Shown: positions 1-64,000 of the stretch, one piece after another
Position numbering within the stretch: the stretch's first letter is position 1
Layout of the letters: each line of letters starts with the position of its first letter
NCBI GenBank assembly: GCA_025617375.2
Contig: JAMYGW020000002.1
Coordinates: 1,798,001-1,862,000 of the forward strand
DNA length: 64,000 nt
Source: Acarospora socialis
Lineage: Eukaryota; Ascomycota; Lecanoromycetes; Acarosporales; Acarosporaceae
Direction: 5' to 3'
Notes under the pieces: generated by a model
What the model was told of the DNA's origin: nothing
What the model saw: only the letters and a program-made list of their open reading frames with translations
Databases searched by the model: none
Position numbers and translations under genes: made by a program

Positions 1-734
1 TCCTCCGCATCCCCTCCGCCCAATCCATCACCATCGTTGGCGGCGGCCCCGCCGGCGTTGAAACAGCCGGCGAAATCGCCGCCCAGCACGGACACTCGAA
101 ATCCATCACCCTGCTGTCCGGCAACACGCGCCTGCTGCACCGCCTCCGACCCGACACCAGCGCCGACGCCGCCGCCTACCTCGCCAAACTCAACGTGACC
201 GTCACGCACGACCTACGCCTAGCGTCGACGTCGGTGCTCGACGACACGACGGGCCGGACGCAGCTCGCGCTTTCCGACGGCAGCTCGCAGACGACGGATC
301 TCTTCATCGACGCCACGGGCGGCAAGCCCAACACCGCTTTCCTCCCCGCCGCCTGGCTGACGGCAAAGGGCTACGTCGACACGGACGTCAAGACCCTGCG
401 CGCCACGGCCGCGGGCCCGCACGTCTACGCCGTCGGCGACGTCGCGTCGTATTCGCTCGGCAGCATCTTCGACGTCAACAACGCCATTGCGCCGCTCGCG
501 AGCTCCATCCTCGTTGATTTGTCGTCCAAGACCGCGCAGGGGCCTGCGAGGCAGAAGGTTCATAATCAGAGCAACACCATGACGCAGTTGGTGCCGATCG
601 GACCGAATGGGGGCGTGGGGTTGCTGTTTGGGTGGAGGGTGCCGAGTTGGTTCGTGTGGCTGATTAAGGGACGGACGTATTTCTTCGATAAGGCGGAGGC
701 GTTGGTGATGGGGAAGGACTATGTAAAGGCTTAG
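1..734 (+). CDS. AIF-like FAD/NAD(P)-dependent oxidoreductase, 3' part
   Basis: The frame is open from the left edge (first full codon at 3) to TAG at 732-734, so the 5' end lies outside the window. The visible 243 residues start inside the second dinucleotide-binding Rossmann fold, with the motif GGGPAGVETAGEI. A late GD motif (VYAVGDVAS) of the FAD-binding fold follows. The tail with a Trp-rich stretch (WFVWLIKGRTYFFDK) is typical of fungal AMID/AIF-like proteins. These flavoproteins oxidise NAD(P)H and are placed at mitochondria or membranes in other species. The exact electron acceptor cannot be told here. The first two thirds use C-ending codons almost only, and the last 60 codons turn G-rich. 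Family assignment is firm; a physiological role is not. Confidence 0.85.
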   Translation, partial: LRIPSAQSITIVGGGPAGVETAGEIAAQHGHSKSITLLSGNTRLLHRLRPDTSADAAAYLAKLNVTVTHDLRLASTSVLDDTTGRTQLALSDGSSQTTDLFIDATGGKPNTAFLPAAWLTAKGYVDTDVKTLRATAAGPHVYAVGDVASYSLGSIFDVNNAIAPLASSILVDLSSKTAQGPARQKVHNQSNTMTQLVPIGPNGGVGLLFGWRVPSWFVWLIKGRTYFFDKAEALVMGKDYVKA

Positions 735-827
735 GGTGGCTGTGGGTGCGGTGGTTTGTGCTTGGGAGAGGCTGGGTCTGTGCATGGTTGGCGTATTGGG
801 CGTTGGAGGTAGGGGATTGGCATTGCT

Positions 828-998
828 GGTATAATCCTTCTACCAGTATAGACTTCCTCCTAGTACAAACTTCCTACCGGTATAATGCTCATACTGGTAT
901 AAGCTTGATATCGGTACAAAAGTTATACTACTACTCTAACATTTATACCAGTCTAGCTTTCATACCGCTCCAACGTTCATACCGATCCAATGCTCCGT
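828..998. repeat. 17-bp near-palindromic minisatellite, about ten copies
   Basis: About ten degenerate 17-bp units lie head to tail (one is 20 bp). The consensus is roughly ggtataaNNttcatacc, which is almost its own reverse complement. The array sits between the oxidoreductase stop and the first recognisable LINE protein sequence. It may be the 5' untranslated or promoter region of the LINE, or an unrelated satellite the LINE landed beside. Confidence 0.75.
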
Positions 999-1089
999 TA
1001 ATGTAGGAACAGTTCCAAGGCTGAGACTGGTACAATCCAAAGGTACTACTGAAATTCCTCTACAACTATGTATCAGTACTAAATTCAGG

Positions 1090-1593
1090 ACCCTTATCGC
1101 GCACAACAACACAAGATAGCTGCAAGAGCTAGAAAACGGGACCAAAATAGTCAAGCCACGCTTCGGAGTGGTAGTTCATTGCACCCCCACAGATGAAGTC
1201 ACATTCACGGATGACAAGACACAGAGCATCTCCAAGATCTTAAAAGAGAATGAACTAGCAAGCAGAGGTCTCCAAATTGAGGACATAGCATGGCTCAAAA
1301 GGAAAGACGCGCCCCTTAGTGCATCCGCATCCCTTGGCATCTGGTTTGACAGTGTGGAGACAGCAGAATGGAACATAAGGGACGGCATGCTCTTCAAGCA
1401 AAGATACATCGGCAGTATTGAACGATATGAGATGAAGAGGAAGAGGTGCCGCAGATGCCAAGCATTCGGTCACCTTGCATGGGACTGCAAGGAAACTATG
1501 CGTTGCACTCAATGTGCAAAGGGACATGACCGGCGGGCTGTCCGCCAGGATCGGCACCAAGATGTGTGGACTGCACCGGCGACCACCCCATAG
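1090..1593 (+). pseudogene. LINE ORF1 (gag-like, CCHC zinc knuckle) fragment
   Basis: The longest open part starts near 1168. Related coding signal runs upstream to about 1090 (residues ENGTKIVKPRFGVVVH), so the usual N-terminal part of ORF1 is missing or unrecognisable. The knuckle CRRCQAFGHLAWDC fits C-x2-C-x4-H-x4-C exactly. A second, incomplete Cys/His motif follows (CTQCAKGH). In this group ORF1 binds the element RNA and packages it with the ORF2 enzyme. The frame ends at 1593 and endonuclease sequence begins about 45 bases later in another frame. Confidence 0.75.
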
Positions 1594-1636
1594 GATCACA
1601 AGAATGTAGATGTAGCACGAACATTACCAGCTTCCT

Positions 1637-4600
1637 ATGACTATCCCAAGGCTCCGCATTGTACAGCTGAACATCGGAAAGTCAAGACCTTGCAAGGAAG
1701 CCCTCATAACAACTCAGTCACAAATCAAATGGACGTTCTTCTTATCCGGGAACCACTCAGATCAAGACACCAGACACACATTCAACACTGACAATGGCAG
1801 CTGTACCAACCAACCTGTCCATACGATACCAAACGAAGACGCAGTTTATTATATGTCAACAAACAGTTATCCTCGGCGTCACATAGACAGAGCCCATGCA
1901 ACAGACTGAATGTAGTGGCTGTGAGAGTCCAGAGGCCAATAAACCAAATCCTCATCTTCTCAGTTTACACTCCACCGATCGACGTAGGAGTAGCTGCAAA
2001 CGGCACAGAACTACATCCCACCCTAAACGCGATTAACCAGACCATTCAGAATGTCGCCCCAGGAACAAGCAACACAACTGAAATTATCATGGCTGGAGAC
2101 CTTAATCGACAACACCCGGCATGGGGCAACAACAGGACTAACCACAAGAGAATGGGGCACGCAGAGAAGCTTCTTGTCTTCATGCAGTCCCAAGGACTCC
2201 AGAGCTGCCTTCCCTGCGGCACTCCCACATACTGAACAACTTCTCAACTGCCACCTGTACAAGGAAACCTACGGTTCAGATCACAGGGCAATATACTCAG
2301 AGTGGACCTCCAACCCGAGATGAGAAAGGACCCCCAGCCACGTCTGCTGTTCGAACACACAGTTTGGAACTGGGTAGGACAGCAGATCCCGGAGAACCTT
2401 GAAACACCCTCGAGAATAGAGTCAAGGAAAGACTCAATCAGCCCATGAACAACCTCATCAACATCACCGTCGCCGCCGTCAAGAACCATACCCCACTGGC
2501 AAATCTCTCTCCCTACATCAAGCAATGTTTCAACGCGGATCTGAAGAAACAACAAACCGAGCACAACAAGTCCCGCCGACACTGGCAGTCGAGCTGCGCT
2601 ACTAGAGGGAAGGATGACCCGGTCACCATGGCTCTCTTTACAGAAATGCAGAAAAAACGAAGGGAATGGACTAGAAGCATCGAGAAAGCCAAGGCAAGCA
2701 CTGAAAAGAGTTCTTAGACCAAGCGAGCTACGGCAACGTGCTATGGAAAGCAGCGGAATACGCTGGGCTAGAAGACAACTATGCGACTATTCCGCCACTT
2801 AAGGTCGAGGACAACAGATATACAGACAATAGTGACAAGGTCAGAGTGCTCATGGAGAGCTTCTTCCCCCAAGCAGACGGCACCAGCCCCTTCAACCAGT
2901 CCAACCCCACAGGGACAGGAGCTCCCTTGGGTACCGATATCAGAAGAGGAGATAGCACATATTCTGGCTACAGCAAAGGGAGGAGCCGCTCCAGGAAACG
3001 ACGGTCTCCCCATGCTTGTCTGGAGGAAAACCTGGAAACACATATCTCAAAGCATCCTCAAAGTATTCGAGGCTTCAATCGAGCTGGAATATTACCCAAA
3101 GAGATGAAAGATCGCATCGATAGCCGTCTTGCGCAAACCGGGAAAACCAGACTACACCTCACCAGACGCATATCGTCCAATCTCTCTCCTCAACACCCTA
3201 GGGAAGCTCTTGGAAGGAGTCATGGCCAGACACCTATCATATTACGCAGAGAAACACGGTCTGCTCCCGAACACACAGTTCGGTGACCGGTCAGGTCAGT
3301 CAACAGAACAAGCTCTACTCATCCTGGCCAACTCTATTGACTGGGCACTAAAGAAGAACATGGTCATGACTCTTTTAGTCTTCGACCACAAAGAAGCATT
3401 TAATGGAGTCAGCAAGGACTCACTAGATGCCCAACTCTGGAAGAGAGGCATTCTGTCGGTTGCCAGAAGGTGGATTTGAAGCTTCATGGAGGAGAGAACT
3501 GCAAACATAAAGTTTGACGGCTTCAGCACTGAGGCAATAGCGATCCCATCAGCAGGACTAGCACAAGGCTCCCCATTCTCCCCCATCCTCTTCAATTTCT
3601 TCAACTCAAATCTAGTGGACCAACCTATCAACAGCCTTGGTGACGCATCAGCCTTCATCGCCGACTACTTCTGATGGAGGGTCGGCCAAACAGCCGCAGA
3701 GAACTTAATGAAGATACAAGAGAAGGACATGTAGAGTGGGCGAGGCAAAACGGCGCTGAGTTTGCCGCCAAAAAAAAGGAACTTATCAATTTCACGAGAA
3801 GGAAAAGGGAACAGCTGATAGGTAACATCACCATGAATGGCAAAACAAAGAAACCACGACCAGCAATCAAACTCCTAGGTGTCATGTTCAATCAAGAGCT
3901 CCGAGGAAAGAGCATGCACAGTATGCAGTTAAAGATGCAACCAAGACGAACCTAGGCATCGCCAGGCTTCAATACCTCCAACCAAGGCAGATGAAGCAGC
4001 TTTACCAAGCCTGCGTCATCCCCAAACTCGATACGTCTCAACAGTATGGTACAACCCAAGAAAGAGTAACTGGACATCAAGGAACTCGACACGGTCCAGA
4101 GGGTAGCGCTGTTAAGGACACTCTTGGCCTTCAAGACAGTAGTAACCCAGACACTGGAAGTCGAGACCTTTATGCTCCCAACTCGCCTGAGACTGGAGCT
4201 CAGAGCCCAAGCATCATAACCAACCTCTCCACACTCCCAGAAACCCATCCTACTCACGGAGTGCTCAAGAGGCAGTTAAAGGCATACCACACATAGCCAC
4301 AGGTCCCCAACACCCTTTAGTGAGATCAATGAAGACACTCGACAGAAGACCCAAGCCCAAGAGAACCTTCCAACCAGCTTTTGAGCACATTGAGGTCGAA
4401 ATAAACCCGGAAAGAGCAAAACAAAAGGCTGTGGCCGCCATGTCGGACCCCACACTCGTTGTTTTCATCGACGGATCCGCCGTGAGCGAAAACCTCGGGG
4501 CTGTGACTGTAATGCTCAATAGCAACGGAAGGGCCAGCAGAGTCACCCAAGTCAGCATCAAATCGACTCAGAACTGAACAGTGCACTGTGCAGAACTCAT

Positions 4601-5306
4601 AGAAATCCATCACATCATCCACCTCACAATGCAGAAGCAGCTGTACAAGAACCGTACAGGAGTCCCACAGCCCCGCACATACACCATCCTTAGCGACAGC
4701 AATTCTGCGTTACAAGCATTAGACAACCCAGCGAGGAGACCTGGACAGGGCATAATCAACACAATCATTGAATTGGCACTCTATGCCAAAGAGCACCACT
4801 CGATAAAGTGTTCGCCGGTTTCCGAGCCACAGCGGCATTCCCGGGAATGAGACTGCAGATTGACTGGCAAAAGAGGCAGTTAACCTACAACCCGCACACA
4901 AGTTCAGAAGACTTGCATCCTCTAAAGGACATACAACAAGAATATGGCACACGAACAAAGGCAATCAGAGTGGGCCTCGTCAACCAAGGGTGGACATCTC
5001 CGCAACATAGACTCGGCACTGCCCGCCAGACATGCCAAATGTCTGTACGACTCGCTACCAAGGCCACGCGCACAAATCCTGGCGCAGCTCAGAACTGGCC
5101 ACTCGTGGCTAGGGGCATACAGGAAGAGGATAGGGAAAAGCGGAGACGACAAATGCGGATGCGGAGCAAGGGAAACGACTGTCCACGTCCTCATGGACTG
5201 CCCAAAACTACGGGAAGTCGGACGGAAGCTACGTCAATGGATAGGGGTTAGATTCAATTCTGTATCACTCATACTTGGGCCAGCAGAGAGAAGGATTTCC
5301 AGTTGA
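1637..5306 (+). pseudogene. LINE ORF2: endonuclease, reverse transcriptase, RNase H (broken)
   Basis: Endonuclease signal runs 1637-2235, with RIVQLNIGKS at its start and IIMAGDLNRQHPAWG later. This is the N/D-bearing motif set of APE-type LINE endonucleases. Reverse transcriptase signal runs about 2780-3950, with AYRPISLLNTLGKLLEG, QFGDRSGQSTEQA and GLAQGSPFSPILFN. The YxDD box region reads FIADYF and is degraded. RNase H signal starts near 4450 with VVFIDGSAV and later ILSDSNSALQAL. The C-terminal Cys/His motif CGCGARETTVHVLMDCPKL ends near 5210. Pieces lie in all three forward frames, so no functional enzyme can be made. Confidence 0.85.
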
Positions 5307-5462
5307 CATAAACTTCAACTAGAGCAGGAAGCACAAGGCAAGACCCGTTAAGTGACCAGTGAGCGATCACCACTCGCATGTAGCTACCTCAGCCCGAACA
5401 TAGGCAGTAGTTGTTAAAATGATTGTAGTCTCCATATCCCGTAAAAGGGAGAGGTCAGGGTA

Positions 5463-5790
5463 AATGAATCGGGCGATTCACCGAGCCGTGCCTCGTTCAG
5501 CTCATGCGCCAATCCCGTATGGACACTGATGCCATGCGTGAATCAGTTCCCTAACTATGGGAGCCAATCCCGTGTGGGACCAAGATGATCCAAAAATCAG
5601 TCATCTACACTAAGCAATAGTTTGTCAGACGGAAAGCCACACGGATTCATTGCAATAGGGGATTAGTGCCCGCAGGGGCATGATCCCTGCAGAGGACTGG
5701 TTCTCGCAGGGCTATTTTTCTCATGCGATTTCAACCTTCGGGAGATCTTGATTCCCCATGGGATTGATTCCCACACAGGCGAACCACCCA
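5463..5790. repeat. Cluster of short ATCCC/GGGAT palindromic motifs
   Basis: Just after the LINE, short related words recur on both strands: ccaatcccgtatgg, ccaatcccgtgtggg, gattccccatgggattg, attcccacac, cgggcgattcaccg. Several can fold on themselves. The cluster lies in the 3' flank of the kinase gene on the opposite strand. I see no ORF and no RNA gene in it. It may be the end of another repeat family. Confidence 0.4.
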
Positions 5791-5980
5791 CAAACTGAGA
5801 GCTTGCCTTGGGCGATATATTATATGCTAATGAAACCACAGTGCTAAGCCAGTCACCATGCCTCTCGATGCGCGTCTCATTTCCCCAAACAACAGCAGAC
5901 CGGGTACATATCCTCCCCCCTCCGTAACCCGAGCGGGGTAGCGGCTTTCGTGTTAGAAATGTCCTATCTCTATTGGTCAT

Positions 5981-7448
5981 TCACGGCGCTCCCGTCTCCG
6001 CCTCAACGGGCCTCAGCCAAGGGTGGTAGCGAAGCTCTGCAGCTGTTTTTCTTTTCTCCGGTTCCCAAGCAAGCATAGACAGCATGAAATCGAGAAAGAG
6101 ATCTATGTCGCCGTCGCCCTCTAACCTGTCCTTCAGCGGAATCGATTGTAAAGGGGACTTGTTCCAATAACCTATTAGTCGTCATTAATAGCTTCCATCC
6201 ATAGAGCTCAAGGGCCACTAACCACGATCATCGAAGTACTTCGAGCGTAAGTGAGTACCATTCAAGAATTTCGTTGGCGGAGGACCAAGGTATGTGATCA
6301 TCTTAGCAAGACTGTCTTGTTCGTTCTCCCCGCCGAACAAATGTTCGCCGCAGAGAAGCTCCCAGATCTATAGCTCGTTAATGAAGTTCATAAATACCAG
6401 TGGCTTAAATGGAGCTCCAAGAATGTACACACCAAAACACCCAAATTCCAGATATCCACACTTGATTTCCACTTCATCCTTAGGATAACTTCAGGTGCGC
6501 GATAGGGAATTGGTTGAATCACGCCATTATACTCCTCTTGGCCAAAGACCCCCATGCCAAGATCACAGAGAATTGGATACCCGAGGACGTTTCCATGTTC
6601 CGGCGGTTGAGATGTGTAGATTGTGAGCCTCTCATTTACGGTCTTCCGAGGACTTGGATGTTGATGTTCAGCGTCAACCAGCCTTCGAAGGATTGCGTCA
6701 CCGTCGTCGGGAAGAGTAGATTGAATGTTGTTGAGTTTGATATCTGATTGAGCACCATCAGTACAGTGATTTGCTGAGATAAAAGCTAACTGACCAGTAT
6801 GAATCACGCCAGAAGCATGAAGATAATCGATGGCGAGCAGTAGGTATGTTGTGACCCACTTAACCGTCGGCATATCGAGCGTTCTGCTGGGCTGGAGGGT
6901 TACATAATCCAATAAGCTGGTTCCGAGAGGCTCGTACACGAAGCAAGGATGATGGCCGCCAGGAACTTCGATTTCGAAATAGTCACACGCTCTTCTCACA
7001 CAATATCGGCCATCGTGAGATAGGCCCGTATTTTTCAAGTGATTTAAAACCTTAATCTCCTGACTCTGGTCATCATCTTTCCTATGAGTGCCGACTTTCA
7101 GAGTTTTGTAAGAGTGATCCCTGATAATGGTCAGAAAAGAAATTGATCAAAGACTTTGACCACTCACATCTTATCAGAACAAAGCCAAACAGTAGAGTAT
7201 CCTCCGTATCCCAGTTTGAGAGCGGTTGTGTATCTCCCTTGGAAATTTTGGGCAATATGGACCGGATAATACTGTGATGCGTCATAATAGCTGTTTGTCT
7301 CTTCCTCAACCCGCCGAGAATCGACAATAGTTTCGTAGGGCATTGTAAAGAATCCCGGTAACATGAAAGGATTTCGTGATGGTCGGAAACCTCTTGGCAG
7401 TGCAGATGCAAGAAAGGCTCTTTTGATCCAATCGACGCGTGGAGACAT
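5981..7448 (-). CDS. SRPK-like serine/threonine protein kinase, five exons
   Basis: Exons by splice sites: 7448-7168, 7120-6795, 6743-6433, 6367-6223, 6171-5981. They sum to 1254 nt, 417 residues. The N-terminus reads VEEETNSYYDASQYYPVHI before the glycine loop LGYGGYSTVW, a signature of SR-protein kinases. The catalytic loop HTDIKLNNI (Asp about 203) is rebuilt exactly across an intron. DLG replaces DFG, and YRAPEVIL follows. The end, PEKRKTAAELRYHPWL, is the normal kinase C-lobe close. The large SRPK spacer insert is absent, as in many short fungal SRPK paralogues. SRPKs phosphorylate Arg/Ser-rich splicing factors, but these short fungal copies are often lineage-expanded and of unknown target. 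The start at 7448 was chosen over an in-frame ATG at 7502, which adds a weak 18-residue extension. No in-frame damage seen. Confidence 0.85.
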
Positions 7449-7739
7449 CTCACATGATACTCTTGCCGTGAAAGAGAAAATTAGGTGAACATTTTGATTC
7501 ATCCCGCGATGGAGGATGGCTTAACATCTGTGCACTCACATGACTCAAGCCGCGGGCAAAGAAGCACAGTCAACAAGTATGTATCTACTTCAGAGTTATC
7601 AGCTGTATCAGCTGTCTTTCACAGGGAAACCTATAGAGCAAGCATTCACAAATATTGCACCAGGGGTCACTACCATTTAATATAGTTTTTAATAGCTAAG
7701 AACTGACTCGGTAAAAACCGGTTACTATTCCTGGTACAA

Positions 7740-8104
7740 TCATTGCGATTTCTTCTTCACGTCCACCTCCCCATTCTCGTCAACGTGGATCGTCTCAACC
7801 CTGGCTTGCTTCTCATTCAGCATTTGAATGGAAATAACATTTTTGCCTGATCCATCGTGGCTTGCATGAAGCTGGGTACCCCTACAAACTATTTAGGACA
7901 TTAAGGTATCGCAACGTGTGTGGGGTCGAACTTGAGCTTAATATCCTTGACCACCGGATTCTGTACCTATCAGTTGGATTCATCTTCGACTATGTGGAGA
8001 GACAAGGTCTTGCTTACAGCTGCCATCCTGTCAGCCACGGCCTTCTCTGCATAAGATTTCATCGGTGCAGCAAGCCCAGCAAGCTTTGCGGTCCACGAGG
8101 CCAT
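7740..8104 (-). CDS. Small fungal protein (about 92 aa), unknown function; last junction doubtful
   Basis: Three coding pieces were found by frame reading; they are too short to stand out as ORFs. Exon 1 is 8104-8018 (MASWTAKLAGLAAPMKSYAE...), exon 2 is 7966-7916 (NPVVKDIKLKFDPTH), exon 3 is about 7880-7740 (HASHDGSGKNVISIQML..., ending KKKSQ). Codon quality and charge pattern are good in all three. The first intron is a clean 51 nt. The second would be only 34 nt (7915-7882), and its canonical acceptor leaves the frame off by one at a run of four G. Either the gene is lightly broken, the assembly has one extra G, or the splice is unusual. No family function recognised; no signal peptide or membrane segment. 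Confidence 0.5.
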
Positions 8105-8407
8105 TCTTGCACATTTCAGTAGGGGTTGGAGAATTGGTAGTATTGGATGAAAGTTTGATTGTTGAGGTGAATATGACCGCTATCGAGGGGACGGTTCCAG
8201 CCTTTATGTAACGGGCAACATTTTTTCACCGCATGCACATTTCCGTCAAATTACGACATTGCACCTTTATTTGAGTCATAATAAGAAATGGACTGACGTC
8301 GCTATCTTCATCGACGTTATCATATCCGTCATCACATTGACCTGGAATCTTGGCAGCACAAACTAGATGTTTGTTGGAGGGTCGCGAATGTAAATGATAC
8401 AACTTTA

Positions 8408-8790
8408 CTATATAGCAGGTTGGGGAGGTTGACGATTTTTCTTCCACTCAGCGAGATCACGTTGAGTGACAGATAGGTTGAGTTGTCAGTATGATAAACA
8501 GAGGGGGCGTCACAGAGTGGGCTTGAAGCACCTAGAGCTTTCCTTCCGCCTAACTCTCGCAGCGCACGTTTGGTCAACCAGATCTTGGATAAGTTGCCCT
8601 AAAATGCTACCGGTGGTTCAGATCCGCTGGGAGGAGGATTGGGGATGGAGACGTATTACTATCTTTGGCTATTTTGTTCGGTGGGTGGCCCAGAGGACGG
8701 GCGGAGAAAGGAGCTGTTGTGAGTTGCTGTGATGTTCTTGCTCGTTCCCACGGTGATGGCTGGATGGGGCTCTGAATGAGTTTCTGGGAA
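8408..8790 (-). pseudogene. Relic of a repeated fungal domain of unknown function
   Basis: Minus-strand translations give KIWLTKRALRELGGRKALGA and, in another frame, RDLAEWKKNRQPPQPAI before a stop at 8408. I remember the words ALRELDRRN and RDFLAELKKN from a widely copied fungal hypothetical family, and the order and spacing here fit. No full frame joins the two pieces and no start is convincing, so I take it as a decayed or very divergent copy. This rests on recall of a pattern, not a search. Confidence 0.3.
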
Positions 8791-9155
8791 CATGATAAAG
8801 TATGGAAATTTGCTGCAAGATCACCACGATCTTCCCGTCAACGACTTTATGGGCTAAACATATGAGCTGGTTAGATTAGAAGGCTGTTATAGATACTGTA
8901 GCCTGTATAGACCCTGTTCATTACGCCAGTATCCTTACAGTTAACGTACCGTCTTCCGTTTCCAATACGTAGACTCCTCTATACAAGAAAAGTTCTAGAG
9001 CATGGGGGAAGATGATCTGAGAAATCTATGGTGGAATCGTAAAAGCGGGATAGAGATGTAGGAGCAGGTGCTAGTACCTAATACCCAATCATCATGGGAT
9101 CTCACGCAACACAAGCACTTGCGCGGGTACGTAACTAAGCAAGTGCTGTAGCCTC

Positions 9156-9164
9156 TTTATATAG
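9156..9164 (+). promoter_or_regulatory. Possible TATA box
   Basis: The sequence ctttatata lies about 90 bases upstream of the exchanger ATG at 9254, in a pyrimidine-rich stretch that continues to the start. Position and sequence fit a fungal TATA element; nothing else supports it. Confidence 0.3.
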
Positions 9165-9253
9165 AACAGACAGCTCGGATTACTACTCCCCTTCCACTTC
9201 CATAAAGAAAGCTGATCGTCTTTCTCCGAGCTTCAATTGATGCATTGAAGAAC

Positions 9254-10629
9254 ATGCCTGGGAATCAGTACAGTTATACTTGGGTTGGTCAGATAAAAGC
9301 AACACTGCTCAGCTCATGGATTTATGTTCTTTCTCCATCAGTACCTGCTGGCTTTGCTGTCAGATACTCCGGTCTCAGTTCTGTTGTTGTATTTACAGTC
9401 AACTTCATGGCAATCCTTCCGCTTGGCAACCTCCTCACCATCGTAACAAATGAGATGATTATCAGGAGTGGTCAGCACATGGGAATGATAATCATCATCA
9501 CCTTTGGGTATGTGGTGCTTCATATCTTGACATGTGGATATCTTGACATGTGGTCAAATACTAATGGTGAGCTTCTAGGAACGGAGTTCAGCTGGTTATA
9601 GCTATCATTGCTGTTTTCAAGCAGCAGCCTTTGATCGTTCAAACATCTTTGTTAGGTGCCATAATATCTAATACAGTGTTAATGGTGGGCCTCAGCTTCT
9701 TCCTTGGCGGAATAAATCGGCTAGAGCAACACTTCAACATCAACTCCATATCAACAAGTACGAACCTCTTTGTGCTTGGTGCCGCAGCCTTGTTTATACC
9801 CACCGCCACCGATGTATTTGGCAGCATCGCAAAGGACCTACTTTCAAGGTTATTACTGGGAATATCTGTACTCCTGCTTGTGGCCTATATCACCTATCTC
9901 TTGTTTGCCTTCAAGACACATAGAATTCTCCTCTCTTACCGGCGAGCCGCAATACATACTTCATAGAGCCAATGGGAGTGGCTGATCACGGTGTTGTTGC
10001 AAGGGCTCTGGCAATAATTGGTGGTTTTCACTCTGCGACTGCAGGAGGGCAACTCAGTCAACAGTACCCAGTGGGAGAGTCCGAGAATATTCACCTTGCC
10101 AGACTCTCAGTTCGTGGGTTGGCCATAACCTTGCTCATCGACACAGTGCTTCTGGGCTTTTGTTCAACATTCACTGTTGACAGCATCGATGATCTGACAC
10201 AGCAGACTATCCTTACTCAGAGCTTTGTCGGATTGATCCTGCTACCACTTCTTTGGGTCAATGTGCATGCAGTCTCTTTAGCCACCAAGAATGAGATGGA
10301 CCAGAGCTTCGGTATCACGATCGGCAGTAGCATGCAACTCATGCTATGTATACTTCCTCTTGCTGTCCTTACCAGCTGGATGCGCCATGGAGCGTCGATG
10401 ACGCTGCTATTTAATGGTTTCCATGTGGTCAGTCTCGGCATGGCAACCATAATGTTGAAAATTGTAACGAAAGAGGGAAGATCAAATTGGTGAGCTTAAC
10501 TTCTGGATCTTATTTGCCTTTCCTCTAGCTGATGGTAACGCAAGGCTACAAGGAATTGCGTTATTAGCACTGTATGGGGTCATTGCTTTAAGTGCCTGGT
10601 TTACTCCTGATAAGGTGCTACGTCCCTAG
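9254..10629 (+). CDS. Divergent CAX-type Ca2+/H+ exchanger homologue, probably a pseudogene or altered carrier
   Basis: Pieces are 9254-9507, 9579-about 9920, about 9922-10489 and 10545-10629. The first intron (71 nt) and the last (55 nt) have good GT-AG ends. The order matches vacuolar VCX1/CAX antiporters: SSWIYVLSPSVPAGFAVRY, QTSLLGAIISNTVLMVGLS, SFVGLILLP, TIGSSMQLML and a C-terminal SNWLQGIALLALYG. Two hallmark sites are changed. The c-1 motif GNAVE reads GNGVQ, so the acidic residue is Gln. The c-2 motif GNAAEH is missing, and the segment reads LLWVNVHAVSLA. Between TM6 (ending FAFKTH, about 9920) and the next segment the frame shifts by one base with no usable intron. So this is either a decaying paralogue or a carrier with changed ion use plus an assembly error. 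A short upstream exon may be missing. Confidence 0.65.
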
Positions 10630-11676
10630 GCTGGGTTGGGCGGCACAGATAAGTCGCGAGGGTCCAGGTTGAGTATTTGAGGGTCAGGTAGGGTGGGGCT
10701 TTTCCCAGCCTCAAGTCAGGTACAGGTCAATTGACTGACTGACCAGAAAATGAGGAGGGAATGGGGTGTTCTAATACATGCTGAAAGTGGTGTTTCAGAC
10801 CAGAGGCGGATTTCCTGGCAACGACTCAACGTTTCGAGTATCAGTCTCGATTGTCTTACTCTTACTTAACAGTGGAAACACAGGGTAATGTGATGATCAA
10901 GAAAGGCACCAGTGAAGCGGCTTGCAAGGACCACTACCCTACAGCAGAGAGCGATGAACACAGCATCTAATACGCCATGTATCAAGGAAAATAGACCAGA
11001 ACAGAACCAAGCAGGAATGCCGCTCACAGCAGTGATTTGAGAACGTCAGGAAGACCCCTTACACCCTGGCCTAGCACCGACATGGTTGATCATGGACCAT
11101 AACCCTAAGTCATCTACATCTACAATCCCGGTGTTCACACTCTGCGGTCATACGTTGAAGATTGCCTACCCCATCCTATCACCAATTAGGCATTTTCTGT
11201 CTCAATTAATCTATTGATACCTAGGTCTCGTAGCGCAGTGTAACGCAGCGTAGATTTGAAATAGGAAGGGACGGAGGTGAGCGTGCCTACACAGGGAGGG
11301 AAGGGACGGTCACACGGGCGGTTGGAGTTAATTTACTGCAGACAGACGAGCTTCTTCCCACACCATAGCAGCAGAGGGCATGATTCTATAGCTCAGGTAG
11401 CTTTCGGGGTTAAGGACTCGGTAGTCTAGCCAGTTGTAGGGCTCAACCGAGTTTCAAGGTCCTCCCACTCCCATCAATCTCCTCAAGCTTGCTGAATCAC
11501 TTGGATATGTCGTCCATCATACTTCCGGATGTTGACGGCGGTTTGAGAGGCTTGGATTCGACAGATAGATAGCTACACAGACGACCCTCATCCATCCAGC
11601 TCATCCCCATCCTACCATCCATGCCTCCCTCCGCCCACATTCTCCTTGCAGCAAAGAAAGCCCCTCCCCTCCCGCC
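10630..11676. other. Intergenic, nothing recognised
   Basis: About 1 kb between the convergent ends of the exchanger homologue and rpl24. I see no ORF of coding quality, no tRNA and no clear repeat. It should hold both 3' ends. Confidence 0.5.
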
Positions 11677-12464
11677 TCAGCGACTCTTAGCATTAACCTT
11701 ATTCGGCGCGCCCTTCGCCCCCATCTTACTCTGAATCTTGCCAGGCTGACCCCTCGCCGCGCCCGCCGCCGTCTTGGCCTTTTCCATCTTCTTCTTGCTC
11801 TCCGCCGCCGTCTTCTTCTCCTTACCCTCCTTGATCGCCGCCTGCCGCGCCGCGGCCCGGGCCTCGGGTCGTTGTGTCCGTCGCTCTTTGATCACGTCGA
11901 GCGAGGCGCCCACGATGGCCCGCTGGTGCTTGACCGTGCGGCGCGTGCGTTTCTTCGCGATTTCCTATACGTTTCGTAGATGTTGTTAGACCCATGATCG
12001 TTCCTAGCAGACTCCTAAATACCCAGCGTTGGAAGTGAGATGTTTCCAGTGACGATTCGATATCTCTCATCACTTGGCATCGATGTGTATCGGGGCACCA
12101 AAGCGGTCGTTGGAGGGCTACTGACCTCAGAGATACCCTTCTTGTGCTGCCGCCGATACAACGTCGTCCAGGCGATCCGACGCGGGTTCTTTCGTTGCAG
12201 GAACAGGGACTCCGTCTTGCCGTTCTGGAAGCGGAAGATTTTGCTGTCGCCGCGCACGTACAGCTTTCCCTACAATTCCGGACAGACCACTTTGTCAGCC
12301 ATGCTGCTCTGTCAAGTACTGCCTTCATTTCGCTGTTGTGACGGGCGGTGCGGATTCCCTTGCGGTGGGGTGGGATGTGCGCTTGTTTGTTCGTGGAGAG
12401 TGAGGATGCGTACCTTGCCGGGGTAAATCTTGTCGCCGCTGAATGTGTCGTCGTAGGTACGCAT
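11677..12464 (-). CDS. rpl24: 60S ribosomal protein L24 (eL24)
   Basis: Exons 12464-12414, 12269-12126 and 11964-11677 sum to 483 nt, 160 residues, the usual length. It starts [18 protein letters not shown] and continues [15 protein letters not shown] and [15 protein letters not shown], the zinc-less eukaryotic L24 core. The C-terminal half is a Lys/Ala-rich helix ending KVNAKSR. eL24 forms an inter-subunit bridge of the cytosolic ribosome. The two introns (144 and 161 nt) are two to three times longer than the window norm, as is common for fungal ribosomal-protein genes. The first exon codes for only 17 residues. Confidence 0.95.
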
Positions 12465-12864
12465 TTTGGCGGTGTTGGATGCGTGACCTTTGGTGTTGAG
12501 GAATTGTTCGATTTGCGGTTGTCGATTGTCGTTGCCGATTACGATTGCGTATCTTGAAATCGCTTAGTGTGGGTCACGTGGTCTAGGGCAGCGCTAGCCG
12601 ATGTAGATGTGTTCGAATGAGCCTTTGTTACATTCAGTTGCTCACTACATCAGGCATTCTTTAGGGATCATCAGTTTCAATGGTATTATTTCGTTCATAG
12701 CTACACAGACTCTGTAAAGCTTCTGGCAAACCAGGCAGCGGAGCATGACTGCGACATATTAGATGATTGTGACAAGCATGTTTTTGTCCTGCATGGGAAA
12801 TCCACTATATCACAATTCTATGGTGCACTCCCAGCTCACATGTGTCTAGAGGTTCGCGTAGACA
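12465..12864. other. Intergenic: rpl24 promoter and 3' flank of the cysteine-rich gene
   Basis: 400 bases upstream of rpl24 and downstream of the next minus-strand gene. No coding signal or repeat seen. Confidence 0.4.
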
Positions 12865-13960
12865 TCAAGGCATTGGCTCATGCCAATCACATACTGCCCA
12901 GGGGTCCTCCTTGCACTTCTATCATAGCGTCAGTATGAGGAAAGGCGAGGGAAGAGTAGAATTCACCTTGCAGGTCAGATCGCGACAAATCGGGTGTGGA
13001 CACAAGCCACAGCAGCTGGGGCAAACCAAGCAATTGCACTCAGTGCACATCAAGAACGTGGTTTGGTCCATGCTGACCGTAACCCAGCGCTGGATCCGGT
13101 CCAACCTTCGCTGCGCCTTGGCTTTCTCATCCAAGCTGCTGGTGGTCGAAGAGACAACTTGGAGAGCTTGGCTGCGTGCGCAACAAGAAGCACCACATAC
13201 GGCACAGTTGTTCGTACAGGTGGAGCACCAAAGGTTCTTGGCCGTCCATACTCGCGGGTGATTAGGATGCTCCTCACTAGGGTTCTCAGCAGAGCGATAG
13301 ACGGCTTGACAGTCGAATTCGAAACGCATCTCTTCGATCTAGTTCGTAGATTAGTTCAGCTGAGCCATAAACATAGCCTCATATGGCCTAAATCCGTAAA
13401 CTTACCTTGTATGCAGCTAGATCAGTGTTTTTCAAGTGCTCCAGACGAGGCGACAGTTCGATGTGATCAAAAGCTCGGTAATTTGCACCAACACGATCGG
13501 GACCAGGATAGCCTAGGTGACGAAGCAAGCTCTCTTGACTCGTCACGGTACTAACGCTCGACTCGGATTTGACTACATCAATCGAGTTATCTGTCAGCTT
13601 GCCTTGCACACAGACTCCAAAGACCTGGTTTCACGCGCGCCTGCCAGGTTTTCGAGCGAGGAGAGCGTCGAATGTGGGTGCAATACCTTCAGAACTCCAG
13701 ATTCCGCCCATTTTGTTTAGAGGAGGATCGATGTGAGCTTTGTTGTTGAGAGAAGAACTGGTGTGAGCTTTGATGTTGTAGTCTTTGACTAAATCAAAAG
13801 TCGAAGCATCAGAGCTTTGATGGCTAGATGTTGTGCCCGTGAATTCGATATCAGGACCTTTGAGATTGCTACTACCCAAACCACCCATTTCCTGGTTTTC
13901 TTTGCCGCGCATAGGGCTTGCATCGCGTTTCGCCTTTGCTTTGAACGCTTTCAATTTCAT
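12865..13960 (-). CDS. Cysteine-rich protein of unknown function, four exons
   Basis: Exons 13960-13687, 13614-13406, 13338-12967 and 12918-12865 sum to 909 nt, 302 residues. All three junctions are in phase with good splice ends. The N-terminal 90 residues are low-complexity and charged. The C-terminal half carries two dense Cys clusters: CSTCTNNCAVCGASCC and, later, CTECNCLVCPSCCGLCPHP followed by CRDLTCKKCKEDPWAVCDW. Spacing suggests several zinc sites, resembling IBR/RING-like zinc binding but matching no family I can name. A Trp just before the first cluster (NLWC) and the WHEP tail may be conserved marks. The neighbour ubc13 is an E2, so a ubiquitin-ligase role is tempting but not shown. 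No signal peptide or membrane segment. Confidence 0.7.
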
Positions 13961-15419
13961 TCTGGCGCTGTATACCTTTGTCCGAGTCCAAAGGATGCTA
14001 ACTCGGCGTCTAGTCGAGTACTTTCAGACTTCGAGCCGACAAGCTCTGAGATGAAAGTCTATCCGAGAATCCAAGCTCTTTCAGACAACACACGGCCACT
14101 TGCACAGGTGAAACCAATCTTCGGCCTATTCAGTCTCGTTAGACTGATTGTCATCCACTGCAGGAATAGCTACCGCTCACCTCGATCTAGCTATGCTTGG
14201 ACCTCGCGTTGACGACGATTTGGTGTTGCGAAAACACGACGAGCTTTGGGTCTTCGCGGATCCGTCAACACTACCTTGTGGCTCCAGCTGGGCACCCAAG
14301 CCTTCCTTGCGGCGATCAAAACGGTACACCTTCCTTAGCTGTTCAGTGTCAGTTCGTACGGCCCAAAAGCGAAATGGGGTGGGAGCAAGGACGCAGCTGT
14401 TGCAAGTTGCAAGCAGGTGAGTGGAGAGTCCAGCGAACTTACCGGAAGCTACAGGCTGATCATATATCCGACGTGGTCCACACCAAGTGCACAAATGGTT
14501 GAGATGTTTGTGTTGCCAATATGAAGAGTTCGTCACGTCTCGCGGTGTGGGTGTTGTTGAGGACAGTGGCCCTAGAAGGTGGCATTATCCGCTCGGCTAC
14601 CGTAGTACGGTGGCCAGAGCATGGGAAAAGGTGAAGAGAGCCACCAGAGTATTCATCGATGGTCTTTGATTGATTGCAGGAGCATGAAGCACGACATAGT
14701 AGCATCGAGCAGCGACAAACAAAGGCTTGTAGGATTCTCGGAAAGAAGCATATACTCCCTGACATCATAACACCAAACGGTTGACAGTCCGCTTCATCCA
14801 CATGTTGCCATTCCATCTCTCTTACCACTTCATTCGAGGAGAGGCAGAAGCAACAAACCATTCAAGAGTATTTGCAAGCCGAGGACATCCCTGGGACCCT
14901 CTACTCCTGAAAGTATAGGTTTGATGCGCTCATTTGGCATTTTCGCACGGCAGTCACAGCATTTGGTTTGCACCTAGTCAATATTATCAGTCAAGTAGGT
15001 CACACGTGTCGAATAGAGATGCAGTGCTAATATTTTGCAGAATATAAACACTAAAACATTCAGCCTGAAGCTTGTGTCCAGATCAGCTTATCAAGCATTC
15101 AGACCATGGCCGGATGTGCATGGTGTCAGTATAGGGCAAAGAGGATTCGCTGGCCCAAGATCAAGGGACGTAACAAATCTACCTTGGTCAGAATTGACCT
15201 CACAAATCGTGCATTGCATGATCAATCGGAGTTCACAAATGCACAGTTCGATTCAGAGGACTCGGAGGAGGTCCTTCGGAAGAAGGATAGCATCGCTCGA
15301 TAAGATGGAAGATTTGCCTCTCGAGCTGCGTAGTGCACCCATGTCTCAACATGGTCTCGTGTTCATCTCTCATTGTATCGTTGCATCATCGAGCTCTCCC
15401 CCTATAATAGCAGACGTTG
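13961..15419. other. Intergenic with unresolved minus-strand exon candidates
   Basis: Several minus-strand stretches look like exons but do not form one convincing gene: LRKVYRFDRRKEGLGAQL near 14,325, a Cys-bearing stretch CRCSMLLCRASCSC near 14,700, TKCCDCRAKMPNERIKP near 14,960 and CTICEVNSDQ near 15,210. A possible last exon (PKIGFTCASGRVLSERAW) would end near 14,060. On the plus strand, 15106-15303 reads MAGCAWCQYRAKRIRWPKI and on for 65 residues. A second cysteine-rich gene is likely here, but I cannot fix its structure. Confidence 0.35.
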
Positions 15420-16028
15420 CTACGCCATTGCATGTGTGCGTGTCCACTCCCGTGCGGTTTGTATGGCCGCCGGCTCATCTTCCTTCCACCGTTGTGCGAC
15501 GTCATTCGCCAACGGGTCGTCTGGATTCGGTGCTCCCAGGAGCGCTTGGATCGATAGTAAGATGGTCCGGATCTGTAATGCAGGAGACCAATTGCCTTTG
15601 AAACGGGTCAGTGTGCCCTTGGACGACGAGTGGGAGCACGTACTCTTAAGGACATCCAAACAGATACGACCAAGTCTATCTATATTAGGATGATAGATCT
15701 TTGTAAGGAATCTAATCTTTGGTGGAGTCATGGGATAATCGTCTGGAAGAAAGAGCTCTAGCTTGAATACACCACCTATTGTAGCCCATTAGCCTTGACA
15801 TCTGACGCACGAAGATGGCTCTTGCCTTCATATGGTGATTGAGAGGGTCCGTGTATTAGGACATCAAAGTATCGTAGATTGTCTTCATGAGGTACCGCGC
15901 TGATTCCCGGCACCCTGTTTGGAGAAACGTCAAAAATGCGATTGATGAGAAAGTGGACTGCGCTGAACATACGGCTCAGCCATGAGGCGCTCCGTCTCCT
16001 TCACTATTCGTTTTGGGAGAACGGCCAT
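15420..16028 (-). CDS. ubc13: Ubiquitin-conjugating enzyme E2 Ubc13 (UBE2N)
   Basis: Exons 16028-15973, 15914-15826, 15775-15644 and 15595-15420 sum to 453 nt, 150 residues. It starts [16 protein letters not shown]. The catalytic segment [17 protein letters not shown] places the active Cys at residue 87, as in other Ubc13 proteins, and the tail is KEWTRTYAM-like ([10 protein letters not shown]). Ubc13 with a Uev partner builds Lys63-linked ubiquitin chains for error-free DNA damage tolerance, endocytosis and signalling. The second intron (15825-15776) begins GC rather than GT (GAAG/GCAAGA). Only this removal keeps the conserved [11 protein letters not shown] 657-base intergenic region separates it from the divergent WDR59 gene. 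Confidence 0.95.
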
Positions 16029-16685
16029 AATTGCAGAATTTGCTGGTAGGATAGGGTGAATTCGAGGTATGACGCAAATACCGCAGGGTTCGATAGAAAA
16101 TGGGTATACAGCGCTGGTGTTTATTGAGATAAGCAATCCGTTGTAGAGCTCCTGGAGTCTCTTGACTCTAGTGTGTTGGCTTCAGAGAGCGCAAATAGAG
16201 ACTTAGGAAGGCTGCGTACAGTCGTCACTAACACCACGTTTCGTATGAGGTGGTGAGAACAAACAGAGGAGGTGTAGAACGCTTGGTCAAACCCAGCAGG
16301 TTTATGGCGCTGTTAATGCGGCAAGAGCTGTCCAGCAAGCAAATGCAGTGAAATGAAGAAAGGGTTGTAGTGCCCCGCCAAGATTCTGGATCGCTTCATC
16401 TGTGCTTCCGCGCGGCTGCGCTTAAGCTTCAAACCATGAACTTGCCCTTCGAGAGACGTCATGCTAGCTTATCAGTCTGTATCGGGTGTGGCACGGACAA
16501 AATAGACTCTTCGAATGTCTGCAATTTGAAGAGGGTTGGTTCTGGCGACACAGATGACTGTCGGCAATCCGTTCCTGGACCATCGATACTCGTGGATGGG
16601 TCAATGGAAGATCCAGGATTACCAAACTCGGGGGCAGAGAACAGAGAGCGGAGTCTGAGATTGCCAGGCCCGAGTCTAACAGGCG
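16029..16685. other. Divergent promoter region of ubc13 and WDR59
   Basis: 657 bases between two divergent starts. Open frames on either strand here lack coding quality. No TATA or repeat stands out. Confidence 0.4.
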
Positions 16686-19600
16686 ATGGATATACCAAGG
16701 GCTGAAGGCCTGAGCTCGGCCTTCGATAGCCCTACCTTTGGTGAGAATAGTGACATTCATGTGGACAAGCCTGTGGGGTCCATGTCAATCTCCCCCTGTG
16801 GTCGGGATGTTGTCCTTGCTTCGTAAGTTAACTGCTTAGCAGACTGTTATACAATAAACGATTTGCTAATCCAATTTTATTTGCTGCAGACGACAGGGAC
16901 TACATGTCCTTGATCTTGATTCCCCTTATTCCCAGCCTCGACATCTCCCTCATCATACTCCATGGGAAGTTGCGGACGTGCAATGGTCACCCTTTGCCGC
17001 TCGAGACTTCTGGGTCGTCAGCACTTCAAACCAAAAGGCTCTGGTGTGGAATCTGGAAATGAAGAGCTCGCACGCTTCAATTGAGCACGTCTTGCACGCT
17101 CATACTCGAGCAATCACAGATATCAACTTCTCCGCACACCACCCCGATATCCTAGCGACCTGTGCAGTCGACAGCTTTGTTCATTGTTGGGATCTACGGC
17201 GTCCAGCTAGGCCAGCCATGACATTCTGTGATTGGTTTGCGGGAGCAACTCAAGTTAAGTGGAACAGGCAGGATTCCCATATCATTGCTTCGTCTCATGA
17301 CAAATACCTCCGCATCTGGGATGATCGGAAAGGAGCATATCCTCTACGTTCTATCGAAGCGCATGATACAAAGATCTATGGCATAGACTGGAACCGGACA
17401 AGATCTACTGGTATCGTGACATGTTCACTTGATAAGACCATCAAATTCTGGGACTACGCCAATCTTGAGGACCAACCCGAACGAACAATCCGCACATGTT
17501 TTCCGGTCTGGAGAGCTCGGCATACACCTTTCGGTTGGGGCTTGTTGGCGATGCCACAACGTGGCAATAATGACTTGCATCTCTATGATCGCCGCCTGGG
17601 CGAAGGACAAGAGCAGCACGTACTTTTACCGCAAGTTCGAAAGTTCGAAGGTCACCGCGATCAAGTGAAGGAATTCTTATGGAGGTCACGAGGTGAAATT
17701 CTTGATGGAATCGACAATCGTGAGTTTCAACTCGTCTCTTGGGGCACGGACCGCCATTTGCGGTTGCACCCTGTGGACGAGAAAACTCTGAGCAAGATTG
17801 GCTACGTGAAAGGGCAGGAGATTCGCAGGAAACTGAACCTTACGCGTAAGGGTGCCGAATACAAAACCTTTAGGGACGAGGCTACAGAACCTCAGCAGGG
17901 TAAAAATCCAAACTCTGTACCAATGCCTCTGCATAGACGCGAAACTGTGCTTGCTGAAACACCCAACGGGGCTTCCATCGCGGGAATGCGCAAAGCTCCG
18001 ATTCCAAGTGCTCGAGCATGGGCAGATGGCGGCTTCATGAGTTCGAGGTCTAGGATGCATGGGAAGAACTCAGCGCGGAAGGAGATCAACCCGATTGCAT
18101 GGATGAGAGGGGTCAAGATTGGGAAACGTGAGCCTGGCCAGTATAGCAGACATGACAGCGTTTCGGGCACTGGACTGTCTACATTTTCCCCGGACTTTCG
18201 CGGCTTTGAGACTTCGGACTCCCCTGAGAAACTAGGAGATGAAATCACTCATGTCGGTGAGAAGTTCAGTAGGGTAGACTTCGAAGCTGTTGACGTTCGT
18301 GCAGGGTACACTGTTGTTTCAATGAACGGTCCTTGGGGTGCATTTGGAACAAATGTCTTCGTCAAGGCAAAAATTCAGTTTCCCTCGGATTATCCTCAGA
18401 CCTCTCCACTGAAGGTCAAGCTTGAAAGGACGTCCTCGATCTCTGATGACACCTCGAAGACTATCTTGGCTGAGCTTGAGATGATTGCGCAGAGCTTCGT
18501 CTCACGACATAAAGGGGCGTTGGAAGCTGTGTTGTGCTATTTGTTAGGTGAGCGCAGCTTTGAAGACTGCATGACATGGCCTATGGAAGATCTTGAAACA
18601 GTGAGCTCAAGCGATGACGACGATGAAGAGCTGGGTAGTTACGCCGGCATTCAGTCACAGGACCTAGAATTGAGTAACTCCGGGCTGCTAGGGCCTGTCA
18701 ATGCAAATGCCAAGATTCCGCGTCCCAAAGCTTGTGGAGCTATCTGGGCAGACAATGGTAGACTTGTTTGTTTCTTCCCACTTAAAGAGGAGCAACCCAA
18801 ATCTCTCCTTGGTTCACTGGCATTCAAAGACGGTGATCGAGCTTCTCGTAATCAAAAGATTTTCGAGGAATTCGGCCATTTTCAAACTGGTTCACCGGGA
18901 CCGAGAAAAAAGGCAAGCACGATCAATACAACCGACGACACAGTTTCTGATGGATCAGAAGACTCGTTCACGTCATCCTCTAGTTCATCTGGCTCTTCCG
19001 ATATTGATAGTCCATTTCCTGATGGGTACCGTCCCTCCCTTGGCTGGCGTGGGGGCCCCCTCGGACTGCAGCGGTCCCGTTCCACCAATCCGTCCCAGAA
19101 GTCAAGCGCTGCTACTGGTGCTCTAAAGTCGTTGAAACTAAGGAACATTGTATCAATCCACAATTTCGAAGACCTATTACCGGCCAAAGAAGCTCTCGCC
19201 AGAGGATATATCATTTTTGGAGATGGCCCAGACGTGTGCGCACACAACGCAAAAGTAGCCTCTGAGCATGGGGACCCGGATTTGGCGGCAGTCTGGGCCT
19301 TCGTAAAGCTCCTCTTGCAGGATGAGGTGCCACTGAGGATCATGTTGCAGCCCTATAGGAAAGAGCCTGTTCTGGTCATGGCACGACATGCTTTAAGTAA
19401 TCTGAAGAGGAGAGATAGTGCGATTGACCTATCTCACGATGACACTCGGAACCAAAGCAACATGACTGGTCGGGTTCGTTGGGGTCAGCATCCCTTTGGT
19501 CGAACCTGGCTGGTTGAAGCACTGTAAGTTCAAAGCTTAGCTATTGTGAACGTCGAAGCTGATGGTATTAAGATTCAAGCATTTCGAACAGTTGGCGGAT

Positions 19601-21043
19601 GTACAGATGCTTGCCATGATGTCATGCATCTTCAGTGAGATGCGGATGAAGGACCAAGTTTCCAGGCTTCCAGTCCTTGGTGCACCAGCGGTTAACAGTC
19701 TCATCTCTGGGAAGACCGATGCGGCTGGGTCTGCTCTACGTAGTGCAATAGATCCAACGTGCGTTCCGGGCTACTTCCCATCTGAAGAGGTTGCATGGAG
19801 CCTGCATCGACTTAGTGGGACAGTTCAATCAACTTCAAGATCCTCAGGGACTCCCCTTGGAACATACGGCTCTGCAGATTCATCCACCGGTGTCTGGAGT
19901 AGCGATCCACTCTCACCATACTCAACCGGCACAACCCCGCCATCCAGCCATAGAATCAGCGGTACGGGTGGTGAGCGATCACGCTCCCATACCCACAGCC
20001 TATCAGTATCGCCAGAACAACGCCACACACGGCGCTCCAACTCGAGCGTTACAAGCGCCTTCGCCGCTTCTCTCTCACGACCATTTTCCCTAGCCCCTTC
20101 CGCACCTTCCTCTCCCCCAACAACATTCGCCAAGAAGGGTCGCAGCCCCGCTCAAAGCTTTGTGGGCGTTCCTCCCGCAGGAGCTGTAACGTGGGGCGTA
20201 ACCAGTATATTCGGCTCCGGCATCAAACAAGAACCCTCCCCACCCGTCTATTCTGCTTCCGAGTCCGAGACGGAAATGGACGCCACAACTCCCAGTACCG
20301 CAGCAGTGAGAATCACTCTCAAGAACCAAAACCTCTTCGACATGGAAGGCTACGCCAGCATCCCACCCCTCAACCCAAGCCACGAATGGCGCTATCGCGC
20401 CTACAGGGACTCCTACGCGCAGATGCTCGACATCTGGGACCTCCCGCTCAAAAGATGCGAACTACTGAAATTCAACGGCCTAGCCTCGTCTTCTCCTCCC
20501 TCCTCCTCCTCGCTCCGAACAACGAACGCCCACACCAAGACCCTCATCTCCCTCGGCAAGAAACACGCCGACGCCCCAACCACCACCGACGTCTGGCGCG
20601 GCCTCGAGGTTCAAGCCACCTGCCCGACCTGCGGAACACCGTTCCCCTCCTCTAGAGAAGGCACCAGCACCCAAACTCGATGCGCGACGTGTGCGACCGA
20701 ACAGCCTCGAAACGGACCACCGTGCTCGGCGTGCGGAGAGGTCGTCAGGACGCTGTACGCGCCTTGCTTTGGGTGCGGGCACATCGCGCATGCATCTTGT
20801 CTGAAGGACTGGCTTGCGGTGCTAGAGGGGAAGGGCAAGGGCGGGTGGGAGTGTTTGGCGGGTTGTGGGTGTTGGTGCTCGGAGTTTGAGTTTGTGGCAG
20901 TCGATGGCGGGGTCGAGGTGCCGGCCATCCTTGGAGGGGATGGGCGTGGTGCAGATGGAGAGGACGGAGAGGATGATTTGCGGCAGGGGTGGGAGTCGTT
21001 GGGGTTTCGGCCGCTGGGGAGGGGTGTGAGTAAAGTTGCGTGA
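16686..21043 (+). CDS. WDR59: WD40/RWD/RING protein WDR59 (Mtc5/Sea3), GATOR2/SEACAT subunit
   Basis: Exons 16686-16822, 16890-19523 and 19573-21043 sum to 4242 nt, 1413 residues. The N-terminus begins MDIPRAEGLSSAFDSPTFG. WD repeats fill about residues 25-330 (VWNLEM, CWDLRRP, IWDDRKG, FWDYAN). An RWD domain starts near residue 505 (FEAVDVRAGYTVVSMNG). A helical part then includes HFEQLADVQMLAMMSCIF, rebuilt across the second intron. A C-terminal zinc domain starts near 1273 (CPTCGTPF ... CSACGEVVRTLYAPCFGCG, HASCLKDW). This order is that of WDR59/Mtc5, part of the vacuolar GATOR2/SEACAT complex that relieves GATOR1 and so promotes TORC1 under amino-acid sufficiency. The linker before the zinc domain is Ser/Pro-rich. 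No damage seen. Confidence 0.93.
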
Positions 21044-21472
21044 GAGTGGGGCTTCGTTCGGCGAAGATGGTCTGCGGAGTGCGTGGGCGTTCTACTTCCT
21101 GTTCTTGTGGCAGTGCTGGCGTAAGCGAGAGAAAAAAGGCGTCAGGTCACGGCGAAAGTGCATATATACCCCTTTGTGTATTTGGCGGAGTTCTTGGGAC
21201 TATATACGTCAGAACCAGGTTCTCCTTGTGTCTGGCCGGATATAATTGATCGATGACCCTCATCCTTCAGAGCGTAACATACATTCGCAAAGAAAGTGCA
21301 TCGGTCACCAGGGTGTGGTCGGGTGATAAACGTACTCGATACTCCCCGCAACAGCGTCTTGCCCTCAACATTCGTTATAGAAACATCAAATATCTACAAG
21401 AGATCGACTATATACATCGCACCCCAACTGACAGTCTCCCCTTCAGTTCAACCCAAAACAACCCAAAGAATC
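21044..21472. other. Convergent intergenic region
   Basis: 429 bases between the 3' ends of WDR59 and the TRI12 transporter. Only 3' flank sequence; no ORF or repeat of note. Confidence 0.4.
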
Positions 21473-23701
21473 CTACAATCTACCGCATAACAACCGCCAC
21501 ATGATCGTCCATATACTTACTGATATCGCCCAAAAGCACGCGGCGACAATACTAACCGCTCCAAACGCAATGCTCGCATAATAAACGTACTTGTAACTCT
21601 CCGCATACGCCACCTGGCCCGCCGTGACGACGATCTCGTACGCCGTCTCATTACTGCCAATGCCGGGGATGGTCCTGAGGCCGTCGAGCAACGTCAGGCC
21701 CGTCAGCTGGATGGCCTCGGTGATGTAGGTGACGTTGGTGATGCCGAGCTCGGAGACCATGGCGCCGCCGATGTAGTATGTGGCGCGGGGGACGAACTTG
21801 TTGACGAAGACGTTATACTTTTGTCGTGGTGTTAGTATGTTGCGTGTGCCTATAAGATGTGGAAGGCGAGGGATAGGTAGAGAACGTACGTAGACGGCGT
21901 AGCCGACAACTCCGCCGATGACGCGGATGGCGAGCGTTAGAGCGGCGATGGTGGCGATCAGGTCGTCCGGACAGATAATGGTGCTGATGATGGTGGTTGG
22001 GACGACGATGCCGCCGATGCCGAGGCCCGCGAGCACGAGGAGGCCCCAGAGCTTGGGGAGGTTGTTGGCGTCGGCGACGGCGAGGGAGCCGCAGCCTGGG
22101 AGGGTTATTCTCTTCTCTTGAATTGAAAGGGACAGGGAAGTGGTGGGCGTGTGGGAGGGCTCACCGGCTGTCATGAGGATGGCGCTGATGACCATGAGTT
22201 CCTTGATGCGGCCGCGCGAGACGCTCAGAAGCCAGAGCACGATGCAAGCGCCGGCCAGGATGCCGAAGACGATGGGCAGACTACGGATGCCGACGCCGAT
22301 TGGGTCGTGGCCGTAAACGTTAAAGGCCTGGCTGGGCCAGAACATGAGAACGCAGAAGAAGTTGGCGCCGGAAATGAAGGTGATGACGAGGGTCAGAGCG
22401 AGGATTCGAGGGTCTTGCTTAAGCCGGGCGGGGAACATGGGGAATTTGGCGAACTTGGATTCCCAGATGCAGAAGGCGATCAGGAGAAAAGCACCCAAAA
22501 TCAGAGGCACCAGGACGTGAGCGGAATTCCAGGAATACTAATACCGAATGTTAGGGACGGAGAGTATACGGACACAGGATGATGATGTGGAAGAACGTGG
22601 CTTACTTGATATCCGCCCCACTGCATGCCTGCCATAAACAGGATCATCCCGGAAATACTCAGAAAGCCTCCTGTAACATCAATCTGCCGGATCATATCCT
22701 TCCTCGTCAAGCCTTGGCTATTTACTCGTGGGGGTGGGAAGTAAAAGATCACAGTCATGATAAGCCCTGCCGCAGCCCAGACCCCGCATAGAACCCCGCA
22801 GTACCTCCACCCAGCTTTGCTGGCGATCAACTGGGCGTAGAGAACGGAAGGGCAGAATGGAATGATGCTGAAGATCATTACGGCGATGTACTTGCCGCGT
22901 TTCCGGGTGGGCGCAAGTTCGGACGTTGCGGCGAAGGCAGTAAGCTCGTTGATTCCAGCTCCGACACCTGCAAGGGTCATGCCACCTGGAAGCCAAAAGT
23001 CAGAATAAGTCGAATCTCAAAACGGAAGGATAAGAAATCAAGACACTCACAGATGAAGATGTTCATCGTATGGGCGGTAGAGCAGACAATCATGCCAATG
23101 ATCATGAAACATGAACCGACAATGGCAACATAACGGCGGCTTATCAGATCGGAAAGGGAGCCAACAAACGGACAGAGCGCCGCAAAGGCAAGAAGATAAG
23201 CCAGAACCTGACGTCGTCAGCGAAGAGGATAGGAAAGTCGAGTAGTCTCCTGTAGACATACAAACCAAACCCACCGGTCCAGCCCTCCGAGCTCACGGTA
23301 GATGTAGGCAGGAATGCCACCTATATGAACATTAGCACCTTCAAGCACTGCCGGATTGGTTGACTCCTACCAAAGAAGTAGACTGGAATCTGAGAGCCAG
23401 TCCAGAGGAAAGCCATAGCAATCAGGGACATGGTCCTCCTCATGGTCTTCTATCGGTCAATGTCAGCAGTTGAGGTCGTCTGGATGATCGAGCTAGGTCC
23501 TAGCTGAAGCCAGCTTACCGGCGGTTCTTGGTTGCGCTCTCCATCATACCCTGGATGACCTGGAACACTCTCATTGCTATGAACGGTATCGACATGTGCA
23601 TCGACGGTTGCCTTCTCCTCCATGGTAGGAGGCGTATCGGAAGAAGAGGAAGAGGAGTGCATGTTAGCGATAAAATATCGTGTTGTAGGTGTCTGGACCA
23701 A
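21473..23701 (-). CDS. MFS transporter, TRI12 (trichothecene/siderophore efflux) family, with altered C-terminus
   Basis: Exons 23701-23519, 23449-23371, 23320-23262, 23207-23051, 22985-22606, 22537-22165, 22095-21890 and 21817-21473 sum to 1782 nt, 593 residues. Possible later starts are 23662 and 23623. The body shows 14 hydrophobic segments. Motifs include FVGSLSDLISRRYVAIVGS (the MFS loop 2-3 signature), GVGAGINELTAFAATSELAP and ATIAALTLAIRVIGGVVGY, as in fungal TRI12-type pumps for small molecules or siderophores. The last coding stretch reads ACFWAISVSIW to a stop at 21473. In the next frame, after a run of four T, the same DNA reads LGDISKYMDDHVAVVMR to a stop at 21480, which is how this family normally ends. 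So a one-base loss, real or technical, appears to have replaced about 19 end residues. Confidence 0.85.
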
Positions 23702-25665
23702 ACACCAAAGTTACGCAAGACGTTGTTCGAGGAAACACCGTCACCGAAAGGAAGAGTTTGCGCGCTGGGAAGGCGAGCCGGTCAAGAGAATGGAAGGAAG
23801 ACGGATTTATGAATTTGTCAACGAATGATATGGCAACGTCGATGCACAACCCTTAGCTAAGTTCACAGTACAGAAGCGTATATGCAGAGAAATGCCGCAA
23901 GAGCGAGACAAGGGTTGGCTCGCACAGAGGACTGTTGTTAAGACCATCGCAGGAATGGGGTCTGGACAACGAGCCAAAGCCGCAACAGACGAGCATTTGG
24001 AAAGTGTCCACGCCGTACTGGTACTCCGAAGATCAGTCCCGACGATTGGGTCCTCGTCCAACCCATTTCTCTCACCCCATCGTGTATCACCTTACTGGGG
24101 CGCGAATATGGTGATGTATGCAAAAGGAGTCCCAAGCGTCCAGATATCTGAACATGATTCGTTGTATATGCATCTCGTCGTGCGACCTGAATGACTAGCT
24201 TTACACATACTTGAAGTTAACAAGCAAACACAATCACAAGGTGTGAACGCATGCAATCACAAAGTAAGGGACGCCTGTGAACTGACATATTTAGTCCTAC
24301 TGTGGCGCTGTGGAGTATGTGACGACCTACTCCGTATTTCCTGGGGAATGGCGCCTCGGCTCGCTGTATACCTTGCTTTGACTTGTTTTGAGTGCTGTGT
24401 TGAGTAGGTTATGAGGTAGCAGAAAGTCCAACGGACGTGAAACAGCGCCACAGAGAAAAGCGAGGGATGGGGCTTCCGCAACCTTAATATTGCTGGTTTT
24501 GATATCTCAAACGGGATCTGCCATCGACACACAATGTGTACGACTCTGTAAGTATGATGATAATTAGGCAACCTACACATGGGCTTTCGCTCTAAATACC
24601 GAGATATTGTAGGACGAATTTTCCGGAGCAGTGGTGATGGCTGCGGTGGAGGGATTTTGAAAGGGACCGCCGTTGGGTGAGGACCTCGTCTCCTGCTTTC
24701 TCTCCTCGTTGCGCGACTGACTAAGGCGTTTGTTCGCTTATGCGCGCGGATGTATGGCTGCCGTTGCCTTAGTTCAGCTTCCACTGCTATTGTGATGATG
24801 GGAATAGAGGCCTACAATGTGGGTCAGCAAGGTAGAAAAGGACAGCAAGCGCTGCAATCACCGTGTCCGGAGGGTACACAGCCTTATGCGTATACTCCCC
24901 TCTTGCAGCGTGCTGATCCTCAGTGCCGGCTTGATCAATAATCAAATCTCAGTTTGCTGGGCTCGACTATGCGCCTCGGAAGCGGACCTAAGGTATTGGG
25001 CTTTGTAACATGCATCCAGCCACAACGTTGGGTGCCGACCCGGCCAAGACTTAGCTCGTCCCTCAATCTGGTGTATACAAATCCACTGTAACCCCAAGAT
25101 TCACTTTCCCATGATGTAAGGTGTCCATCACAGAGGTTGAAAATCACCAAGGGACGGCGACAGTCGAGTATGTGCATCTGAGTGAAACAGCGGGAAGGAA
25201 TGCCTTATTTATTGGAGAATGAGACTCCCTATCAACATATAGAAAGTAAATATGAAAACGGTTAAAGTATTAACAGTATTATTGAGAGCTTGTGTCCATG
25301 CCTGTCTTCCAATACCTTGTGGTTGAACGTTCTCGAAGACGTCCATCACCCATTCAAACGGCTCCTCTGAATATGCCTGTTTCCAAGACCAACAATATGG
25401 AAGCAGCAGCTATGAGATCGCTATCTTTCTGCTCCCCTCTAGCAAAGTAAACCTTTAATTACCATAGCAGTTGAGGAAAGCTAAACCCCAGCAAGCAAGA
25501 CGTAAAAGTGAACAACCAATGGTAGTTACTTGACTCTTGCTCAACAGCGGCCGCTACCTCGTTGAGGATTTGCAGCAAGCATCAGCGCCTTGCTTACGTA
25601 AGGCGCCGACAACCTCGAAAGCACAGCAGCCCACGTGCCACGCGTGATACGGCCCTCCCTCAACC
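23702..25665. other. Large intergenic region, nothing supported
   Basis: About 2 kb upstream of both the TRI12 transporter and the thioesterase. Open frames up to 175 codons exist (24257-24784, minus), but they are Arg-rich, lack good starts and look like chance. No tRNA, repeat or element recognised. Confidence 0.5.
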
Positions 25666-26610
25666 ATGATCCGATTACGGCCTTCAACATTCCACGCCTT
25701 CAATGCCGTCATTCGGAGCCGATTGACTCTCCACCGCACAGCTCTCCCCTACCGACTCTACGCAACCATCGAAACCCGCCCAGCAACTTCACCTCCGCCT
25801 CCATCTCCACCTCCACCCTCACAACCCGCATCCAGCTCTCCCTCGACCTTCCCACATCCACCCAACGCCACAACCAACGACGCCACAACCACACCACCCC
25901 ACCCACCCCCACCACCCACCCCGTCAAAACCCACCCGCTCCCTCCGCCCCCTCATCTACGCCACAACCTTCCTCCTCCTCGGCCTGACCGCCGGCCAACT
26001 CTTCCGCCTAACCATCATCCCGCCCGCACCCCCACCCCCAGACTCCCCCACCTCCACCGCCCTCCTAACCGCCCTGCACAAAACCGCCGACGCCCTCCCC
26101 ATCATCCAATCCCTCCGCGCCGACCCCTCCACCTGGCACGAATGGCCCGCCTACTCCACCTTCAACCCCGCCGAACGCACCTACCACCTAACGGCCGGCA
26201 CCCTCTCCGGCCCCTCGGGCCTCGGCGTGCAGCGCATCTTCTGGAACGTGCGCGAGAAGCGCGCCCTCAGCGTCGTGTTCTTCGGCGGCGCGCTGTGCGG
26301 GTGGCCGGGCGTGGTGCACGGCGGCACGTTGGCGACGGTCATGGACGAGTCGTTGGGCCGGGTGGCCATCCGGAACTTCGCGGCGAGGACGGGCGTCACG
26401 GCGAATCTGGAGCTGGATTATCGGCGGCCGGTCTTGGCGGGGAGGTTTTATGTGGTGAGGGCGGAGGTGGTGCGCGAGGGGAGCGGGGAGCGGAAGATGT
26501 GGGTGAAGGGGACGTTGGAGGATTTGGAGGGGCGGGTGTGTGTGGAGGGGAAGGGGCTGTTTGTGGTGCCGAAGGGGGCGAGGTTGGGGGAGGTTAGTGA
26601 GGGGTTTTAG
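25666..26610 (+). CDS. Thioesterase-superfamily (4HBT/hot-dog) protein with mitochondrial-type N-terminus
   Basis: A single exon of 314 residues. It starts MIRLRPSTFHAFNAVIRSRL, an Arg-rich amphipathic presequence, then a Pro/Ser-rich linker. A membrane segment lies near residues 87-105 (PLIYATTFLLLGLTAGQLF). The hot-dog domain fills about 195-305, with GWPGVVHGGTLATVMDESLG carrying the HGG and Asp typical of PaaI/THEM4-like enzymes. Yeast Fmp10 is a likely relative. Expected activity is acyl-CoA hydrolysis, probably at the inner mitochondrial membrane; the substrate is unknown. A second frame is open for 320 codons over the same DNA, a by-product of extreme C- then G-rich composition. Codon third positions switch from C to G near 26,300. 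Confidence 0.88.
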   Translation: MIRLRPSTFHAFNAVIRSRLTLHRTALPYRLYATIETRPATSPPPPSPPPPSQPASSSPSTFPHPPNATTNDATTTPPHPPPPPTPSKPTRSLRPLIYATTFLLLGLTAGQLFRLTIIPPAPPPPDSPTSTALLTALHKTADALPIIQSLRADPSTWHEWPAYSTFNPAERTYHLTAGTLSGPSGLGVQRIFWNVREKRALSVVFFGGALCGWPGVVHGGTLATVMDESLGRVAIRNFAARTGVTANLELDYRRPVLAGRFYVVRAEVVREGSGERKMWVKGTLEDLEGRVCVEGKGLFVVPKGARLGEVSEGF

Positions 26611-26914
26611 GCGGAAGGTTGCGGTGGTGAATGGTGGGTTGGGATGTGGGATCTAGTGCTCCGACTACGATTGGGTTTCGAAAGCCGTGGCAGATGGATC
26701 ACCTTAGACGGAGGATTGATGCCACACGTTACGTTAGAACACCCGGGACTCGCCGCTTTTACTGTCATCTAATGACGAACAGTATTGCCATCATCTCAAC
26801 GCGCGGCCAGGATGCTGAGACCGAAGCATGGCGTATCTTACAACATTGGAAGCACCTCAGGCTAGCCAAGGAATGAAATGCCGTCCCAGAGCGCCCACCA
26901 CCGCGTCTCATACA
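26611..26914. other. Convergent intergenic region
   Basis: 304 bases between the thioesterase and POP1 3' ends. No coding signal or repeat. Confidence 0.4.
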
Positions 26915-29663
26915 TCACACTATCTCCCAACGCGCCAACCTCCCAATCCCTTGCCCCGCCTCCCTAACAATACACAACGCTCTTTCCCTAGCCCTTCCCT
27001 CGATCACCTTCCCGAGAATCAAGCATCCCATACCCGTACTCCTCCCTTCCCCCAGGTTAAAGTTCCCAGTCGTCACAAAGCCAACCAGATCTTCTTCATC
27101 CGGGACCACCGGGTAATCGTCATCGCCAGCTTGAGGGACGACGGTGTTCTCGCTCTTTCGCTGCGTCTCGGCCGGGAGCGGGGCAAGGAGCGCGGAGGCG
27201 AGATGCTGGCGTCGGAGCTCCGTCGACGCGTCTTTGGGTAAACTGGAAGCTCTTGGTAGCTTTTGTTTCGCCATCTTTGGATTTCCGATCGGATGGGCAA
27301 GGGATAGCCACTGGGTGCGCAGAGCTGGATCGTTCGTTGGGAGCCGGTAGATACGTGCACAAGTCGTGGGCGTACCGCGTGAGAGGAGGGTGATTTTGAT
27401 CGTGGCTAAGGCTTTTGCTAGGTCGAGAGTGCGGAATTGCTCTGGCAGTGTTGACGTTGAGTAGTTGATCATGCGGAGGGCAGACGAAGACTGCAGATGA
27501 TAGATGCCGGGTGACGACTCTACCTTGGCCACTGCAGCTTTGGGCTTAGAGGGCGACTTCTCCACAACTTCCGCATCCACGTGCATAGCATCCTTCGAGT
27601 CCATGGTGCCCGCATGCTCCTCGCTTTCGGCTGACTGGTCTTGTGGGTTCATCACCAACCTCGTCCAATCACAAGCCCACCCTACTCCAACCTCACCCTT
27701 CCTCTTCCTACCAAGATCGACACTTTCCCATTCTATCCTTTTCCCCTTGGGCCTCTTCTCCCACTCAATCCGTCTCTTCTCTCGTTCCATGCATTCCCAA
27801 TCCCAACCGGCTTTCGTTCCCGGATAATCTCCTGGAAACCATGACACCCATTGTTCGAAGCTAACTTGCCTTAACTCTCTCAGGCCCGCGAAGCGAGGAT
27901 TCCCACCCGAAGAAACCGGGTGATATATCAGTGAGTACCAAACCGGTAAAACGCACTTCCATGGAAGCAGAAGGGTCCACACCCCTGGACCGTTCTTTTT
28001 ACTTGATGGCCGCGATGACATCAGAATCACTGGAATCTTCGGGTCGCTAGGAAGAGGCGCCGGATATTGGCCTGCAAGGGCAGCAGCTTTGCGACGATTG
28101 ATGGCTTTCTGACTCGGAAGGCAACGTGAAGCTGTAAGGCGAGCTGTTCGATCGAAGAGGCTAGGTGACGTTTGTGTCTTGTCGGGTGGCCAAGACGCGA
28201 GCATCTCCAGCAGGCTGTCAGACATGACAGACCAAGGTTTCCCCACTGTACGTGGTGGGTGATGCAAACGCGGATCCGTAACATTGAACCCCAGCACTGC
28301 ATCGGGAAGGAGAACGGCTGGATTCGTAATGTTTCCAAGCTGTGACCAGACGCCCTCGGGACTGTCTGGCTGTAGAGCTCCATTACCATCGCTGGAAACG
28401 GGCTTCAACGCGCCGAGCAGAGCTTCGGTTGAACCAGGGCCAAGAACTTCAATGCTCCCTATCTCAAACCTCAGATCTTCTATCATCACAGGAGGTCGTT
28501 GTGTCTTCGACACCTTGAGGATCTCATCCCAGAGTTGCAGAAACGCGGCAGGATGTACGCGTATTAGGATCCTTCTTTTCACCTTGCCCGGCTTCGAACT
28601 ATGCTCCTGGCCAGGCGGCACTGTCTTTGAGTCTGGCCCAAGGCCTTCCGCACACCACACAATGATCACGGGCGCGATCACTCGCTTCTCATTGTGCGTC
28701 TCAAACAGCCACCCTCCCCAAGATCTAGTACCATTCAGCCACTTCCTTGATCTACTACCCTGCAACCATTCTTCCTCGAGACCCATGGCCTTCAACAATC
28801 CAAGTAGGCTGCCTTCTACCCCTTCCAGTCCTATTGTTGCCATGTAGCTCATATCCCATACCAGACATCCCCTCATCGTACTGGCACGATGTGTCGGTCT
28901 ATAACTCTTTTCCGTAGGCGTCAATGGGACTGCAAACCTCCACAGCGGCTCAGCCGGTGGCGTCATGTGTGCGCGCTTAGCATAGAACAGATGCGTAGGG
29001 AGCCAAGTCTTATGGACTTGTCTCTTGCGGAATTTAGCTGGCGGTTTCGGGGGTGTTGAAATAGTATTCTTCTTGAGCCTTGGCAGGCGTGGAGCAATCG
29101 CAACCATCTTCTCTGGGTCGGTTTCACCAGGCTTATTAGCTCTCGCTACATCTCTCTTAGCTTTTGCACGTCTCCCAAGGATCTGTAAACGTTTCGCAGT
29201 CTCGAGTCGCAGTCGCATATGGGGCGTTGGCTTCCGTCGGCGAGCGGTCACGGTGGGAGTCTTATCGTCTGCCATCTAGCCTCTTGCACCGCCATTAGCA
29301 TCGCGTTCTTCTTCCTCCCGAGAGCGTCAGACAGACCTCTTTCGCAGCTCTTGCTCTCAACCTCTTCGGCACCTTCTTAACATTGTGACTCGCTGTTCTC
29401 CTTCGCATGCTCCTCGGCACGCTCTGGAAGGCTCGAGTCGATAATGCTTTCTTGGCGTTTCCTAGCGATGACTCCAAGGCCTTGATCTCGTATTCGCGGG
29501 CCTTGATAAAGGCTGATACGTCGAGTTCCCCATTCTTGAGGGCTTTATCGTTCGTCTGGACGGCTATGGCACGTGCCGTTTGTGTCTTGCGGCGCTTTTG
29601 GGCCTGAGCGGTAGGAATCGAATTGGAGGATTGTTTGCGCTTCTTGGGATTGCCAGATGACAT
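26915..29663 (-). CDS. POP1: RNase P/MRP protein subunit POP1
   Basis: Exons 29663-29337 and 29275-26915 are joined by a 61-nt intron, giving 895 residues. The N-terminal POP1 domain is clear: VSAFIKAREYEIKALESS, SMRRRTASHNVKKVPKRLR, then TARRRKPTPHMRLRLETAKR just after the splice. The middle POPLD part includes GPGVWTLLLPWKCVLPVWY and GGNPRFAGLRELRQVSFEQ. The C-terminal domain ends ARWEIV. Pop1 is the largest protein of nuclear RNase P and RNase MRP, needed for tRNA 5' maturation and pre-rRNA cleavage. Domain order and length fit the family. The second exon could be mistaken for a complete gene starting at 29275 (MADDKTPTV), but the conserved N-terminus lies in exon 1. Confidence 0.94.
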
Positions 29664-29796
29664 ATCTGGTTATTATAACAGACCAATTGCTGTAACAAGA
29701 AGATTGATGCAGTCAAACAGAGGACGGCCACAGTTGGATGGTTCAGCCCTGTCGATAACTAGCGTTAAACTTCCCTTGGTGGCTTTAGTGTGGCCT

Positions 29797-29813
29797 GTGC
29801 GTTACACTAGCCT
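29797..29813 (+). repeat. Left 17-bp target-site duplication
   Basis: gtgcgttacactagcct, identical to 30077-30093. The bases on either side of the two copies differ, so the match is exactly 17 bp, in the size range made by LINE-driven insertion. Confidence 0.75.
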
Positions 29814-30076
29814 CTAGAGTACAGTGATAACGTTATTTGTAATAAGTATGGTAAGGTAGGTAAGTAGGGGGGGGTCTTCAACTGGTATGAAGGCGCAACA
29901 CCAGCATATATATATGCAAATGTCCCCGACCTTCAACATTGTTAGTTTATACATATCCCAAGTTGAATCTCGAATCGTCTAAAGTTCAATGGCGTAGTGG
30001 TAGCGCGTTATTCTTATTTTATGGTTTTTGGCAGCTATATGATGTGATTTTATGCGAATCTCGTGACTACGACCCC
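29814..30076 (+). mobile_element. SINE-like insertion with tRNA-type promoter word
   Basis: 263 bp lie between two identical 17-bp direct repeats. Inside, on the plus strand, tggcgtagtgg at 29990-30000 fits the RNA polymerase III A-box (TRGCNNAGYNGG) within a tRNA-like D-arm (ggcgtagtggtagcgc). A weak B-box-like word (gcgaatctcg) lies near 30055. The rest does not fold as a full tRNA, so this is not a tRNA gene. A tRNA-like part at the right end rather than the left, with no poly-A tail, is odd for a standard SINE. The fresh duplications mean a young insertion. It lies in the region upstream of the retropepsin-fold gene and downstream of nothing else. Confidence 0.6.
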
Positions 30077-30093
30077 GTGCGTTACACTAGCCT
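30077..30093 (+). repeat. Right 17-bp target-site duplication
   Basis: Second copy of gtgcgttacactagcct. It ends 50 bases upstream of the ATG at 30143 used for the next gene, so the insertion sits in or next to that gene's promoter or 5' leader. Confidence 0.75.
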
Positions 30094-30142
30094 GGCGATC
30101 TTAATGCTGCCACATTCTTTACACTCACCTCTTTTTCGCATC

Positions 30143-30951
30143 ATGCTCACTGCAACCCAACAAGCGCTCAAGGCGCTCCGAAACGTCCATAACAGTCGTC
30201 CCTGGAAAATTTTTGAGCATTGTCGCTGCCAGCCTCCTCATATCCGTCATATCCATATTAAGCAGCCCCAGCAAGCTCCAGTTACAGGACCTGCGAGCTA
30301 TGCATCAATCACTCGACGTTTCTCGTCAGATCCGAATCCCCTGACCTTATATGAAGAGAGAAAGGCAAAGGAGGCAATAGCACGTGGCGAATTCGTTGAC
30401 ATCCATGATGCTGAGGTTGTGGCTGCGAACGACTTTGATGTCATGATCACCGACATCACAGACAAGCTTCTACGCTCTGAAATTGCCGAACTTGCTGGGA
30501 TGCAGTACCTCGAAAAGGCAACCGAAGCTGATTGCAAGGAAAGGGTCAGCGTTGGGTGTGGTTTCCTATATGGAAGAAAACTACGTCCTATATTTCCATG
30601 TGTTGTCAGCGGGAAGGGTCAGGCACGTTGGGTGTTCTTTGTTGTCGACTCTGGTGCACCATTGACCTATCTCTCTTCACAAGTAAGTAATCTTTTATGG
30701 ATAGAAAAAATACCTAGCTGCTAACTTAAGTCTAGACTGCCGAAGCTCTAGGTATTCACAGAGGTCCTGTGCCTGTGACGGTTGCTGGCTACACTCACGC
30801 TGTTCATGTATCACCAGCCACTTCCCACTTTGCCGACATCAACATACTTGGTATTGACTATTGCTGTGCTTACAATGTTGGTATCATGCCCAATGTTGAT
30901 AAGGGGACAGTACACCTTGTCTTTGACTGGGATTCAAAGTGGGAACTCTGA
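30143..30951 (+). CDS. Fungal host protein with retropepsin-like aspartic protease fold
   Basis: Exons 30143-30682 and 30736-30951 give 251 residues; an in-frame ATG at 30104 could add 13. The N-terminus has an amphipathic, Arg/His-rich stretch that could be a mitochondrial presequence. The catalytic-type word VFFVVDSGAPLTYLS appears near residue 170, followed by a second strand set (TVAGYTHAVHV ... DINILGIDY) as in single-domain aspartic proteases. There are no other mobile-element domains around it, it has a normal intron, and it is intact, so I treat it as a host gene. Single-domain proteases of this type act as dimers. Substrate unknown. The DSG/A triad is complete as far as can be seen. 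Confidence 0.7.
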
Positions 30952-31077
30952 AGAAGCTACAGGGTTGTTATTGGAGGCTTTGTCAATTGCATGCGTGCAA
31001 TGTATTGTTTACTTGTTCTATACATATTAGAGCTTAGGCAGGCCCGCTCAGAGAGCCTTACTGCTTTTCGTGGGTAT

Positions 31078-32541
31078 TCAAATATCCTCAACCAGAGTAG
31101 CTGAACTCTTGCGATCACGAACGCCGTTGGCAAGCATTTCCAGACGTCCTGCCAGTTCGCGATGCTTTTTAGTGACCTCCACCCACTCCCTTTGCTCCTC
31201 CTCGTCATCGTCAGAATCCTCCAAGCTTGCCAGCATCATGCTAAGGTCTCCACCAAGCCTACCCAAGCTGCCGGCGCAATACAGAACCTGTGTAAGCAGG
31301 CTTTCCCGTGACCCTAGGTCTTGGACGTTCGGCAGGTATTGCTTCAGCGTGGTCATGAGCAAATCGACTAAATGGAGTGGAAAGGTGGACAGGGTCGAGG
31401 GTAAAGGCCTCAGAGGGTCGTGCACCTGTTTCTCCATGCCATTGAGAACGGTAGTTCTGGGTTGAAGCGAGAGAGGAAGCTTGAAACCGTCGCCGGTTAC
31501 CAATGCCGATGTTGCCGAAGGGAAGATGCTCTTGTACATAGAGATGATCGCAAAGCTCTGCTCCCTGAAAATCTCGATGTACCGCTTCAGGTATCGCTCC
31601 GTCTGCTGACCTCCATACCATGCATTACCAGCTTCTTTCGGGTATTCCTTCTCTTGTAGCCGCCTTTCTGACTCTTGATCTGCCAACTCCCTTAATGGCT
31701 CTAGAGCATCCAGCATCGAAACCAGGTTAGCAAGTCTACAGACCAAGAACAGGCTGCCGAGACCCAGCTCCTGCCCTTCCCCGGTCATTGCTGATTTGCT
31801 GCCGGCATCACTCAGCTCTGGTGCAACGCGCCGCAGCCATCCGATGGTTCGCATTCCGGCTGCGAGCTTGATGCCTTGACTGCGCAAAGTCATGATCAAG
31901 TTTGTGGTCATGCCCTGCATGATTCCTTCCGCTTGGTCAAAGATGGATTTCACAAGTTGGGATTCTGGGTAAAGGAGATGTAATCGTTTGATATGGGCGT
32001 TAAGGTCGAGCGCAGACGAGTAGTTCGCCGTGCTAGATGATGCTGATGATGCATTCGAGCTTGCCGAGGATGCAATGGCCGAAGCCAACAGAATTGGCAG
32101 ATCAAGGATATCAGAGAGGCGATCTGCATTCTTAGCTAATAACATGGCCTTCTTCCTCCGATCCAGCAATCGGTTCTCCTGGCTCTTGCTATATGTTTCT
32201 GCGAAGTGTGCCGCACGTTGATCGAGCTCCGGTATCTCATTCTGAAGTCCCTCAGCTTGGAGCGCAAGTGATGGCAATTCCGTCCGTAAGTTGGATATGT
32301 GGTCCGATGATGCAATGATAGATTTATATGATCTTGTCGAGAGAGCTTGGAGAGAGAGTACAGCTGAATGTGATGACTGGGCCAATGCCTGGGCTTCAGT
32401 AGATATGATCGAATTCAGTGGAAGAGTCAACAACCGGTCCAGATATCGCGAAGTAATAGGATCCCGAACTGAAGGGACTGGTCTGGAAGAAACAGCATTA
32501 TTGAAATACGGAGCCAGCAACTCGTACAAAGGTTCCGCCAT
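31078..32541 (-). CDS. COG8: Conserved oligomeric Golgi complex subunit 8 (Dor1-like)
   Basis: A single exon of 487 residues from MAEPLYELLAPYF; an in-frame ATG three codons upstream is also possible. The N-terminal third is coiled-coil-rich (ITSRYLDRLLTLPLNSI, ENRLLDRRKKAMLLAKNADR), the Dor1 domain. The core LHLLYPESQLVKSIFDQAEG and FREQSFAIISMYKSIFPSA are typical of Cog8. An acidic run (EDSDDDEEEQ) lies near the C-terminus. Cog8 is in lobe B of the COG tether, which guides retrograde vesicles to the Golgi. It is a little shorter than animal Cog8, as in other fungi. It shares a 440-bp divergent promoter with the UBE2O-like gene. Confidence 0.92.
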   Translation of the reverse strand: MAEPLYELLAPYFNNAVSSRPVPSVRDPITSRYLDRLLTLPLNSIISTEAQALAQSSHSAVLSLQALSTRSYKSIIASSDHISNLRTELPSLALQAEGLQNEIPELDQRAAHFAETYSKSQENRLLDRRKKAMLLAKNADRLSDILDLPILLASAIASSASSNASSASSSTANYSSALDLNAHIKRLHLLYPESQLVKSIFDQAEGIMQGMTTNLIMTLRSQGIKLAAGMRTIGWLRRVAPELSDAGSKSAMTGEGQELGLGSLFLVCRLANLVSMLDALEPLRELADQESERRLQEKEYPKEAGNAWYGGQQTERYLKRYIEIFREQSFAIISMYKSIFPSATSALVTGDGFKLPLSLQPRTTVLNGMEKQVHDPLRPLPSTLSTFPLHLVDLLMTTLKQYLPNVQDLGSRESLLTQVLYCAGSLGRLGGDLSMMLASLEDSDDDEEEQREWVEVTKKHRELAGRLEMLANGVRDRKSSATLVEDI

Positions 32542-32982
32542 ATTCAGCAAAGTACGAATTGCTTGGTCTCTGTGCTCTTAACAACTGGACAACCTAATGC
32601 ACTGAACCTCGCTCTTGTGAATGGGTTAATGCTATCCTTCGTCTTTGCCCCGAAGTCATTTTTGCCCGCCGGTGTAATCAGAGGCCTGATAGCTTGACAC
32701 CCTGACTCAAATGGACATACATGTCATGGTTTTTCTATGTGTTCTCGAAAGACCTGCACTTCACTGCCGGCGCAATGTTTTATTACTATCAGAGTTACGA
32801 CCCGCATAGCGAGACATAGCGAGGTATAGCGCCGACCCCTAGTTCGCCGACGTTTGCACTACGTTTACTTTGAATAATCTGGAGCCGTACAAAATCTTAG
32901 AGCATACCCTTATCGTTCTCGAGCACAATCTAACACTCTAAGTTCAGAAAGTGAGACAGAGCACGTCACAGTCCAGCCAACA
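32542..32982. other. Divergent promoter of COG8 and the UBE2O-like gene
   Basis: 440 bases. The words gcgagacatagcgaggtatagcg near 32,805-32,832 repeat a tagcgag unit. No TATA seen and no ORF. Confidence 0.4.
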
Positions 32983-35900
32983 ATGCCGGACGGCGGACCC
33001 GCTGCTAAACGGCGGAAAGCCGAGGACAATCCACGCACACCAACGCAATCAGTATGTGTTTCGGCACACATTAAACCTTTGTTGAACTGACAAAATACAT
33101 TATAGTTCTTTTCCGAGGACACCTGCGCAGTGAAGGGCAAACCCGACAAGGTTGGAGTGGTGGACGTAAGTCCAGCCACTTATAGATACCAATACGGGGA
33201 AAACATTTCTGACTGCAATAGCGGACATGGCGTGATGTATGCTCTTCTGAGATGAGGCGCCGTTGCAATGCTCCTTCAGCTGATTGCTGCACACAAGGTC
33301 GATTATTCCGGGACGATCAGCAGCGAATTCGACGAGTTGATGGAGGATCCGAGCATACCGAAAGACTTGCTAAAAGAGTTTCTTGCCTCCGGTGCTGTAA
33401 GGAGGTGCTTTTCCGGGGTTTGTTGAAGCTCAGGCTAACGAATGGCTTCTCTTCGACAGCCACCACGGGGCTATGTTCTTGTACGGTACATGGGTCCGAA
33501 ATATCGGAGCGCCCTCCTCCCCGTGTCATCCCTTGAACTCCTCGATCGGGCACTATGTTTCGGCGATGTCGTCAAAAGAAACTCGTCTGATGCTATGAGT
33601 GGTACGGTGGTGCACACGGAAGTCAGCTGCACGTTGCAACCTACTTTTAATGGAGAACGTCTTGAGAAGGCATTACGAGTGTTATATCCCGGTAACGAGG
33701 ACTCGATCAGCAGCCGCTCGTCCACATATGAAAATAGTGAGCTTCACAATATTCCGGGCAAGGATCTAAGGTTCGAAGAGGAATACCTAGAAGGCGACTT
33801 GATTGTATACAACAACTGGATTGGTGAAATCGAGTCAACGTTTGATGAAGTGACGATACGTCTCGCCAATGACACTGTCGTGACAGTAGAGGACCCTGCG
33901 GAGCTATTTGACGATACTGTACCCTGGCCAAATCGATCTGCTGCACCAGAACCGATTCCGGTTGATAGGTGCTATGTGGGTCAATCTGTGTCGACGAAGA
34001 AAGGCAACCTAAGACGCGGTCACTGGAGATTTGGTGCCTATGATCCATCGGTGGCCCCAAGAGGCTATGTTGTGGCAGTTCGGATCACACAAGTCGAAGT
34101 TCGCTGGATTACTCAGAATGTTCTCGCGTCGGGGGGTAAAGAGACTGTACCAGAGCCTCCTTTGGACCTTGAACTTGATGTTCTGGAGAGTGGCGATGTG
34201 TGCTTCTATAAGAAAGGTGGAATGCCAGCCTGCCTCTCGGATGGTCAGCCTCGGATAGGATCTGATGCAGGCTCCAGTATAGCCGTGGGTGAATTTGTTC
34301 GATTCAAGGACATTGATGGCGCAACGGCAAAATATGGTGGCCTGGAAACAACACAAACAGGTGTGCCTGAGGATATGCTCTACAAACTACCCAGAATAGC
34401 CACGCTTGGTTACGACATGAACATCTTCCAGGTTGTGCGCACGGTAACGTTGGTTTCTGTTCTGTGGCAGGACCTATCAGTGACCCACGAATTGAGCACG
34501 GATTTGCTACCATACCTCAACGTTGACGACCACGATGTTTGGCCTGGGGAGATTGTGGCCGTGAAAGAAAACGTCTTGACCGAGTCGGGTGCAAAAGCCG
34601 GACCCACTGATGGAGCAACACGACCTCAGAAGATAGGAGTTGTGCAATTTGTCGATGCACCGGAACGAATGGCACGTGTCCGGTGGTACAAAGATTCTGC
34701 CGTGGAGCTTGCTGGCGAAGGGAAGTCGATACTGATTCCAGGATCTCGCCTTGGCACCTTGTCAGATGAGACAGAGGACATATCCTTTTATGAAATTGAG
34801 GCTTATTCAGGGTTAACGAAGAGACGAGGCGATTTTGTACTTGTTGCACCTGAGCACCCGACGCGTCTGGATGACTATGGTGTTGAGATCACAAGAATCT
34901 CCCCCTCGATTGATCGATCAGCCTTGAACAACAGCCGCTCTCGTAGCATAGTAGATCAGGCCTCAGGAACCTCGACCGCAGATCGTCGAGTAGAAGTGGG
35001 ATTGTTTAGCTCTTGGCTTTCGAGATTCACCAGCCTTCATAACCCACCGGCACAAACAGCTACCTTGCGTCAAAACCACGATTCTAATCTTGGGGCCCCC
35101 AACGAATTCATTACAACACAGCCTCGTGGGCAAGTCGATGGTCAGCTGACTAACGGCGAAGTTGATAGTTCAGACCCACCGAGTCCGGTTGATTGGTTTG
35201 GAGAGATTGTCGACCTTGGCCTAGACGGTCTTCTCACAGTAAGACTTGGTGCATTGGAAGAAATCCGAGATATCCGAGTATCCCTTGAGCGCGTCGTTGT
35301 GGTGATTGGTGGCGATGACGATGACAATGATGACTCCGACGAGGATGATGAGGATGAATTCTGGGATGATGACGTCTCAGATGATACAGGAAGTAGCGGC
35401 TACGATCTGGGACAAACAATTGAGGAAACTTATGAATATGAAGGAGGGAAACGTCTTGATGCAGACGGTGGGGATGAAATGTGGACAACAGATGACGAGG
35501 ATGGTATGGACACCAGTTCTGAGGGAGACAACCCGAGTGCTCCGAAGTCGACGGACTCAGAAGAGTCAGCGCCAGAGAGTATTACAACTTCTCCGAAGAG
35601 CAATGAGCAACATGGGCCTAAGGCTACTGAGATGCCAAATGCAGTTGATGAACTCTCGGGTGTGGAGCAGACCATGCCAGACTATCCTCCTGGAGGATCC
35701 TCCCTTTCTGAAGCTCCAGCAAGCTTCGCTATCTTGGACACAGAACCCCCACAAGATCACCATTTCCTAAGCAAACCCATCGACTTAACCGCCAGCCGCA
35801 TCCGACGAATACAAAAAGAACACAAAATCCTGAACTCATCCCTACCCGACGGCATCTTCGTCCGAACATGGGAAGCCCGCCTCGACCTCCTCCGCGTTCT

Positions 35901-36579
35901 CATCATCGGCCCCGCCAAAACTCCTTACGAGCTCGCGCCCTTCGTCATGGACTTCCGCTTCGGCCCCTCCTTCCCCCTGTCGCCGCCAGACGCCCACTTC
36001 CACTCCTGGACAAACGGCATCGGCCGCATCAACCCGAACCTCTACGAAGACGGCAAGATCTGCCTCAGCCTCCTCGGCACGTGGCCCGCGGACGCCAAGA
36101 ACGAAGGCTGGTCGTCAAATCGCTCCAGCATGCTGCAGATCCTCGTCAGCCTGATGGGCCTGGTCCTCGTCAGAGAACCGTACTACAACGAGGCTGGCTT
36201 CGACGCTCTGGTCGGCACCGAAGAGTCTCGGGTCACGTCGGCGCAGTACTCGGAACGCGCGCTCGTCATGGCGAAGGGGTTTGTTAGGCATGCTTTGCTG
36301 CATCCGGTTGGTGGGTTTGAGGATGTGGTCGATTGGCTTTACCTTCCCGGTCAGGGGGAGCGGCCGCAGCTATTGAAGAGAATCTTGGAGGCGTCGAGGG
36401 AGATTGTGAGACGGAGTGAGGCGAAGGCTGACAAGAATGGTGAGGCGGTCGGTACTTCTGGGCTTGCCTCGTCCGAAGAAGTGACTAGCGTTAGCTTGGG
36501 CGCTCTCGTGCTGCTGCGGAAACATGTCGTGGCACTGGAGGAGTGTATGGCGAGAGCGGATCAGAGGAGTGTAGGATAA
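32983..36579 (+). CDS. UBE2O: UBE2O-like giant ubiquitin-conjugating enzyme (E2/E3 hybrid)
   Basis: Exons 32983-33051, 33106-33165, 33222-33236, 33298-33396 and 33460-36579 give 1120 residues. The third exon is a 15-nt microexon (RTWRD). Removing its flanking introns yields the family start FFSEDTCAVKGKPDKVGVVDRTWRDVDY, written here as FFSEDTCAVKGKPDK then VGVVDRTWRDVDY. Tandem SH3-like CR domains follow, with WIGEIEST, FGEIVDLGLDGLL and similar repeats. An Asp/Glu-rich run lies near residue 715. The UBC domain at about 875-1020 carries RINPNLYEDGKICLSLLGTW, with the catalytic Cys at 949. UBE2O in animals ubiquitinates orphan ribosomal proteins and other basic clients alone. The fungal role is inferred to be protein quality control. 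Intact. Confidence 0.93.
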
Positions 36580-37042
36580 TAGTTCGGTCGTGGCATACGA
36601 TAGCTGGAGATAAGGCCCTGTAGGTCGACGAATCGAAACGTTCACATAGCCTGGCGCTTCTGACCGTAGCACATTTGTTGCAGGGCGCTGATGGAGAAGT
36701 TACATTAAGTTCTAGGTCGTAAAACAAATCAATGCCACGTTCCCTACTCTAAACCACTCCGTTGCCTAGAAGAGGAAAACAGAATCTCAACATTAGATTG
36801 AACCAATTTATCCTTTCGAGGGCTTCAGACCAGGGCATCTGTACAATTCACGTTGGGTGGCTTCTCATATGAGTAACGTGCAGCAGTTGCCAACCATATA
36901 CGACCCGAAACTATAACCTCCATATTTACAGCTCCCCTTGTACGATATCTAAAAGTCATAAGACACGACACCCCTCGCAACCTCTAACCCCCACGCCTGT
37001 ACTCCAGCTCCAACACCACGCTCGGCCAACCCCAAACACCTT
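36580..37042. other. Convergent intergenic region
   Basis: 463 b between two 3' ends. No coding signal, tRNA or repeat. Confidence 0.4.
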
Positions 37043-38675
37043 TCAATAAACACTCCCCGTCAAACTCTTATCCGCCGCTTCCAAGCTCTCCAAACCTTCC
37101 CCGTCGTCCTCGTCCCCAGCATCAACATCACTCTGATCGCCCAACGCATCCGCCCTCGCGCCCGTTCCCATTCCTGACTCCCCAGCAGCAAAGTCACCAT
37201 TCAGCGCCCTTGCCATGCTCCGTTTAGGAGCGACCGGCGCTCCGGTAGCTTTGGCTTCAGCTTCGCTTTCTGGAGATCCGTTCCGACTTGTGGTGCCAGA
37301 TCGGGAGCCGCCGCCGTCGCGGCCTGCTTGGAGGATTGCGACTCGGTCTGGGGAGGTGAGTTTCTCAGGTAGGTGAGGGCTTGAGGGAATAGGTCTAGTG
37401 GATGGTGCCAAAGAGGATGAAGTGATGCTTTCTGATGGAGTTAGGGCGTATTTGGGTGGTCCGACGCGACCGCGCGGATCGTCTTCATCGGTGTCCTGCG
37501 GTGGATTCTCACTGTGCTGGATAGCAGCATCAGCAGAAGGTTGCTTGTTAAACCCTGGCTCGACCTGCTTCTTCGCCGGCGGAGAAGGAACGTCATCCCC
37601 GAACAACTCCGCCGTGTTCTGCCGTCGGGGTCGTTTCGTCAGATTGACAAGGCCATGATCACACCCATCCGGACACCCACCCCACCTCTTCCTGACTGGC
37701 ACCGGCGACGGCGGCGCCGCGGCCGCCGCACGCTCCTTGCGCAACTCCGACCACGTGCGCAGCTGGTTTTGCAGCATGTACTTGCCGTTATCGTCGTTCT
37801 TCTTCATGACGACGAACTCGCAGTGGTTGACGTTGCGCAGGTCCTCGAAGTACTCGACGCTGAAATGGTACCATTTCATGAGGAAGACGCGCGTCATGAG
37901 CCCGTGCGTCACCAGCACGCAGACGCTGGCGAAGTCGTCTTCGCCGAATGACCGCCACAGCGATTCGTTGAAGCCGCTGACGCGGTCGTAGGCGTCGGCG
38001 GCGGACTCGCCGTTGGGTATTCGGTAGAAGAAGTGGCCGTAGTCGGCCCGCTCTTGCCACATCCTTTCCATTTGCGTGGAGCAGGGCTGGAAGTTGCCGA
38101 AGTCTTGCTCGCGCAGGCGCGGCTCTTCGTAGACTTTGATAGTGTGGCGGGGAAAGGGAGACGGAGACGGGTCGTCGGAAGTTAGAGAGTTGAGGATACC
38201 TTCGGTGGTCTCGCGGGTTCGGCGGTAGGGACTGGTGAAGAAGTGGAGGGTGTCGTCGGGCCTTAGGAGGGAGCGGAGCTTGAGGCCGGCTTCTTCTGCC
38301 TTGATGGCGTGATTAGACCAGATGTTAGGGAGACAGGGCAGGCGTGCACTTAGTGTACCTGCTTCCACCCATCTGGGGTGAGCTTTACTCTGTGATCTGG
38401 TACGGTTTGGTGGATATCACGGTTTTCTGCGCGAGCAAAGGAAAATCAGCTTCTAGTTATCAGAACTGTACTTTTTATAGGTCCTGAGCACATGTTCTGG
38501 TACACTATGACCATCTCGACAGGAAAGTTTTTGAGATATAAAGCCAGTCCAAAAACAAACGTACTGTTGCCTTCCGACTGAGCATGTCGTATCAGGATAA
38601 TTAACTGATCAAGGTTAGCCTCCGCAGGAGTTTGAGATCCTTCGTAAAGTAAGAGGTTACCCTTGGTTTACCCAT
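37043..38675 (-). CDS. Histidine phosphatase (phosphoglycerate-mutase-like) family protein
   Basis: Exons 38675-38661, 38604-38565, 38426-38359 and 38299-37043 sum to 1380 nt, 459 residues. The first exon is 15 nt (MGKPR). The catalytic LIRHAQSEGN (residues 6-15) and KNRDIHQTVPDHRVKLTPDG are split over three exons. Then come FFTSPYRRTRETTEGIL, REQDFGNFQ, FYRIPNGESAADAYDRVSGF and VLVTHGLMTRVFLMKWY, the second catalytic His. This is the fungal phosphatase branch next to yeast YOR283W/Det1-type proteins. The last 230 residues are low-complexity, Pro/Ser- and charge-rich, and probably disordered. Substrate unknown. The large last exon alone gives a false start (MEAGTLSARL) that is really intron sequence. 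Confidence 0.88.
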
Positions 38676-39101
38676 GTTACCGAAGAACTGCAGGAACTGC
38701 GAATCAGAACGGTATACACGAAATCGGAGTATGGCTCCCAAGTCCGCTTCTGCAGCATGGTCGAATATATGGAGAAGGGGGGTCGAGGGTTGGTGGCGCG
38801 TACCTTATCGATAAGGCGATATTGACAGCGCTTATGGACCCTTTGGCTGACCGAACAGCTTCTGCGTAATACTACTTCCTCTTTGATAAAACACTTGAAT
38901 AGAACCTTGCACTTAACAGAAAAGACAATCCGTGTAACGATATTAGAAAGTCTGTGACTCCTCTACAGTATCTTGCACTCATCTCCCGAGTTTTCGGGAT
39001 CACAAATCTTCACCTCAACCGCATGTCCCCTGCGGAACCAAACTCCCCCAACACCCAAAAAGCCCTACCTTCTCCACCACTTCCAACCACACACCTCAAA
39101 A
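38676..39101. other. Divergent promoter region
   Basis: 426 bases between the phosphatase and PRKRIP1-like starts. No convincing motif; an in-frame but weak extension of the PRKRIP1-like frame runs through its right end. Confidence 0.4.
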
Positions 39102-39722
39102 ATGTCCGAACCAATCCCCGAATCGATCCCCACCTCCGCAGACCCACGCTCCAAACGCCCCACGAAACGCCGCGCCCTCACCCCCGTCACGGCGCAAGCC
39201 TCGCAAGTCGAAGCGCTATTCGCGAAGCCCGACCGCGAAATCCAAATCCCGACCTCGGACGCCCTCAACCGACCCCGCACGCTCGCGCCCCCGCCCGAGA
39301 TCGTCGCCAACGTGCAGGGCTCCAGCGCGGGGGCGGGGTCGGGCGAGTTCCACGTGTACAAGGCGTCGCGGCGGCGGGAGTACGAGCGGTTGCGGCTGAT
39401 GGACGAGGAGGTGCGGAAGGAGAAGGGGGATGAGGAGTTTGAGAGGAGGAAGGAGGAGTTGAGGAGGAGGGATGAGGCGAAGACGAGTAGGAATAAGGCG
39501 AGGAGGGAGAAGATGAAGGCGAGGAGGCAGAGGGGGAAGGGGGAGGATGGCGGGGAGGGGATGGAGGGGGTGGAGAAGGTGGAGTCTGGGATCAGTAAGG
39601 GCGTTAGGCCCCGGGATGGGCTGGGTACGGTGCCGAAGCTTGCGGACCAGGAGGGCGACGGGCATGTGGAGGCACCTGTGAGCAGCGAAGAGCTAGGCGT
39701 GATCATTCACGACGACGACTAG
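39102..39722 (+). CDS. PRKRIP1: PRKRIP1-like (DUF1168) spliceosome-associated protein
   Basis: A single exon of 206 residues from MSEPIPESIPTS, chosen because the frame upstream (from 38973) reads as leader. The core EFHVYKASRRREYERLRLMD is the DUF1168 hallmark, followed by a long Lys/Arg/Glu helix (EFERRKEELRRRDEAKTSRN, NKARREKMKARRQR). In human PRKRIP1 this helix binds double-stranded RNA and bridges parts of the catalytic spliceosome. The family is small and one copy per genome is usual. Codons end in C up to about 39,330 and in G after it. Confidence 0.9.
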   Translation: MSEPIPESIPTSADPRSKRPTKRRALTPVTAQASQVEALFAKPDREIQIPTSDALNRPRTLAPPPEIVANVQGSSAGAGSGEFHVYKASRRREYERLRLMDEEVRKEKGDEEFERRKEELRRRDEAKTSRNKARREKMKARRQRGKGEDGGEGMEGVEKVESGISKGVRPRDGLGTVPKLADQEGDGHVEAPVSSEELGVIIHDDD

Positions 39723-39959
39723 CGAGAGAAAGAGCCGTTTACATCACATATATTCAAGGTTGCTATGTGCTGGCTGGGGGCCTAGTGCGTCATTTTGGGA
39801 CGGAGAAGGGTGAATGACGCATTTGGCATTGCTTTCGTGGTACAAGGTACATACATTTTGTGATCCTCTATAACCACATATGGGGCAATGCTTATCGCTT
39901 CCCCCTCACAGATGGTCGCTTTGAGTACAAAATTGCTGGTACGAGACGTTACGCTCCTT

Positions 39960-41812
39960 CTAGTCGTCTCCGCCCCCGCCCATGTTGCCTCCAGCTTGCT
40001 TGGCGGACTTTGCGCTGCAGATATCATCGACTCTCAGTAGCAGACATGCAGACTATGCCAGCAATTTAGCGCGGTCCTTTGACGTTGTCTTTGTGAGAGG
40101 CTTACCTCAACCGCTGTTTTGATGCTCTGTAACTTCACTGCCTCGGGTTCCCAGACATTATACTCCTTCATATCGACTATACTCCCCTTGTCTCCGTCGA
40201 TGCCCCAGGTGCTTTGTCCCTCCGCGTGTTTGGCTCTCAACTGCGTCAGGACCGTGACAGGGCTACTTCCTGCATTTTGCACCAATGTTCTTGGAATGAC
40301 CTCCATGGCTTCTGCGACAGCTTTATACGGCCACTGTTGAACGCCCTCGATGGTCTTCGCCTTTTGCGCCAGCCGTACTGACACTGCCATTTCTGTAGCA
40401 CCACCGCCAGGAGATAGACGTGGGTGGAACATGACGTTTCGTGCAACCGACATGGCATCTTGCAGATTTCGCTCGATCTCGTTTAGGATGTCTTTGGATG
40501 GGCCTCTCAGCAATATCGTACAGGCCTTTGGTTTCTTGCATTTGGTGATAAAAGTAAAATACTCGTCACCGATCTTCTCTATCTCGAATAGGCCACAGTG
40601 GGTTCCAACATCAGATTCTTGAAGATCATCGACCCTGTTGACGATGGTGGCACCGGTAGCACGTGCTATTCGATTGTTGTCTGTTTTCCGGACGCGGCGA
40701 AGTGCTGTGACGTTGTGCTTAACCAGAAAATGCTGTGCGAGATCCGAGACACCTTTCTCCGTAATGACAAGGTCGGGCTTTACGGCTAGGATTGCATCGC
40801 ACATACGCTTAATCTGCTCTTCCTCAATTTGCAGGATTCTATTCCAGTCATCTTCCTTGCTGATCTCGATATTTGTCTGCGATTCTCCCTTCTTGTACTC
40901 CAGTGGACAGTCGAGTAGTACGATCCTAGGGTTTTGTATTCTCCGTCTCATCTTCGGATGTGTGATGTCCTTGTTCAGCATGACTCCATCCAGCACTCTG
41001 CTGTCCTCGATCTCGCCGCCAGGTATCTTTTCCACACGAGCGTATCTCTTGATATCGACCTCCTTCTTCCCACCCCCCACGTCGTGCGAGACTGTACGAA
41101 CGGCCTTCAGAGCAAGGTTGCACATCAGCTCCGACCATCGGGAGACGAACTTGGTACCAATGGAGGAGGATATCAGCTTGTACATGGCGTTGTCGTTGTT
41201 GATGTCAACAGGTAGGGAGATTTCTTCGATAATGGCGAGAGCATCGGCAAGGGCACGCTTGAAAGCAGAGATGATAACCACTGGATGTATGTTGCGCTCC
41301 AGCTGCGGAAGGGCCTGCGCAAGGATCTCACCAGCTGCAGCTGTCAGCCGCTCTGTCGAAGATGGAAGCCGTGATCTGCTATACCTAGAATGATAACCGT
41401 CGTCGTGCCATCACCTACTTCCTCGTCTTGCGTCCTGCTAAGCTCTATCATGCTCTTCGCGGCTGGGTGCGCAACCTCGATTTCTCTGAGGATGGCATGC
41501 CCGTCGTTCGTCAAGACTATGCCTCCCATAGGGTCCAGCAACATCTTCAGCATCGCCTTGGGACCCAGACACGATCTTATAATATCTGCCACGCTGAGAT
41601 TGTCAGTACAGAGAACCGACACAGCGTCCGCAGAATACCAGTCTTACGTCTTTGCGGCTGTGATATTTGAGAGCTGAGCTTTGCGGCCAACCTGCCTGTC
41701 ACCCGACTGCGTATCTATAGGACTGTTAGCAATTTCTAGAAAGTTTGGGCTACACAGTAAGGTGGAGTAAAAAGTCAGCGAACATACTCATCACTACGAC
41801 CGGAGCTTGCAT
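39960..41812 (-). CDS. CCT3: Chaperonin TRiC/CCT subunit gamma
   Basis: Exons 41812-41788, 41714-41648, 41593-41385, 41334-40106 and 40052-39960 sum to 1623 nt, 540 residues. It starts MQAPVVVMNTQSGDRQVGRK. The ATPase signatures are present: VADIIRSCLGPKAMLKMLLD, TNDGHAILREIEVAHPAAK and DEEVGDGTTTVIIL. The gamma-type C-terminus reads DDICSAKSAKQAGGNMGGGG. The last exon supplies the conserved SACLLLRVDDI. CCT folds actin, tubulin and WD40 proteins in the cytosol as a hetero-octameric double ring. Length and all motifs fit; intact. Confidence 0.96.
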
Positions 41813-42253
41813 CCTAGCGGCCGCTGGGCTTCTTGCCCTTCGTTTCCGGTTTAGTGATAGATAATAGCAGATGTTTGTCTTATGGAGCTATTGGAAGCTC
41901 CAGTTGCGGCGTGACTTGTGTAGAATTTTGGACTTCTGTGCCTAAGTTTTTGTATGCATATAGTTTCACCTGGCACCCTTCAAGGTCGCGTCGCGGTCCG
42001 CTACTTGGGTAATTTTCTAGAATTATCGACTAACTTAATGGGTACTAGTAAGCGCCAGCGAAAACTCCGTAACCGATAACGCCCTCCCGCGAAAAATATC
42101 ACACTTCAACTCTACGCCCTCATGGCCCGCCTCAATACAATCTTGCCCCCCCGCCCGGGCTCCCTCCCCCAACCCGCTCCTCCCTTACACTGCTGCCATG
42201 TCAGCCATCGTGAATCGATGACATGCTCTTGAGGTGCGAAATGGATTGCTTAC
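41813..42253. other. Intergenic: CCT3 promoter and 3' flank of the repeat-protein gene
   Basis: 441 bases. Contains a C-rich stretch (42,135-42,180) with no ORF of coding quality. Confidence 0.4.
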
Positions 42254-44640
42254 CTAAATAGTGTAATCTTCCACATGACCCCGCATGGTCATGTGGAGAC
42301 CTGGTGGTGGCCCCTGGTTTGGAGCAGCGGGATTGCGCCTCCCGCTGGGCCGAGTTTTATAACTCGACCCCACCACCAGGTCTCCCCGCCGCACCGGGCC
42401 CTCCTCCTCTTCCTCCTCCTCTGGCCCCTCCGGCCCTTTCCCCTTCCCCTTCCCCTTCCCCCTCCGCCCTTGGAGTTTGCCCCTCACAAAGGCCACCGCA
42501 GCTGCGGCGCGCCCCGTGATGGCCTCCAAGGGACGGCGGAGGTTGGAGAGGACAGAGGATCGGGCCGGAGTGCCCTCTCCCTCCGGACGGTCTGGCGACG
42601 TCGGGATGCCCGCCCGACGCGCCTCCTCCCTCCACTGGCGCATCGGGACAATGTCGGAATGACTCCCGACATTGCCCCGATGCGTCCCAACGGGCCGAGA
42701 CCGTGCGGCCTCCCGCCGCACGGCCTCGTTCCTCCGGTAAATCTCCGCGATCCAGTCGCGGTCCTCGTCCGTAACGGGATTGCTCCCGAGTGGGTTCGGG
42801 TGATTGACACCTGCAGGAGAATCTTCGTGAGCTAACTCGTCCATGACACTCACACACATGGACGTCTCATCTGAGGAGGTGTACGTACCCTCGGGGCCCT
42901 CCGGCTCTCTGGCCTTGCCCTTGCCCTTGTCCTTCCTCGAGGGGCCTTCTTCAGGCTCGCCCTCTCTCATGAGGCGCTCCCGGTTTTCTCTCTGGATGGC
43001 CTGCATCGTGTTTCTGAGTGCAGGAGGGAGTCTTCTCAATGCCTCTTCGTCAAGTTCGGTAAGTATCTCGGCTTCGTCGTCGGCGAATTCGTCTTCTGAG
43101 TTCAGAGTGTGAGTGGACGCGTTTTCAGGAGCGTGAGGTTCGACGATCAGGTGTTCGATAGCTGCGTTATTCAGAGCGCGAGCTTGCGTGATCAAGGTTC
43201 CAGGAGCGGGTACGTTTTCACGAGTGTGAGGTTCGACGATTACGTTCTCGACAGCTGCGTTATTCAGAGCGCGAGCTTGAGTGGTTAGGGTTCCAGGAGC
43301 GAGTACGTTTTCAGGAGTGTGAGTATCGACGATTGCGTTCTCGAAGGCTGCGTTATTCAGAGCGCGAGCTTGAGTGGTTAGGGTTTCGGAAGCGGGTATG
43401 TTTTCAGGAAAGTGAGTTTCGACCGATGCGTTCTCGAAGGCTGCGTTGTTCAGAGCGCGAGCTTGAGCGACTAGGTTTCCAGAAGCAGGTGTGTTGTCAA
43501 GAGTGTGAGGTTCGACGATTGCGTTCTCGGTAGCTGCGTTATTCGGAGCGCGAGCTTGAGTGGTTAGGGTTTCAGAAGCGGGTAAGTTTTCAGGAGTGTG
43601 AGTTTCGACGACTGCGTTCTCAAAGGCTGCGTTGTTCAGAGCGCGAGCTTGGGTGACTAGGATCTCAGAAATCGGTATGTTTTCAAGAGTGTGAGTTGCG
43701 ACAATTGTCCTGTCAGAGGTTACGTTGTTAAGACCGTGAGCTTGACTGATTGGGTTCTCAGGAGCGTGAACTTGCGCAGTCGGGTTGTTAGAGGTTGCGT
43801 TGTTAGAACCGTGAGCTTGACTAATCGAGTTCTCAGGAGCGTAAGCTTGCGCAGTTGGAGTCTGGAAGGTTGTGTTGTCACGAGTTGGAAAGTGAGCGAG
43901 TCGGTTTTCAGGAGCGTAAGCTTGCGCAAATGGAGTCAGGAAGGTTGCGTTGTCGAGAGTTGGAAAGTGAGCGAGTTGATTGCCAGGAGCGTAAGCTTGG
44001 GTAGCTGCAGTCTCGAACGCTGAGTTGTCAAGAGCTTGAGGTTGAACGATTCGGTTCTCAGGAGCGTAAGTTTGAGCAGTTGCAGTGTCGAACGTTGGGT
44101 TGTCACGAGCTTGAGACGGGGTGGGTATGTCGTCAAGAGCGCGAGCTTGAGTACTTGCAGACTCGAAAATCGCGTTGTCAAGGACTTGAGAGTGAGGGAT
44201 TCGGTACTCAGGAGCGTGAGCTTGAGCGATTGGAGTGTCGAAGCCTGGGTTGTCAAGAGCTTGAGACGGAGTGGTTATGTTTTCAAGAATGCGAGCTTCA
44301 GTGATTGTACCGTCAGCGGTGAGGTTGGTGAAAGCTGTGTGGGCTTCAAGTGCTTCCTCAGAAGGTGCCGGAATTGGTGGTTCTTGCTTAGTCGTCGAGA
44401 AGCTATCGTGGTCAAACGCCGGGGTGGTGGGAACTGCTAGGGTTAGCTAAGCTTTCTCGGCGACGACGACGACAACGAAGAAAACTAACTCTCAGGTAGC
44501 ACATAGGGATTCTGTTCTCTACTTGCTTCAAGACTCTTTTGTCCACTTTCATTGCCTGTCTCTGCGTCTTGGTCCATCTCAGAGCACGTCTCAACACTCG
44601 AGGGCGCCAGCATGCGTGAATATCGACGAAGACGATTCAT
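42254..44640 (-). CDS. Unrecognised 751-residue protein built from two tandem-repeat arrays
   Basis: Exons 44640-44490, 44436-42889 and 42810-42254 sum to 2256 nt. Both introns (53 and 78 nt) have GT-AG ends. The start MNRLRRYSRMLAPSSVETCS is basic, then acidic. Residues about 100-275 hold seven 25-residue repeats (example NRLAHFPTRDNTTFQTPTAQ). Residues about 276-476 hold six to seven 31-residue repeats (core TLTTQARALNNAAFENAIV). The rest is highly charged: LDEEALRRLPPALRNTMQAI, RKDKGKGKAREPEGPEG, a GKGKGKG run and an EEEEEEE run. No signal peptide, membrane segment or known domain. The minus-strand frame has no stop across 1.5 kb of repeats. The plus strand is also partly open there, but has no splice or start support. 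Function unknown; a low-complexity scaffold or nucleic-acid-associated protein is possible. Confidence 0.65.
43161..43718 (-). repeat. Minisatellite array, 93-bp unit, six copies
   Basis: The word gctgcgttRttcagagcgcg recurs at 43161, 43254, 43347, 43440, 43533 and 43626, exactly 93 bp apart, with a diverged copy at about 43719. Each unit codes for 31 residues of the repeat protein. Copies differ by point changes only, never by length. Confidence 0.9.
43761..44300 (-). repeat. Minisatellite array, 75-bp unit, about seven copies
   Basis: The word ggagcgtRagcttg recurs at 43761, 43836, 43911, 43986, 44061, 44136 and 44211, exactly 75 bp apart, with a worn copy near 44286. Each unit codes for 25 residues. 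This array abuts the 93-bp array and shares its reading frame. Confidence 0.9.
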
Positions 44641-46776
44641 CTTTTACTGGTTTATAGAAGTCTGCTTGTGTTTTCAGTTGATTCACAGTGCTCAGAAGGA
44701 TGCAGAAGTGTTATTATCTCTTCAAACGCGTTGATGTCGCTGTATTGGCAAGAGATGTTGGACTTTGAGAGTATGAAGGGTGAGGTTTGAGTCCTCAACA
44801 GCTTGAGCAGACCTATAAGCACGGACGTCCGAGCTCTGACGCTAGCAGCTCTCCGAGCCCTACTCCCTTATGAGGCTGGGCAACACTGGAACTGAGCAAC
44901 TGAGTTAGACATGGTCTTCCCATGTCTAGATTTCTCGTTCCAGCGACAAGGGGCTGAATCCGACCGTGGGTCGCGATATTGGCTTCCATCCAGTGCCCTC
45001 TCCATCTGCTTACCGTCTCCCAATTTGCCAGTACAGTCGTGTAATGTCTCTACAGCCTTACTAACTCATTTGAGTATCAGAAGCAGATATTCAACCTCTT
45101 CTGTTACAAAACAGTGTCTTGCTCCAGTGAACAGGAGAATCTTGCCAATTATACTCTACCCAAATCAAACCTTTAGTATATCGCGTTGAGACAGCGAGAG
45201 GTTCAGATCAGTTCCATCGGCAAGCATTTTTTGGAGTTACTGCTACAGAAAAGACGGATAATATTCACTACGAAGAACAAAGCTCGCAGGAGCAGCGCTC
45301 AGCGCTTTGGGCTGATGTTCGGTTAACATCTAGTTTAAATTATTCACGGTCGCATAGAACTCGTCCTCATCCCCAGCGCATGACTGTTGATTATCTGGAT
45401 TACTGTTCCACTTATACTACTATTGAGCACCTCTCAAGAATACCAACTCGCAGCAGATACCACTGCAGCCATAACCTTGAGCACTCTGACAGTAGCCAGA
45501 GCAGAGACTTTCCCCCAAAACTTCCAGCAGACGCTCGGCGAAGAATTGTCCCTGTTCCGTTCTACCGATGCATCGAGTCCCCTCCGTCCTCCTTTCCGCC
45601 TACATCTTTCACGTCCCACAATCGAAGACCTTGAGAGAGAGATTCGGGATGGAGCAGCGAGTGTCCATGTATCCCATCGCTTCTGTTGCTCCGAGTAAAC
45701 CCCCGTCCACATATGGCCTTCTATATTCTACACCTAGCGTACTCTTCCCTCAACAGCCCGACATGGCATGCTGAAGCGGTTGGCCCGTTCCCCACAACGA
45801 CCCCGCCTTGTCTGAAGTAGTTGTCGAACAGTACAGCTAGGAACCCAGGACCAAGGACCAGTACACCGACGACGGCACGAAAGAACATGGATTGGGAGGA
45901 CCGGACATTGAATCCATCCGGTGGCCTGCAAAGATCCTCCTCAGCATACTTGCCTACGCTCGACAAGTCCTTCTATAGCCAACCATCCTTGTACGACGCC
46001 CCGACCGCGAGATGGCAAGGGCGAGAAAGCGTCTAGAAGGAGCGAATGTGTTTCGTCCTTCGCAGCTTACCCACGCCCGACGAGTACTTCTACAGCCAGC
46101 CGTGTGCCTCTCCTGCTTTTGGCCACAGATGGCAAAGGACGGAAGCGTCTGCGGGAAGAGAATGAATACGCTTGGCGATGATCGTTTGTGTAGGGTTCGT
46201 ACAGAGTAAATCGTTAATAACATACATAGACCACCACTATCAATCCAACGTTAAAAAGGCTCCTAGGTAAGGTAGATAGATAATCATCCATTTCATTCGA
46301 AGCTAGATACTTCCTACTTAGAGCCACTAGATAGATCGTTGCTCTAGAGAGAGACATAAGCTACATAGATGCTACACATGGCTGCGAACGTGGACGGTAC
46401 AGGAATGAGGTAGCCGACCCATCCCTACCATCCAGCCTTCCTTCCGTCCGTCCGTCCATAAGTTGAGCGAAATACATACCTGCCATCCATAGCTACCCTA
46501 GCCACCGGCCTCAGACCCAGCCAGAACCGTAGCGTAAATTCGTCATTACATTGCCCCCTTTCCTTTCCTTCCCAGACCGTGCCTCGCCTGAGAGTACATT
46601 AGTCGTACCGTCCCGTTCCCCACCATATAGATAGAAAGAGATCATAAGCCATCCGAGCCCGGAGCCAGAGCCAGATCAGCGGAGATAGATTGTGCGCAAC
46701 CATCACATAGCCATCCAGCCAGCCATCCCACACTCAAGCCAAAGAGAAAACCGACGTCAGCCAGCCAGTCAACCAC
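44641..46776. other. Intergenic, 2.1 kb, with a small tandem duplication
   Basis: Upstream of the repeat-protein gene and downstream of the kinase gene. Some frames on both strands look mildly coding between 45,400 and 46,200 (for example a minus-strand hydrophobic stretch AVVGVLVLGPGFLAVLF near 45,840). None has a good start, stop and splice set. A (ccgt)n stretch lies near 46,445. Confidence 0.45.
45950..46180 (+). repeat. Imperfect tandem duplication, about 117-bp unit
   Basis: In one plus-strand frame, LPTLDKSFYSQP at 45950 is followed 117 bp later by LPTPDEYFYSQP at 46067. The words agatggcaagggcgagaaag and agatggcaaaggacggaag recur at a similar distance. A stop lies between the copies, so this is not a clear gene. 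Confidence 0.6.
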
Positions 46777-48657
46777 TCAATCACGACTCATGAAATGCCC
46801 CAACACCTCATCCGAACCGCCCACGCCCAACGGCCACGACCTCGCCCGCACCGTACTGCCGGAGCTGCGCGAACTCTTGCTCGACGGCCGCCGACTCGGA
46901 CCTGGACTCGGCATCGGTGTCAGCGTCAGCGACCCCAGCGACAACGCACTCGTCATCCTGCCGCCGCCACTAACACTTTCGTCACCGTACCCGTCTCCGT
47001 CGTCGAGTTTGCCACCACCGTACCCACTCACCGCAACGCCGATCCTCGTCCCGACATCGCCGTCGGCGAAATGCTTCGTGCCGCAATGCGGGCGGTCGAC
47101 GTGCGCGAAGCGAAACAACGCGTCGTCGAGCCGGACCTCGACCTGCGTGGCCGTGGGGCGCATCTTGGGGTCGCGGGCGAGCATCTTAGAGACGAGGGCG
47201 AGGATCGGGGGCACGGCGCGGAAGAGCTGGTCGTCCTTTGCGAAGGCGTCCTTGTCGAGCGTGTCGATCCAGGTGTCGACTTGTGTCAGATTGACGTGGA
47301 AGGAGGCGTCGGCGGGGGCGCCGCCGCGGCCGGCGGAGCGGTTCTTGGCGGAGCGGTGTGAGGCGAAGGCGGCGTGCTTGCGCTTGAGCAGGTGCGTCAG
47401 GATGTCGAGGTAGATGCAGGCGAGCGAGAAGATGTCGGAGCGTTGCGGGTCGGTGGGGAGGCGGCGGTATTTTTGCACGATGGCGGTGGAGCCGGAGGAG
47501 GAGGAGTTGGAGGAGCTGCTGTTGGATGTATTGGTCGTCGCGGTGGAGATGGCGGCGCTGGTGTCGTAGGAGGCGAGCGAGGAGACGTCGGAGATGAGGC
47601 TCGAGCGTCGCGAGGGGAGCGTGCTGCTGACGGAGATCTTGCGACCCGTCCGGCCGCCTCCGGGGAGGGTGGACCTGGGAGGCGGGCCTTGGTGGATGAC
47701 CGGGGTCTTGACCCAGTGTTCTGGGGCCGCGTACTCGTACGCTTCGCTGTCGGTGCTTTTCTTGCGGTTCGGCGGGCCCTTCAGTTTGAGGGAGCCGATG
47801 TCACCGAAGAAGATGTTGTTCAAAGCGTCGACGAAAACATTCGACGGCCGGATGTCTTGATGCGCCAGACCGCTCCAGTGCAGGAATGATAGCGCGTCTG
47901 CCAGGCAATGCGGCCAGTTCAGGAGGACTTCCCGCCTTTGCTGTTTCGGCAGCATCTTGAATTGTTGTGGGATGTCCGTGAGGAAGGACTTGAGTGACAT
48001 CTCTGGAGCTGGCGTCAGGAGGAGGTAGCCGGTATCATTCTGTGTGTAGGACGCCCAAAGTGACATGATGTGCTCGTGAGTGATCGCTTTCATGGCATCA
48101 AGCTCGGCGAGAAAGTCTTCCTCAGGTAGGCCGCCATCTGCATAACCAAGTGATATCTTCCTTCGTGCGAAGACCTTCGAGGATGTGCCCGGTAGGTGAA
48201 CTCTGTCGAAGCTGTGGTTTGGCAGAACATCCGCCCTTCTCTTGACAAGCTCGATGGGCACAACCTCATCATTGCCATAACGACCATGCTCTCCCTGGTT
48301 GATATGGCGCACCAAATAATTGAACTGTGTGCGGTAGAACTTCTTGTCAAGACCGTCGTCCGGCTGAAATGACAACTTCAGCTGCGAGACTGCGTCCAAG
48401 GAAAGCGGCAGGTCGTCATCGTCAAAGGAGTCATCGATCACGCCAAAGACCTGGTCGGGCACACCGATATCGAGAAGGATGAGGAACAACTTCTTAGCTT
48501 TCTGAAGGATCCAATCAATGTAGGTGTCATCAGTCAGGCCGTCGCCAAAGGCCAATGGCTTATCCAGCACCACCTGCTCCTGTGGGTGCAGCTTCGAGTT
48601 CACAAACTCACGGTCAACCCTCGCTTGAATCTGAGCTTCGGTCCACCACGCCGTCAT
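46777..48657 (-). CDS. Fungal-type protein kinase with modified DFG motif
   Basis: A single exon of 626 residues from MTAWWTEAQIQARVDREFVN. Residues 1-150 form a fungal-specific helical region. The kinase domain runs from about 155 to 510. SSKVFARRKI gives the likely ATP-binding Lys. The loop HQDIRPSNVFV keeps the catalytic Asp and Asn. FGDIGSLKL has DIG in place of DFG, and YEYAAPEHW is the APE motif. A Ser/Thr/Gly-rich insert of about 80 residues (340-420, with SSSSNSSSSGS) interrupts the C-lobe. All residues needed for catalysis are there, so it may be active. The C-terminal 90 residues are Gly/Ser-rich. Target unknown. The opposite strand has long open frames over 46,790-47,890 that mirror the biased codon use and are not genes. 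Confidence 0.82.
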   Translation of the reverse strand: MTAWWTEAQIQARVDREFVNSKLHPQEQVVLDKPLAFGDGLTDDTYIDWILQKAKKLFLILLDIGVPDQVFGVIDDSFDDDDLPLSLDAVSQLKLSFQPDDGLDKKFYRTQFNYLVRHINQGEHGRYGNDEVVPIELVKRRADVLPNHSFDRVHLPGTSSKVFARRKISLGYADGGLPEEDFLAELDAMKAITHEHIMSLWASYTQNDTGYLLLTPAPEMSLKSFLTDIPQQFKMLPKQQRREVLLNWPHCLADALSFLHWSGLAHQDIRPSNVFVDALNNIFFGDIGSLKLKGPPNRKKSTDSEAYEYAAPEHWVKTPVIHQGPPPRSTLPGGGRTGRKISVSSTLPSRRSSLISDVSSLASYDTSAAISTATTNTSNSSSSNSSSSGSTAIVQKYRRLPTDPQRSDIFSLACIYLDILTHLLKRKHAAFASHRSAKNRSAGRGGAPADASFHVNLTQVDTWIDTLDKDAFAKDDQLFRAVPPILALVSKMLARDPKMRPTATQVEVRLDDALFRFAHVDRPHCGTKHFADGDVGTRIGVAVSGYGGGKLDDGDGYGDESVSGGGRMTSALSLGSLTLTPMPSPGPSRRPSSKSSRSSGSTVRARSWPLGVGGSDEVLGHFMSRD

Positions 48658-50714
48658 GGTCGATCAGCAGCTTGTCAATTAATCTTTGATCATGATCTTG
48701 AACGAGTTTACCGTCATGAAGTGAGTAGGTACAGTCACCGAAAGGCTGTAGGTTGTGTGTTGTGTGACGATGCAGGGCGGAGAAGTCAGGTTCGAGGTTG
48801 GTTGGTAGGTTGGTTGGTTGATTGGTTGTTAAGGATTATCAGTGTTATTATTATCTCACTTCACGTTGAAAGTAACTCACGTTGAACATTTCGGGGTCCA
48901 GGCAAAGGCAGGGCAGGGGAATGGCTCTTACTAGCTAGGGTAGCCCGTGCTGCCGGTAACGTTAATGACCGTGTGCCCATCATGGGTCCAATTGTCGTGA
49001 GTTCCAGACGGCTTGACACGAAGTAGCACACGAGTATGTGTCTTGTTTCTCCATCACGGACCTCGGGCAAGGTAGTAGATTGGGGAGAGCTTTGACTGTA
49101 CGCGGGAAGAAAGTCGTCAGCGGATCCGGGATGAGAGCTTCCTTCCTACGCTATGTGAGGTAAGGATGAGGGTCGTGAGAGAGGTTGTGATGTGATCAAG
49201 TGGTAGGGATACATTAGTACAGCCAGATCCAGAATAGTCGAACCCAACCATACAGTACCTTATCCATTCGCCGAACAACGTGCTGCTATGCTTTTGCAAA
49301 CGGAGATATCTCAGTCCAATTGCTGTCTCGAGGTGACCTTTGCCTCGACTGTAGAGGTACTCAGAAAGTCCATTATTGCTGTTGTGTGATCCGATCAGAA
49401 ACATCGGAAGATTGCTCTCACGTCAGAACTGAAAAACTTAGTTGTGACTGGATCAAGTAATGCTTTGGATCCCGGATGGCGAAGGAATGACAGGAGTACG
49501 GCTCCTCTAATCAGCATTGATGTTATCTGTTCCTGGCTCATGCGGGAGGATGATTGCGGCGCGGAGATTCAAATTTCACTTTACCGTTGCGCTGCTGCCC
49601 CCGACATGTCCTGACACCTGCTCCTCTCCGTCCCATCAATCCACCTTTTCTTCAAAGAGAAGCGCAGCCATCAAAAGTAAGCTGAACCACTCGATGCTCT
49701 TAACCTTCCCGTATACAATTAACTTCTGTATATTCTCGATAGCAACGCTATGACAACCTGAGGTACTCGGTAGCTCAACGAGCGGCAAGCTCGAGATAAA
49801 ATTTCTCGGTAGACACGCTCCCGGCTCCCGAAACTGTAAACTAGCGCCACTCCTGTACCCTAAGGTAGGTAAATACCGTACTGGTGTCATCCCACGTGGG
49901 GCTCGTGCTGAGATGCTGTCGACCCGTGGAGATCAATAGTGGCATCCCGCCGAGACACCTAGTAAGGTAAGAATGCCTGAGTCACGGCTCCGGTTGGGTG
50001 TGTGAGGTAACCTCCAAGAAAACTTTCAAAGGTTTGAATAAGGTTGCTGAACACCGGAATTATCTTTGCGTAATGGCTTGATGTCAGTATCTCATCATCG
50101 TCGATATCTCTTCGCAGTTGGATTGATGGCTTGCATTGGTGGTCCAGACGTGCGGACAGATATCTCGCTTAGGCTATATGCTCGGCGGTGGCGTTCTCAT
50201 TGTCGGGGACCAAGGTAAGATCACCTACTCATACTCGAGTAAGACCTGCCCCGGAGATGTAGCAATTTAAGGATCCTTCAAGAACACATACACGATTACT
50301 CGTACTTGAAGGCATACAAAGCATGAGCAAGGATATGCAGGGCAGAATTGTACCTACCGAGGTGCTCTGCCTCCTTACGAGGCAATCAATGTCCTTATAT
50401 TAGATACGAATGAGGACGGTTGAAGGGTTACCATCAACGCCTGCGCACGTCAAAGGGGCCGACAACAGCTCACAAGGTGATGATTGATCTATTGCTGGCT
50501 ATAGGCCCTGAGAGAGCCACGGAGCGGGTGACCCCCAGACGCCGACATTGCAGTACGGTAGCGACTGTCGGCTGAGGTACAAACGAAACTGTCGCGCCGT
50601 TTGTGTCTCTCAGAAGTCCGAAGTTGACTCTATCCTAGCCTGGTGCCCATTACTCAACGCCTTTTCCATAAAGCAGTAACCCGGTCAGCCGGATCGGCAG
50701 TCGATCCTTCGAGT
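48658..50714. other. Large intergenic region
   Basis: About 2 kb holding the kinase promoter and the 3' flank of the next minus-strand gene. A short (ttgg)n run is listed apart. No ORF of coding quality, no tRNA and no element recognised. Confidence 0.5.
48793..48832. repeat. Simple repeat, ggtt-rich
   Basis: gttggttggtaggttggttg and its continuation form an imperfect (ggtt)n tract about 140 bases upstream of the kinase ATG. Confidence 0.7.
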
Positions 50715-51740
50715 CTAAGCTGTCGACGAGCGGGCCCTAGCATACGCCACGGATCGCCGAGTCAATGATTGAATCCGGCGCTCGCACGCTGCCTCTACCA
50801 ACAACATTTTCCAACCGCTCAGTATCATGCTTCTCATCCAAGCTTGTTCTTCGGCCACAAGCACCCGCTGCCGCCTTGCCAGCGGTAAGTGACAGACATC
50901 CGTTGTCTTGGAGCGATTCAGCAGCGTCACCCTTCGGCTATTGTCAGATAAGCGCTCCATCCTAGCTACCGTGTTGTCGCAGGCAACGAAGTCCTCAAGT
51001 ACACGACATTGTTGTAGCAGCTCCTGAATGCCCTTCCCTAAACTCATCGCCCTTGCCTCAACTTCCGTCCAGTAGCCGGAACCCCAGAACGGGTTGGTAT
51101 CGAGCACAGTACGTAACGAACGTAGCCAGAAAGCGAAACTTGGTAGGGTGGGTCGCGAACTATCTGGGCCGTTGGCATACTCTGGGACACGAGAAGCCAC
51201 AAGGACTAGGCGTATGGTAGGCTCCGAGTGGAGCACGTGGGTGACGATGCAGGCTGCCCACAACGGCGGTATCAGCAAAACAAACTGCACAAACAACACA
51301 CGCAGGATGGATCGTACCTGGACAGCTTCTGGTGCAGCAGAGGTCTACCTCATCAGAGAGAAGGCATTGCAGCCACGAGAACGCCCCTCTCGCTTCGCCT
51401 CGAAAGGCCAGCTCAAGATCGACCGCTATGCTTGGACGCAGTAACAGATCGGCTAGTCGTGACGCTCGTCCATGGATTTGAAGCACGGGTAGGATCAGCG
51501 CATGGATAATATCTCGATGTAGGACCCAAGCATCGCCATCCTCTAAGCTGATAAGATTATGGTCCTGGCAAAAGCTATAAAGATTGTCAGGTTTGTGACA
51601 TGTCCCAGAGAAAGACGTATTCCATACGAACAGCCTTGCTGACTTGCGACATTGCGGCGGATTGACTGGAAGCCCTCCGATGCGTTCAGTCTCGCAACCT
51701 CCTCAGCTGGAATTGCGAACGGCACGAATGAAGCTTCCAT
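50715..51740 (-). CDS. Hypothetical fungal protein, three exons
   Basis: Exons 51740-51600, 51540-51349 and 51294-... are set as 51740-51600, 51540-51349 and 51284-50715, summing to 903 nt, 300 residues. It starts MEASFVPFAIPAEEVARLNA. The middle reads GDAWVLHRDIIHALILPVLQ and LADLLLRPSIAVDLELAFRG. One probable membrane segment follows (FVLLIPPLWAACIVTHVL). The C-terminal part is helical and basic (GIQELLQQCRVLEDFVACDN). Junctions are in phase with good splice ends. No family recognised. It may be a secondary-metabolism or lineage-specific protein, but nothing in the sequence says so. Confidence 0.6.
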
Positions 51741-52598
51741 GTTATAGCGCGTGCATAACTAGGAAGATCCGGGGTGTCGCAGTTGCTGGAGTTCTCTGGA
51801 ATTGCAAGCGTGGTGTAGCAAAGCAGTATTCTTGATAACCGCGCGCAACATACATTGTAGAAACCATTGAAAATATTGAAGGAGGAAGGAGACCTTCCAC
51901 AAAAGCATCAGTGCGCGATTGTGGCAGGAATTGGTTCCAGATCTGTGTTCGGAAGCTGCATGGCTAACTATGGGACGTATATCAAGCCCCCACGAGAATG
52001 GGTCTTACCCTCTCGGAAGTGGTTGCGGTGATTTGATCTCACTCTCCTGCACGTGGAAAAGCTAAGATCGGATATAATTCCAGAGCCATACATGGATGCC
52101 CGTTCCAATTCTCAGAAATACTCTATAAAGCAGCATAGGAAGGTCATAAATTTTATTGTAAAGCCTGCTCTGATATCAGGAAACACCTCTGATAAAAAAA
52201 AAAAAAAATAGCGCAGAATAGATGGCCTATAAGGTAGAATTCTTGATGAATATCAATCCAGCGTTGAGAAGCCCTCCTGGTGCATGCTGTTTGCATTGAT
52301 TTACGAGCCGAGGCTTGCACATGTAGGATCCTGCACCTTGAGTACTGCTAGAGCACACAGTTTTCTTACGGCTCAAAAGGCACCTTGCCTTCCATGTGTG
52401 CTGTGTCCGGAGTACTCCGTACACTGGACAGTTGCTACTGGATCCCGCAGTGAGGCCAGTACCTCGACTGGGGTTCTCCGAAGTGGTCGGGAAGGGTCCT
52501 TGATTAAGCTTGGCCGCAGGTCTCGGGCATTGACCTTGCATAAACGAGATGAACCTTCGAAAGGTCAACTCTAAGATACTCTGCGGAGCAGGATCACT

Positions 52599-52636
52599 AT
52601 GCGAGATTAGAAGCTATTCCGCGGCTAATCTCGTAT
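52599..52636. repeat. 12-bp inverted repeat around a ccgcgg loop
   Basis: atgcgagattag (52599-52610) and ctaatctcgtat (52625-52636) pair at 11 of 12 positions with a 14-base gap. It lies about 330 bases upstream of the mannanase ATG. It could be a dimeric-regulator site or an RNA hairpin if transcribed. Confidence 0.6.
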
Positions 52637-52901
52637 GGCCTGTCCCCACAATCACTCGGAAGGGGGGCCAGGACCTAAGAGCACATATTTTCTGTGGCAT
52701 AACGGACCGCACTGCTTATTTCTGAAGGTGACAGGAGGATCAGTCACCTGCCCGACACCGCCGGAGAACTACGCTCAAGGGAGCAGCTACAAGTCAACGG
52801 GTGGCACAAAGGCTTCATTGCTCGATTCGAATGTCCGAGCCGCATAGTGGTCATCAGATCCTGTCATGGTAGAGTGCATAGATGAACCGCTCTCCTGAGC
52901 T

Positions 52902-52911
52902 TTATATATAG
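52902..52911 (+). promoter_or_regulatory. TATA box of the mannanase gene
   Basis: tttatatata lies about 55-60 bases upstream of the ATG at 52965, a common distance for regulated fungal secreted-enzyme genes. Confidence 0.5.
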
Positions 52912-52964
52912 GTCTGTTCACCCGTCCCACCTTATGAAGGCTGGTTGATTGAACGAACTTGAAA

Positions 52965-54377
52965 ATGCGGTTCGTAAAGCGGTCAGCCTTCTTCGCTTTC
53001 CTTCTGTCCATAGCAACCGTCACAACGGCAGCACCACTGGAAGTGCGAGGAGTGCCACCGCCACCAGCAAACACTCCGCCTTCAGTTCCAATCGGGCAGG
53101 GCAATGGCCAGTTCGCTCATGTTGATGGACGCCTCTTTAACATTGACGGAAAGACTCAGTACTTTGCTGGTAAGCACAATGACCGATGGTCGTCTCCAGG
53201 AAAGTGCTGATTTGAGTGCAGGAACCAACACATGGTGGCTCGCACATCTGACCAGCAATGCCGACGTCGACACAACACTGTCACAGATTGCAGCGGTAAG
53301 TGAGATCCATGTTCTGCCTTTTTGAGCGTATTACTAAGCTGAGTCAGGCTGGGCTTAAAGTTACCAGAGTATGGGGCTTTGGCAACGTCAACACACCCGT
53401 ACCGGGTTCTGTATACTTTCAAGTCCTGAACAAAAGTTTGTCTTCGACTGGCCAATACTTCAACTTCGATCAAACCACTGGTACAGACCGCTGCTGAAAC
53501 CAACATGATCACCTGGCTGATAAGCCCAAACAGGCATTCCCCGTCTCGATTACGTTGTCTCAGCAGCGGAGCGGTATGGTGTGAAACTTGTCCTACCCAT
53601 GCTCAACAACTGGGATGACTTGGGCGGCATCAACACGTACACCAATGCTTTCGGTGGTAGTGCAACCAGCTTCTACACCGATGCTGAGTCACAGGCTGCA
53701 TACAGAAACTACATCGAGTTCATCGTCAATCGGTACAAGTATTCCTCGGCAATCTTCGCTTGGGAGCTTTGCAATGAGCCAAGATGTAGAGGATGTGACC
53801 GCAGTGTTATCACGAACTGGGCTTCAGGCACCAGTGCATTCATCAAATCTCTCGACCCGAACCATATGGTAGCACTGGGCGATGAGGGCTGGTTCTATCC
53901 GCCGAAGAGCGATGGATCATACGCCTATTCGGGCTACGAAGGGGTTGACTTTGTCCAGAACCTCGACATAAAGACGCTGGATTATGGCACCTTCCACATG
54001 TACCCTGATCAATGTAAGTCTGTTTACGTGCAATACTTGGACGTTGAGGTCATACTGATGACTTATGTCAAGGGGGATACAACTCCACATGGGGTAATAC
54101 CTGGATCGAACAGCATGATCAAGCGGGTAAAGCGGCCTGCAAGCCAGTCGTTCTCGAGGAGTATGGCTCGCCAGGCTCGCCTCATGCTGCTATCACGGCA
54201 CCGTGGCAGCAAATCGTGTTGAAAACCAACATCGCATACGATTCATTCTGGCAGTTTGGTACGGGGCTTTCTAACGGACAGAGCCCTTCCGATCAATACT
54301 CTATCTTCACTGGCACGAGCGACTACCAGCTTTTGGTGGAGAAGCACGCCAAAGACATGCTTGCTAAAAGTCCTTGA
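52965..54377 (+). CDS. Secreted GH5 (subfamily 7-type) endo-beta-1,4-mannanase
   Basis: Exons 52965-53169, 53222-53295, 53348-53480, 53534-54013 and 54073-54377 sum to 1197 nt, 398 residues. A signal peptide is clear ([20 protein letters not shown], cut near TAAP). A short Pro-rich linker follows, then FAGTNTWWL and [10 protein letters not shown]. The acid/base Glu 219 lies in WELCNEPR. The nucleophile lies in [10 protein letters not shown] (Glu 326/327). [18 protein letters not shown], rebuilt across the last intron, is typical of fungal Man5A. The enzyme cuts internal beta-1,4 bonds in plant mannans outside the cell. No carbohydrate-binding module. Intact. Confidence 0.93.
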
Positions 54378-55233
54378 TGGACGTGTAGCGGAACGGCAGG
54401 ATACCTTTCCGTTACATTTCTGTTCATATGTACATATTCAATGCTCATCCTCTGGAGGGAGCTATTCTAATAGCAGCGTCGTCTAAGATGTTCAAGAAAG
54501 CGCGTCTGCTTTTCCAAGGTTATTATTATAGCATTTCAGGCTTGGAAAAAACCAAATTGTAGAACACCCAAACCGCTAAGGTCCTTCAGTCATCATAGCA
54601 CTCGGCATACCATCGATACCTGAGGTGGGTTTTGGTCGGAGGTGGGTGAAGTCGGTAAACCTAAGCCTACTTCGTTGTCGCTCAAGTGTTGTAGTAAAAA
54701 TGCACCGACTTATATATCCTTCAACCTTTGTGCATGTATTTAGGGCCGAGGCTAGGTGACAGAGAAGATGGCAGCGAGGACAGCACCTCAAAAACTTGCC
54801 CATGGCCGCTTATTGTTCTGCCACCTCCTCTGTCACCTAGCCTCGGGCCAGGGGCCAAGGCGCATCAGGTATGCCAAGCCGGGGGGGCGTCGCTTGTGAT
54901 AAGGTAGGGATTCATCAGGAATTATTCCTGTTAAGGTTAGACATGTTTTCGATTGTTGAATTTCGAAAGGATCAAGTTTCAACCCCATCACTTTCTAGTC
55001 TCCAGCATCTGTCGTTCTCTTTTTTCCCCTCGCAGTGTCGCAGCAAGAGTTCAAGACGCCCGAAAGTCCATTCATTTTGCCATTAGCACGAGCAAGAGCC
55101 GCCTTTGCTCACTTTCGCACTGTCTCGTAACGCAAGACGCTCGGGACTATACCACTCTTTCTCTTCAATTCTTCGCGATTGAGCTCAAGAGCCGTGAAGT
55201 GGGATACTGATTTCAACTTCCCCACTTTACAGC
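54378..55233. other. Intergenic between two carbohydrate-active enzyme genes
   Basis: 856 bases holding the mannanase 3' flank, the foldback listed at 54743-54849, and the GH72 promoter. No ORF of coding quality. Confidence 0.5.
54743..54849. repeat. 107-bp foldback with 32-bp inverted arms
   Basis: The left arm (54743-54774) starts gggccgaggctaggtgacag. The right arm (54818-54849) ends tgtcacctagcctcgggcc. A 19-bp core (ccgaggctaggtgacagag) pairs perfectly, and the outer and inner parts pair with few mismatches. The 43-base loop holds ccatggcc. It looks like a miniature inverted-repeat element or a transcribed hairpin. I see no clear target duplication. Confidence 0.7.
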
Positions 55234-56740
55234 ATGTATCCCAAAGCTTTGACCGCCCTCATTCTGTGCACGGCATTAGCTGTGGACACCGTAACCGCGA
55301 TCTCCAAGATCTCCGCTGTGGGCTCCAAATTCTTCACGGATGATGGGAATCAATTCTACATCAAAGGTGATTCCCACTCAAGGTTTTAAGGAACCGCATT
55401 GACCTTCTCTCAGGCGTTGCATATCAACTTACACCCCATGATCCTCTCATCGATACGGATCAATGCAAATTGGACGCTTCCTTGATGAAGGATTTAGGGG
55501 CAAACACGATTCGCGTCTATCATGTCGATCCTAACGGCGACCACAGCGGATGTATGAGTGCCTTTTCGGACAACGGGATATATTTGTTCGTGGACCTGGA
55601 CACGTTCACTACACAAATCAACCAGGTAATACCATGGATGAGAAACTGGAACAACAAACCAGGTCGCTGATCGTGACTAGGATCTGCCGATGTGGAATCA
55701 AACCCAACTCACTGCGTTCGAGAAGGTCTTGGACGAGTTTCAGAAATATGACAACACCGCTGGGGTATTTGTCGGAAACGAGGTTCTCACATTCGGTAGG
55801 TAACTGAGTTGCCATCGCTTCGTATATCTGTGTTCTGACCTAGCCACCTAGCCAACGGCTCTGATGCCGCGCCTTATGTCAAAGCCGCCGTGAGGGATGT
55901 GAAGGCTTACCGAGACTCGAAGAAATACCGCAAGGTTCCGGTCGGTTACTCTGCAGGTAGGCTCTTCACCTAAGCATCGTGTTCACTACGGGTCCTAACA
56001 AGTTACCCTTAGCTGATATTCCTGAGTTGCGTCCGATGTTGCAAAACTATCTCGCCTGCGGAAGCAATGTCTCCGAGTCCGTTGATTTTTTCTCATTGAA
56101 CGCCTATGAGTGGTGTGGTCCTTCCTCATACGTGACCTCGGGCTACTCGATGCTTGAAGTCAACGCTACGGATTACAATGTCCCTATCTTCTTTTCCGAG
56201 ACAGGTTGCAACACCGTGCCCCCTCGTACCTTCGCTGATCAGGCTAGCATCTTCGGTGACAACATGGGCAACACCTGGTCCGGGGCCATTATCTACGAGT
56301 GGATTGAAGAGATGAACCACTACGGCCTTGTGAACTATGGCCCCAAGGTAGATCCGAAGACTGCATCGGATGCTCCGGATGGATACCCGAGGTCTGGGAC
56401 GCCTACGCCCGTGTCACCGGATTTCAGTAACTTGAAGAGTCAATGGGCTCACTTGACACCATCTGGGGTCAAGCTTACTGCTTACTCGGCCTCCGCAACC
56501 AATTCTCCTCCAGCTTGCCCAAGTTCGACCGCAGGGGGCTGGGTTGTGAACGGCAACGCTCCTTTGCCCACTCTTGGTCAGACTTTAAACCGTGGTGCCG
56601 CTTCCGCATCGCCTACTGGCACGACGACCGGCGGGTCCGCTACGGCCACAAAGAAGAGTTCCGCCAGCGGCGGAAAGGAGATAGTTGGTATGACTGTTGG
56701 TTTAGCCGGCGTCATGCTCGGCTTTATCGTCTGGTTGTAA
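55234..56740 (+). CDS. GPI-anchored GH72 beta-1,3-glucanosyltransferase (Gas/Gel type)
   Basis: Exons 55234-55366, 55414-55625, 55681-55795, 55852-55956 and 56013-56740 sum to 1293 nt, 430 residues. A signal peptide (MYPKALTALILCTALAVDTV) is followed by FYIKGVAYQL and LKDLGANTIRVYHVDP-like sequence (LMKDLGANTIRVYHVDPNGD). Acid/base Glu 149 is in GVFVGNEVLTF and nucleophile Glu 251 in IFFSETGCNT. The C-terminus has a Ser/Thr/Gly-rich stretch and a hydrophobic end (EIVGMTVGLAGVMLGFIVWL), a GPI signal. The X8/CBM43 domain found in some family members is absent. These enzymes cut and rejoin beta-1,3-glucan at the plasma membrane to extend wall polymers. Intact. Confidence 0.94.
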
Positions 56741-57495
56741 TGGAATACTAGCACGTGCTCGTACTCATCTCTTTGGAGCTGAAATGTGTGAGTATGCTTC
56801 CACTTCTTGTGTCATATCTTCTGCCATCGGTACATACTAAGTCGGCAGGTCAAATGGGGCGTCTGTATATGCGCGAACGCAGGGGAGGCGTTCGTGCTGG
56901 TGTCGAAATAATCGCTATGGGGCATAGTTGCTGGTTCAGAGCGGGCAATTGCATTTTGCTTCATGTGGCATAGCAAGCAGAACTCAGCGTAGCATTTTGT
57001 TAATCTCTCATAGCGATTATCCGTCAGACGACGTTCTTTATTATATGTGTGAGAGGCTGTCTAATATTCATCCTACCGGCTCAACGAGGTTTATGATATA
57101 ATAGCTGGACAGTAGTCTGAAGCAATACCCGCTCTTATTTAGACCGGTGAGAAGAACCCACAGGAGCTCAAGGCCCAGTTGCGTATACCTTGACTACTCT
57201 AGGGTACTCGTACAATCGCCTACGGACCGCAGGGCACGTGCGGTGATGCGATCTGACGGAGCCAAACCCAAATTCATTCACGGCTAGTACCCGCTTGAAA
57301 AGCACCACTCAAAGAACAGAAGCCACAGCAAAGCAATAACGATGTGCCTGAGATTCTCCGACTCCGGAGGTGGGGCGTCCTGGCGTATTCATATCTTGTG
57401 GCATCTTAAGGAGAAAGGTTGAGCTCCTTTCTGAACACTAATACTGCTTACTCCGGCACTCTTCTCCACAAGGGAATAGCTGGCCTAGAACGACG
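56741..57495. other. Intergenic, nothing recognised
   Basis: 755 bases between the GH72 stop and the BTB gene start. No coding signal, RNA gene or repeat of note. Confidence 0.45.
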
Positions 57496-58445
57496 ATGTC
57501 ACCCTTCGCAAGGTAGAACCCTTGGAGTGCAATTGAAAGGTCGAATGCGAATTGGTGTTATATACTGACAATCAACTTGCCAGTGTCCTCCAATCCGGAT
57601 CCATCCGGCTTCACAGCGGTGATAAAGAATTCGTAGTTCATCGCAAGCTGCTCGAACACAACCTGAAAGACCTACACATATCCAGCAGAGACCGTTATGT
57701 GGAGTTTGACCCTGACGATGAAACTGTTGGATATCTGCTAGAGTATCTGTACACCGGTGACTACACGCCCACCAGTCAGGTTCAAGAGCAGCCACCTCGC
57801 TACGACGAAGACGCACCAAGCTACAACGGAACCCCCACTGAGCGGACGGCTGATCAGGAGCCACATCCCATGGTCATGGCAGCTAGAACCTCAGGGCTAG
57901 GTATCTGGGGGAGACCAGCGGCAGTCCACACAACCTTCTACGAAAAAGACCCACCGCCACAGCAACAACAGGCACAGTCACCTCCCGTCACCAGCGACTA
58001 TCCTCATCCGGCTTCTATGAAAGCCACAGGCAACTCCGCCGTCGGGCAGCCGTCAGAACAAGCCGTCAAAGGAGGGAACAACGTTACCTCGACCTTCCTT
58101 ACCCACGCCAAGGTCTACCTTCTCGCCGAACGCTATGGATTCGCCTCGCTGCAAGACTTCTCCTTACAGAAGCTGCGCGCTGCTCTCAAGACTTCGGAAC
58201 TTGAGCCATCGGCAAACCATACGTCCCATGCAATTCTGCTCATCCGGGACATTTACGAGCTTCCTCAACAGAATGGTCAAACGGATACGGTGCAGAAGCT
58301 GAGGGATATTGTGGTCACGCATGCTGTTAGCCAGTTGCAAGAGTTGCAGGCGAATAAGGAGTTCGGCGCTTATATAAAGGAAGGGGGGGATTTTGTCACG
58401 GATTTATTGAGCTCTTTGACGACCTCGAGATTGTCGCTACATTAA
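57496..58445 (+). CDS. BTB/POZ-domain protein
   Basis: Exons 57496-57512 (17 nt, MSPFA plus two bases) and 57584-58445 give 292 residues. The splice restores SVLQSGSIRLHSGDKEFVVH, the start of the BTB core, followed by HRKLLEHNLKDLHISS, VEFDPDDETVGYLLEYLYTG and DY. An insert of about 110 residues, rich in Pro and Gln, separates this from KVYLLAERYGFASLQDFSLQ and LRAALK, the closing helices of the fungal BTB fold. Such proteins are common and expanded in filamentous fungi; some act as Cullin-3 adaptors. Partner unknown. The usual D/H motif near the start is present only as HRKL. Confidence 0.8.
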
Positions 58446-58973
58446 AGTTGCGGATATGGCAAACCAAAAAGCGGGTTAAATAAGGGTGTTCCGGCTAGGT
58501 TTCAGGATTGGATTCCGATGTTCACATATTCCGGTTTCGTTTTCAGTGAGTGTATGTATTGTTGGCTATTCCTAAGACCTTGGTTAGCTGTTATGTTTCA
58601 ACTACAATAGGTGATGCGAACATACTCATACACCTTGGTCCCATAGATAGAAATTGACGTTAGTGTCAGGTCGTTTCTCTCGTTGAAGTAACCGACCGAT
58701 CACTCTATAAATGATCACCGGTCACTTTGAGCTGAACCGGCGAAATAGCTTCCCAAACCCTCTTCCGGACTGCGCTCAAACCATGAGCTTTCGACTGTCT
58801 CTGTGGAAATTGGAGTTATTACTAACCTGCCGTTCGATTTCACTGCCACTGCTCTGCATCGAATTGGCACGTGTGGTACGCGCAGGACTATCCGCAGAAG
58901 AAGTGCTCCTCGCCGAGCTGACACGACGGATCAAACCGTTCAAGCCTCTAGATGTCTGGCTCAGTCCACTCGA
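58446..58973. other. Convergent intergenic region
   Basis: 528 bases between two 3' ends. Short frames here lack coding quality. Confidence 0.4.
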
Positions 58974-59592
58974 TTAGCAACACGACAACGACGCCCATAA
59001 GATCGAAGACAGCGGCCGACCAACCTCGCCCCCAGCATCATCCTCCGTCCCACTACCAACGCCTCCAGCCGCCACCTCCGCAAACGGCCTCTTCACCCGC
59101 CTCCCTTCCTTCTTCATCATCTTCTCCCTCCGCCTCACGAACCGCTTATATTCTGTTTTCGTCTCCAACAACCGCTCGACCTATATCGCCACATAACACA
59201 AACCGACGGACAATCAGCACTTCTATTCCCCTGGGACCGACCCAAACCCTCCATAAACCAGCAAATCCACTTCAAACCCCACAAATCCCTCCCTCCTCAA
59301 CGAAAAATCGAATTTTGAAACAACGACGGGCAGACACACACACCTCAACCAACCACTCCTCCTGCCCACGGCTCCACCGCTTCTGGCTCTTGTCCAGCTC
59401 CGCCTGCGCATCCGCCAACCGCGCCTCCATCTCCGCCGTCCACTTGGTTCTCGCGGCCGCCGGCATCACCGAACTACTGACGACGTGGGCGTCGGAGAAG
59501 GAGACGCTGTGCCGCTGCGGATGGCGAGGGCGGGCGGCGGGTTTCGGGATCGTCGTGCTTGTCGTCGTTGGTGTTGGGGTGGTCATGCTCAT
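58974..59592 (-). CDS. Small basic coiled-coil protein, two exons, unknown function
   Basis: Exons 59592-59344 and 59180-58974 sum to 456 nt, 151 residues. A long 163-nt intron separates them, with a (GT)n donor region. The N-terminal part is Thr/Pro-rich (MSMTTPTPTTTSTTIPKPAA). A central helix reads WTAEMEARLADAQAELDKSQ then KRWSRGQEEWLVE, and exon 2 continues VERLLETKTEYKRFVRRREK and MMKKEGRRVKRPFAEVAAG, with a possible nuclear signal. The in-frame sequence upstream to 59874 has more ATGs but poor coding quality, so I chose 59592. No family recognised. Confidence 0.55.
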
Positions 59593-60485
59593 GCTGGTGC
59601 TGGTGCCGGAGCAAGTACGAGGGTTTGCGGGGTGCTGATGGGGCGAGTGTGCGTGGGTTTCTAAGGAAGTGGGGCGAGAGCAGGGTGGTGTGCTGATTGT
59701 TCGGAATTGGTGGCTAAAGGGAGGAATAATATGCGTGATGAGGGATGATTGTATTGTGGGGACTTTGGGATGGGGGTTGGTGAATACATAGGCTAGGCAA
59801 AATGTGGGGCCCAAAGATGTCAATGACGGTGGTGGACGTCGGTGGACTCGTGGGCTGGCTACTTTGTTGGGCACGAAGCACTACAGCGTACGTACACATA
59901 GAGACATGGGTCCGGTAAGCCCCGGACAGTGGGCGCGTGATCTGGGGTATCGTCCCAACGTGAGTGTAGGAACATAGTACAGGGGCCATTGTAGGCATCG
60001 TGAGGCCGAAGAAAAAGCAAGTGCCCAGGTTGGTGATATAGTAATTCGCCCAACGGTATCCGTGTCATTCGATATGCATTCAACGAGTAGAGGGAGGGCA
60101 GGGTTGAGAAGTATGGGTACACAACCAATGAAGCGCAAGGCTTGATGCAAACGCACTGTGCGTCGCGGGCCGTCTGCCGGGTCGGACCAAGGGGGCTAGC
60201 TCATCAGTGCTTCGCACCACACGACAAGATACCCGTCACAGACATGGGCAGCCGGACGAGCTCCCGATAAGTTGGACCAATTTCAATTCGTGGGCGCGCC
60301 ATGTGCGCCGTCTACGCACTCGGTGTGAGTTGTTCGACGACCTACAGAGGGAAGCACACCGCACAGTACAGTACGTACAAAATTCCCCCAGCCCAGGCCA
60401 TCGGTGGCGGTGTGGAGACAGTCTGCGGAGCGCTCTCCGCTTCTTACTCAAACCCCCACCCTGACCCCCACCCAACTCTCTCGTC
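59593..60485. other. Intergenic, nothing recognised
   Basis: About 0.9 kb between the small coiled-coil gene and the chromatin-type gene, both on the minus strand. No RNA gene or repeat seen. Confidence 0.45.
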
Positions 60486-63400
60486 TCACCTCCCCTCACC
60501 TCCCCTCACCTCTCCTGCCTGCCGGGCCTGCCGTGCCATCTCCGCTTCCCTCTCCCTCTCCCTCTCCTCCTCCTCCTCCGGAACCGGGAGCCCCCTCGCC
60601 CTCGTATCCTCAGCAATCATCAGACTAGCCAACCTACAAACGATATGATACTCCGTCCACTCCACCTTCCCATCCCCACCCTGCCTCAAACTCGCAACGC
60701 GCACCATATCCCGAAACTTGTCGACGATTCCCAGGTGCGTGGTGTTGATTTTGATGTTGTAGTGGTAGGTGGGGCCCCGGTAGTGGATGGTGTGGCCCAG
60801 GCAGAGGCGGAAGCCCCAGAAGCCGCTGTTGGCGGGGTTGTAGGCGCAGAAGGCGGCGTCGTGCTTGGCGCGTTGGTAGAGGGCGTTGAGGAGGTTGTAT
60901 TCGGCGTTCGTCCATGTGTGGAGGGGTCCGAGGGCGAGGGAGGTGATGAGGTTGGTGAATACGTCGAGCCAGGTTGTGGGCGGGGTGGGTGGGGGTGCGG
61001 GAGGGTGAGTGCGGATGAAGTGCAGGTAGGCGTTGAGGTAGCGTTCGGTGATTATGTCGGCTAGTTCACTGGCGCTATATGGAGGTTCGTCGACGCTGGT
61101 CGCTTGCGATGCTTCTTCAGCTTCTTCAGCTTCTTCAGCTTCTGCCTCGCTGTAGTATGTGGTTTCAGCATTCGACTCCATCTCCGCATCTTGCTCTCTC
61201 TCGGCAACCGCCACATCCTCCTCGCTGTCATACGGATCTTCCGCATCTGATGCCACCTCGGAACTTTGCTCTCCGTGCGCAGTTGCCATGGCGTCTTCGC
61301 TATAATAACTGTCTTCACGCTCGAACTCAACATCCGGGCTTGGTTCTTCTTGTGCAGTCACTACCGCTTCCTCGCTATCGTAGATGTCTTCGGCATTTGA
61401 CTCAGTCTCCGGATGATGTTCTCCTGTCGCCGTCATCATAACTTCCTCGCTGTGATCAGAACCCTCAGCGATGGTCTCAACTTGTAAAATCTGTTCTTGC
61501 TTAACAGTGATTTCAACTTCGCTCTGGAGTGAGCGTTGAATATCGGCACCCTTTGATGCATTTTTGATGGCTCTCGTTTCTTCATTCACTTTCTCAGCTT
61601 GTTTCAACATGCCAGAAACATCGAGATGACTCTCCTTCCTTCTCCTCCTCTCCTCTCTTTCTTTCGCTAATTGTATTGCCCGCTGGTCGGGCTGCCAGAA
61701 CAAGCCGGACGGATCCTCAGTACCTTCATCGCTATAGACTATCTGGCTATCCCGCCTCCAAGGGCTCGGAATCTTGCCACGCCGTGGCTTGGCGATCTCC
61801 TCTGGGAAGAGGTCGCCATCAACGGATGGTGAAGCTCGCGTGAGCTTGTTAGAAGTGCCTTCGGTCTGGCAAATGTCAACATCCGTTGCGTTGCCGGTAT
61901 CATCTTGCAGCGTTCCTGACTGATTTACGGATTCAGTGTCATCACTGTTAATGATGATGACCTGACTCGAATTTGCCATCTCAATCTGCCGACTGATGGC
62001 TTCCCTCTCCCGCTGCCATTGTTTTTGACGCCTTTCGCTATAAGTGCTCGCTACTTTCCCGTTGAATATATTCTGACTGGAGACGGAGTCGGATAGGCTC
62101 GGATTCGGCGCTTTGACAGGCGTATCTACCTGCCAGTCCATCTCATCTTCTTCTCTCTCACTTCGCTCAGGGCTTAGAAGCTGCTCTGGTTGTAGTGAAG
62201 GATACTCAATCACTTGGTGAGAAGCAATTGCGGGCGCAGGTACAGCGAGTGCATAATCGTCCTTGTCTTCCGGCGTTGGCAGTTTTGGATGGCCCGTATC
62301 GTTCGCCGCCGTAAACACATCGTCCTCAGTTGCCACCACCGCAGAGGGCTCCCCGACCTGTTGCGCATGGGCTGCCAGTTTGTGTCGTCTGGCCAACTCT
62401 TCACCAAGTCTCAGGCCTGCACGTAGCTCTCTCCTCGTACCGGCACTAAACCCCTCAAATAGATCGTCAAGGCGTTCCTTGGGACTCTTTCCGGCTACAA
62501 TGTTAGAGGATCCCTTGTTCGCAGGGCTGACATAAGGGCTTTTGAGCGATGACGCTCGCGCATTGGTCTCGCGCGCGTTGCTGTCTAATACACCCTGCAG
62601 AGCAATAGCTGCCCGAACAACACGCGATAGTTTGGGCGTATCCCGCTTGGGTTCACTTGTAAGGTCTGTTTTTTTCAGTGGAGCTCCCTGCTGAATAGGA
62701 GGTGGCACTTTTGGGGTTGGCTGAACTTTGACAGGGGTCTTTTGTTGAGCAGGCTGTATCTCTATGGGAGATCCTATTGGTACCAATGCTTGGCGAGCAC
62801 TGGCTTCCGAGAAGTCCGGCTTTATAACATGATTCTGGGCCGAGAATGAAACGCTCTTTCCAATATTGTGTTTGGGCTGATGCGGAGAGGATGTGTTCCT
62901 ACTATCCCCACCGGATTTTGAATGTTGCAAGTCAGAGTCGACAACCCTGGATTTTCCACGCCCGAGATCGGCCTCCTGCTGAATATTGACTATTGCGCCA
63001 TTTCGAACAGTGTCGGCCGCTGATGGAGAACGCGTCTCTGGTGCCTCATCACCTAGTCTAGGAGGACGTAGAGCCGGATCCGTAAGGAAATCTGTCTTTG
63101 TAGACTTGGCTTCCGACGGGAAGTTTCGGTTCGTAATGCCGCTCAGATTTTGTCTTGCCGATTCAATCGACTCCAGAGAAACCATACTGAATCCTTCGCT
63201 CTCTAGAATAGAGTCAAATTCCCGATGATCGTTTGTTGGGTCTGCAAGCATTGCCTGATCATTACCGATGGAGTCATCATCCGCGACCGCCGTATTAAGT
63301 AACGGATAGCCCGGATTGCTTAGTGTTGCTGAGTGCCGCGTTTCCTTCTCCGGGTTGTTCGGATCCTGTTGAGATGGGAAGTTCAAGGAGTCACGAGAAG

Positions 63401-64000
63401 GTGCAGTTTGGGAGACGGCTGTTGGGTGTGAATGGGCGGCTGACACCGCCTTCCGCGGCGAGCCTGACAAGGACCTATTCGGTGATGTCTCACCTAGAAC
63501 GACAGAAGAGTGGCGGATCCGACGTTTCCCCCTCCGATCAAACACGTCTCCATCAAGATCCTCATCTACCGCGATATCCACCGGACTAATAGCCTTCCTC
63601 TTGCCTCTAGCCTTCTTTGCTCGCGGTGTCGCCGCAGGCTTAGATTTTTCTGCCTCTTCCTCCATCATGACCACGTCTTCATCATCAATGACTGGCAAAC
63701 TCTTCCTTGGTCTCCCACGCCCGCGCTTCCCTGGCGTCGCGCCAACAGACAAGTCCCTGCCCGCATCATTCTCATCCGTTGTCGTCCGGCGTCCTCTCTT
63801 CCTGACCAACGCAGCGACTCCACCTCCCTTTATAGGCGACGATCCGACGTCGGACTTCCTCGATCGAGTACTCTTCCTACTCGCCGGCGGTGGAGACGAA
63901 TCTTCTAAACCTTTCAACGGTACCAGTGTCGTAGTAGTCCGCCCAGCGCCCTTCTTAGTCACTGACCTTCCATCCCTCTCGCTCGTTCGACCACCCGCAC
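60486..64000 (-). CDS. Large AT-hook, probably chromatin-associated protein, 5' end beyond window
   Basis: The frame is open from the right edge through MTKKGAG-like sequence (a GTG, not a start) to a stop at 60486, so at least 1170 residues are visible and the N-terminus is missing. An AT-hook core KRGRGRPRKSLP lies near the visible start, with other basic runs (KKARGKRKAIS, RRGKRRIRH). The middle is long, Ser/Pro-rich and disordered. An acidic five-unit repeat lies near 61,150-61,460. The C-terminal 190 residues look folded: ITERYLNAYLHFIRTHPPAP, WTNAEYNLLNALYQRAKHDA and FRLCLGHTIHYRGPTYHYN. I recall this layout from fungal AT-hook proteins of unknown role; no catalytic domain is seen. DNA binding is inferred from the AT-hook only. 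Confidence 0.75.
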   Translation of the reverse strand, partial: AGGRTSERDGRSVTKKGAGRTTTTLVPLKGLEDSSPPPASRKSTRSRKSDVGSSPIKGGGVAALVRKRGRRTTTDENDAGRDLSVGATPGKRGRGRPRKSLPVIDDEDVVMMEEEAEKSKPAATPRAKKARGKRKAISPVDIAVDEDLDGDVFDRRGKRRIRHSSVVLGETSPNRSLSGSPRKAVSAAHSHPTAVSQTAPSRDSLNFPSQQDPNNPEKETRHSATLSNPGYPLLNTAVADDDSIGNDQAMLADPTNDHREFDSILESEGFSMVSLESIESARQNLSGITNRNFPSEAKSTKTDFLTDPALRPPRLGDEAPETRSPSAADTVRNGAIVNIQQEADLGRGKSRVVDSDLQHSKSGGDSRNTSSPHQPKHNIGKSVSFSAQNHVIKPDFSEASARQALVPIGSPIEIQPAQQKTPVKVQPTPKVPPPIQQGAPLKKTDLTSEPKRDTPKLSRVVRAAIALQGVLDSNARETNARASSLKSPYVSPANKGSSNIVAGKSPKERLDDLFEGFSAGTRRELRAGLRLGEELARRHKLAAHAQQVGEPSAVVATEDDVFTAANDTGHPKLPTPEDKDDYALAVPAPAIASHQVIEYPSLQPEQLLSPERSEREEDEMDWQVDTPVKAPNPSLSDSVSSQNIFNGKVASTYSERRQKQWQREREAISRQIEMANSSQVIIINSDDTESVNQSGTLQDDTGNATDVDICQTEGTSNKLTRASPSVDGDLFPEEIAKPRRGKIPSPWRRDSQIVYSDEGTEDPSGLFWQPDQRAIQLAKEREERRRRKESHLDVSGMLKQAEKVNEETRAIKNASKGADIQRSLQSEVEITVKQEQILQVETIAEGSDHSEEVMMTATGEHHPETESNAEDIYDSEEAVVTAQEEPSPDVEFEREDSYYSEDAMATAHGEQSSEVASDAEDPYDSEEDVAVAEREQDAEMESNAETTYYSEAEAEEAEEAEEASQATSVDEPPYSASELADIITERYLNAYLHFIRTHPPAPPPTPPTTWLDVFTNLITSLALGPLHTWTNAEYNLLNALYQRAKHDAAFCAYNPANSGFWGFRLCLGHTIHYRGPTYHYNIKINTTHLGIVDKFRDMVRVASLRQGGDGKVEWTEYHIVCRLASLMIAEDTRARGLPVPEEEEEREREREAEMARQARQAGEVRGGEGR
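61146..61460 (-). repeat. 75-bp coding repeat, five copies
   Basis: The word ctcgctRt recurs at 61146, 61221, 61296, 61371 and 61446, exactly 75 bp apart. Each unit codes for 25 acidic residues of the pattern YDSEEAVVTAQEE...E. A 9-bp repeat (agcttcttc, three copies) lies just to its left and codes for Glu-Glu-Ala. Confidence 0.85.

What the first reader, a model, noticed from the sequence alone, without database searches (positions are those of the whole stretch)
42254..44640. Undescribed protein made of two abutting tandem-repeat arrays (25 aa and 31 aa units)
By hand splicing, a single minus-strand gene of 751 residues emerges: a basic start, seven 25-residue repeats, six to seven 31-residue repeats and a highly charged tail. 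Unit lengths are exactly 75 and 93 bp, and copies vary only by substitutions, which points to recent unequal exchange under frame selection. Neither repeat matches a family I know. Proteins like this can be surface, scaffold or phase-separating proteins and often vary in copy number between strains.
Basis: partly seen in the sequence, partly recalled or inferred. Interest (0 to 1): 0.75.

Follow-up and report, generated by a model that had tools for sequence, protein, structure and literature searches.

The report
Fungal repeat gene with hairpin-packed exon
A fungal gene without known relatives carries one family of repeats, not two, and its last protein-coding exon is unexpectedly built as a chain of hairpins, which is unusual in coding sequence and raises the question of how such a structure arises and survives.

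Summary
The gene and both arrays are real. A minus-strand frame of 730 codons is open, and an intron-consensus scan finds exactly the two proposed introns in 42.2-45.2 kb. The predicted protein has 751 residues (750 with a neighbouring acceptor; 777 if intron 2 is kept). Two corrections: the 25- and 31-residue units are one repeat family (the 31-mer is the 25-mer plus 6 residues; score 47.3 against 23.0+-2.2 in shuffles, 0 of 300), and copies differ as often at amino-acid-changing as at silent sites (dN/dS 1.25 and 0.83).

The surprising part was missed. The last exon (42810-42254) is a chain of inverted repeats. It folds 13 sd below dinucleotide shuffles and 12.6 sd below synonymous-codon shuffles; arrays and exon-2 tail show no such signal. 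The excess fades close to the exon's edges. A 200-kb genome sample holds no comparable run. The nearest known things are coding palindromes of nematomorph mitochondria and template-switch inverted repeats of yeast genes. Whether the hairpins are a mutational product or a selected mRNA structure stays open. No relative of the protein was found, but no fungal collection could be searched.

The parts
44490..44640 (-). exon 1, ATG at 44640, basic start MNRLRRYSRM
   Evidence: in-frame stop just upstream; open frame; needed because the 730-codon frame has no Met before the tail
44437..44489 (-). intron 1, 53 nt (GTTAGT..GCTAACCCTAG; alternative acceptor CAG ending at 44434)
   Evidence: one of only two intron-consensus matches on the minus strand in 42.2-45.2 kb
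42889..44436 (-). exon 2: N-terminal stretch, array A, array B, charged tail
   Evidence: open frame
43700..44299 (-). array A, 8 units of 25 aa (75 bp)
43118..43699 (-). array B, 6 units of 31 aa (93 bp) plus 8 residues of a seventh; same repeat family as array A with a 6-aa insert
42811..42888 (-). intron 2, 78 nt, in frame and stop-free; carries an 8-bp perfect inverted repeat 42838-42864
42254..42810 (-). exon 3: charged G/R/E/P-rich tail, 67% GC, chain of coding hairpins
   Evidence: MFE z -13.0 for 42235-42830, synonymous-shuffle z -12.6, signal over this exon, codon-position GC .707/.565/.739
42639..42684 (-). hairpin with 19-bp arms (one G.U), 8-nt loop
   Evidence: pair probability 0.998
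42696..42728 (-). hairpin with 14-bp arms (one G.U), 5-nt loop
42599..42619 (-). hairpin, 7-bp perfect arms
42295..42385 (-). 16-bp perfect arms enclosing two hairpins (42347-42370 and 42325-42347)
42270..42297 (-). hairpin, 11-bp perfect arms, 6-nt loop (its outermost bases overlap the 16-bp arm ending at 42295)

Best explanation
A gene of a filamentous fungus, without a second copy in its genome, encodes a low-complexity protein: a short basic start, one tandem-repeat family (25-mers, then 31-mers after an in-frame 18-bp length change), and a charged tail. The repeats act as a tolerant spacer: frame kept, residues drifting. The last exon is a coding hairpin chain. Most likely DNA template switching between nearby inverted repeats created the hairpins and restored their arms, and they persist because the tail has little residue constraint. 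The mRNA then inevitably carries a very stable structure at its 3' coding end. Shown: the fit of the gene model, the repeat homology, the near-neutral unit divergence, the hairpin excess and where it lies. Inferred: the template-switch origin, the disorder of the tail, and the lack of a dedicated use of the structure.
For: Repeat homology. Near-neutral divergence of units. Hairpins: 9 perfect stems of 6 bp or more (loop 3-15) against 1.86+-1.11 in 300 synonymous shuffles, maximum 6. Arms are near-perfect: 85 of 89 aligned pairs are Watson-Crick in the 7 inverted repeats (6 in exon 3, 1 in intron 2), and 4 of those 7 have spacers of 5-11 nt (the others 48, 59 and 113). Yeast coding genes undergo template switching between arms of 7 bp or more, with shorter spacers than other inverted repeats (PMC8604942, abstract and passages); template switching can make and keep RNA hairpins (PMC8794818, abstract). 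The excess is nearly as strong on the antisense strand (z -10.5 against -11.7), as a DNA-level process predicts. The tail is charged and of low hydropathy.
Against: The hairpin signal fades near the exon's edges, which a DNA process has no reason to respect, unless exon 3 was acquired as a block; intron 2 has one 8-bp perfect inverted repeat but no excess of folding. The few imperfect pairs are 3 G.U in the sense RNA, 0 A.C and 1 other, a weak sign of RNA-level selection. The protein is not unusually palindrome-compatible, though I judge that test to have little power. No relative was available to see a template-switch event directly.
Confidence: 0.4

Rival explanations
1. Exon 3 is a selected mRNA structure: synonymous codons are chosen so that the 3' coding end folds into a hairpin chain that slows ribosomes, protects or localises the mRNA, or binds a protein, perhaps its own basic tail.
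For: Synonymous-shuffle z -12.6 while arrays and exon-2 tail give -0.9 to +1.0; signal over the exon and not beyond; sense G.U 3 to 0 A.C; mean pairing probability 0.71 against 0.54-0.60 in six CCT3 windows, which are poorer in GC.
Against: Antisense fold nearly as strong; near-perfect Watson-Crick arms exceed what an RNA needs; no conservation data; the repeat part of the protein evolves nearly neutrally.
Confidence: 0.33
2. The hairpins are precursors of small RNAs (milRNA/hpRNA) made by Dicer from the mRNA.
For: Piwi-domain matches at 4 places on 4 contigs and Dicer_dimer matches at 3 (some with a stop in the searched frame); one 21-pair stem counting 2 G.U; [quoted passage not shown]
Against: Most stems are short for Dicer (recalled); no Rfam family near its cut-off (best 23.6 bits against 100); the same paper says that coding-sequence loci should be treated carefully.
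Confidence: 0.1
3. Exon 3 descends from an inserted palindromic element, as in Rickettsia genes, or from another foreign structured sequence captured as one exon.
For: Change of composition and structure at the exon; two hairpins share the core CGGGAG..CAATCCCG, whose only two places in the genome are both in this exon (the reversed control pattern occurs once).
Against: No other DNA or protein copy found in the genome, none confirmed in IMG/VR or GTDB contigs; apart from that core I saw no shared sequence among the hairpins.
Confidence: 0.09
4. Surface, adhesin or secreted repeat protein with copy-number variation between strains.
For: Tandem repeats with exact units, the usual anatomy of such proteins (recalled).
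Against: No signal-peptide-like start or membrane segment by hydropathy; basic KGKGK runs fit an intracellular, nucleic-acid-binding tail better (inference).
Confidence: 0.06

Closest known systems
Coding palindromes in mitochondrial genes of Nematomorpha (PMC6649704; abstract, introduction, discussion and passages read)
   Same: inverted repeats inside open reading frames, perfect or near-perfect arms, both arms read as protein; template switching is discussed there as a possible cause
   Different: theirs are mitochondrial, in respiratory-chain genes, up to 142 bp per arm; here a nuclear gene without known relatives, arms up to 19 bp, many hairpins in one exon
Template-switch inverted repeats in yeast coding genes (PMC8604942; abstract and passages read)
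   Same: nuclear fungal coding DNA, arms of 7 bp or more, shorter spacers
   Different: there events were found by strain comparison across 4304 genes; here many hairpins in one exon and no strain comparison possible
Rickettsia palindromic elements (as described in PMC6649704)
   Same: palindromic DNA inside genes
   Different: those are transposable elements; here no second copy in the genome was found
Fungal hairpin small-RNA loci (PMC9757828; abstract and passages read)
   Same: hairpins in fungal genes, many in coding sequence
   Different: no small-RNA evidence here
Intragenic tandem-repeat proteins of fungi, e.g. the repetitive effector Rsp3 (start of abstract)
   Same: repeated units inside one fungal protein
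   Different: no secretion signal by hydropathy, no Pfam match; no comparison with Rsp3 itself was made

Membership tests
Coding palindromes (Nematomorpha type) | inverted repeats inside an open frame in excess of codon-preserving shuffles | tested here: met
   9 perfect stems against means of 1.86 (synonymous) and 2.05 (codon order), maximum 6 in 300 shuffles of each kind
Coding palindromes (Nematomorpha type) | long perfect arms (up to 142 bp) in mitochondrial genes | tested here: not met
   longest arms 19 bp with one G.U and 16 bp perfect; contig of 3.67 Mb carrying nuclear genes
Coding palindromes (Nematomorpha type) | transcribed and translated | not testable with these tools
   no RNA-seq or proteome at hand; only codon-position GC supports translation of exon 3
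Rickettsia-like palindromic element | several homologous copies in the genome | tested here: not met
   own-genome DNA, protein and core-pattern searches give only this exon and chance-level hits
Fungal hairpin small-RNA locus | RNAi machinery in the genome | tested here: met
   Piwi and Dicer_dimer matches over the cut-off
Fungal hairpin small-RNA locus | small-RNA reads on the arms | not testable with these tools
   no small-RNA data
Known RNA family | Rfam match at gathering score | tested here: not met
   0 in the window; best sub-threshold over 42150-42900 23.6 bits against 100
Known protein repeat or domain family | Pfam, PHROGs, NCBIfam or PDB match | tested here: not met
   726-residue frame (exon 2, intron 2, exon 3): Pfam none at E<=0.1, PDB none at E<=1, PHROGs best E 0.021, NCBIfam best E 0.22; exon 1 was not searched
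Secreted or surface repeat protein | signal peptide or membrane anchor | tested here: not met
   crude hydropathy only: best 19-residue mean 0.89
Intrinsically disordered repeat protein | disorder | tested here: inconclusive

The most novel reading that the evidence does not exclude
A nuclear protein-coding exon doubles as a dedicated structured RNA: a selected chain of hairpins within the reading frame, written in synonymous codons, that controls the mRNA or is processed from it, fused to a fast-evolving repeat protein whose basic tail may bind it.
Probability: 0.22. Interest if true: 0.75.

Novelty: new variant of a known kind. Interest (0 to 1): 0.5.

Why it matters
Inverted repeats are sparse in eukaryotic coding sequence (passages of PMC13155455), and the authors of PMC6649704 know of only a few stable secondary structures inside coding sequence. 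A compact nuclear exon with many near-perfect hairpins, beside arrays that show no such excess, gives a natural test bed for one question: are coding hairpins made and kept by template switching, or selected as RNA? Orthologues in related fungi could decide. The tandem repeats alone are ordinary.

Tried and rejected
Half-unit idea: I first thought that both units were doublets of a 10-16-residue motif; the column-shuffle test does not support it (80 of 500 and 51 of 500 shuffles as good), so I dropped it.

Paralogues: own-genome protein searches give the gene itself and chance-level hits: L003 at E 0.85, L029 at 0.64 and L030 at 4.5. I read the L003 frame and checked all three for structure and frames; L003 holds a 426-aa frame with a KGKGKA stretch and no repeats of this kind that I could see. 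These searches score only the best candidates, so they are not exhaustive. Exon 1 was not searched as a protein (the DNA query included it).

Relatives elsewhere: none confirmed in IMG/VR (600 pattern stretches) or GTDB contigs (580 stretches). These are viral, bacterial and archaeal collections, so this says nothing about fungal orthologues. Metagenome scans were capped at zero.

Results that do not single out exon 3: with stems of 7 bp or more in 600-nt windows, an AT-rich stretch (L010, 28% GC) has 6 against 5 in exon 3, and L020 and L009 also reach 5, but their folds are ordinary to mildly low (z -3.2 to +0.7). The longest perfect short-loop stem (11 bp) is not unusual (synonymous-shuffle maximum 15). 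Phase of the stems (6 phase 2, 2 phase 1, 1 phase 3 of 9) does not clearly differ from codon-order shuffles (0.43/0.30/0.27 for phases 2/1/3). Protein 'palindrome capacity' is not above residue shuffles. Codon-usage scoring separates frames poorly here. Some 120-nt windows inside exon 3 have little excess (42501-42620 z 0.4; 42541-42660 z -0.7; 42381-42500 z -1.2).

Full report
Setting. The window is G000:C2:1798001-1862000 of a 31.15-Mb genome in 38 contigs. Neighbours are conserved eukaryotic genes: TCP-1 gamma (CCT3) just downstream, a protein kinase upstream, POP1, COG8 (Dor1), a UBE2O-like enzyme, WD40/RWD and RING proteins. I take it for a filamentous ascomycete from these genes and the short introns (inference). 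The ITS region reminded me, from recall only, of Botryosphaeriales such as Phyllosticta; Phyllosticta assemblies of 29-32 Mb in 14-152 contigs (passages of PMC9073689) would fit. This was not tested.

The gene. Splicing as proposed gives 751 residues. The two introns are the only two intron-consensus matches on the minus strand in 42.2-45.2 kb, of 39 on that strand of the window. Intron 1 has a doubled acceptor (751 or 750 residues). Intron 2 could be retained without breaking the frame (777). Exon 3 seems to be read in the same frame: its GC by codon position (0.707, 0.565, 0.739) has the order seen in CCT3 (0.566, 0.393, 0.574), and a KGKGK run followed by PEGPE occurs on both sides of intron 2. 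Openness alone is weak evidence there, since the other minus frames of exon 3 hold only 2 and 1 stops and one plus frame none. Codon-usage scores were too weak to add much.

The repeats. Array A has 8 units of 25 residues (44299-43700), array B 6 units of 31 plus 8 residues (43699-43118). They are not two unrelated repeats. Mean local score between units of A and B is 47.3 against 23.0+-2.2 when the columns of B are shuffled (0 of 300 as good); DNA gives 30.9 against 15.4+-1.06 in 100 codon-column shuffles (maximum 18.7). MAFFT places all 14 units in one alignment with a single 6-residue gap. An in-frame 18-bp gain or loss therefore switched the unit length, and each version then spread (inference). 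Higher-order similarity (A1 with A3, 0.81; A5 with A6, 0.87; B2 with B4, 0.91) suggests that neighbours or pairs of units were copied. Between units dN/dS is 1.25 in A and 0.83 in B (all pairs; 1.23 and 1.02 for adjacent ones). This fits a length- and frame-keeping spacer better than a fold under tight residue selection, although one position (N17) is the same in all 14 units.

The missed part. Exon 3 is full of inverted repeats. As RNA, 42235-42830 (-) folds at -354.9 kcal/mol, 13.0 sd below 100 dinucleotide shuffles. Of 319 windows of 200 nt tiling the window, the three lowest z-scores (-6.3, -6.15, -5.46; 20 shuffles each) are the three consecutive ones over this exon; the next is -4.86 at 7601. 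Permuting synonymous codons, which keeps protein and codon counts, gives -251.8+-7.0 against -340.4 (z -12.6, 60 shuffles), while array A, array B and the exon-2 tail give -0.9, -0.7 and +1.0. Exon 3 has 9 perfect stems of at least 6 bp (loop 3-15), 136 nt in arms, against 1.86+-1.11 and 24.7+-15.4 in 300 synonymous shuffles (maximum 6 and 80). The largest are 19-bp arms with one G.U, 16-bp perfect arms around two further hairpins, and 14-bp arms with one G.U. Of ten helices examined, nine have mean pair probabilities of 0.81-1.0 and one, 42788-42775, has 0.21. When the whole spliced coding sequence is folded, 171 pairs lie within exon 3 and 82 join it to the rest, so it is not a fully closed domain. 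In 120-nt steps the signal sets in at the exon's start, is absent in intron 2 and the exon-2 tail, and fades around the stop codon; inside the exon it is uneven. One G4-like run lies in the sense strand of this exon.

How rare. In twenty 10-kb stretches of the genome, 3 of 1000 windows of 200 nt fall below -5 (12 shuffles each), none adjacent to another. I folded nine other stretches of 400-600 nt, picked for low scores or many stems, on both strands: the lowest z is -5.4, against -11.7 and -10.5 for exon 3 (20 shuffles each). Among 66 GC-rich 500-nt window-strands the two that cover part of this exon (42501-43000) are lowest (-6.4, -5.5), the next is -3.2. The sample is under 1% of the genome, so similar exons elsewhere are not excluded. 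The shared core of two hairpins occurs twice in 31 Mb, both times here; the reversed control pattern occurs once.

What makes it. Two readings are close. Template switching copies one arm of an imperfect inverted repeat into the other and is documented in yeast coding genes (PMC8604942, abstract and passages) and as a source of RNA hairpins (PMC8794818, abstract). It explains near-perfect arms, the short loops of many of them and nearly equal strength on both strands. Selection on the mRNA explains why the excess keeps to the exon, the reliance on synonymous choice and the 3-to-0 excess of sense G.U over A.C (small numbers). I place the first slightly ahead because the protein seems little constrained and the stems are more perfect than an RNA requires. 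A small-RNA source is possible, since Argonaute and Dicer domains are present, but nothing points to it directly. A mobile palindromic element is disfavoured by the lack of other copies.

Compared with what is known. The nearest description is of coding palindromes in nematomorph mitochondria (PMC6649704; abstract, introduction, discussion and passages read): longer, mitochondrial and in respiratory-chain genes. Three literature searches on palindromes or hairpins in coding sequence (15 of 66, 15 of 32 and 12 of 13 papers listed) showed no title about such an exon in a fungal nuclear gene, apart from the yeast template-switch paper; I saw only listings and the passages named, and most subscription papers are not in the library. 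So I do not claim that it is unpublished.

Verdict.

Noticed in passing
window 42254-42810 (-): Chain of coding hairpins in the last exon; became the main result.
   Followed up: yes
window 44906-44928: Perfect 9-bp inverted repeat (5-nt loop) upstream of the gene.
   Followed up: no
window 9454-9496: 11-bp perfect inverted repeat with a 21-nt spacer, near a perfect 16-bp tandem duplication at 9522-9553.
   Followed up: no
window 60489-63998 (-): Open frame of 1170 codons without any Pfam match at E<=0.1; simple repeats at 60485 and 61111.
   Followed up: no
window 21476-22537 (-): Open frame whose first 108 residues match Pfam TRI12, a fungal efflux-pump family (E 8.7e-7).
   Followed up: no
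L014 4401-5000: Sequence with many GATCAGC-like short repeats (by eye) and one 200-nt window with fold z -5.8.
   Followed up: no
L005 (C28) against L004 (C18): Two rDNA copies; by eye the one on the 29-kb contig differs by several small deletions in 5.8S and ITS, perhaps a poorer assembly.
   Followed up: no
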